From an uncultured Ilumatobacter sp. (GTDB lineage: Bacteria; Actinomycetota; Acidimicrobiia; Acidimicrobiales; Ilumatobacteraceae), in assembly GCA_937919625.1 (NCBI GenBank), contig CALFRK010000160.1:1-39962 (forward strand): a DNA stretch of 39,962 bases, in the 5' to 3' direction. Below, piece by piece: positions 1-39,962 of this stretch (positions are counted from its first letter, which is position 1; every line of letters starts with the position of its first letter). The notes under the pieces were generated by a model. That model was not told the origin of the DNA and did no database searches. It was given only the letters and a program-made list of their open reading frames with translations. The translations under genes and the position numbers were made by a program.

Positions 1-1
1 T

Positions 2-1249
2 CCGACGTCACCTCGGCCCGTACCCGTCAACACGTGGGAGGCGGTCTACTTCGATCATGACTTCGACACCTTGTGCCGGCTCGCCGATCGTGCGGCTCAG
101 GTCGGCATCGAGCGGTTCGTCCTCGACGACGGCTGGTTCGGGAGCCGCCGCAACGACACCAGCGGGCTCGGAGACTGGTGGGTCTCGCCGGACGCTCATC
201 CCGACGGGCTGGGTCCGCTGATCGAACACGTCACTGCGCTCGGCATGCAGTTCGGGATCTGGGTCGAACCGGAGATGGTCAACCCGGACAGCGACCTGTA
301 CCGAGCCCACCCGGAGTGGGCACTCGTCACCGACGGGTACGAGCCCGTGTTGGCGCGCCACCAACTCGTGCTCGACCTCGCCCGACCGGCCGCGTTCGAG
401 CACGTGCTCGGGCAACTCGACGCGTTGTTGAGCGACCACGACATCTCGTACCTGAAGTGGGACATGAACCGCGATCACATCGGGGGCAGCGGTCACACCG
501 GGGCGGCGGGAACGCACGCCCAGACGTTGGCGCTGTACCGCCTGCTCGACGAGCTGCGAGGGCGCCATCCGGGCGTCGAGATCGAGAGCTGTTCGTCCGG
601 CGGGGCGCGCATCGATCATGCGATCCTGCAACGCACCGAGCGGGTGTGGACCAGCGACTGCAACGATGCACTCGAGCGCCAGACGATCCAGCGCGGGGCC
701 TCGATGCTGATCCCTCCGGAACTGATGGGCGCCCACATCGGCCCACCCCGCTCGCACACCACGGGTCGCAGCCACCGGCTCGCGTTCCGAGCGGCCACTG
801 CCATGTTCGGGCACCTCGGTGTCGAGTGGAACCTGCTGTCGCTGACCGAACCCGAACTCGGTCTGCTCGGCGAATCGATCGCCCTGCACCGTCGGTTCCG
901 TCCCTTGTTGCACGGCGGCGATGCGGTGCGGTTCGACACCGACGACGCCTACTGCGCCCACGGCGTGTACGCCACCGATCGTTCCGAAGCGCTGATCAGC
1001 TTCGCCGTCTTGGCGACCGCCCTCAGCCTGACTCCTCCGCCACTGCGGCTGCCCGGGCTCGATCCGAACCGCCGGTACCGGGTCGAACACCTCGCGCTGC
1101 CAGGCGAAGGGCCCGGACCGAACCGCACGCTGCCGGCCTGGATGGCGGAGGGCGTCACGATGACCGGCGTCGAGTTGGAGCGGGTCGGGATGCAACTGCC
1201 GGCGCTGCACCCGGAATCGGCGATGATCCTGCACATCACGGCGTCGTAG
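2..1249 (+). CDS. Alpha-galactosidase, GH36 family (5' end outside window)
   Basis: The gene enters from the left edge already in frame, so only the C-terminal 415 residues are present. The reading frame opens with a segment ending NTWEAVYFD, typical of the start of the GH36 catalytic barrel. The KWD motif (nucleophile Asp codon at 461-463) is followed by SCSSGGARID and by WTSDCND, whose Asp (codon 656-658) is the expected acid/base. Family knowledge: retaining hydrolysis of alpha-1,6-galactosides such as melibiose and raffinose, usually cytoplasmic. A small C-terminal beta domain finishes the protein. The next gene, 108 bp downstream on the same strand, is a sugar-type ABC ATPase, which supports an oligosaccharide-use locus. 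The family is secure; the exact substrate is inferred. Confidence 0.93.
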   Translation, partial: PTSPRPVPVNTWEAVYFDHDFDTLCRLADRAAQVGIERFVLDDGWFGSRRNDTSGLGDWWVSPDAHPDGLGPLIEHVTALGMQFGIWVEPEMVNPDSDLYRAHPEWALVTDGYEPVLARHQLVLDLARPAAFEHVLGQLDALLSDHDISYLKWDMNRDHIGGSGHTGAAGTHAQTLALYRLLDELRGRHPGVEIESCSSGGARIDHAILQRTERVWTSDCNDALERQTIQRGASMLIPPELMGAHIGPPRSHTTGRSHRLAFRAATAMFGHLGVEWNLLSLTEPELGLLGESIALHRRFRPLLHGGDAVRFDTDDAYCAHGVYATDRSEALISFAVLATALSLTPPPLRLPGLDPNRRYRVEHLALPGEGPGPNRTLPAWMAEGVTMTGVELERVGMQLPALHPESAMILHITAS

Positions 1250-1357
1250 CCGACTCGGTCGCCGGCTTGTGGTGCACAGCCGTCGGGCCGTCTACCATGG
1301 TCGCAAACCCGCCGCCGTTCGCCAGTTCGGCCACAGCTTCGTACTCGAGGAGTCGCC

Positions 1358-2527
1358 ATGGCAACCGTCGTACTCGACAACGTCAACAAGATCTACGAAA
1401 ACGGCTTCCACGCCATTCACGACCTGAGCCTCGTGATCGAGGACAGTGAATTCCTGGTGCTGGTCGGACCGTCCGGCTGCGGCAAGTCCACCGCGTTGCG
1501 GATGGTCGCCGGACTGGAAACGATCACGAGCGGCGAGATGCGGATCGGCGACCGGCTGGTGAACGATGTCGAGCCCAAGGACCGCGACATCGCGATGGTG
1601 TTCCAGAACTACGCCCTGTATCCGCACATGTCGGTGTACGACAACATCGGGTTCGCCCTGAAGCTGGCGAAGGTCCCCAAGGACGAGATCGACGAGCGGG
1701 TCCGCAAGGCCGCCGAGATCCTCGAGTTGACGAGCAACCTGGATCGCAAGCCCGGTCAGCTGTCGGGCGGTCAGCGTCAGCGGGTGGCGATGGGCCGGGC
1801 GATCGTGCGCCAGCCGGCTGCCTTCTTGATGGACGAACCGCTCTCGAACCTCGACGCCAAGCTGCGTGTCCAGATGCGGGCCGAGATCGCCGGCATCCAA
1901 CGCGACCTCGGCGTCACGACGCTGTATGTCACCCACGATCAGGTCGAGGCGATGACCATGGGCGACCGTGTGGCCGTGATCAAGGACGGCTATCTCCAGC
2001 AGGTCGACACACCCCAGAACCTGTACGACCGCCCGAACAACATCTTCGTGGCGGCGTTCATCGGATCACCCTCGATGAACCTGTACGAGTCGACGATCAC
2101 GTTCGGGGAGGGATCGGGCAGTGTCACGATCGGCTCCCAGACACTCGCTCTCGCCCCCGAGTCGCTCGCAGCCCGCCCGGCACTCGCCGGCTACAACGGT
2201 GCGCGCGTTGCGATCGGTGTTCGGCCGGAGGACTTCGAGGACGCCGACCTCGCCCCCGACCACCCGCACGATCGCACCCTCGATGCACCGGTGACGCTGC
2301 TCGAGTCGCTCGGCTCGGAGATCATGGCGCACTTCACGTTGGACGCTCCCTTCGTCGAGTCCGGCGACCCCGATGCCGCCAAGCAGGACATCAGTGTCAG
2401 CCCCGCCGCCGTCGGGCGGTTCGGCCCCCGATCGCAGGTGCGTACCGGGGAGACCGCCAAGATCGCCGTGTCGACCGAGAACCTGCACTTCTTCGACCTC
2501 GACACGCGCCAAGCCATCTGGGACTGA
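1358..2527 (+). CDS. Carbohydrate ABC transporter ATP-binding protein (MalK/UgpC/MsmK type)
   Basis: This 389-aa ATPase energises a sugar or glycerophosphodiester importer. All nucleotide-binding motifs are visible: Walker [10 protein letters not shown] (37-45), Q-loop [10 protein letters not shown] (83-92), signature LSGGQRQR (135-142), Walker B FLMDEP followed by the D-loop SNLDAKLR, and H-loop YVTHDQ (190-195). The last 150 residues form the TOBE-type regulatory domain usual in this group. The start is ATG at 1358 with GAGGAG at 1347-1352. No permease or binding-protein gene is adjacent, so this may be a shared ATPase serving several importers, as known for MsmK/MsiK. That is inference, favoured by the alpha-galactosidase upstream. 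Confidence 0.93.
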
Positions 2528-2560
2528 GGCGCGACCACCCTGGTTCGGCGCCGGCGCTTG

Positions 2561-3478
2561 CTACGCGAGGCGGATGACGACGAGCCTGTTGTCGGCTCGC
2601 GACAGGTCGAGGTCGCCGCGCCGCCTGACGGCACGGCGGCGGCCGACGGCGTGCGCCTCGATCGGCACGACCTGATCGGAGCACTGCACCAGGCCTTTGG
2701 CCCGGATCACGTCGGTGGGCAGCCCGACGAGCAGGTGCTCGAGTTCGGCGAGGGTCGCAGCGCCGACGTCGACGATCGACGTCTCGTACCGCCCGACCGG
2801 CGCCGCGCGATGACGGTTCGTGCCTGGCACCATCCGTGGGAGGACCGTTCGTGAGGGATCCGTTCGTGGTGGATCGAGTCCGAGCACGACGTCGGCGTCG
2901 ATCACACCGTTGATCACCTCGATGATCGGGGCCGTCGTGATAGACCGGATCAGCGATCGGGCGGCGGCACCGCCATCGGCAGCGAGATCGGCCTTTGTCG
3001 ACAGCACGAGGTCGGCGGACGCGAGTTGGGCGGCGATCGTGTCGCCGATGTAGTCGCGATCGGCAAGCTCGACGATCTGGTCGGTGTCGGCGACCACCAC
3101 GATGCCGTCCAGTCGGAAGCCGGCGGTGTTCGCCCACGGAGCGACCCTGGCAGGCTCCCCCACCCCGCTGAGCTCCATCAGCACGTGGTCCGGCGGCTCC
3201 GGCATGGCGCGGATCTGCTCGAGCGTCTGGGCGAAGTCGTCGGCGATCGCGCAGCACACGCAGCCGTTGGTCAGCGACAGGGTGGTACCGACGTGGTCGG
3301 CGATCAGCGCGGCATCGACATTGATCGCAGCGACGTCGTTCACCAACGCCACCAGCCGTCGTCCGAGGGGGTTGCGAACGACGTGATTGACGACCGTGGT
3401 CTTACCGGCCCCGAGGTAGCCGCCGAGCAGCGTGAACGGCACCCGATGGCCGTTCCACAACCCACCGGAGGGGGTCAC
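2561..3478 (-). CDS. CobW/COG0523-family GTP-binding metallochaperone
   Basis: The 305-aa protein has a Walker A GGYLGAGKT (19-27) and the hallmark metal-binding motif CVCC (73-76), which define COG0523 G3E GTPases (CobW, ZNG1, YeiR, nitrile hydratase activators). These proteins use GTP hydrolysis to deliver metals such as zinc or cobalt to client enzymes. I place the start at GTG 3478 because it overlaps the stop of the upstream amidohydrolase gene by 4 bp (GTGA), and there is no ATG between there and the Walker motif. The coupling suggests the two proteins are co-translated, and the metal-dependent amidohydrolase is a candidate client; that is inference. It converges with the ABC ATPase across 33 bp. 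Confidence 0.9.
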   Translation of the reverse strand: MTPSGGLWNGHRVPFTLLGGYLGAGKTTVVNHVVRNPLGRRLVALVNDVAAINVDAALIADHVGTTLSLTNGCVCCAIADDFAQTLEQIRAMPEPPDHVLMELSGVGEPARVAPWANTAGFRLDGIVVVADTDQIVELADRDYIGDTIAAQLASADLVLSTKADLAADGGAAARSLIRSITTAPIIEVINGVIDADVVLGLDPPRTDPSRTVLPRMVPGTNRHRAAPVGRYETSIVDVGAATLAELEHLLVGLPTDVIRAKGLVQCSDQVVPIEAHAVGRRRAVRRRGDLDLSRADNRLVVIRLA

Positions 3479-5145
3479 GCCGGAGGTCCGGTGATCTCGC
3501 CGCCGACCACGGTGCCACGGACCTCGATGTCCTTGAGGGCGATCGGGTCGACGTCGTACGGATCCTCGCCGAGCGCCACGAAGTCGGCCAGCTTGCCGGC
3601 CTCGATCGTGCCGATCTCGTGGTCCATTCGCAGCTGGTGGGCGGCGTCGACGGTGACGGCTCGCAGCGCCCGGTCGACCGAGATCCGCTCGTCGGGGCCG
3701 AGCACATCGCCCGAGGCGGTGACACGGTTCACGGCACACCACATCGTGTGCAGGCTGCCGAGCGGCGTGACCGAGGCGTCGGAGTGCACGCTGTATCGCA
3801 CGCCCTCTCGATCAGCGGTGGAACAGGCATCCATGCGGGCCGCCCGATCGGGTCCGACCGTGATCGAACGGTGCTGGTCACCCCAGTAGAAGATGTGATT
3901 CGAGAAGATGTTGGCGTTCATCCCCAACCGCGCCATCCGCCGGTACTGGGCGGCGGTCGTGAGTTGGGTGTGCTGAGCGGTGTGGCGGTGGTCGAGCCAG
4001 CTGTGGGATGCGATCGCCGCCTCGGCCGTGTCGAGCAGCAGATCGACCGCCTGATCGCCATTGACGTGGGTGTGCACCGTCACGTGGTGGCGATGGAAGG
4101 CATCGAACCAGGCGGAGAACTGCTCGGGCTCGATCAGCCAGATCCCGTTCGGACGTTGCGTGCCATCGGGATGCGGCAGGTAGCCAGGCGCGTTGAGACG
4201 CGCCGTGAAGCCCTGGATCGACCCGTCGAGCACCATCTTCACCACTCCGAACCTGGCCCTCGGCGTTGATCGGGCTCGGATCGCGACCGTGTGCTGGGCG
4301 ATTTCGTCGGGTGTTCCCGGTTGGCCGCGGGCCGGGTTGAGGAGCGCAACCAGCCGTGCCGGAAAACCGTCGACTGCTGCGGCGTCGGTCCACAGGGCGA
4401 GTTCGTCGTCGGTGCTCAGTCGCGTCGCACCCAGTTCGGTCACCGTGGTGCAGCCGACCACCCGGGCCATGTCGGCGAATCGGCGCAGCGAAGCGGGGTC
4501 GGCGAGCACCTCCCACAACGCCAGCATCTCGCGGCGAGCCAGCGACATCGCCGGCGGCTCCTGCAGCTCGCCGATCGGTCGCCCGTCGCCCCCGACCGGC
4601 ACGCCCTCGACATCGCACCCGTCGGCGAACCCTTCACGTTCCATCAACGCCGTGTTGACCGTGATCAGGTGCAAGCTGGCGTGGATCACACAGATCGGTC
4701 GAGTTTCCGAAACGACGTCGAGGTGATGGGCAGCGAGCCGCTCGCCCGGGAAGTAGATCGGATCGAATCCCCACACGGTCAGCGACTCGGTCGGATCGTC
4801 GAGCTCGGCATCGAGTCGACGCAGCAGGTCGATCAACTCGTCGAAGGTCTGGCAGCCCTTGCGCAGTTCACCGTCAGGCCCCAGGCGTGGGAAGTACCCG
4901 GCGTACTCCCATGCCCAGATCGCTCCCTCCAGCGAATGCGAATGGGCCTCGACGAAACCGGGCAGGAGGACCGAGTCGGCGAACGTGTCGTCGACGGGGA
5001 GCGGCCCCCAGGCGGCACGCATCTGCTCGACGCTGCCGACTCCCAGGATCACGCCATCGCGAACCGCCACCGCTTCTGCGGTCGGTACGGCGTGATCGAG
5101 CGTGACGACCCGCCGAGCACGATGGATGATCCCCGGTTGCGACAT
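3475..5145 (-). CDS. Amidohydrolase, YtcJ-like (COG1574)
   Basis: A 556-aa metal-dependent hydrolase. Visible metal-centre features are HSH (68-70) after a GFVEA segment, a candidate carboxylated lysine in VVKMVLDGS (Lys303), HTHVNGD (358-364), His392 and the HSDASVTPLG segment with Asp456. The N- and C-terminal strands form the composite beta-sandwich of the superfamily, with the final ALGEDPYDVDP region typical of COG1574. Members hydrolyse amide or formamide-like bonds, but few have known substrates, so I give none. The start is ATG 5145; the open frame continues upstream, but that part is basic and low-complexity and would overlap the divergent transporter. It overlaps the CobW-family gene downstream by 4 bp. 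Confidence 0.9.
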   Translation of the reverse strand: MSQPGIIHRARRVVTLDHAVPTAEAVAVRDGVILGVGSVEQMRAAWGPLPVDDTFADSVLLPGFVEAHSHSLEGAIWAWEYAGYFPRLGPDGELRKGCQTFDELIDLLRRLDAELDDPTESLTVWGFDPIYFPGERLAAHHLDVVSETRPICVIHASLHLITVNTALMEREGFADGCDVEGVPVGGDGRPIGELQEPPAMSLARREMLALWEVLADPASLRRFADMARVVGCTTVTELGATRLSTDDELALWTDAAAVDGFPARLVALLNPARGQPGTPDEIAQHTVAIRARSTPRARFGVVKMVLDGSIQGFTARLNAPGYLPHPDGTQRPNGIWLIEPEQFSAWFDAFHRHHVTVHTHVNGDQAVDLLLDTAEAAIASHSWLDHRHTAQHTQLTTAAQYRRMARLGMNANIFSNHIFYWGDQHRSITVGPDRAARMDACSTADREGVRYSVHSDASVTPLGSLHTMWCAVNRVTASGDVLGPDERISVDRALRAVTVDAAHQLRMDHEIGTIEAGKLADFVALGEDPYDVDPIALKDIEVRGTVVGGEITGPPA

Positions 5146-5174
5146 GGAGCCAATCCTGCCACCACAATGGCCCG

Positions 5175-6392
5175 GTGGCAGAGGTCGAGAGCAGCAGCCT
5201 GCGGCGACGGCTGTACGGATTGGCCTTCGTCGACGAGTTCGGACCCGTGTATGCCGTCTACACCCTGTGGCTGAACGACAACGGTGTCTCGACATCGCAG
5301 TTGTCGACGATGTTCCTGGTGTGGGCGTTGGTCGCCCTGCTGTTGGAGATCCCGAGTGGCGCCCTCGCAGATCGGGTCGACCGCCGATTCCTTCTGGCCG
5401 CGGCGTTCCTGATTCGAGCCGTCGGCATCAGCATCTGGCTTGTCTGGCCGACCTTCGCCGGGGCGCTGATCGGTGCATCCCTGTGGGCCGTCCACAGCGC
5501 GTTGGCGAGCGGAGCGTGGGAGGCGATGATCCACGACGAGCTGACGGCGATCGGCGACGAGCGTCACTATCCGAAGGTGATGGCCAGAGTCAGCCAGTTC
5601 AGCCATCTCGGCGTCGCCCTCGGCACGATGTTGGGGGCCGGCCTGCTGCAACTCGACGTGGCGCTGACGACGCTCGGCTGGATCACGGTTGCCGCCCACG
5701 CCGGGTCGATCACACTGGTCGCCACGATGCCCGACGTGCGGTGGGTCACGATCGGCGGCGACCCTGACCAGTCCTGGTCGTATGCGGCGTGGTGGGCCAC
5801 GCTCCGCCAGGGTGTGGGCCAGGCCCGCCGGGTGCCACTCGTCGCCAAACTGATCATCGTCGGTGCCATGTTGGAGGGCCTGTTCCTGATCGACGAGTAC
5901 ATCCCGATCCTGACCCGCGAGCGTGGCGGAACCGACTCGAGCGCTCCGATCATCGTGTTCATCGTGTGGGCCGGGTTGCTGGGCGGTGGCGAACTCTCGG
6001 CACGCCGCCCGGGCCTGGCCGGCCGACGACTCGGCGCGATGGTGGTCATCGGGTCGGGCGTGATGTCGGCCGCCCTCCTTCTGGACGGAGTGTGGCCGCT
6101 GGCGCTGATCGCCCTTGGTTACGCCGGCCTGCAGTCCTCGTGGATCGCAACCGACGCCCGGATGCAGGAGCGGATCCCGTCCGCCACCAGGGCCACGGTG
6201 ACGAGCGTGCGAGGGTTCGGTTCGGCGAGCATCTCGATCGCAGCATTCGCGGTGGTCGGCCTGCTCTCGGACGGAGACGATCCGACACGGGGGCTGTTCG
6301 TGATCGTCGCTGCAACGGCCTTGGCCGGCCTCCTGATCATCCGCTGGCTTCCCGATCACCAGGGTGCGCACCCCACCCCGCCCCCCAAGTAG
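5175..6392 (+). CDS. MFS transporter
   Basis: A 405-aa major facilitator protein with about 12 hydrophobic segments. The loop between helices 2 and 3 reads ADRVDRRFLL, the charged A-motif of the superfamily, and LEIPSGALADR just before it is common in drug/metabolite exporters of this type. The start is GTG 5175, only 29 bp from the divergent amidohydrolase start, so both genes probably have very short leaders. The substrate cannot be read from sequence. The C-terminus runs directly into the tandem hairpin repeat at 6398. Confidence 0.87.
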   Translation: MAEVESSSLRRRLYGLAFVDEFGPVYAVYTLWLNDNGVSTSQLSTMFLVWALVALLLEIPSGALADRVDRRFLLAAAFLIRAVGISIWLVWPTFAGALIGASLWAVHSALASGAWEAMIHDELTAIGDERHYPKVMARVSQFSHLGVALGTMLGAGLLQLDVALTTLGWITVAAHAGSITLVATMPDVRWVTIGGDPDQSWSYAAWWATLRQGVGQARRVPLVAKLIIVGAMLEGLFLIDEYIPILTRERGGTDSSAPIIVFIVWAGLLGGGELSARRPGLAGRRLGAMVVIGSGVMSAALLLDGVWPLALIALGYAGLQSSWIATDARMQERIPSATRATVTSVRGFGSASISIAAFAVVGLLSDGDDPTRGLFVIVAATALAGLLIIRWLPDHQGAHPTPPPK

Positions 6393-6397
6393 CCCCT

Positions 6398-6543
6398 CGC
6401 CCTCGCCCACCTCGACAACAGCTGGCGCGATAACGACACCCTGCGTCCCCATCGCGCCAGCAGAACTCAGCGCCCTCGCCCACCTCGACAACAGCTGGCG
6501 CGATAACGACACCCTGCGTCCTCATCGCGCCGGCAGAACTGAG
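6398..6543. repeat. Two tandem copies of a 73-bp hairpin-bearing repeat
   Basis: Copies at 6398-6470 and 6471-6543 differ at only a few positions. Each contains an inverted repeat: arms GCTGGCGCGA at 6421-6430 and TCGCGCCAGC at 6452-6461 in copy one (perfect 10 bp), and 6494-6503 with 6525-6534 in copy two (one mismatch). The loop is 21 nt. The element lies between an MFS gene and the 3' end of a convergent regulator. Hairpins could act as a bidirectional terminator, mRNA stabiliser, or REP-like mobile repeat. No coding function is supported. Confidence 0.9.
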
Positions 6544-6559
6544 ACCCCGTGGGTGTCGG

Positions 6560-7288
6560 TCAGAAGGCGGTGGTGCAGAACGTGTCGCCGGCGGCGCGGC
6601 TGGATTCGGTGGTGACGTCGCCCAACACGCCGTCGGTGAGCCCACCCAGCATGCCGCGAACCATGCCGCGGTCGACGGCGCAGATGACGGGATGCTCGAT
6701 CGCTACGTCGCCGAACGGACAGTGATTGTTGATGATCCGGAGCTGGTCGTTGCGACCGTCCGCATGTGCAGCGAAACCGTGGGCCGTCAACGCGTCGGCC
6801 ACTGCCTGGATAGCCGAGCGCATTGAACGGTGTCCGTGCTCGAGAGCGTCGCCGTTGAGACCGACTGCCATCGCCCGCCCATATTCGGCACCGACCTCTT
6901 CCGCCATCTGCTCGGCGTCGGCAGCAGGCAGCCGGGTGAGTGCCCGCCCGAGCAGCGACAACACCAAGTCGTCGCTGCGAACGGGGAACTCGGTGATCGC
7001 ATCTGCGACGGCGCGATAGCGCTTTGACGGACGCCCCGCCCCGCCACCCGGCACCTTGCCGGTATGAACTTCGAGGTACCCGCCGGCAGCCAGCTTGTCG
7101 AGATGGTGGCGGGCGACGTTCGGGTGCACGCCGACCTCGTCGGCAACCGCCGCCGTGGTGACACCGAACTCGTTACCGGGCCGGTCGGCATGATCGCGAA
7201 CATAGAGATAGATGCTGCGCCGAGTGGGATCACCGAAGGCATCGGTGATCGCCGACACGGTGGCCGTGAACGCAGCGCTGGTGCCCAT
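6560..7288 (-). CDS. SufR-like winged-helix transcriptional regulator
   Basis: A 242-aa regulator starting at ATG 7288. The N-terminal 95 residues form a winged helix: AITDAFGDPTRRSIYLYV, then a helix-turn-helix including VADEVGVHPNVARHHLDKL, and a basic wing with GRPSKRY. The C-terminal sensor half carries Cys190 in NHCPFGD and Cys203 in HPVICAVDRG, a CX12C spacing like that of SufR-type Fe-S sensors, plus Cys238 near the end. It is transcribed divergently from an Mrp/ApbC Fe-S carrier gene 51 bp away, which supports an Fe-S sensing role. Without biochemical data it could instead be a general DeoR/ArsR-like regulator. The next Cys expected in SufR is not at the canonical spacing. Confidence 0.8.
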   Translation of the reverse strand: MGTSAAFTATVSAITDAFGDPTRRSIYLYVRDHADRPGNEFGVTTAAVADEVGVHPNVARHHLDKLAAGGYLEVHTGKVPGGGAGRPSKRYRAVADAITEFPVRSDDLVLSLLGRALTRLPAADAEQMAEEVGAEYGRAMAVGLNGDALEHGHRSMRSAIQAVADALTAHGFAAHADGRNDQLRIINNHCPFGDVAIEHPVICAVDRGMVRGMLGGLTDGVLGDVTTESSRAAGDTFCTTAF

Positions 7289-7295
7289 ATCGGGG

Positions 7296-7314
7296 ATTCT
7301 ACTATCCGCGTAGT
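7296..7314. promoter_or_regulatory. Divergent promoter and candidate operator between SufR-like regulator and mrp
   Basis: The 51-bp gap holds overlapping -10-like boxes: TACTAT on the plus strand (7300-7305) and TAGAAT on the minus strand (7301-7296). The short palindrome ACTA-N6-TAGT (7301-7314) covers both. One bound regulator could therefore control both genes. The arms are only 4 bp, so the operator call is tentative. Confidence 0.35.
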
Positions 7315-7339
7315 GCAAACCCTGGACGGCGTCGCCACA

Positions 7340-8494
7340 ATGGGTGGAATGGCAGTCACGAACGATGAACTCGTCGAAGCCCTCCGACCCGTTCAAGACC
7401 CCGAGTTGCACCGCTCGATCGTCGATCTCGGCATGCTGCGACGAGCCGAGCTCGACAGTACTGGTACCGCTCAAATCCTGGTGGCGCTCACGATCGCCGG
7501 ATGCCCGCTGCGCAACGAGATCCAAAATCGGGTTTCCGGGGCAATCGGCCACCTCGACGGCGTCAAAGCCGTGAACCTCGAATTCACGGTGATGACCGAT
7601 CAGGAGCGCCAAGACCTCCGCAAGGTTCTGCACGGCGACGCCGGCGCCAGCGCCGGTTCGCAACAGGCTCACGGTCATGCCGAAGGGCGAACGATTCCGT
7701 TCGCCCAGGCTGGCTCGAAGACGCGGCCACTACTGATCTCGTCGGGTAAAGGCGGTGTCGGCAAGTCGAGCGTTACGACCAACCTGGCCGTCGCACTCGC
7801 CCAGCAGGGCTACTCGGTCGGCATCGTCGATGCCGATATCTATGGCTTCTCGATACCACGAATGCTCGGCACCGATCGCCCGCCAACCGTGATCGACGAG
7901 ATGCTGATCCCGCCTGAGCAGTGGGGCGTGCGTTGTATCTCGATGGGCTTCTTCGCTCCCCCTGGCGAGGCCGTGATCTGGCGTGGCCCGATGCTGCACA
8001 AGGCGCTCGAACAGTTCCTCACCGATGTGTTCTGGGACGAGCCCGACTTTCTGCTGATCGACATGCCGCCCGGCACCGGCGATATCGCCCTCAGCCTCAG
8101 CCAGTACCTGCCGCGCGGCGAGGTGTACGTCATAACTACGCCACAGCCGGCGGCCCAAAAGGTCGCCCGAATGTCGGCGGCGATGGCCGAAAAGGTCAAC
8201 CTGCCGGTGAAGGGCATCATCGAGAACATGTCCTGGTTCACCGGCGACGACGGCAAACGCTACGAGATCTTCGGGTCTGGCGGCGGCCAAGAGCTGGCCG
8301 ACGAACTCGGCGTGCCGCTGCTCGGCCAACTCCCACTGGTGCCGGCGCTGCGCGAAGGCGGCGATGACGGACACCCGATCACTGCCGTCGATCCCGAAAG
8401 CGAGGCGGCCCGGCTGTTCCATACGATCGCCACCACGATCGCCGTCGACCTGAAGCCGAAGAAGATCTTCAGCCCGCAGCTGAAGATCATCTGA
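7340..8494 (+). CDS. mrp: Mrp/ApbC-family Fe-S cluster carrier ATPase
   Basis: A 384-aa protein with an N-terminal MIP18/DUF59 domain (about residues 5-88, with Cys55 in AGCPLRN), a variable His/Gly-rich linker, and a P-loop ATPase domain. The deviant Walker A reads SGKGGVGKSS (135-144); further on are DADIYGFS, IWRGPM and LLIDMPPGTGD, all diagnostic of Mrp/ApbC/NBP35. The family binds and transfers Fe-S clusters in the cytoplasm. The C-terminal CxxC that ligates the cluster in many homologues is absent; the segment after IENMSWF reads TGDDG. Start ATG 7340 is chosen; ATG 7349 is in frame and equally possible. Confidence 0.92.
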   Translation: MGGMAVTNDELVEALRPVQDPELHRSIVDLGMLRRAELDSTGTAQILVALTIAGCPLRNEIQNRVSGAIGHLDGVKAVNLEFTVMTDQERQDLRKVLHGDAGASAGSQQAHGHAEGRTIPFAQAGSKTRPLLISSGKGGVGKSSVTTNLAVALAQQGYSVGIVDADIYGFSIPRMLGTDRPPTVIDEMLIPPEQWGVRCISMGFFAPPGEAVIWRGPMLHKALEQFLTDVFWDEPDFLLIDMPPGTGDIALSLSQYLPRGEVYVITTPQPAAQKVARMSAAMAEKVNLPVKGIIENMSWFTGDDGKRYEIFGSGGGQELADELGVPLLGQLPLVPALREGGDDGHPITAVDPESEAARLFHTIATTIAVDLKPKKIFSPQLKII

Positions 8495-8521
8495 TACTCG
8501 AGGCGTGCCGGGGCGATCGCC

Positions 8522-8860
8522 GTGGAGATCGTGCCGCGATACAAGTTCGACCAGCTGGTCGCCAACGCCCTCGACGACTTGCCCGCCGAGCTGCTGCCGG
8601 TACTCGACAACGTTGTCGTGCACGTACACGACCGACATCCCGACGAGCCCGAACTCCTGGGTCTGTATGAGGGCACACCTCACACCGAACGCTGGGGCGA
8701 CGAGCTCCCCGATCAGATCTCGATCTTTCGGCACCCACTGTGCGAGATCTGCAGCGACCTCGACGAGCTGATCGCGGAGGTGTACGTCACGGTGATCCAC
8801 GAGGTCGCCCACGCCGCCGGCATCGACGACGAACGCCTCCACGAACTCGGCTGGGCCTGA
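8522..8860 (+). CDS. Small zincin-like metallopeptidase family protein
   Basis: A 112-aa protein starting at GTG 8522, 27 bp after mrp. The C-terminal HEVAHAAGIDDERLHELG (93-110) is the extended zincin-like motif (HExxHxxG plus a conserved DxxLHELG) of the minimal possible-zincin family found in many actinobacteria. ISIFRHP and LLGLYEG are further conserved pieces. The protein has no signal peptide and is probably cytoplasmic. Proteolytic activity is assumed from the motif; the biological substrate is unknown. Close spacing suggests cotranscription with mrp. Confidence 0.88.
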   Translation: MEIVPRYKFDQLVANALDDLPAELLPVLDNVVVHVHDRHPDEPELLGLYEGTPHTERWGDELPDQISIFRHPLCEICSDLDELIAEVYVTVIHEVAHAAGIDDERLHELGWA

Positions 8861-8887
8861 GTCAACGCCTAATCTGGCGGTCACCGA

Positions 8888-9715
8888 GTGTCCGCCTCAG
8901 ACCCCGATGCAGATACCGTCCAGGTAGTGACAAATCTCCCGCCGCCACCCCCTCGTGACGGCAGCCCCACTCCTCCGCCGCCTCCGCCCAATCTGATCGC
9001 ACCAGCTGGTTACGCCGGGTACGCGGCGCCGCCGATTGCAACGCTGCCGCTCAAGCGTGTCGGCGGTGCCGGCCGGGCGGCGGTGATCCTGGTCGGGCTC
9101 GCCGCCTTGTTCGGCGTCTTGACCGTGGCCGTCAGCCAGACGGTCAGCGATGAGGCCGACGCATTCCTCGGTGGCGCCACCAGCTCCGATGACTTCATCC
9201 AATCGATTGCGCCCTATCTCTTGCTGACATTCGTGCAGGGTGCCATCGTGATTGCCTCAATGGTGCTGGTGATGATCTGGATGTTCCGCCTTGCGGCCAA
9301 CCATCGGGCGCTGCACCGAGGCGCCACGTGGAGCCCCGGCTGGGCGATCGGTGGATGGTTTCTGCCGCCGCTGTTGTACATCATTCCAACCTTGATGTAC
9401 CGCGAGTTGTGGCGAGCTTCAGATCCCGAGGTGCCCGTCGGTGGCGACTGGAAATCACGTCCCGCCTCCCCTCTGATCGGGGCCTGGTTCGCGGTCTACA
9501 GTGTGGTGCCGATCGCGCTGATGTTCGCCCAATCCGACAGCGTGCTGTCTGGACTGGGCGGTTCCGACGAGGAGATCGCCAAGCAGATCTCCGGCGATCA
9601 GGGCCTCGTGATCGCGACGGCGGTGATCACGGTCATCTCCGCCGCGGTCTTCATCACTTTCGCCAGGGCGCTCACCGCTCGCCACCAACGCCTCACCGGT
9701 GAAGTCACCACCTGA
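8888..9715 (+). CDS. DUF4328 membrane protein
   Basis: A 275-aa protein starting at GTG 8888. The first 50 residues are disordered with two polyproline runs, then come about four to five membrane segments (around 63-83, 105-130, 150-170, 205-225 and 240-260). The segment WSPGWAIGGWFLPP followed by a helix with YRELWRASDP is the signature region of DUF4328. The family is widespread in actinobacteria and has no assigned function. Proline-rich N-termini of this type may mediate protein contacts. It is followed after 10 bp by the phosphatase gene, consistent with an operon. Confidence 0.85.
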   Translation: MSASDPDADTVQVVTNLPPPPPRDGSPTPPPPPPNLIAPAGYAGYAAPPIATLPLKRVGGAGRAAVILVGLAALFGVLTVAVSQTVSDEADAFLGGATSSDDFIQSIAPYLLLTFVQGAIVIASMVLVMIWMFRLAANHRALHRGATWSPGWAIGGWFLPPLLYIIPTLMYRELWRASDPEVPVGGDWKSRPASPLIGAWFAVYSVVPIALMFAQSDSVLSGLGGSDEEIAKQISGDQGLVIATAVITVISAAVFITFARALTARHQRLTGEVTT

Positions 9716-9725
9716 TCTGAACGCT

Positions 9726-10193
9726 ATGTCGCAGCTCTACCTCGTCCGTCACGCGAAGGCGGGTGAACGGCGCCTGTGGAAGGGCGACGACATCGATCGC
9801 CCACTCAGCAAGAAGGGTTGGAAGCAGGCCGAATTGGTGTCGAAACGACTCGCCAAACTCGACCCCAAACTGGTGTGTTCGAGCCCCTATGTGAGGTGTG
9901 TTCAAACTGTCGAGCCGCTGGCGAAGCGGGTCGACGCACTGGTCGCCATCGACCAACGACTGTGCGAGGACGAGCCGGTCGGGCCGGTGTTCGAACTACT
10001 GGCAACAGCCCCGAATGGCACGGTGTTGTGCAGCCACGGCGACATCATCCCAGCCGTCATTCTTGCCCTCAAGAAGAACGGCGCCAGGCTTAACACGCCG
10101 CCCGATTGGCGGAAGGCCTCGGTCTGGGTACTCAAGCGCAACAAGCAGGGTGTCATCGTGCACGCCACAGTGTGGCCGCCGCCGGTCGTCTGA
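9726..10193 (+). CDS. SixA-type histidine phosphatase
   Basis: A 155-aa small histidine phosphatase. The N-terminal LYLVRHAKAG contains the RHA catalytic motif with the phosphate-accepting His; VCSSPYVRCVQTVEPLA supplies the second Arg, and VLCSHGD near residue 105 supplies the second catalytic His. Its length and lack of a cap domain match SixA, which dephosphorylates histidine phosphotransfer proteins in E. coli; in actinobacteria related proteins are often near NUDIX hydrolases, none of which is seen here. ATG 9726 is preferred over an in-frame GTG at 9699 that would overlap the previous gene. Confidence 0.88.
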   Translation: MSQLYLVRHAKAGERRLWKGDDIDRPLSKKGWKQAELVSKRLAKLDPKLVCSSPYVRCVQTVEPLAKRVDALVAIDQRLCEDEPVGPVFELLATAPNGTVLCSHGDIIPAVILALKKNGARLNTPPDWRKASVWVLKRNKQGVIVHATVWPPPVV

Positions 10194-10209
10194 CACCAGC
10201 CGTTGGCGG

Positions 10210-10959
10210 TCAGGACGTGTCGATCGCGGCGGCCACCGTGGCGCGCAGCGACTCGACCAGCCCGCGCACTTCGGCTGGCGGCCCACCGGCCAGACAGCCG
10301 TCGAGCAGGGTGAGTGCCAACTCGGGCTCGGCGTAGAACCGGTAGCGGACGATCCCGAGGAAGCAGAACGGATCGGCGTAGGTCGGGTCGGTCTCGATCG
10401 CCAACAAGAGCGACTCCGACGCCTCGTCGAGCAAGGGCCGGTTGGCTGCTGGATCGGTCTCACCGATGACCGACAGTGCCAGGGTCCATCCGCGATACGT
10501 GAGGGCCTCGACATTGAGTGGCTGCTGCTCGAGCACAGTGCCGTAGATCGCTGCCGCAGATGCCGGATCGCGGGCCTGGATCATGCGTGCCTGCGACATC
10601 AGCACCTCGAGTTCGTTGCGAGGGTCGAGGCCGGAGATCTGCTGTCCGGGCAAGCGCTGCGCCGATGATGCCGACAACGCCCACCACACCAGACCAATCG
10701 ACACGACCACCGCTCCGCCGGCGATAAGCCGGCGCCACCAGTCGACCGGCGGGCGCGGCGGGAGCGCCGAGCGACCTTCGTCGATCGCCCGCAGCGTCGT
10801 CGCCGCCCGCACCGTGTAGCCATCCTTGAGTGTCTGATAGTCAGCCTTGTCGACATCGCCCGCAGCGTGTTCGCGTTCGAGATCGGTCAGAGAACGCAGT
10901 AGGAACTTGCGTTCGTCGTCGAGTGATGCCAGCCGGTCAGGATCGATCTGGCGTACCAA
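10210..10959 (-). CDS. ccmI: CcmI-like cytochrome c biogenesis protein with TPR domain
   Basis: The last gene of the ccm operon, about 249 aa. The N-terminal part has a charged helix (SLDDERKFLLRSLTDLEREHAAGDVDKADYQ region), typical of the cytoplasmic coil found in CcmH/CcmI-type proteins, then one membrane segment (about 79-98). The exterior part is helical and TPR-like, with repeats around AAAIYGTVLEQQPLNVEAL and LLLAIETDPTYADPF. CcmI presents apocytochrome to the haem ligase. The frame offers no ATG or GTG that does not lie deep inside ccmH, so I use TTG 10959, giving a 23-bp overlap with ccmH. The start is uncertain. Confidence 0.78.
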   Translation of the reverse strand: MVRQIDPDRLASLDDERKFLLRSLTDLEREHAAGDVDKADYQTLKDGYTVRAATTLRAIDEGRSALPPRPPVDWWRRLIAGGAVVVSIGLVWWALSASSAQRLPGQQISGLDPRNELEVLMSQARMIQARDPASAAAIYGTVLEQQPLNVEALTYRGWTLALSVIGETDPAANRPLLDEASESLLLAIETDPTYADPFCFLGIVRYRFYAEPELALTLLDGCLAGGPPAEVRGLVESLRATVAAAIDTS

Positions 10960-11521
10960 GCCGCGGCTCCTCGGTTGAAGTGTCGACCGCCAGGTCGACG
11001 GACACGTCGATGGTTTTGTCGAGGGACTCGTCGGCCAGCGCACGAGCGACCAACTCATAGTCCTCTGGCGTTGCCACACCGAGCATTCGGGCGGCCCGCT
11101 GCCAACGCCGGAACGCAAACGCCAGCCCGGCCGTGCCCAGCACGAAGGCGGTCGCCGGCAATGCCCATGCCAGCGCCTCGACCCCACTGCCAGTGGGGAC
11201 CAGCAATTCCTCACCTTCGTACGCAACACTGATCTGTTGGATGATCTGCTCGTCGGAAAGATTGCCCTCGTTGACGCCTTGACGAATCCCTTCACGGATC
11301 TGGTTCGACGCCGTGTTGCGCGACTCGTACACGCTCTCACCTTGGCAGACCGGGCAGGCAAGCCGTTTTGAGATCGATTCGATCCGCTCGTCAGGCGTGC
11401 GCGGCCCCGTATCGCGGGTGGCTCCCACGACCAGGAAACCGACCACCACAAAGATCAGCAGAATCCAGCCCGGCCAACCCTTGAGACGCCGGTTCAAATC
11501 GCGGCGGGTCGAGCTGCTCAT
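10937..11521 (-). CDS. ccmH: Cytochrome c maturation thiol-reductase subunit CcmH
   Basis: A 194-aa membrane-anchored protein. One N-terminal membrane helix (19-34) is followed by the signature RLACPVCQGESVYESR, with redox Cys56 and Cys59, and the three-helix bundle of the CcmH/CycL family. A second membrane helix (about 112-135) ends the domain, and an acidic cytoplasmic tail follows. CcmH reduces or holds the CxxCH thiols of apocytochrome c at the outer face of the membrane before haem ligation by CcmF. Its ATG (11521) overlaps the ccmG stop as ATGA. Confidence 0.93.
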   Translation of the reverse strand: MSSSTRRDLNRRLKGWPGWILLIFVVVGFLVVGATRDTGPRTPDERIESISKRLACPVCQGESVYESRNTASNQIREGIRQGVNEGNLSDEQIIQQISVAYEGEELLVPTGSGVEALAWALPATAFVLGTAGLAFAFRRWQRAARMLGVATPEDYELVARALADESLDKTIDVSVDLAVDTSTEEPRLGTPDRS

Positions 11522-12123
11522 GCCGCACCCTCGCGCAAGGCCTGGATCAACGCACTCAGCCCGTCACCTGTGACCTCGCTGATGAACCGCCGCCTCACCA
11601 ACCCGTTCGGATCGATGATCCATGTCTCTGGCACCAATGCCACACCGAACCGGTTGACAAACTCGTACCGGTCGTCGAACACGATCGGCCAATCGCCGCC
11701 CCGCTCGGCGAAGAACTGTGCGACCTGATCTGGTGTGCTGTCGCGTACGACCGAGTAGAACTCGGCGCCGTCAACGCCCAACGCCCGTTGCTGGTCGACG
11801 AATTTGATCAACTCGGGGTGCTCCCTGATGCACGGGACGCAGTTGTGGGTGAAGAAGTTGAGTACGACCCAGCTGCCCTTGCGGCGCGACAGTTCGAAGC
11901 TGGTGCCGTCCTCGAAGACGCCAGAAACCGCCGGAGCCGGATTGCCGAGCAACGGTGAGTTCGCCGTTTCGTTGCTGGATGGTTTGGCGGTCAGCAACAC
12001 CACGAACAAAGCCGCCATCACGACCGCGACGGCGGCGACGACGAAAGGCGCCACCCGCCGTGAGGCGCCACCCTCATCGGGTCGGTCGTCGGCGACCGGA
12101 TCGGGCTTAGGCGAATCAGACAT
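11518..12123 (-). CDS. ccmG: CcmG/ResA/TlpA-type membrane-anchored thioredoxin
   Basis: A 201-aa protein with a hydrophilic N-terminus, one membrane anchor (about 25-46) and an extracytoplasmic thioredoxin fold. The active site is HNCVPC (Cys95, Cys98) and the cis-proline is in LVPETWIID, both standard for the TlpA/ResA/CcmG branch. It supplies reductant to the CcmH/apocytochrome thiols. The start overlaps the end of ccmF by 8 bp, and its stop overlaps ccmH by 4 bp, indicating translational coupling. Confidence 0.93.
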   Translation of the reverse strand: MSDSPKPDPVADDRPDEGGASRRVAPFVVAAVAVVMAALFVVLLTAKPSSNETANSPLLGNPAPAVSGVFEDGTSFELSRRKGSWVVLNFFTHNCVPCIREHPELIKFVDQQRALGVDGAEFYSVVRDSTPDQVAQFFAERGGDWPIVFDDRYEFVNRFGVALVPETWIIDPNGLVRRRFISEVTGDGLSALIQALREGAA

Positions 12124-14122
12124 CGGAGACCGCCGGTTCGGTGATCCGCTTGCGGGGTTCGGGGATCCGGGCCGATACAGGGTCGAGTGGATCGCGACGA
12201 CGGCGACCTGGAAACGCCGACAGCACCGTGCCGACTGCCATCATCAAGCCGCCGATCCAGAGCCACAGGATCAGTGGTTTGCGGAAGACCTCGAGCACGG
12301 CCTGGTTCGATCCAACGACTGGCGCGTTGGTGCCGGCGATCGTGAGGTAGACGTCGTGTGTCAGCCCTGTCCGAACGCTGGGCGTGGGGATCGGTTGACC
12401 CATCTGCAGGTAGGTGGTGAACGCCGGGCCGTAGATCCGGTCACCGTCGAGCCGCACGTTGGCGCGAGTGACGTCGGTGCGTGCGTCGCGCTCGCCGACA
12501 ACTTCGACCAACTCGAACGTGTGACCGCTCCACTCGACCGGCTCGCCGACGGTCAGGCGCAGTTCGGTCGACTCGGTGTAGGCGTTCGAGGCGACCAGCG
12601 CCACCGCAACAAGGATCACGCCGAGGTGCACCACCATGCCGCCGTTGGCACGCCCGAACAGCCCCCACAGACCCTGGCGCCTGGTTGCCAGCGCAATCTG
12701 GCGTAAGGCTGCGCCTGCCGCAAAACCGGCCAGAGCAAAGGCGATCAGAGGCGCCCAGCCGTCGGCGCCAACCAGAACGGCAACAATCAACGCGCCGGCG
12801 CCGCACCACGCCGGCCAGAACAGGCGTTGACGCAGCAATTCTTGCGACGCTTTGCGCCACGGCAACACGGGCGCCACGGCCATCAGGAACAGCAACGACA
12901 ACCCGATCGGCATCGACAGCCGATCAAAGTAGGGCGCCCCGACCACGGTACGACGATCCTGAAGTGCCTCGACGATCAGCGGAAACACTGTGCCCAGCAA
13001 CACGATGAACGCGAACACCGTGAAGACCACGTTGTTGGCCAGGAACGCTCCCTCGCGCGACAGCGGCGAATCCATGATGCCCGGCGATCGCAGCCGGTCG
13101 CCCCGCCACGCGATCAGACCGAGCGACACCACCACGACCAGGCCAAAAAAACCCAACAGGTAGCCGTCGATCTGACCGGCCGAGAAGGCGTGGACACTGT
13201 TGATGATGCCCGAGCGGGTGAGGAATGTTCCGAGGATCGTGAGGGCAAATGTGGCCACCAGCAAGCTGAGGTTCCAGACCCGCAGCATGCCGCGCCGTTG
13301 TTGAACCAGCACCGAATGGATATACGCCGTGCCGGTCAGCCACGGCAACAGGGACGCATTCTCGACGGGGTCCCAGGCCCACACCCCTGACCACCCCAGC
13401 ACCTCATAGCTCCACCAGCCACCGAGCAGGATGCCGATCGTGAGGAACCCCCACGAGAACAAGGCCCATCGGCGGGTCTCGAGCAGCCAGCCCTCGCCGA
13501 CGCGCCCCGTGATCAACGCCGCGATCGCGAACGCGAACGGCACGGTGAATCCGACATAGCCGAGGTACAGGATCGGGGGATGAAACAGCACCAGGATGTG
13601 GTTCTGGAGAAGTGGGTTGGGGCCCCGGCCATCAAACCCGATCGGCACCGTCGGTCCGGCCTGAAACGGGCTGGCCGGGCCAAAACTGACAAGTGCGAAG
13701 AAGGCACACACGACGAACATCACGACCATCGCCCATGCAACGAGCGGATCGTCAGCACGCTTGCGGAACCTCCAGGCGACCGCCGCCGTGAAGGCCGCCA
13801 GAACCAACACCCACAGCAGGATCGAACCCTCGAGTGCACTCCACATCGCAGCCACGTTGTAGATGCCCGGCGTCGTGCTCGATCCGACCTGCTGGATATA
13901 GGCCAACGAGTAGTCACGGGTTTCGAGCGCCCGCTGCATCGCTATCACCGAGATCAAGGCGCCCGCCAGGATCAACCAGGCATACACCGCTGCCTGCCTG
14001 ATCCCCTTACGGTTGCCGACGACGATCGCCAATCCGGTCGAGAGGGCGCCGACAAACGATGCGGTCAGCATCAACAGCAACCCAAAATGGCCGAGTGCCC
14101 CGTTGAAACTGGCGGCGATCAT
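12116..14122 (-). CDS. ccmF: Haem lyase subunit CcmF
   Basis: A 668-aa polytopic membrane protein with about 15 hydrophobic segments. The tryptophan-rich WWD motif is present around residues 235-262 (GGWWSYEVLGW, then GVWAWDPVENASLLPWL). NHILVLFHPPILYLGYVG supplies conserved haem-ligand histidines. CcmF receives haem from CcmE and ligates it to apocytochrome c. I chose ATG 14122 because the N-terminus MIAASFNGALGHF aligns with the usual MIAELGHFAL-like start; a TTG at 14163 overlapping the ccmE stop is an alternative. Confidence 0.95.
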   Translation of the reverse strand: MIAASFNGALGHFGLLLMLTASFVGALSTGLAIVVGNRKGIRQAAVYAWLILAGALISVIAMQRALETRDYSLAYIQQVGSSTTPGIYNVAAMWSALEGSILLWVLVLAAFTAAVAWRFRKRADDPLVAWAMVVMFVVCAFFALVSFGPASPFQAGPTVPIGFDGRGPNPLLQNHILVLFHPPILYLGYVGFTVPFAFAIAALITGRVGEGWLLETRRWALFSWGFLTIGILLGGWWSYEVLGWSGVWAWDPVENASLLPWLTGTAYIHSVLVQQRRGMLRVWNLSLLVATFALTILGTFLTRSGIINSVHAFSAGQIDGYLLGFFGLVVVVSLGLIAWRGDRLRSPGIMDSPLSREGAFLANNVVFTVFAFIVLLGTVFPLIVEALQDRRTVVGAPYFDRLSMPIGLSLLFLMAVAPVLPWRKASQELLRQRLFWPAWCGAGALIVAVLVGADGWAPLIAFALAGFAAGAALRQIALATRRQGLWGLFGRANGGMVVHLGVILVAVALVASNAYTESTELRLTVGEPVEWSGHTFELVEVVGERDARTDVTRANVRLDGDRIYGPAFTTYLQMGQPIPTPSVRTGLTHDVYLTIAGTNAPVVGSNQAVLEVFRKPLILWLWIGGLMMAVGTVLSAFPGRRRRDPLDPVSARIPEPRKRITEPAVSDV

Positions 14123-14159
14123 CGAGTTGGCCGGCAGCGTTGTGGCATCGTGGCGGTGC

Positions 14160-14657
14160 TCAAGTTGTTCCGGTTTCGCACGAGTCGGCGAGGGCATCAG
14201 CTTCCGATAGCCGCGCGTCGTTAACTGAGACGTACTCGTCAGAGTGCTTGACCTCGACCCGGTCACCCATAAACGTATTGCTGGCGACGTCGAAGCGACC
14301 ATGCACCACGACAGGGATGCACTCTTTGAAGATGCCACCGGGCTCGCCGTCGTAATGGACCGCGAACGACGCACCATTGAAGGCGATCACAAAATCGGTG
14401 TCGCCGCCCGACGACACCACCGTGCCAAGTTCGACGACGCCCTGGACCCGCAGGCGGCGGTTGGTATCGCACCCCGATCGGTCGCCTACCTCGTCGACAT
14501 TGCAGTAGTAATCGACCGCCGAACGCAAGAACTGCGTGACGATCACGCCGCCGGCGACAAGCACGCCGGCGATCACCACTATCGGCAGCCACTTGCGTCG
14601 ACCGCTGCGCGATCCGGGTCGCGGCTCGGGCCCGGACCGAGGGGTCAGGTCAGTCAC
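14160..14657 (-). CDS. ccmE: Haem chaperone CcmE
   Basis: A 165-aa protein with one N-terminal membrane anchor (about 24-45) and an extracytoplasmic OB-fold. The haem-binding motif is the HxxxY form: VEVKHSDEYV, His138 and Tyr142. His138 would form the covalent bond with haem. Two extra cysteine pairs (Cys52/Cys63 and Cys113/Cys160) are visible; their role is unknown. The start is GTG 14657, one base after the ccmD stop; an in-frame TTG at 14699 inside ccmD is less likely. Confidence 0.92.
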   Translation of the reverse strand: MTDLTPRSGPEPRPGSRSGRRKWLPIVVIAGVLVAGGVIVTQFLRSAVDYYCNVDEVGDRSGCDTNRRLRVQGVVELGTVVSSGGDTDFVIAFNGASFAVHYDGEPGGIFKECIPVVVHGRFDVASNTFMGDRVEVKHSDEYVSVNDARLSEADALADSCETGTT

Positions 14658-14658
14658 G

Positions 14659-14814
14659 TCAGGTCCAGTACTTGTCGTTGTCGTCGATGTGGTTGGCAAG
14701 CCGGCGCCCGCCGCGAATGACGCGCCATGTAAACGCCGCGATCACAGCAAATGTGAGTGCGTAGCTGCCAAAAATATAGCCGGCATCCTGCATGGCAACA
14801 ATCCCGCCGCTCAT
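14659..14814 (-). CDS. ccmD: Small haem-exporter subunit CcmD
   Basis: A 51-aa protein lying in the gap between ccmC and ccmE. The ATG at 14814 overlaps the ccmC stop by one base, and the stop (14659-14661) is one base before the ccmE GTG. It has a single membrane helix (about residues 13-32), then a basic stretch RVIRGGRRLA, and ends DDNDKYWT. That topology, the charge pattern and the Trp-Thr terminus match CcmD, which is needed to release holo-CcmE from CcmABC. Position in the operon, size and topology all agree. Confidence 0.9.
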   Translation of the reverse strand: MSGGIVAMQDAGYIFGSYALTFAVIAAFTWRVIRGGRRLANHIDDNDKYWT

Positions 14815-15587
14815 CACAAAAACTCGGCGCGGCGCTGGTCGAGCGCCCGATCGAGGCCCTGGTCGTCGAGCAGGTCTTCCATGGCGATCACCCTGCTGCG
14901 ATGCAGCAGCAACCAGACATAGAGCAACGTGAACGCCACCACTCCGACGAACAGGCTGAACAGCATCAGGCCGTCCATGTCGACATCGCCGTCGCTATCG
15001 AGCACCGATGCCTCCTGGTGCAAGCTGCGCCACATCCGCACCGAGAAGTGCACGAGCGGGATCTCGATCACCGCCAGGAGCCCAATCACCGCGCTGCGCT
15101 TGGCCCGCTGATCGTGGGTGCCGCCCAGCCCACGAACCGCCAGGTACCCGATATATGACACGAACAGGAGAGCTGTGGTGGTGAGGCGGGCGTCCCATTG
15201 CCAGTAGACGCCCCATGTCAGCTTGCCCCACAGCATGCCGGTGACGAGGGTGAGCGCCATGAACACCACCCCGATCTCGGCGCTCGCGCCTGCTACGCGA
15301 TCGAAACCGAGCGAGTGCTTTTTGCCAAACAAGTACATCGCCGAACTTACAGCCGTGACAACGAAGGCGAGATAGGCCAACCATGCCGTCGGAACGTGCA
15401 TGTACAGGATCCGTACAGCATCTCGCTGGTCGCGATCGGCCGGCGAGAACCCGAGACCGAACGCCACCAGCCAACCCATCGTGACGATCGTGGCGATGCC
15501 GAGCGTGCGAGTCGCCATGGTGCCCGACGAGCGCACGCGCAACGCCGGCTCGACGGGAGCGGTGGTTGGCGTAGTTGCTGCGGTCAT
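14814..15587 (-). CDS. ccmC: Haem exporter subunit CcmC
   Basis: A 257-aa protein with six membrane helices. The WWD motif WGKLTWGVYWQWDARLT is at about 120-136, flanked by His64 (in LYMHVPTAWLAY) and His180 (in IPLVHFSVRMW), positioned like the axial haem ligands of characterised CcmC. It attaches haem to CcmE. The start is ATG 15587; the TTG just before it is in frame but unnecessary. The last 40 residues form a cytoplasmic tail longer than usual. Confidence 0.94.
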   Translation of the reverse strand: MTAATTPTTAPVEPALRVRSSGTMATRTLGIATIVTMGWLVAFGLGFSPADRDQRDAVRILYMHVPTAWLAYLAFVVTAVSSAMYLFGKKHSLGFDRVAGASAEIGVVFMALTLVTGMLWGKLTWGVYWQWDARLTTTALLFVSYIGYLAVRGLGGTHDQRAKRSAVIGLLAVIEIPLVHFSVRMWRSLHQEASVLDSDGDVDMDGLMLFSLFVGVVAFTLLYVWLLLHRSRVIAMEDLLDDQGLDRALDQRRAEFL

Positions 15588-15609
15588 CAAGTTCCGTTCA
15601 CGTCGATCG

Positions 15610-16299
15610 TCACGTGGCTTCTTCGATCAGTGGACCAAACGCCAGAGCACCGCCGGCACCGAAGGCAACCGCAAACACGGCGAGCAAGCCGATCCACGGC
15701 CAGCCCTCCGAGAGCGCCACCCCATCGGTGCCGAGCGCTGACTCAACCGCTCGTGTCGCCCCGATCAGGACGGGCGCCACCACGGGAAGCACGAGTAGCG
15801 GGAGCAATGTCTCGCGACCGGTGAAACCTGCGGTGAGGCCTCCGTACAGCGTACCTACGCAGGCCAGCCCACAGGTCGCGGTCACGAGGGTTGTGGCTAA
15901 CAGCACGATCCCGCCAAGTGGCACCTCAGCGCCATACAGCAGAACGGCGGCGATCAGCAGCACGATCTCGAGCGCCGCCAGCTGCACGGCGAGCGCGATC
16001 GACTTGCCCCAGTAGATAGCGACCGGGTCGACGCCTGCCACCCGCAGAGCATCGAGGGCACCATCATCGCTCTCGATCGCGAACGAACGCTGCACGAGCA
16101 CGAGCATGCTGAACAGGGTGGCCAGCCAGATCAGACCTGGCGCCACACGTTCGAGCACATTCGAGGCGTCGAGAGCGAAGGCGAACATCACCATCGTGAC
16201 GCCGGCGAACGGCAGCACCTGGTTGGTGAGCACACGACTGCGGCGCTCGATCCGCAGGTCCTTGCCGGCGACCAGTCGGGCGATCCGCCAGCGGCTCAT
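15610..16299 (-). CDS. ccmB: Haem exporter permease CcmB
   Basis: A 229-aa membrane protein with six predicted helices. The N-terminal KDLRIERRSRVLTNQVLPFA and the segment RSFAIESDDGALDALRVAGVDP are characteristic of CcmB. With CcmA it forms the ABC complex that frees holo-CcmE. The ATG at 16299 overlaps the ccmA stop as ATGA. It is separated from ccmC by 22 bp, the longest break inside the operon apart from the ccmE-ccmF gap. Confidence 0.93.
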   Translation of the reverse strand: MSRWRIARLVAGKDLRIERRSRVLTNQVLPFAGVTMVMFAFALDASNVLERVAPGLIWLATLFSMLVLVQRSFAIESDDGALDALRVAGVDPVAIYWGKSIALAVQLAALEIVLLIAAVLLYGAEVPLGGIVLLATTLVTATCGLACVGTLYGGLTAGFTGRETLLPLLVLPVVAPVLIGATRAVESALGTDGVALSEGWPWIGLLAVFAVAFGAGGALAFGPLIEEAT

Positions 16300-16991
16300 G
16301 ACGGCGGCTCGACTTCGTGGACCTGACCGGCGACCACTTCGACGACCCGGTGGGCCAGCGAGCCTGCCCGTTCGAGCTCGTGGCTGGCGACAAGCACCGT
16401 GGCACCCGAATCGACCGCCTGTCGGAGCACGGTGTCGAGTTCGTCGCGACCGGCCGCATCGAGGCCCGCATGTGGTTCGTCGAGTAGCCACAGTTCGGCA
16501 CGCCGCGCCACCAGACACGCCAACGCCGTACGACGTTTCTGGCCCGCCGACAGCTTGACGACCATCACGTCGCGAAGCCGTCCGTCGACGCCGAGTCGTG
16601 TCACCGCCGCTTCGACTTCGGCGCTGGTGGCGCCCGCCGTGGATCCCCAAAACGCCACGTTCTCAGCCACGGTCAAGTCGCCGTAGAGGCCGTTGCGATG
16701 CCCCAGCATTCCGACCCGCGGCCGAATCGAATCGCGCTGGGTCGCCAGGTCGAACCCGAAGACCGAACCCGTTCCACGGGCAATCGGCAACAGCCCGGCA
16801 CACAACCGGAGCAGACTCGTCTTACCGGCGCCGTTAGGGCCTTGCAGCAACACGATCTCGCCAACGGCGACCGACATGGTTGCGCCGGCGAGCACCGGAA
16901 AGCCACCGATCACTGCAACCGCATCCGCGAGCGCGACGACTGGGGCGGCTGCGGTGGCTTTCGTGTTTGAAACCTCTGGCTCGACATCCAT
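16296..16991 (-). CDS. ccmA: Haem exporter ATPase CcmA
   Basis: A 231-aa ABC ATPase and first gene of the operon. Walker A is GPNGAGKT (51-58), the signature is LSAGQKRR (147-154), Walker B is LWLLDEPHAGLD (167-178), and the switch His is in VASHEL. The LSAGQ-type signature and small size fit CcmA. It powers release of haem-loaded CcmE rather than haem transport itself. The ATG at 16991 faces the sortase gene across about 94 bp. Confidence 0.93.
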   Translation of the reverse strand: MDVEPEVSNTKATAAAPVVALADAVAVIGGFPVLAGATMSVAVGEIVLLQGPNGAGKTSLLRLCAGLLPIARGTGSVFGFDLATQRDSIRPRVGMLGHRNGLYGDLTVAENVAFWGSTAGATSAEVEAAVTRLGVDGRLRDVMVVKLSAGQKRRTALACLVARRAELWLLDEPHAGLDAAGRDELDTVLRQAVDSGATVLVASHELERAGSLAHRVVEVVAGQVHEVEPPS

Positions 16992-17003
16992 GGACGAATG
17001 GAC

Positions 17004-17078
17004 ACGATATGAGCCACAGGCCGATTGCGCCCACTTCCAGGTTCCTGACCGCCGAGACTCGGGGCTGACCAGTATCGT
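17004..17078. promoter_or_regulatory. Divergent promoter region, ccm operon and sortase
   Basis: Identical TATCGT -10-like hexamers occur on the minus strand (17009-17004, 12 nt before the ccmA ATG) and on the plus strand (17073-17078, 7 nt before the chosen sortase GTG). The distances suit leaderless or very short leaders. No convincing -35 boxes are seen, so this is tentative. Confidence 0.3.
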
Positions 17079-17085
17079 CGTGGCC

Positions 17086-18558
17086 GTGACGGATCAGTTG
17101 GCCAGCGACGGGCTGGGCGAGAGCCGGGCGACTTTCGACGTCGACGCTACGACAGATCTGCCGGCCAGTGTCGGGGCCGACGCGGGACAAACTGCTCGTC
17201 GGCGACCGCGACGCCAGCGGATCAGCAAGTGGGACCGCCCACCCGACCCACACGATTGGCGGTTCTACGTCGGCAACCTCGGCAAGGCCCTGATCACCAC
17301 CGGGCTGCTGATGTTCGGCTTCGTCGCCTACCAGTTGTGGGGCACCGGCATCGAGTATGCGGCCGCTCAGAACTCGCTCGAGAGTCAGTTCGAGCAGCTG
17401 GCCAATCAGAATCTCGCCGATAACCCACCTCCCGACAACCCTTCCTCCGACGACCCACCCGGCGTCGCCGACGAGACGGCGGACGCCCCACAGATCGATA
17501 CCGACCCTCCAACAGAGGCCGACGCAGACGTCGTCGCCGACACCGAGTCTCCGATTGCTGACGCGGCAGACACACCGATTCCTGTCGCCCTCGACCTCTC
17601 CGATCAAGCGGTCGAGAAGGAACCTCCGACCGTACGCCGCGGCGATGTGCTCGCTCGGCTCGACATCCCGCGGATCAATAGCAACCCGATGTATGTCGTA
17701 CCCGGCGTCAATCTCAGCGACTTGAAGGATGGTCCTGGCCACTACCCCGACACCCCACTACCGGGCCAGCTCGGCAACGCAGCGATCGCCGGTCACCGCA
17801 CCACCTACGGTCATCCCTTCTTCGACGTCGATCAACTCGTGGCCGGCGACGAGATCGTCGTCACGATGGTGAACGGCGACCGATTCGTGTACTTGGTGAC
17901 CTTCACCGAAATCGTCGGGGCGAGTGAATACTGGGTGGTCACCACTCGCGACCCGAATATTGCTGAGCTCACGCTTACCTCGTGCCATCCCAAGTACACC
18001 GCTCGCGATCGCATCGTCGTCCACAGCGTGCTCGACCCGACGCGCTCGGCGAATGTCGGAGTTGCGACCTTCTACGACCTCGAGCCGGCCGACAACGAGC
18101 CAATCCCTGGTGACGATCCCGTACTGGTCGCCGACTCCCCAACCGGGGACACCGCAGTCGCGATCGATCCGTCCGGTAACGCCGACGTGGCACCCTCGAT
18201 TGGCGGCACCCCGGGCGTCGACGACATCGTCTCATCCGTTCCCGAGCTCACTCCGCCAGAGCCGAATGCAGCCGGCGAGACACAAGGCAACGACCAGAGT
18301 GCGGCGACGCCCGTTGCCAACAGCGAACCAGCCGAGGTCGAAGACGCCTTCTCGCAAGGTTGGTTCGACGACCGTTCCGCCTTCCCCCAGATTGCCTTGT
18401 GGGGTTTGGCGTTGACATTGATCTCGATCGGGGCCTACCGCATCAGCCGTCGGTACCGCCACGACTCGTTCGGGTTGCTCGTCGGCATCGCCCCGTTCTT
18501 GGTCGCCCTGTACTTCTTCTTCCAGAACATCAACCGCCTGCTCCCGCCCGGGCTCTAG
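17086..18558 (+). CDS. Class E sortase with C-terminal membrane extension
   Basis: A 490-aa protein (GTG 17086 start). Order of parts: basic cytoplasmic N-terminus, membrane helix (about 67-84), acidic Pro/Asp/Thr-rich linker (about 105-182), sortase domain (about 184-330), a second acidic linker (about 332-428), and two C-terminal membrane helices (about 433-453 and 461-480). Catalytic residues: His237 in IAGHRTTYG, Cys300 in TLTSCHPKY, and an Arg in TARDR (307-309). Sortases join surface proteins to cell-wall or other acceptors outside the membrane. The linker and extra helices after the domain are unusual for class E enzymes. ATG 16990 and GTG 17080 are alternative starts. Confidence 0.87.
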   Translation: MTDQLASDGLGESRATFDVDATTDLPASVGADAGQTARRRPRRQRISKWDRPPDPHDWRFYVGNLGKALITTGLLMFGFVAYQLWGTGIEYAAAQNSLESQFEQLANQNLADNPPPDNPSSDDPPGVADETADAPQIDTDPPTEADADVVADTESPIADAADTPIPVALDLSDQAVEKEPPTVRRGDVLARLDIPRINSNPMYVVPGVNLSDLKDGPGHYPDTPLPGQLGNAAIAGHRTTYGHPFFDVDQLVAGDEIVVTMVNGDRFVYLVTFTEIVGASEYWVVTTRDPNIAELTLTSCHPKYTARDRIVVHSVLDPTRSANVGVATFYDLEPADNEPIPGDDPVLVADSPTGDTAVAIDPSGNADVAPSIGGTPGVDDIVSSVPELTPPEPNAAGETQGNDQSAATPVANSEPAEVEDAFSQGWFDDRSAFPQIALWGLALTLISIGAYRISRRYRHDSFGLLVGIAPFLVALYFFFQNINRLLPPGL

Positions 18559-18724
18559 CAGGGCTTTGGCGACGTCACCGGGCCTCTGTAATAGCGTCCG
18601 TGCGGCCTTTATGCAGATCCTGCTCAGAGCGAGGGGCGGATACCACCATCTGGACAATCGCGGTGTTGGTTGTTGCGTGGCACGCATTTCGGCGACTTTG
18701 GTCGGATGCTCCGTTCCGAACGTG

Positions 18725-19507
18725 TCAGCGATACCAGTGGAGTTGTTCTGTGGTTGCGAGGAGTACGCCTGAACGGCTCCAAAGGCGAGCGTGCTGACCA
18801 GACGTCGAGTTGTCACCCCTGCTGCCGGTCGCTTCGCTGAAGATGTAGTCGTCGCCGACCGCAGCGACTTCGTCGGCGGTTGCGTGGAAATAGACTGACA
18901 TGCACAGCGTCGCCGCCGGGCGCGGCCCTTCGCTCCAAAAGAACGGGCGCGGGGCGAACTGATCGGCGAGGAACGCCAACTGCAGATGATCGACAGGTCG
19001 CCCGGTCATCTCGCGCACCCAGTGCGTCGATGTGGTGTCGGCCCGGCCGTGTGGCGGCTGGCCGGTAACCGGGCGCATCATCGACCGCTCACCTTGTGGG
19101 CCCGGTGGATGGAACTCGTCGAGAGTCTCAGGGTCGGGGGCTTCCGGCATCGACGGCTGCGTGTGTCCATCAGTATCACGGCGGTTCGATAACACCACCG
19201 TCGCAAGTGCGAGCGTCCGGCCGTCTGCGGATAGCAATTCAGTCAGCCAGTGTTCAACCGATCGGCTACTCCCCACAAGTCTGCTTCGGGTATGTACTTT
19301 CGCTCCGGGTTCGACACGGTCGACAAAGTTGACCGTGATGGCCGATGGCAGTGCCGCATTCTCTGCGGCTTCCAGCGTGGCACGCAGGGCGATGGCGGTG
19401 GTCCATCCACCGAACATTGCGTTTATCGACTCGTACCGCGGATCAGCAAAGGCCGTCGAGCCCTCGTCGCCCGACCGCAGGGTCAGCGCTTCTTCGAGGT
19501 CCGACAT
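18725..19507 (-). CDS. Acyl-CoA thioesterase family protein (double hotdog)
   Basis: A 260-aa protein from ATG 19507; a GTG at 19522 is in frame. The N-terminal half contains INAMFGGWTTAIALRA, the FGG-type hotdog helix motif of TesB-like thioesterases, and the C-terminal half ends with GDNSTSGQHARLWSRSGVLLATTEQ, the second hotdog with the usual conserved segment before an active-site-like strand. Family role: hydrolysis of acyl-CoA thioesters in the cytoplasm. It converges with the sortase gene across 166 bp that hold no gene I can recognise. Confidence 0.85.
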   Translation of the reverse strand: MSDLEEALTLRSGDEGSTAFADPRYESINAMFGGWTTAIALRATLEAAENAALPSAITVNFVDRVEPGAKVHTRSRLVGSSRSVEHWLTELLSADGRTLALATVVLSNRRDTDGHTQPSMPEAPDPETLDEFHPPGPQGERSMMRPVTGQPPHGRADTTSTHWVREMTGRPVDHLQLAFLADQFAPRPFFWSEGPRPAATLCMSVYFHATADEVAAVGDDYIFSEATGSRGDNSTSGQHARLWSRSGVLLATTEQLHWYR

Positions 19508-19522
19508 CTCCGAACCGTACAC

Positions 19523-20003
19523 GGTGTCCTACGGCCCGATCGCCAACTACCCGGGCGGGACTATCGCTGATAGCTCTGTGCAGATTTGCCCCGCCGTCTC
19601 ACATGAGGATGGCGGAGTCAAGTCGTCGTCATACGGACCCTCCATGACAAGACGCCGGTTATCGTGTGGGTCGGAGTTGGGCGGTCACGTCGGTGGTGTG
19701 CGTGTCGTTATGACCGTAAGCGTTTGATGGAACTTCGTGGTGGTCTCGGCGAGTCGTGGACGCGCACCTCGCTCACCGATTCGGCATCGACCGGCTGCTC
19801 CCGTCGGTGCTTTGAGGTAGCCCGTTGATGGTGCACGTCGCCGCCTCGGATTCAGTGTGGGGCGGATTGCTTTACGAGTTCTTCATCATGATCGCGCTCG
19901 GGGCTTTACGCGGCGCTGGCTACATGGGTAATGCAAACCCAACCAGGCCCAATGAAGAGTCGGAAGCCAAGTTCCGGAACACCCAAGGACCGAGAACACT
20001 CAC
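19523..20003. other. Gene-poor stretch, no supported gene
   Basis: No open frame here has a recognisable product. One open frame of 64 codons at 19825-20019 has no ribosome binding site and runs into the next leader. A small hairpin CTATC-GCT-GATAG lies near 19562-19574. The last part probably contains the promoter of the secreted-protein gene. Base use looks less regular than in the flanking genes, so decayed sequence is possible, but I cannot name its origin. Confidence 0.5.
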
Positions 20004-20015
20004 AAAGGAGTGGTC

Positions 20016-20390
20016 ATGAAGAAGATCTTGCTCACAATCGCCACAGTCGGAGTGCTCGCCGTTCCGGCGGGCGTGGCATTCGCCCAAACCGACCCCACCC
20101 AGCCGGCAACCCCGGTACCTACCTGTGTCGACCCTATTCAAGACCGGGTTCGCGACCACAGTGCCGACCACAGTGCCGACCAGAGTGAGCTCGGTGAGCC
20201 GATCCGCCAGCAGCTGCGCACACATCAGCAAGAGCAGCTGCTCCTCAACGACGGCACCTGCGACGCTGACTGCGCGGCCGATCACTCCCACTTGAACCAA
20301 GAGCCTCGGTTCGCTGATGAAACCGGCAACCCAGCCGGGCACCGTATGGGCACGATGAGAAACGCCACAGACAGCTACGGAAACAGCTGA
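20016..20390 (+). CDS. Small secreted Asp/His-rich protein
   Basis: A 124-aa protein with a clear start: AAAGGAG at 20004-20010 and ATG at 20016. The N-terminus MKKILLTIATVGVLAVP continues to a signal peptidase site after AFA (about residue 23). The mature part is hydrophilic, has three cysteines (CVDP, CDADC) and a stretch DHSADHSADQS encoded by about three 12-bp repeats from 20154. Asp/His/Cys clustering could bind metal ions; that is inference. I recognise no family. It is followed by a strong hairpin and lies upstream of a two-component system, which might regulate it. Confidence 0.8.
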   Translation: MKKILLTIATVGVLAVPAGVAFAQTDPTQPATPVPTCVDPIQDRVRDHSADHSADQSELGEPIRQQLRTHQQEQLLLNDGTCDADCAADHSHLNQEPRFADETGNPAGHRMGTMRNATDSYGNS

Positions 20391-20398
20391 AACCGAGC

Positions 20399-20427
20399 AA
20401 CTGCCGGGACACGACGTCCCGGCAGTT
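20399..20427 (+). terminator. Hairpin terminator after the secreted-protein gene
   Basis: A perfect 12-bp stem with a 5-nt loop (ACGAC): arms 20399-20410 and 20416-20427, beginning AACTGCCGGGAC. It starts 9 bp after the stop codon. There is no long T tract, as is common for high-GC terminators. Confidence 0.75.
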
Positions 20428-20464
20428 CAGCGTTCGGCCACAAGACGATGAAAGAGCAAGCGCC

Positions 20465-20680
20465 ATGGACACTCTGAACACGACCACAACCCCCGCCCCA
20501 AAAGCGGCCTCCCAGGTGCCGGTCGCCTACGCCGACCTAGAACGCGTTTCACGCAACCACCTGCGTGCGTTCACTTGCCAACTCGATTCCCAACGTGTCG
20601 CGTACGAACTCACTCGGCTCGACCCTTCCGGGTTCGAGACCATCGCGTCCAGCGAAACAGATCGCGGACATGACGCCTGA
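20465..20680 (+). CDS. Hypothetical 71-aa protein
   Basis: The frame runs from ATG 20465 for 71 codons between the terminator and the response regulator. A purine-rich AAGAGCAAG precedes the ATG by a few bases. The N-terminus is Thr/Pro-rich and the middle (YADLERVSRNHLRAFTC) could form a helix. I recognise no family. It may be a small real gene transcribed with the two-component system or just leader sequence. Confidence 0.35.
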   Translation: MDTLNTTTTPAPKAASQVPVAYADLERVSRNHLRAFTCQLDSQRVAYELTRLDPSGFETIASSETDRGHDA

Positions 20681-20733
20681 GACTCTCGGGCGGCAGGCCG
20701 TTTACCGGTTCCGCCGATCGAGTTGGTCCTACG

Positions 20734-21474
20734 ATGATCTCTGTGGCGCGTGAACGAATCCTGGTCGTCGATGACGAGACCGCCATCCGCGACCTTGTCA
20801 GCTCCTACCTGCGCAACGAAGGGTTTGAGGTCGACGAGGCCGCCGATGGCGAAGATGCACTGGTTCGCTTCGCTCGGCGCCCACACGATCTGATCGTCTT
20901 GGACCTGCGGTTGCCGGGCATCGGCGGACTCGACGTACTGCGCGAGATCCGGCGCAGCTCAAATGTCTACGTGATCTTGCTGACCGCCCGCGCCGACGAA
21001 ACCGACAAGCTGATCGGGCTCGAGCTGGGCGCCGATGATTACATCACCAAACCGTTCAGCCCACGTGAGTTGGTGGCCCGGGTTCGGGCCGTGCTGCGTC
21101 GAAGGCGCGGCGACGCGGCCGGTGGCGGTGGTGACGGTGACGGTGACGATGGTGACGATGGTGACGATGCCATCAGGTTCGAAGGGCTCGTGATCGACAT
21201 CGGTCGCCATGAGGTACGCGTCGACGACGAACTGGTGGATCTGACGACGTTGGAGTTCCAACTGGTCGCAGCGCTGGCAGCCGCGCCAGGTCGAGTGTTC
21301 AGCCGCCGCCAACTCATCGAACGCGTATGGGGCTGGGATTTTTACGGCGATGAACGGCTTGTCGATGTCCACATCGGCAACCTTCGCAAAGCGCTCGGCG
21401 ACGCTGCCGCCGAACCCCGATTCGTTGGGACCGTGCGCGGCGTCGGATACAAATGTGTGGCGCGGCCGTCATGA
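20734..21474 (+). CDS. OmpR/PhoB-family response regulator
   Basis: A 246-aa regulator. The receiver domain shows VVDDE (11-15), phospho-acceptor Asp57 in LIVLDLRLPG and Lys106 in ITKPF. The C-terminal winged helix contains LTTLEFQLVAALAAAPGRVF and ends with VDVHIGNLRKAL and TVRGVGYK, standard for OmpR-type DNA binding. The linker is a Gly/Asp run (about 129-143) encoded by a GGTGAC-type microsatellite. ATG 20734 is used; GTG 20743 is possible. The kinase gene overlaps its stop. Confidence 0.93.
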   Translation: MISVARERILVVDDETAIRDLVSSYLRNEGFEVDEAADGEDALVRFARRPHDLIVLDLRLPGIGGLDVLREIRRSSNVYVILLTARADETDKLIGLELGADDYITKPFSPRELVARVRAVLRRRRGDAAGGGGDGDGDDGDDGDDAIRFEGLVIDIGRHEVRVDDELVDLTTLEFQLVAALAAAPGRVFSRRQLIERVWGWDFYGDERLVDVHIGNLRKALGDAAAEPRFVGTVRGVGYKCVARPS

Positions 21475-22625
21475 GCCGCTCGGTGCTGCCACGCCGTCTG
21501 CGCACACGACTGTTCTTGTCGTACGTAGTCGTGGTCGTTGCTGGTGCGGTGGCGATGTTGGTAGTGGGCACCGTGGTGACCCGAACCGTATACGAGCACC
21601 AGATCCGTGGATTCGGGCTCGGTCGCGGTCAAGGCGGCTCCAACCAGGTGACAGAATCCCAACTCCGTACGGCGCTCGACGAGTCGCTGCTCCCGGCGTT
21701 ACTGATTGGAGTAGCGGCGGCGTTGCTCACGGCCGCGATCGTCGCTGCATTTGTCGGGACCCGACTACTGCGCCCGATCGACGAACTCAGGTCGGCGGCA
21801 CGCCGTATGGCCGCCGGCGATTATGCGGTGAAGGTTCCCATCCCCGCCGAGGCAGAGCTCGCCTCGCTCGCCGAAGACGTCAACGAACTCGGTCGGCACC
21901 TCGCCACCACCGAACAACGCCGCACCCAACTGCTCGGGGAGGTGACCCACGAACTCCGCACCCCGATCACAGTCATCCGCGGCCAGACCGAGGGTCTGAT
22001 CGACGGTGTCGTGACCCCCTCTCCAGAGGTGTACGCGGCGATCGCTGACGAGGCATCCCGTCTGCAGAGATTGGTCGACGATCTGACGCTGCTCTCGCGG
22101 GCCGACGAAGGCACACTCGAAGTACACCTTGCCGACCTCGACCTGGGCGCTGTAGCTGCTGCCGCAGCCGAACGACTGAGGCCCCAGTTCGATTACGCCA
22201 ACGTGACACTCATCGTCAACACGATCAATCCGCCAGGACCGTTGCCAGTTCGCGGCGACAGCGACCGGCTGACGCAAGTGCTCTCAAACCTGTTGGGCAA
22301 CGCACTCGGCCACACCCCCGCGAAGGGCACAGTGACGCTCAGCACCGGACGTGACCGTTCGATCGCATTCGTCGACGTGATCGACACCGGGTCAGGGATC
22401 CCTGCCAACGAGCTCGAACGCGTCTTCGAACGTTTCTACCGCAGATCCGACGATCACGGAGCGACGGGCCGGCCAGGTCGCGCCGGGCGCGGGATCGGCT
22501 TGACCATCGCCCGCAGCCTCGCCCGCGCCCAAGCCGGAAACGTCGTCGCCACATCAGCAGGACCCGGCAACGGAGCAACATTCCGACTGACAATCCCCGT
22601 CTTTGAAGCGTTGCCAGACCGCTAG
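21471..22625 (+). CDS. Sensor histidine kinase
   Basis: A 384-aa membrane kinase whose ATG overlaps the regulator stop as ATGA. Membrane helices at about 13-37 and 73-96 enclose a short extracytoplasmic loop of some 35 residues. A HAMP domain follows (from LLRPIDELRSAARRMAAGDY), then the H-box EVTHELRTP with His160, N-box LSNLLGNALGHT, G1 DTGSGIP, F-box FERFYR and G2 GRGIGLTIA. The small outer loop suggests sensing within or near the membrane. It should phosphorylate the adjacent OmpR-type regulator. The same-strand secreted-protein gene upstream is a plausible target or ligand; that is inference. Confidence 0.93.
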   Translation: MSRSVLPRRLRTRLFLSYVVVVVAGAVAMLVVGTVVTRTVYEHQIRGFGLGRGQGGSNQVTESQLRTALDESLLPALLIGVAAALLTAAIVAAFVGTRLLRPIDELRSAARRMAAGDYAVKVPIPAEAELASLAEDVNELGRHLATTEQRRTQLLGEVTHELRTPITVIRGQTEGLIDGVVTPSPEVYAAIADEASRLQRLVDDLTLLSRADEGTLEVHLADLDLGAVAAAAAERLRPQFDYANVTLIVNTINPPGPLPVRGDSDRLTQVLSNLLGNALGHTPAKGTVTLSTGRDRSIAFVDVIDTGSGIPANELERVFERFYRRSDDHGATGRPGRAGRGIGLTIARSLARAQAGNVVATSAGPGNGATFRLTIPVFEALPDR

Positions 22626-22626
22626 C

Positions 22627-22659
22627 CGCCGGTCTCACCAGGGTCTGCGTAGACCGGCG
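22627..22659 (+). terminator. Hairpin after the two-component operon
   Basis: Nine-bp perfect arms CGCCGGTCT (22627-22635) and AGACCGGCG (22651-22659) with a 15-nt loop, beginning right after the kinase stop. No T tract follows. It is a plausible transcription terminator. Confidence 0.45.
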
Positions 22660-22783
22660 CACACCGCCCCCGTGTGGCGATCGTTAGCGCGTTCGAATCA
22701 CCGCACACGCCCGACCTCGAACCGGCATCGAGGATTGGCGAGCGAGGTGAGCCCGTAGAAATCGAAGTGCTCGAAGATCGGGA

Positions 22784-23365
22784 TCATCTGCGGGCGTCGC
22801 GGATGCGGACGAAGCTGAACGGCAGTCCAGACGCCAGCATGTGATCCATCAGTACACCCAATCGCGGCGTGAACCGCAGGTCGACCTCGGCAGCTGCGTG
22901 CAAGCCCAGTAGGTCGTCGAGCACATCGACCGCGTCCGGATAGAGCACGTCACCGCTGATGTACTGGCCGTCGGCCTCGGTCCACGGAGCGAACGACGAG
23001 GCGTCAAACGAGTAGCGGTAGATGCTCGCCTCGCGAACGCGTGTGAGCCAATGGCTCTCGGCGGCGCAGATTCGGCTCGCCTCGGTGTTGAAAGTCGCGG
23101 TCAGCACCTCTTGTTGCGCGGCCGTCAAGGCCCACACGCTGATCCGGGGACAGTTGCGAGGGAACCAGTACAACGGCGAGTGTTCGGCGTCGATCGCCCA
23201 CACCGCTGGTGGGTGGCTGGGATTGGTCGGTGGCACGTGCGGCGAGAACCGCCGGATCGATCCGTCCTCGCTGTAGTGATAGACGGTCGTAACCTGGTCG
23301 ATATGGGGCGCCGGCACCTCATCGGCGGCCCGACTCACCTCCCGACGCTCGTCATGTGTCAACAC
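22784..23365 (-). CDS. DUF6886 family protein
   Basis: A 193-aa protein starting at GTG 23365. The segments YHYSEDGSIRRFSPH, AVWAIDAEHSPLYWFPRNCPRI, WLTRVREASIYRYSFDA and AEVDLRFTPRLGVLMDHMLASGLPFSFVRIRDARR match the layout of the DUF6886 family, in which a YH/FH-SED start and WAID...YLFPRDCPR block are conserved. No function is established for the family; some members look like ADP-ribosyltransferase-fold or RES-like small enzymes, but I cannot support that here. It follows the crotonase gene after 81 bp and might be cotranscribed. Confidence 0.75.
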   Translation of the reverse strand: MLTHDERREVSRAADEVPAPHIDQVTTVYHYSEDGSIRRFSPHVPPTNPSHPPAVWAIDAEHSPLYWFPRNCPRISVWALTAAQQEVLTATFNTEASRICAAESHWLTRVREASIYRYSFDASSFAPWTEADGQYISGDVLYPDAVDVLDDLLGLHAAAEVDLRFTPRLGVLMDHMLASGLPFSFVRIRDARR

Positions 23366-23446
23366 ACGACGATTCTCGCGCAGAAAGAGACCGAATAGTT
23401 GGAACGATGTCCCGGGTCACGATGCCGAGTCCGGCTGTTGGGTGGG

Positions 23447-24181
23447 TCACTCTCCACGAAAGGCTGCGGAACGCTTCTCCAGGAAGGCCCGACGGCCCTC
23501 GTCGGCGTCGCCGCTGGCCCACGCGTGGTGACGAGCATGCTCCACAGCCGGGTCGAGCTCCGGCTCGCCGGCGGACGATTCGAGCGCCAGTTTGTGCGCA
23601 GCGATCGTCAGCGGGGCGAGCCGGCTGATCGTCGCCGCCCACTCGAGCGCCGCCTCGAGCCCGCCGATCCGGTGGACAGACCCCATGGCGTGCAGCTGTC
23701 GACCGCTGTATGTCTCGGCGCCGAGCAGCATCGCCCGTGCCACGGACCACCCGAACTCGCGCGCTAGTCGTTCGATGGTCCAGTGGTCGACCACCAACCC
23801 CAGCCGGGCGGCCGGAACGCCGATCTTGCTGTCGGGCGTGGCGACCCGCAGGTCGCACACCGACACCAATTGCGCCCCGGCTCCGAGCGCCGGCCCGTCG
23901 ATTGCGCCGATCACCGGCGCCGAAAGTTCGGTGAAACCACGCAACACCCGCGCCAGGTCTGATGCGAACACCCCCTGTTCGACACCATGCAAATCGGCGC
24001 CAGCGCTGAACGCAGGAGGCGCCCCGGTCAGAACGATCACGCGGGCATCTGTGTGCGCTGCTTGCGCGTCGAGTAAAGCCAGCAAGGTGTCATGGTCGAC
24101 GGCATTTCGCCGCTCAGGGCGATCGAGGGTGATCAGCACTACCCCGTAGCCAACGTCTGCCCGAACTTCGACCCGTACCAT
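23447..24181 (-). CDS. Enoyl-CoA hydratase/isomerase family protein, EchA6-like
   Basis: A 244-aa crotonase-fold protein. The CoA/oxyanion-hole segments are intact: AFSAGADLHG (57-66) and GPALGAGAQL (96-105). The two glutamates used by true enoyl-CoA hydratases are both missing: Gln104 stands at the first site (GAGAQL instead of GGCEL) and Ala124 at the second (GVPAA instead of QPE). The body (DLRVATPDSKIGVP, GLVVDHWTIERLA, ARAMLLGAE, HRIGGLEAALEWAATISRLAPL) resembles mycobacterial EchA6, a non-catalytic acyl-CoA binder linked to mycolate synthesis. Its job here may be acyl-CoA binding rather than hydration; that is inference. Confidence 0.88.
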   Translation of the reverse strand: MVRVEVRADVGYGVVLITLDRPERRNAVDHDTLLALLDAQAAHTDARVIVLTGAPPAFSAGADLHGVEQGVFASDLARVLRGFTELSAPVIGAIDGPALGAGAQLVSVCDLRVATPDSKIGVPAARLGLVVDHWTIERLAREFGWSVARAMLLGAETYSGRQLHAMGSVHRIGGLEAALEWAATISRLAPLTIAAHKLALESSAGEPELDPAVEHARHHAWASGDADEGRRAFLEKRSAAFRGE

Positions 24182-24426
24182 GACGGCAACTGTACGAGTC
24201 GGCCGGCCGAGCGGCTCGACTGATTCTTGTCAGTGCGTCACCAACAGCGCTATGTCCAGCCCGAAATGTGACAAGCGCGTTGGGAGGACTCGGTTCGATC
24301 GACTCAACCTGTGGTGTTCGGTCGGCGTGTGTGCCGACGCGTTCTTCACGAACTGGCGTCAGGCCGCCGCGTCGGCCGACCAATACGAGTTTGATGGGCC
24401 GGCTGTGCAAGTAAAGTGAATGCCCA

Positions 24427-25599
24427 ATGGGGTCTGATCCTGGAATCGGAGACGTTCGACAAGAGCGAAGCCAAAGCCGGGACCCCTCAACGCTCGACCA
24501 TCATTTCGGCACCCACGACACATTGATGCCGATGTGGATCGCTGAGCCGAGCGTGGAGCCACCGCCGGAGGTGATGGAGACGCTCAGGGCCAGAGCGGCG
24601 ACCAGTTGGTACGGCTACGAAATACGCCCCGAAACTGCTACCGAGATCTTCTGGGACTGGATGCTCTCACGCCACCGCTGGGACGGTTCCGGGCTGCACA
24701 CTGTCGTCAGCCCAAGTGTTGGGACCTCGATCGGGGTCCTCATCGAGCAGCTCACCGAACCTGGCGACGGGGTGATCATCCAGCCGCCGGTCTTCACCGA
24801 CTTCAAGACGCTGATCGCGTCGAGTCGCAGAACACCAGTGCCGAACGCGCTCGTGCTCACCGACGGTGCGTACCGAATCGACTTCGACGATCTGGCGATC
24901 AAGGCCGCCGACCCGGCCAACCGAATGCTCATTTTGTGCAGCCCGCACAACCCCGTCGGACGGGTTTGGAGGGGCGATGAACTGACCCAGCTCGTCTCCA
25001 TTTGCGCCGACAACAATGTATTCGTGCTCGCCGACGAGATCCATGCTGACCTGGTGATTCCGCCACACGAGTTCGTTCCGTTCGCCGCCGCGGTGCGCGC
25101 TGACGATCAGATCGAGTGGGCGGCTACCCACGGGCCGACCAAGACCTTCGGACTGGCCGGTGTCTGCGACACGCTGATCGTTACGGATCGGGCAACGATC
25201 GCCGAGCGGTTCGCGTCGGTGAGTTCACAGTTCCACCTCACCCGCAACAACGTCTTCTCGCTTACCGCCTTCGAGGCGGCCTACCGCCATGGAGGAGCTT
25301 GGCTCGATGACTTCCTGAACCTGATTTCCCTCAACGTCGAGGTGCTCGCAAACCGTTTGCCTGACGGCATCCGGCTCGTCAGGCCCGAAGGCACCTACCT
25401 TGCCTGGCTCGATCTACGCGATCTCGGGCTCGAGGTCCCTGACATTCCGCGATGGCTCGCATCGTCAGCCGGTCTGGCACTCAGCCCAGGGCACTGGTTC
25501 GGCCGCCAAGGAGCAGGCTTCGCCCGGATGAGCATCGCCGCTCAGACCGACACCGTGGAGCGAGCTGCGGCCCAGCTGGCGGCCGCTGTCGACGGTTAG
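24427..25599 (+). CDS. MalY/PatB-type PLP-dependent aminotransferase or C-S lyase
   Basis: A 390-aa fold-type I enzyme. The N-terminal MPMWIAEPSVEPPPEV matches the LPMWVADMDF start of MalY/PatB. PLP contacts are visible: SPHNPVG (Asn175), LADEIHADL (Asp203) and the Schiff-base Lys239 in GPTKTFGLAG. MalY/PatB members cleave cystathionine or cysteine S-conjugates, and some act as regulators. The replacement of the usual ADMDF by AEPSV at the start is a small departure. Start ATG 24427; the 245 bp upstream carry no gene. Confidence 0.88.
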   Translation: MGSDPGIGDVRQERSQSRDPSTLDHHFGTHDTLMPMWIAEPSVEPPPEVMETLRARAATSWYGYEIRPETATEIFWDWMLSRHRWDGSGLHTVVSPSVGTSIGVLIEQLTEPGDGVIIQPPVFTDFKTLIASSRRTPVPNALVLTDGAYRIDFDDLAIKAADPANRMLILCSPHNPVGRVWRGDELTQLVSICADNNVFVLADEIHADLVIPPHEFVPFAAAVRADDQIEWAATHGPTKTFGLAGVCDTLIVTDRATIAERFASVSSQFHLTRNNVFSLTAFEAAYRHGGAWLDDFLNLISLNVEVLANRLPDGIRLVRPEGTYLAWLDLRDLGLEVPDIPRWLASSAGLALSPGHWFGRQGAGFARMSIAAQTDTVERAAAQLAAAVDG

Positions 25600-25813
25600 A
25601 ACTCGCTGCCTGCGATCAAGTCGAGCGCAACCGCCCGCAGGCCTCGCGGAACTGTCGCTTGAGGCCGGTCAACGCTCACCAGGAGCTCAAGGCCGCTGAA
25701 CTGGCCCCGTTCGTCGATGCCGCATTGGGCAGAAAGAACCGGATGCGACCGATCGCCGACGCCAACGCCAAGATTCCCGTCGTGCCGGCAGCGGGGGTCT
25801 TGCTTCGCCACGC

Positions 25814-26059
25814 TCAGCTGAGCTTGAGGAACAAACGCTCGAGCTCGGATGTATCGGTGTCGGCATCGGCGTTGGTGAGCGCGGCGGCCATCAGCTTGAA
25901 GCCGATCCGGTCGAGCGCCCCCTTGGCGGCGGCCAGCTGGGTCACGATGTCACGGCACTCGCTGCCTTCGTCTACCAGGCGCTGCAAACCGCGGATCTGG
26001 CCCTCCAGACGACGTAGCCGAATGATGGCGTCCTGATTGACCTCTTCGGGGAATCGCAC
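25814..26059 (-). CDS. CsoR-family metal-sensing transcriptional repressor
   Basis: An 81-aa all-helical repressor starting at GTG 26059. NQDAIIRLRRLEGQIRGLQRLVDEGSECRDIV is the family core helix with the conserved Cys (Cys35), then QLAAAKGALDRIGFKLMAAAL. In Cu(I)-sensing CsoR, His and a second Cys follow in helix 2; here those places are occupied by Ala and neighbouring non-ligands, so the classic Cu site is not complete. A perfect operator covers its own promoter. The ligand may differ from Cu(I), or the protein may sense persulfide or have lost sensing; I cannot decide. Confidence 0.88.
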   Translation of the reverse strand: MRFPEEVNQDAIIRLRRLEGQIRGLQRLVDEGSECRDIVTQLAAAKGALDRIGFKLMAAALTNADADTDTSELERLFLKLS

Positions 26060-26065
26060 ACCGTC

Positions 26066-26086
26066 ATTATACCCGTAGGGGTATAA
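26066..26086 (-). promoter_or_regulatory. CsoR promoter with perfect operator
   Basis: TATAAT on the minus strand (26071-26066) lies 6 nt before the GTG start, suggesting a leaderless transcript. The perfect inverted repeat TTATACCC-GTAG-GGGTATAA (26067-26086) overlaps it. Sequence and spacing agree with the TACCC/GGGTA operators known for CsoR-type repressors. Confidence 0.85.
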
Positions 26087-26146
26087 ACGCGTCGTCGGCC
26101 CCAAGGGGCGGACAGATCACCGGCACGATCGCAGTGCCGACCGTCG

Positions 26147-26152
26147 TACAAT
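26147..26152 (+). promoter_or_regulatory. -10 box for the small membrane protein
   Basis: TACAAT ends 11 nt before the ATG at 26164. No clear -35 is visible. The CsoR operator is about 60 bp upstream. Confidence 0.4.
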
Positions 26153-26163
26153 GTCGGCGCTGT

Positions 26164-26463
26164 ATGAACTCGTCAAAGCCGCCATCTGACTCACCCTCGA
26201 CCCGGGCCATTGTCGACGACCCGATTCGTCGCAGGCGGGCCCAGGTGGCCAGATGGACACTGCTCGCCAACCGCGTCGGATACCTCGTGTTGGCCCTGGC
26301 GATGACGCTGTTCGTGATGGCGTTCGCGTTCGGCTTCACGGCCACAATGGCGACGCTGGTCATCATCAGCATGATCGTGTCGTTCGCACTGCTGGCACCC
26401 AGCATCGTGCTTGGCTACGCAGTCAAGGCAGCCGAACGGGAAGATATCGAACGTGGCATCTGA
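26164..26463 (+). CDS. Small two-helix membrane protein
   Basis: A 99-aa protein. A hydrophilic Ser/Pro and Arg-rich N-terminus (about 40 residues) is followed by two membrane helices (around 38-58 and 62-85) with a very short turn, and a charged tail EREDIERGI. I recognise no function. It lies between CsoR (divergent) and a TetR gene whose operator begins at its stop codon, so it could be expressed with either regulator. A GTG at 26134 is an alternative start. Confidence 0.7.
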   Translation: MNSSKPPSDSPSTRAIVDDPIRRRRAQVARWTLLANRVGYLVLALAMTLFVMAFAFGFTATMATLVIISMIVSFALLAPSIVLGYAVKAAEREDIERGI

Positions 26464-26487
26464 ATGGGTTACCCTTGGGTAACCCAT
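26464..26487 (+). promoter_or_regulatory. TetR autoregulatory palindrome
   Basis: A perfect inverted repeat with 11-bp arms and a TT spacer: ATGGGTTACCC at 26464-26474 and GGGTAACCCAT at 26477-26487. Its right arm includes the first two bases of the TetR start codon (26486). TetR proteins commonly bind palindromes of this size at their own promoters. If transcription starts at or near the ATG, binding would block it directly. Confidence 0.85.
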
Positions 26488-27076
26488 GAGCTCTCCACGA
26501 CTCTCCGCCGACGCACGTCGCGAACAAATTCTCGACGTCGCCATCAACGTGTTCGGCCGCGCCGGGTACTACGGCGCCTCGATGAACGACATCGCCGACG
26601 CCGCCGGCGTCACAAAGCCTGTGCTGTACCAGCACTTCGACTCGAAAAGCGACCTTTACAGTGCTCTGCTCGACGAAGTCGGCGCCCGGATGCTCGATGC
26701 GATCACGAAGGCTACGGCCGACGCAACAAACGGCAAGCAACAGACCGAGCTCGGCTTCCAGGCGTACTTCCGTTGGGTCGCCCAACGGCACGACGAGTTC
26801 ATGCTGCTGTTCGGGGGCACCGCACGCCACGATGGTGAGTTCAGCGGTCAGATCCGCAAGATCACAGAGGCAACTGCCGACGCGGTCGCTCCCCTGATCG
26901 CGGTCGACATAGATCCCGACCACCGCCGCACGCTGGCGCATGCCCTGGTCGGTCTGGCAGAAGGGGCGAGTCGGCGATTGGTCGGTCTCGGCCAGGCGTT
27001 CGAACCCGACGAGATCGCTCGCGAGGTCAGCGCCCTTGCGTGGGCTGGCCTGCGCGCCACACACCGCGCCAAATAG
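26486..27076 (+). CDS. TetR/AcrR-family transcriptional regulator
   Basis: A 196-aa regulator. The N-terminal domain (about 6-55) includes REQILDVAINVFGRAGYYGASMNDIADAAGVTK, then VLYQHFDSKSDLY, the classic TetR helix-turn-helix. The C-terminal helices form the ligand/dimer domain (FFDSK-like start, HDEFMLLFGGTARHD, HALVGLAEGASRRLV). The start codon lies within the palindrome. The ligand is unknown. The next gene is the diguanylate cyclase 82 bp downstream on the same strand, which could be a target. Confidence 0.92.
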   Translation: MSSPRLSADARREQILDVAINVFGRAGYYGASMNDIADAAGVTKPVLYQHFDSKSDLYSALLDEVGARMLDAITKATADATNGKQQTELGFQAYFRWVAQRHDEFMLLFGGTARHDGEFSGQIRKITEATADAVAPLIAVDIDPDHRRTLAHALVGLAEGASRRLVGLGQAFEPDEIAREVSALAWAGLRATHRAK

Positions 27077-27158
27077 CGACCCGGCCAAGCGGCCCAAACC
27101 TCACGGCCCAGCCGGATTCGACCTCAAGCTACGGCCGCCCCGAGCCGAAGAAAATGTG

Positions 27159-28211
27159 ATGTCGAAATCACGTCTCACCTTCGCAGCACTGGCCGTCGCC
27201 CTCGTGGCGTTGGCCCCCGTATCGGTCGCCAACGCTGCCGCCGATCTCACCGGCACTGCTGGGGAGATCGCGGCCGGCGCCGCCGACCTGGCCCACCAAG
27301 AGCAAACGCTGCTGGTCATGTTGCGTCCCAGCTCGGACCTGCCGGAAGCCGATCTCGTCGAACTCCGTGCACAACTGCGCTCGATCGATGCCCAGGGCGC
27401 CGCCGCCCTGGCCGATCTGACCCTCCTCAACGTTGAGCTCACAGATGCAATCCGAGTCGTGCTCGATCGGTTGCCGGCGGCAGCGACCAGGGAAAGCACC
27501 GAACTCGATCTGCAGTCCCCTCCCCAGGTCGTGTACGACGCGGCGATTGCTGACCTGCTTCGGATCTCGGCGACCCCTGAGGCCGTCATGCCGAGCAGCA
27601 GCCCGGATCGTGGTCCGGCGACCGCTCTACTCGTCGTGGCCGCATTGGCGCTGTTGACGCTCATCGCGTTCGCACTCGCCAGCTCGATCCGTCGCCGACC
27701 GGGCGACGATCAACTCGCTGACACGGCCTGGAGCGACGACCTGACCGGGCTTGCCAACCGCCGACGGCTCGACCACGATCTCGAGTCGGGCAATCGTAGC
27801 CACGGCCCCGCTGCCGTGATCATGGTTGACATCGACCATTTCGAGTTGGTCAACGACAACTTCGGCGATCACGAGGGTGACGATGTGCTGCGGGCGATCG
27901 CAACGATGCTCGCCAACCAGATCCGCTTCGACGATGTCGTGTATCGCTTCGGTGGCGAGGAGTTCTGCATCATGCTTCCCAATTCCTCGACCGAGGATGC
28001 ACAGAAGGTCGCCGATCGAATCGTGCGAGCAGCGCGACAGATCCGACTGCCCGATGGTCAGCATGTGACGGTGTCGGTCGGTGTTGCCGCCTCTGCCAAG
28101 GACGACGTCGGCACCACAGTTGAATCCGCCGACCGTGCGCTGTACGAAGCAAAAGACCTCGGTCGCGACCGGGTGGTCACGGCCACCCGGGCTGAGTTCG
28201 TCGACGCCTGA
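27159..28211 (+). CDS. Membrane-anchored diguanylate cyclase (GGDEF)
   Basis: A 350-aa protein starting at ATG 27159. Order: signal peptide (1-27, cleavage after ANA), a helical extracytoplasmic part of about 125 residues, one membrane helix (about 152-176), then a GGDEF domain. The active site is GGEEF (265-269), with DDLTGLANRRRL and DIDHFELVND before it. RFDD (256-259) gives an RxxD inhibitory site. So it should make c-di-GMP and be product inhibited. The outer domain has no recognised fold and may sense an external signal. Confidence 0.88.
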   Translation: MSKSRLTFAALAVALVALAPVSVANAAADLTGTAGEIAAGAADLAHQEQTLLVMLRPSSDLPEADLVELRAQLRSIDAQGAAALADLTLLNVELTDAIRVVLDRLPAAATRESTELDLQSPPQVVYDAAIADLLRISATPEAVMPSSSPDRGPATALLVVAALALLTLIAFALASSIRRRPGDDQLADTAWSDDLTGLANRRRLDHDLESGNRSHGPAAVIMVDIDHFELVNDNFGDHEGDDVLRAIATMLANQIRFDDVVYRFGGEEFCIMLPNSSTEDAQKVADRIVRAARQIRLPDGQHVTVSVGVAASAKDDVGTTVESADRALYEAKDLGRDRVVTATRAEFVDA

Positions 28212-28225
28212 ACGCAACAACCGGC

Positions 28226-32698
<4,473 letters not shown>

Positions 32699-32884
32699 GG
32701 GATGATCAGCGATCTCTCGAGGCTACCGACGGGCTGTTACACCCAATGCGGCGGAATCCCCGGTCACCGGCGCAAACCGGCATTTGCTCGATCGCTGTCG
32801 CTACAGAAGCATCGGTGTCGTGGTGCTGCCGAATGCCGCTGACGGGACGCGGTCACCCTGACAAGGGCCACAATGACAGCCGCT

Positions 32885-33124
32885 CTAGGCGATTTCGTCG
32901 GCGACGACCTGGCCGCGGTCGAGTCGGATCGTGCGGGTCCGCACATGACCAGAGTCACTCGGTACCTGGCCGGCGCATGCCGCGAGCAGCGTCGACTTGC
33001 CGACACCATTCGGCCCGACGACGCCAATCCGACGGCCAGGAGCCACGATCAGGTCGACGTGGTCGAGCACCGGGCGGGCGCCGCGAACGACAGTAAGGTC
33101 GGACACGGAGAGGGTTGCAGGCAT
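32885..33124 (-). pseudogene. Truncated ABC ATPase fragment (ABC-F like)
   Basis: An open frame of 79 aa starting at ATG 33124, with a good ribosome binding site (GAAGGAG on the minus strand about 9 nt upstream). It holds the start of an ABC ATPase: a Walker A GPNGVGKST and then AACAGQVPSDSGHVRTRTIRLDRGQ, as at the N-terminus of ABC-F proteins. It stops after VADEIA. No signature motif, Walker B or second domain is present downstream on any frame to 32699. It is a remnant, or a free-standing half of a lost gene. Confidence 0.75.
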
Positions 33125-33392
33125 GCGAGACAACTCCTTCGAGTAAGAAAGCAGCTGGTTCTCATCGGATGCGCATCGAGTGAGGCATACGCGAGCCGAT
33201 CAACCGTTGCAGTGCCAGTGTCGGTGAGTCCGGCCGGGCCAAGGAGTCGACGGGCGGACTGACGTAGCTCCCGCTTGCACTCTCGGTAGCCACGAAAACC
33301 GGTAGGTCAGGTTGGTCGCTCGGTCGCCACCGGCCAGACTCGACGGTCCGTCTCTGACCCTTCGCCCCTGCACGCTTGATACTTCACCTCCC

Positions 33393-35066
33393 GTGAGCAC
33401 CGTCACCCTCCGCCCCTGGCAGCGCATCGCCTTCGACCAGTTCCGCGCCAACGAGCACCCCGACTTTCTGGCCGTCGCCACGCCGGGGGCGGGCAAGACG
33501 ACATTCGCCCTAGCCTGCGCAAGGGCCACACTCGCCGACGAACGTCGGCGCCTGATCGTGGTCGCCCCAACCAGCCATCTGAAGGTGCAATGGTCGCTGG
33601 CAGCCCACCGACTTGGCCTCCAGCTCGACCCGGACTGGGCTCCCGGCCAGGGGCTGGCACGCGACGTCCACGGTCTGGTCACCACGTACCAGCAGGTGGC
33701 GACAGGTGACGCCGCCGACAAGCTGCGCGGACTGGCAGCCGACGGAATGGTGATTCTCGACGAGATCCACCACGCCGGTCACGAGCGGGCGTGGGGCGAC
33801 GGGATTCGACGCGCCTTCGAGTTGTCGGCCAAGCGACTCTCGCTGTCGGGCACTCCATTCCGCAGCGACAGCGCCAAGATTCCGTTCGTCCGCTACGACG
33901 TCACCGCCGAGGGAGATCTCGCCCACAGCGACTACACCTACGGATACGCCGACGCCTTGCGCGACGGCGGCGTCGTACGACCCGTCTACTTTCCCCGCGT
34001 CGACGGACAGATGGAATGGAGCACGCCGTCAGGCGATGTGCTGCGCGCCACGTTCAACGACGAACTAACCCGCGATCAGGTCTCTGCCCGGTTGCGAACG
34101 GCGCTCAGCCTCGACGGCGACTGGATCGCCACCGTGCTTGGCCAGGCCCACGATCGATTGCGCCAGATCCGCCAAGACCAACGTGATGCCGGCGGACTAG
34201 TAATCGCAATCGACCAAGATCATGCCCAGGCGATCGCCCGGCTGTTACGAAACCGTTTCAACACCACGGCCGATGTCGTCGTCAGCGACGATCCGCTGGC
34301 GTCGAAGAAGATCGCCGAGTTCACCGCCAACGACCGACCATGGTTGGTAGCGGTTCGGATGGTCTCTGAGGGTGTCGACATCCCCCGGCTGCGAGTCGGG
34401 GTGTACGCCACCACCACTTCGACCGAGTTGTTTTTCCGGCAGGCCGTGGGGCGTTTCGTTCGATGGCAGGCCGGACGGCCCAGCCAGAAGGCGTACGTCT
34501 ACGTTCCTGACGACCCACGCCTACGGCATCACGCCTTCCAAATTGCCGAAGCGCGCCGCCACATCCTGCGGCCACCATCCGAGGGCGACGACGAGTTTTC
34601 CCCTGACCGCGAATTCGACAGCCAAGCCAACGTCGACGACCTGTTCGAACAGCTCTCGCTGTTCTCGGTCGTTTCGTCGACAGCGACTGGCGTGAAGTTT
34701 CATACCGTCACCGAATCTGGCGTACAGATGTTTGACCCTCACCACTTCGACTCGGAGCCTGACCCGACCGAGCCCGTGTTCGCTGACGACTCGACACTGG
34801 CGATCGAGTTGCCTGATATACCCACAGATTCCGGACTCGTTTGGTGGAGCAAGCTCAGCATCGCCGAACAGAAGGACGACCTACGTACGCGCAACGCCGA
34901 CGTTGCCAAGCGCCTGGTGGACATCACGGGTTGGGGACACGCGCGGATCCAGAGCGAGATGAACAACCTGGCCGGAGTCTCCAAGGTGTCGACCGCAACC
35001 GTCGATCAACTCGAGCGCCGGCTGCGATACAGCGAGAGTTGGTTGCGGCGTCTGAAGCGCGGCTGA
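33393..35066 (+). CDS. SF2 DEAD/DEAH-box helicase family protein
   Basis: A 557-aa protein starting at GTG 33393. Walker A reads TPGAGKTT (30-37), motif II is DEIHH (123-127), motif III SGTPFRS (152-158), and motif VI is RQAVGRFVRW. The motif pattern is that of the XPB/restriction-subunit-like branch rather than canonical RNA helicases. The C-terminal region (about 440-557) begins with an acidic part and ends with a helical domain (AKRLVDITGWGHARIQ, ATVDQLERRLRYSESWLRRL) typical of actinobacterial homologues. Substrate unknown; DNA repair or restriction-like roles are possible. Confidence 0.85.
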   Translation: MSTVTLRPWQRIAFDQFRANEHPDFLAVATPGAGKTTFALACARATLADERRRLIVVAPTSHLKVQWSLAAHRLGLQLDPDWAPGQGLARDVHGLVTTYQQVATGDAADKLRGLAADGMVILDEIHHAGHERAWGDGIRRAFELSAKRLSLSGTPFRSDSAKIPFVRYDVTAEGDLAHSDYTYGYADALRDGGVVRPVYFPRVDGQMEWSTPSGDVLRATFNDELTRDQVSARLRTALSLDGDWIATVLGQAHDRLRQIRQDQRDAGGLVIAIDQDHAQAIARLLRNRFNTTADVVVSDDPLASKKIAEFTANDRPWLVAVRMVSEGVDIPRLRVGVYATTTSTELFFRQAVGRFVRWQAGRPSQKAYVYVPDDPRLRHHAFQIAEARRHILRPPSEGDDEFSPDREFDSQANVDDLFEQLSLFSVVSSTATGVKFHTVTESGVQMFDPHHFDSEPDPTEPVFADDSTLAIELPDIPTDSGLVWWSKLSIAEQKDDLRTRNADVAKRLVDITGWGHARIQSEMNNLAGVSKVSTATVDQLERRLRYSESWLRRLKRG

Positions 35067-35145
35067 CCCACCGAGTCGAACAACCCACGAACGCCGACCG
35101 CTCGACGTTTGGCATCGACGGCTTCCCCGCCAGACTGGCAGGCTG

Positions 35146-36240
35146 ATGGACCTCTCGACCGGCTTCTTCTTCGCGATCGGCGTCGCCGCGTTGGTGGTCG
35201 GGGCCGAAGCACTGGTGCGTGGCGCAGCCCGGCTGGCAGCCCGCACAGGTCTCTCTCCCGTCGTGATCGGACTGACCGTCGTCGCGTTCGGCACCAGCGC
35301 TCCCGAGCTGGCCGTCAGCCTCGACGCCGCCTTCCGCGGCGAGGCCGAGCTCGCCGTCGGCAACGTTGTCGGATCGAACATCGCCAACGTGCTCTTGGTG
35401 CTAGGCCTTTCGGCCGCCGTCGGTGGTGGACTAGTCGTCGCCCAACGGATCGTGCGGATCGACGTGCCGATCATGATCGGGGTTTCGATTCTGGTGCTCT
35501 TGTTCGGACTCGACAACCGCCTCGCCCGCTGGGAAGGCGCCGTCTTCGTTGCGCTGCTGGTCGTCTACATCGCCTGGACGGTCGTCAGCACGAGACGCTC
35601 GACGAGGCCCGACGTGATCGACGAGTACGACGAGGCGCTCAACGCCGAGAGGTTGCGCGAGAGCTCACCGTTGACCGATGTCGGTTACGTGATCTTCGGG
35701 CTGGTGCTGCTCGTTGTCGGATCGACTGCGCTGGTCGAGGCAGCCACCGACATCGCCACCGAACTCGGCGTCAGCCAACTGGTGATCGGGCTGACGGTGG
35801 TGGCAATCGGTACTTCATTGCCAGAGATCGCCACCTCGGTGCTCGCCGCCATCCGTGGCCAGCGCGACCTTGCGGTCGGCAATGCGGTTGGGTCGAATCT
35901 GTTCAACATCCTCGCCGTGCTCGGTCTGACGGCGACCCTGTCGCCGTCATCGATCCCGATCCCCGACGCCTCCCTGGCGATCGACCTTCCGGTGATGATC
36001 GCCGTGGCGATCGCCTGCCTGCCGATCTTCGCCAACGGCTACTCGTTGCTGCGTTGGGAAGGCGCGCTGTTCCTCGCTTGCTACCTCGCTTACCTGAGTT
36101 GGCTGTTGCTCGACAGCACCGACCATGGCGTGAAGAACGAATACGCCGTAGGCATGCTCGGTTTCGTTCTACCGCTGACCGTGATCACGGCCATCGTGAT
36201 CGCCGTGCGTCAGCGACGTGCCAACGCCGCCTTCGGCTAG
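35146..36240 (+). CDS. Ca2+/Na+ antiporter of the CaCA superfamily (YrbG type)
   Basis: A 364-aa membrane protein with ten or so helices. The two alpha repeats are clear: VVAFGTSAPELAVS with GNVVGSNIANV in the first half, and VVAIGTSLPEIATS with GNAVGSNLFNIL in the second. These contain the Glu and Asn/Ser residues that bind cation. A charged cytoplasmic loop (about 145-170) separates the halves. The family exports Ca2+ in exchange for Na+ or H+. The stop codon shares a CTAG with the convergent glucokinase gene. Confidence 0.93.
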   Translation: MDLSTGFFFAIGVAALVVGAEALVRGAARLAARTGLSPVVIGLTVVAFGTSAPELAVSLDAAFRGEAELAVGNVVGSNIANVLLVLGLSAAVGGGLVVAQRIVRIDVPIMIGVSILVLLFGLDNRLARWEGAVFVALLVVYIAWTVVSTRRSTRPDVIDEYDEALNAERLRESSPLTDVGYVIFGLVLLVVGSTALVEAATDIATELGVSQLVIGLTVVAIGTSLPEIATSVLAAIRGQRDLAVGNAVGSNLFNILAVLGLTATLSPSSIPIPDASLAIDLPVMIAVAIACLPIFANGYSLLRWEGALFLACYLAYLSWLLLDSTDHGVKNEYAVGMLGFVLPLTVITAIVIAVRQRRANAAFG

Positions 36241-37019
36241 CCCAGGTCAGGCGCCAGCACAGCTGCCCCGGCGATACCGGCATTGTTGGCAAAGTCTGCA
36301 ACCGCCAGCTCGCACCCTGGATCGAGTCGGTCGACCCACTCGTCGGGGCGCTTGCTGGCACCGCCGCCGAGGATGATCAGCTCGGGCGAGAACAGCCGCA
36401 CCACATGGCCGAGATAGCGGTCGACGCGGTAGGCCCATCGCTTCCAGTCGAGGCTGTCCCGTTGCCGCACACTGGCGGCCGCTCGCTGTTCTGCCTCGTG
36501 CCCGTCGAGTTCTAGGTGACCGAGCTCGGTATTGGGTACCAGCACGCCGTCGACGAACATGCCCGACCCGATACCCGTGCCGAACGTGAGACAGATCACC
36601 ACGCCCGACCGGCCGCGCCCGGCGCCCCACATCATCTCGGCGACGCCGGCGGCGTCGGCATCATTGACGACGTGGACAGGTTGGCCGATCGACTCGGCGA
36701 AAAGTTCTTCCCCGTTGACGCCGAGCCACCCATCGTCGATGTTGGCGGCACTGCGCACGATGCCATGCGTCACGACAGATGGCATACACACGCCGACCGG
36801 ACCCCGCCATTCGTGATGCTCGACCAGCTCGCGGACCACGGAGGCGAGCTGGTCTGGCGTTGCGGGCTGAGGGGTATCGATCCGGAACCGATCGGCGGTC
36901 AGCTGACCAGTGGCAAGATCGACGGGGGCGGCCTTCATACCTGAGCCGCCGATGTCGATGCCGAAGCTCGGTCCGGTTCGGACGGCCGCCGCGCCGTGTG
37001 GTTGTGGAAAGCTGGACAC
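36237..37019 (-). CDS. ppgK: Polyphosphate glucokinase
   Basis: A 260-aa ROK kinase starting at GTG 37019. FGIDIGGSGMKAAPVDLATG matches the polyphosphate/ATP-binding start of PpgK, VHVVNDADAAG contains the catalytic Asp, and ELGHLELDGHEAEQRAAASVR is the PpgK-specific block. The end reads SPELIILGGGASK. It phosphorylates glucose with polyphosphate (and usually ATP) and is typical of actinobacteria. It lies 58 bp after the flavoprotein gene and may be the last gene of that operon. Confidence 0.92.
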   Translation of the reverse strand: MSSFPQPHGAAAVRTGPSFGIDIGGSGMKAAPVDLATGQLTADRFRIDTPQPATPDQLASVVRELVEHHEWRGPVGVCMPSVVTHGIVRSAANIDDGWLGVNGEELFAESIGQPVHVVNDADAAGVAEMMWGAGRGRSGVVICLTFGTGIGSGMFVDGVLVPNTELGHLELDGHEAEQRAAASVRQRDSLDWKRWAYRVDRYLGHVVRLFSPELIILGGGASKRPDEWVDRLDPGCELAVADFANNAGIAGAAVLAPDLG

Positions 37020-37077
37020 GACCCCCGACGCTACCGTTAGTGCCAGCTTGGGCTCAACCGGTGAGCGCCGCGGCTGG

Positions 37078-38301
37078 TCAGGGTTTGGCGCGGGTGCGTC
37101 GTAGCAGCGGGTCGGCTGCGGCGAGTACCCGGTCGGCAACCCGCAAGGTGCGACCGGCGGCGCCCGGTGTCTCGGCGTCGACCAGATTGCCCATCACCCG
37201 CAGCGTGATGTCGGCGACCCGGTTGGTGCCGACGGCGAACCGCAGGCCGGTCCGCATCAGGCCGGGGTGGCCGACCAGGAAGGCGAAACGACGACCGGTG
37301 CGCAAGAACGCGTCGAACCGCTCGCCGATTTGCTCGTCGTAGCTTTGAGGAGCGCTGGCGGGGTCGGCCAGAAACAGGTCGGCCGCCAACATGCCCGACT
37401 CGAGCCCATAGTCGATGCCCTCGCCGTTCATCGGATTCACCAGACCGGCGGCATCACCGATCGCCACCCAGCCCGGGCCATGGCGCTTGACCGTGCTCAT
37501 CGGCAACCGCCAGGCGCGAGGACGCTCGAGGTTGGGCCCGATCTTCCACGTGTCGACAACGAGCGCTCGGTAGCTCTCGAGCAGATGGTTGAGATTGAGC
37601 TTTTTGAACCCCTTCATCGTTGATAGGGCGCCAACACCGATGTTGACGGTGCCGTCTCCACAGGGAAACATCCAGCCGTAACCGGGCACCCAGGTGCCGT
37701 GCTCGTCGCGGATCGTCAAACAGGCCTCGAGATGCCGGTCGGCGTGACGCGGGCTCTCGACATACGCCCGGATCGCCAGACCGAACGGTTCGTTCGGATC
37801 GCGTTCGGCCCCGAGCGCGCGGGCAACCGCGCCGGGTGCTCCCGTGGCCGCCACGACGAGGTCGGCGGCAATCGGTCCCTGTGGTGTGCGGATACCCGTC
37901 ACGCGGCCGTTGTGGTCGATGATCGGGTCACCGGTGGTCTCAAACCGAACGTCGGCACCCGCTGCCGTCGCGGCATCGATCAGCGCGGCGTCGAGTCGGC
38001 GGCGCGGCCACACCGCCCCGTGATTCGGGAAGCGGCCGCCGCTCGGCCAAGCCAGTTGGCGCACCTGTTTGCCGGCGATCATCCGCAAGCCATCGATGTG
38101 GTGGGCGTCGTCGAGCGGGATCTCGAGCTCGTTGAGGGCGGCGACCGCCCTGGGGGTAAGGCCATCACCACAAACCTTGTCTCGGCCGTGTGTGCCCTTT
38201 TCGACCACAACCACTCGCGCTCCGGAGCGCGCTGCCCGAATTGCGGTGGCTGCGCCGGCTGGTCCGCCACCGATGACGGCGATGTCGAAACGTTCACTCA
38301 T
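37078..38301 (-). CDS. Geranylgeranyl reductase family flavoprotein (MenJ-like)
   Basis: A 407-aa FAD protein. The dinucleotide-binding motif is GGGPAG (11-16) and the second conserved block is KVCGDGLTPRAV (42-53), which is very like the RDKPCGDGLTPRAV block in mycobacterial MenJ. A later FAD contact is GDAAGLVNPMNGEGIDYGLES. MenJ reduces one isoprene unit of menaquinone; other members reduce geranylgeranyl chains or archaeal lipids. The chorismate mutase gene 40 bp upstream points toward chorismate-derived quinones, but that is inference. Confidence 0.88.
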   Translation of the reverse strand: MSERFDIAVIGGGPAGAATAIRAARSGARVVVVEKGTHGRDKVCGDGLTPRAVAALNELEIPLDDAHHIDGLRMIAGKQVRQLAWPSGGRFPNHGAVWPRRRLDAALIDAATAAGADVRFETTGDPIIDHNGRVTGIRTPQGPIAADLVVAATGAPGAVARALGAERDPNEPFGLAIRAYVESPRHADRHLEACLTIRDEHGTWVPGYGWMFPCGDGTVNIGVGALSTMKGFKKLNLNHLLESYRALVVDTWKIGPNLERPRAWRLPMSTVKRHGPGWVAIGDAAGLVNPMNGEGIDYGLESGMLAADLFLADPASAPQSYDEQIGERFDAFLRTGRRFAFLVGHPGLMRTGLRFAVGTNRVADITLRVMGNLVDAETPGAAGRTLRVADRVLAAADPLLRRTRAKP

Positions 38302-38341
38302 GCCGCCTCCGATTCAATCGCCGGAATCGGATGGTACGCAG

Positions 38342-38656
38342 TCAGATCGCCGACGAATCGTCGGATGTCTTCGATTCATTCTCGGCGATCCGCTGATGAT
38401 GGTGGATCACCTCGGCGACGATGAACCGCAGGAATTTCTCAGTGAATACCGGGTCGAGCCCCGACTCCTCGGCGAGAGCCCGCAGCCGCGCGACCTGACG
38501 CTCTTCGCGTTCGAGGTCGGCGGCCGGCAGCCCCGCCGTGGCCTTGTAACGACCGACATCCTGCGTGATCTTGAAACGCTCGGCGAGCATGTGCACGAGA
38601 GCTGCATCGATGTTGTCGATGCTAGATCGGTACCTGGCCAGCTGCTCGTCGGTCAT
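38342..38656 (-). CDS. Chorismate mutase, AroQ type
   Basis: A 104-aa all-helical enzyme. The pattern matches the AroQ fold: RSSIDNIDAALVHMLAERFKITQDVGRYKAT with Arg10 and Lys38 as expected catalytic residues, and FLRFIVAEVIHHHQRIAEN at the C-terminal helix. It converts chorismate to prephenate for phenylalanine and tyrosine. Small AroQ enzymes are common in actinobacteria and may act with DAHP synthase. It is transcribed ahead of the flavoprotein gene. Confidence 0.9.
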   Translation of the reverse strand: MTDEQLARYRSSIDNIDAALVHMLAERFKITQDVGRYKATAGLPAADLEREERQVARLRALAEESGLDPVFTEKFLRFIVAEVIHHHQRIAENESKTSDDSSAI

Positions 38657-38719
38657 GCAGGATCGACGTTACCGGATCGTCGGCGCAGTAGCGGAGAGGC
38701 AGGCCACTAGGTTCGCCTC

Positions 38720-39652
38720 ATGAGCGACCTGCCTGTGCTGTTCGTCGACCACCCCTTTCCCGACGTATACCGGGACCTGGTCGATGGCAGAGCAACCATC
38801 TGTGGGTCGGGCGGCGACGACGGGCTCGATCACGCCAACGCCGTGATCGCCGGAGCTACCCGACCATGGAACGCCGCTGCGTTCGGCCTGGCGCCACAGC
38901 TGACGGTGATCTCGCGGGTCGGCGTGGGCTACGACAATATCGATGTCACCGCCGCCGCCGCCGCCGGCGTGATCGTGTGCAACACACCGACGGCGCCGAT
39001 GGTGTCGACCGCCGAGCACACGATGGCTCTGCTGTTCGCCGTCACCAAGCATCTCCCCCACCAGATCGATCGAGCGCATCAAGGGCTGCCCGGTGAGCCA
39101 ACCGGCCGTTCGCTCGAGCTCGATGGCCGGGTGCTCGGCCTGGTCGGGATCGGCCGGATTGCATCGCGGGTGGCACTCGCCGCCCAGGCACTCGGTATGT
39201 ACGTGATCGCCAGCGATCCCGCAATCGACGAGGCGCCGGTAGCGGGTGTCGAGCTGGTCGATCTCGCTGACCTGCTGGCCCGGTCCGACGTCGTGTCGCT
39301 GCATGCCCCTGCACTTCCATCGACAACTCGCATGATCAACGCCGACACGTTGGCGGCGATCAAGCCGGGGGCGTACCTGATCAATTGCGCGAGAGGCGTA
39401 CTCGTCGATCACGATGCGCTGCTGGATGTGATCGATCGGGGCCATCTGGCGGGTGCCGGACTCGACGTGACCGACCCTGAGCCACTTCCCGCTGGACACC
39501 CGCTGCTCGATCGGGTCAACGTCATCGTCACTCCACACGTGGCCTCTGCCAGCGTGGCCGGCCGCCGACGCCTTTACGAACACTCGATCGAGAACGCCTT
39601 GGCCGTGCTCGCAGGCCGGTCGGCGAGCATCGTCCCTGTACCCACAACGTGA
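38720..39652 (+). CDS. NAD-dependent D-2-hydroxyacid dehydrogenase
   Basis: A 310-aa enzyme of the phosphoglycerate/formate dehydrogenase superfamily. The NAD loop is GLVGIGRIASRV (140-151). Catalytic residues are Arg225 in NCARGV, Glu254 in DVTDPEPLP and His273 in VTPHVAS. There is no C-terminal ACT domain, so it is unlikely to be a regulated biosynthetic SerA. Substrate unknown. An HpcH/HpaI aldolase starts 12 bp downstream; together they could handle 2-hydroxy or 2-oxo acids. Confidence 0.9.
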   Translation: MSDLPVLFVDHPFPDVYRDLVDGRATICGSGGDDGLDHANAVIAGATRPWNAAAFGLAPQLTVISRVGVGYDNIDVTAAAAAGVIVCNTPTAPMVSTAEHTMALLFAVTKHLPHQIDRAHQGLPGEPTGRSLELDGRVLGLVGIGRIASRVALAAQALGMYVIASDPAIDEAPVAGVELVDLADLLARSDVVSLHAPALPSTTRMINADTLAAIKPGAYLINCARGVLVDHDALLDVIDRGHLAGAGLDVTDPEPLPAGHPLLDRVNVIVTPHVASASVAGRRRLYEHSIENALAVLAGRSASIVPVPTT

Positions 39653-39664
39653 GAGGATTGGCAC

Positions 39665-39962
39665 ATGACGAGTTTGCGAGCACATTGGGCGGCCGGCGAC
39701 GAGACGTTGGGATTCTGGTTGTCAGCGCCAGGAGTCTTGGGGGCAGAGATCACCGCTCGCCAGCCGATCGACTATGTCTGTATCGACACCCAACACGGAG
39801 CAATCGACTATCAAACGTCGGTCGCCATGATCCAGGCGATCGACCTCGTCGGCGCAACGCCAATCGTGCGTGTTCCGTGGAACGAGCAAGGCATTATCGG
39901 CAAGACGCTCGACGCCGGGGCGCACGGCGTGATCGTGCCGATGGTCAACACCCGCGCCCAGG
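39665..39962 (+). CDS. HpcH/HpaI aldolase (3' end outside window)
   Basis: Starts at ATG 39665 with GAGAGGA about 10 bases upstream and is cut off by the window edge. The visible 99 residues read HWAAGDETLGFWLSAPG, DYVCIDTQHGAIDYQ, and IVRVPWNEQGIIGKTLDAGAHGVIVPM, all characteristic of the class II HpcH/HpaI aldolase barrel. The QHG (His in the metal/base position) and RVPWN/KTLDAGAHGVIVP segments are diagnostic. These enzymes cleave 2-oxo-4-hydroxy acids. Confidence 0.9.
   Translation, partial: MTSLRAHWAAGDETLGFWLSAPGVLGAEITARQPIDYVCIDTQHGAIDYQTSVAMIQAIDLVGATPIVRVPWNEQGIIGKTLDAGAHGVIVPMVNTRAQ

Follow-up and report, generated by a model that had tools for sequence, protein, structure and literature searches.

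The DNA analysed here (the window), a stretch of 39,962 nt that represents one entire contig of a 185-contig genome of an uncultured Ilumatobacter sp., encodes a class-E-like sortase with a conserved module of two membrane helices behind its catalytic domain. We interpret it, with a probability of about 0.7, as a housekeeping class-E-type membrane-bound cysteine transpeptidase of this lineage that is mounted on a three-helix membrane platform. Judged from its sequence, the protein combines a His-Cys-Arg active site, a class E-type N-terminal helix and a two-helix C-terminal module, and its gene is paired with ccm genes. The three-pass sortase is a genuine and conserved design that is common to many related environmental bacteria.

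Gene and protein organisation

The sortase gene at 16990-18558 (+ strand, as for all features in this section) was recognised by its translation and by Pfam and NCBIfam matches, and it encodes 522 aa followed by a stop. The segments are arranged in the order membrane helix, acidic linker, class-E-like sortase domain, acidic linker, and two membrane helices. A GTG at 17086 would give a protein of 490 aa. It opens a VTDxL motif (residue 33 of the window protein) that is GTG-coded in six of ten sequences compared, i.e. the window protein and five of nine relatives. The ATG at 16990 and the ATG of ccmA on the opposite strand overlap in the letters CATG. Because of this overlap and the recurrence of VTDxL, ATG 16990 is doubtful, and GTG 17086 is a plausible alternative start. 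Scans for promoters, terminators, and Rfam families found nothing.

The N-terminal tail (residues 1-97, 16990-17280) is predicted to be cytoplasmic and contains the basic stretch RRRPRRQR. A conserved WDRPPxPxDWR motif, with conservation values of 0.86-0.93 for P84, P87, D89, W90, and R91 in 28 homologues, precedes the first membrane helix (TM1). AlphaFold2 predicts a long N-terminal helix at residues 90-144 (17257-17421; AlphaFold2 positions are given as model numbering plus 50). About residues 98-117 were judged by eye to span the membrane, and the rest of the helix is predicted to be an extracellular extension.

Linker 1 (residues 145-211, 17422-17622) comprises 67 aa with 19 D/E and one K/R; a short imperfect repeat (17417-17459, period 15, 2.9 copies) is located around its start. 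The catalytic domain follows at residues 212-352 (17623-18045), with the predicted catalytic residues His269 (17794-17796), Cys332 (17983-17985), and Arg341 (18010-18012). Linker 2 (residues 353-450, 18046-18339) has 98 aa with 18 D/E and no K/R. The C-terminal module (residues 451-522, 18340-18555), which was delimited by a 28-sequence alignment and by class-wide matches, contains membrane helices 2 (residues 464-489, 18379-18456) and 3 (residues 492-517, 18463-18540) as predicted by AlphaFold2, with the basic stretch SRRYRH just before helix 3. It ends with the conserved C-terminus FQNINRLLPPGL (residues 511-522, 18520-18555).

Class assignment of the catalytic domain

The Pfam Sortase family PF04203 matches residues 224-348 with 94.1 bits, at a gathering cut-off of 26.6. 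All 28 aligned homologues, the window's copy among them, have His269, Cys332, Arg341, and, near the C-terminus, P519 without exception, and the alignment places Cys332 opposite the Cys of TTCHPK in T. fusca SrtE. The best NCBIfam model is that of class E (NF033747) with 155.8-156.1 bits; since this is about 4 bits short of the curated cut-off of 160, we use the name class-E-like. All 27 alignment members match NF033747 at an E value of 0.001 or less (best E 5.3e-54). The next-best model, that of SrtD, reached 77.8 bits.

The catalytic fold matches sortases of classes D, C, E, and F at Z values of about 17-23, and class A is also found among the solved relatives. The top-ranked match is the class D structure 4d70 of Clostridium perfringens (Z 21.3 and 22.9), with class C, F, and E structures within about 1 to 2; the class E structure 5cuw has Z values of 17.9 and 21.2 against the catalytic domain. 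The match lists were filled by sortase domains alone and are therefore silent on the module. The score with the class D model NF033746 is 64 bits, at a cut-off of 165.

With class E, exemplified by SrtE1 of Streptomyces coelicolor, the window protein shares the predicted cytoplasmic N-terminal tail, the type of TM1, the catalytic fold, and the triad, and relatives of the window sortase coexist with L[AP]xTG signals. It also shares a Tyr in the beta3/beta4 loop, which is conserved in class E and for which a role has been proposed, according to the available text of PMC5148588. This residue, Y252, aligns with the T. fusca SrtE Tyr counted as residue 128, and Y128 mutants are among the structural matches. 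At this position the 83 rows with an intact H-C-R set (window included) have 68 Y, 13 F, and two gaps. Unlike class E, the window sortase has two additional C-terminal membrane helices and the pairing with ccm genes, and its genus has long acidic linkers.

In SrtE1 and SrtE2, a single TM helix precedes the catalytic domain, which lies at the C-terminus, as described in the accessible part of PMC5148588. The TM1 of a class E sortase from Nonomuraea (L304) is, by visual comparison, of the type found in the window protein, and little sequence follows its catalytic domain. These two sources agree with the statement in the preliminary description that class E sortases normally have a single N-terminal anchor and a short end; neither contains the C-terminal extension.

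Genes of class C (pilin) sortases adjoin genes for pilins or LPxTG proteins. Class C enzymes resemble the window sortase in that membrane segments flank the catalytic domain on both sides. They differ by having a C-terminal TM domain in place of the two-helix module; in addition, the window sortase reaches 47.3 bits with the class C model NF033745 (cut-off 160), and no sorting-signal gene was found in the window by pattern. No description of the architecture was found in the literature searched, which largely lay outside subscription journals, and a sortase with a C-terminal two-helix module is not described in the available portions of PMC5148588, PMC13251363, PMC3493515, PMC3910706, and PMC5478893.

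Conservation of the module and variability of the linkers

To quantify conservation, mean values per 20-residue bin were calculated for 28 homologues. They are 0.53-0.87 in the catalytic domain, with 0.87 near the His. In the module, the body has values of 0.55-0.62 and the last 12 residues have 0.82. Residues 111-130 (TM1) have a mean of 0.83, and F111, V112, Q115, L116, G118, T119, and Q127 are invariant in the TM1 helix. Most linker bins have values of 0.17-0.35. The alignment thus indicates that the module is conserved about as strongly as the catalytic domain, and that the linkers are not. A GWFxD motif opens the module and a ..NRLLPP.. motif is found at its end; across the class, it is mostly LLP that tends to be retained. 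The window's own module has no match to a known Pfam family at E 1 or less, and a Pfam scan of the 28 modules yielded scattered matches, with at most seven members per family and a best E value of 0.00043 in a single member.

The acidic linkers highlighted in the preliminary description are present in the window protein, but they are not conserved among 27 sequences, in which linker 1 has 24-97 aa, linker 2 has 27-151 aa, and the net charge ranges from 0 to -0.41 per residue. Given this variation in length and charge, it is the helices that are conserved and not the acidity; as a functional feature, the acidic linkers were ruled out by the charge spread.

Predicted structure and proposed membrane platform

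The AlphaFold2 model of the window protein (27 rows) has a mean pLDDT of 74.6 and a pTM of 0.62. It returns the N-terminal helix and two C-terminal helices, the latter with pLDDT values near 90, and the linkers are partly under 50. The short-linker orthologue L109 (313 residues, 58 rows) was modelled with a mean pLDDT of 89.3 and a pTM of 0.84, with helices at residues 9-65, 254-281, and 284-308. These values suggest that the catalytic domain is positioned in a defined way relative to the platform.

In the proposed topology, the N-terminus would be cytoplasmic and TM1 would lead across the membrane to the catalytic domain on the outer side, with the flexible linkers acting as spacers. A hairpin that runs out-to-in and then in-to-out would be formed by helices 2 and 3. 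For this hairpin we infer packing with TM1 into a three-helix platform beneath the catalytic domain. The earlier claim of a catalytic domain with tethers on both sides of the membrane holds in so far as both ends are anchored, but, judging from positive-inside residues, they would be anchored to one and the same membrane. In a covariation analysis of 178 sequences (effective number 145), TM1-module pairs were slightly enriched (37 of the top 200 pairs versus 22.8 expected), and pairs between catalytic domain and module were depleted (35 of the top 200 versus 57.9 expected); the covariation is suggestive at most and supports the arrangement weakly.

The platform likely keeps the catalytic domain near the membrane and helps to receive the membrane helix of the substrate. 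This role is drawn by analogy from class C sortases, whose C-terminal membrane region promotes activity: they are less active without it, according to the accessible text of PMC3493515. As a possible but rather doubtful alternative, the extension might be a passive anchor, conserved as a constrained membrane hairpin with no part in substrate choice. Such a role would fit the weak covariation of the module with the rest of the protein, and, in the same part of PMC3493515, membrane insertion of class C sortases is reported to depend on their C-terminal domain. However, TM1 already anchors the protein, and the conservation of GWFxD and of the ..NRLLPP.. end goes beyond the apparent needs of an anchor.

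The recognition of the membrane-embedded part of the substrate by sortases is poorly understood. As of 2012, there was no full-length structure of a class C sortase, according to the available text of PMC3493515. A widespread family with a conserved membrane domain, some members of which have short linkers and confident models, provides a starting point for solving a full-length sortase structure.

Sorting signals and putative substrates

The substrates of the proposed transpeptidase would be proteins that are held in the membrane by the sorting-signal helix; the enzyme would cut their L[PA]xTG between T and G and would pass the cleaved proteins on to a cell-wall precursor. A pattern search of the window for L[PA]xT[GA] and a hydrophobic tail found no such signal, which agrees with the earlier observation that no LPxTG-type substrate is encoded nearby. 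Ten LPXTG-anchor loci of the own genome were read, and eight of them, all on other contigs, combine LPxTG with a hydrophobic stretch and with basic residues; a 51-residue stub at a contig end is among these eight. The missing substrate gene near the sortase thus fits a housekeeping enzyme, since LPxTG proteins are encoded elsewhere in the genome. LPxTG signals were the only ones observed in the own genome, with a model that is itself built on LPxTG. The genome has four PF04203 matches in total, i.e. three besides the extended sortase, so that the LPxTG proteins are not assignable to the latter.

In 24 other genomes, the extended sortase is the sole PF04203 match among the matches listed. Seventeen of them have a match to TIGR01167 (LPXTG-anchor) at an E value of 0.05 or less, a permissive limit because 7 of 14 control genomes, archaea among them, also match. 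Thirty of the 56 TIGR01167 matches were read, and a clear L[PA]xTG with helix and basic tail was found in 15 of the 24 genomes (LAxTG in six and LPxTG in nine), with no clear sorting signal among these 30 loci in the other nine. By pattern, the 30 loci include 12 LPxTG and 10 LAxTG entries, with two overlapping LAxTG loci. LAxTG is the class E sorting signal, according to the accessible part of PMC5148588. At the position of Y252, two LPYTG genomes have Phe, and five readable LAxTG genomes and four other LPxTG genomes have Tyr, in a small number of genomes.

Relatives without catalytic residues

Class-wide, 95 ORFs contain both a sortase domain and the module. The H-C-R set is kept in 82 of them, 12 are without His and/or Cys, and one is partial. 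The lost residues are mostly replaced by Arg and Ser, and one ORF is unaligned at the Cys. The eleven dead rows included in the tree group together in a single clade with support values of 100/96 (bootstrap not settled). Sequence comparison thus points to a related clade that lost the catalytic His and/or Cys yet kept the membrane platform. Because 12 of the 95 module ORFs are without catalytic His and/or Cys, the module must be linked to more than catalysis, and these relatives would allow the role of the membrane domain to be separated from catalysis.

Clustering of the genes around the 12 dead loci revealed binding-protein-like genes at nine, permease-like genes at nine, and an ABC ATPase-like gene at eight of them. 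Nine proteins from L272, L274, L277, and L279 matched the Pfam families PBP_like_2, BPD_transp_1, and ABC_tran; we take these transporters to be of the phosphate type. In six dead loci that were read, the gene immediately upstream encodes a large protein with a hydrophobic stretch and then basic residues at its C-terminal end. The simplest idea is that the dead relatives hold membrane-tailed proteins non-covalently. In the literature searched, no mention was found of a "catalytically inactive sortase", nor of sortase together with lipoprotein and Ilumatobacter.

A more far-reaching proposal is that the module is an intramembrane receptor for the sorting-signal helix, which live sortases of the Acidimicrobiia would use for cleaving and anchoring L[PA]xTG proteins, and pseudo-sortases of the clade without His and/or Cys for holding membrane-tailed binding proteins uncut. 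We regard it as speculative and unlikely; if true, it would represent an intramembrane docking site of a kind that is otherwise missing from sortases.

Divergent ccm genes

The sortase gene is located head to head with ccmA, the gene of a haem exporter ATPase (16296-16991; TIGR01189, 154.7 bits, cut-off 131.6). Further genes on the same (-) strand are ccmB (15610-16305; PF03379, 97.7 bits, cut-off 24.9; TIGR01190, 62.9 bits, below the cut-off of 156.2), ccmC (14814-15590; PF01578; TIGR01191, 162.5 bits, below the cut-off of 186), ccmE (14160-14699; PF03100, 55.1 bits, cut-off 24.6), ccmF (12116-14377; PF16327 and PF01578), and a gene for a ResA/CcmG-like thiol-disulfide oxidoreductase (11518-12123; Redoxin; ResA model, 61 bits, below the cut-off of 170). 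This pairing had not been part of the preliminary description.

Module and CcmE were both found in 45 genomes among the matches listed, on the same contig in 35 and on different contigs in 10. In all 35 same-contig genomes (again among the matches listed) they are divergent and 3.0-4.5 kb apart. Of 77 named loci, 59 have ccmB on the opposite strand, and homologues of ccmC, ccmE, and ccmF were found in 53, 50, and 45, respectively, with many of the others being short of upstream sequence. At least five named loci (L093, L101, L106, L110, L113) have more than 5 kb of upstream sequence without ccm genes. The gene orders indicate that the divergent sortase-ccmABCEF pairing is widely conserved, but not universal.

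For comparison, 15 genomes without a module match at the listed sortase never have CcmE on the same contig (by eye, among the matches listed), and the sortases of nine of these that were read are all without the module; this contrast is weak because the assemblies are fragmented and only listed matches were compared. In four further genomes the listed sortase and CcmE do share a contig; three of these sortases (G131, G209, G225) have the extension, and the fourth (G233) ends at the contig end.

The pairing itself could be explained if the sortase acted with the Ccm system, for instance on c-type cytochromes or a haem-handling protein that it would modify or position. The consistent divergent arrangement and the opposite-strand ccmB would fit, and in Actinomyces oris electron transport is tied to pilus assembly via oxidative folding (available text of PMC5478893). 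We nevertheless consider such a partnership improbable: the sorting-signal ORFs read contain no CxxCH motif, some loci are without ccm linkage, and co-occurrence of CcmE and sortase is uninformative because CcmE is present in 269 of the 296 genomes of the class. We read the pairing as shared regulation or a frozen gene order, and do not take it as a sign that cytochromes are substrates.

Distribution of extended sortases

Sortase domain and tail are joined in 188 non-redundant ORFs (own copy and inactive relatives included). Together with the Pfam match and the AlphaFold2 helices, this recurrence substantiates the class-E-like sortase with a C-terminal two-helix extension that had been proposed from the window alone. 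That a frameshift or misassembly joined the sortase to an unrelated membrane gene, a doubt raised at the outset, was rejected as practically negligible: two other genomes, and not that of the window, have the module apart from the sortase frame (L154/L269, L163/L268), but the same architecture is found in many assemblies, including named isolates.

The protein is matched in 56 of 61 genomes of the own genome's group (own, genus, family, order) at E 1e-5 or less, many of them in the sortase domain only. A profile of the C-terminal 85 residues, applied at E 0.001 or less, matched in 111 of the 296 genomes of the class Acidimicrobiia, so that relatives with the same extension, for which a search had been suggested, are common. 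Because at least five genomes (G131, G209, G067, G225, G272) carry the extension without a profile match, this value probably understates the spread. Phylum-wide, 24 of 396 genomes matched, 21 of them within the same class. Of the three matches outside the class, the one in G332 is a clear module, attached to a sortase that has lost the catalytic His and Cys, and the other two are weak and in non-sortase proteins.

A sortase domain is contained in the same ORF in 95 of 102 module-matching ORFs. Among the seven others, five are membrane proteins of other kinds with weak matches (E 4e-5 to 2e-3); such proteins account for some of the weakest module matches. In L163/L268 the module is apart from the sortase, which is in another frame beside ccm, and L154/L269 has a strong module match and no sortase match within the 5 kb read. 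Conversely, 20 sortases of the class were picked by eye, from among the matches listed, for having no module match. Nineteen end at most 30 residues after the catalytic domain without a helix, and one (L303) has the extension. Two other sortases of the own genome (L001, L003) are without extension, and a third (L004) is incomplete because it lies at the end of a contig.

In the tree, the extended-sortase trait requires five changes on an open backbone, and the extended sortases may be of single origin. The 79 named relatives (from the best 80 matches) are mostly metagenome assemblies assigned to Ilumatobacter, Acidimicrobiales, Acidimicrobiia, Actinomycetota, or Actinomycetes, and one (L085) is titled Nocardioidaceae. 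The isolates among them include Ilumatobacter nonamiensis and Desertimonas flava.

Pairing with the cytochrome c maturation operon

The extended sortase (16990-18558, plus strand) and the cytochrome c maturation operon ccmABCEF (11518-16991, minus strand) form a divergent pair in the window, with the ATG of the sortase gene and the ATG on the opposite strand overlapping within the tetranucleotide CATG. This divergent pairing recurs in many relatives. In genome G031, two extended sortases stand in tandem on the same strand (L027, contig C1, about 130651-132953).

The C-terminal module on apparent pseudo-sortases or without an in-frame sortase

Twelve loci (L272-L283; genomes G332, G155, G170, G227, G192, G188, G156, G135, G195, G245, G077, and G116) encode apparent pseudo-sortases that retain the same C-terminal two-helix membrane module. 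The changes of catalytic residues are mostly His to Arg and Cys to Ser. Clustering of the genes at these loci revealed binding-protein-like genes common to 9 of the 12, and ABC permease-like genes likewise common to 9.

At two further loci the module is found apart from a sortase frame. At L268 (G248, contig C1), which adjoins ccm, the module and the sortase lie in different frames, and at L269 (G273, contig C13) a strong module match stands alone, with no sortase match in the 5 kb of sequence examined. In these two genomes the genes are probably broken or the assemblies in error.

Other sortase types

A second sortase type occurs within the genus, represented by L001 (contig C65 of the window's own genome, G000) and L299 (G009). 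These proteins possibly have a lipid anchor, because their N-termini are lipobox-like (LGLSACG and LTLAACG, respectively). No lipobox-like motif is seen at the N-terminal hydrophobic stretch of L298 and L300, which are related to them. The window's own genome also encodes a third sortase-like protein (L003, contig C26). Its open frame spans 646 aa, with the sortase domain close to the end, and its branch in the tree is very long.
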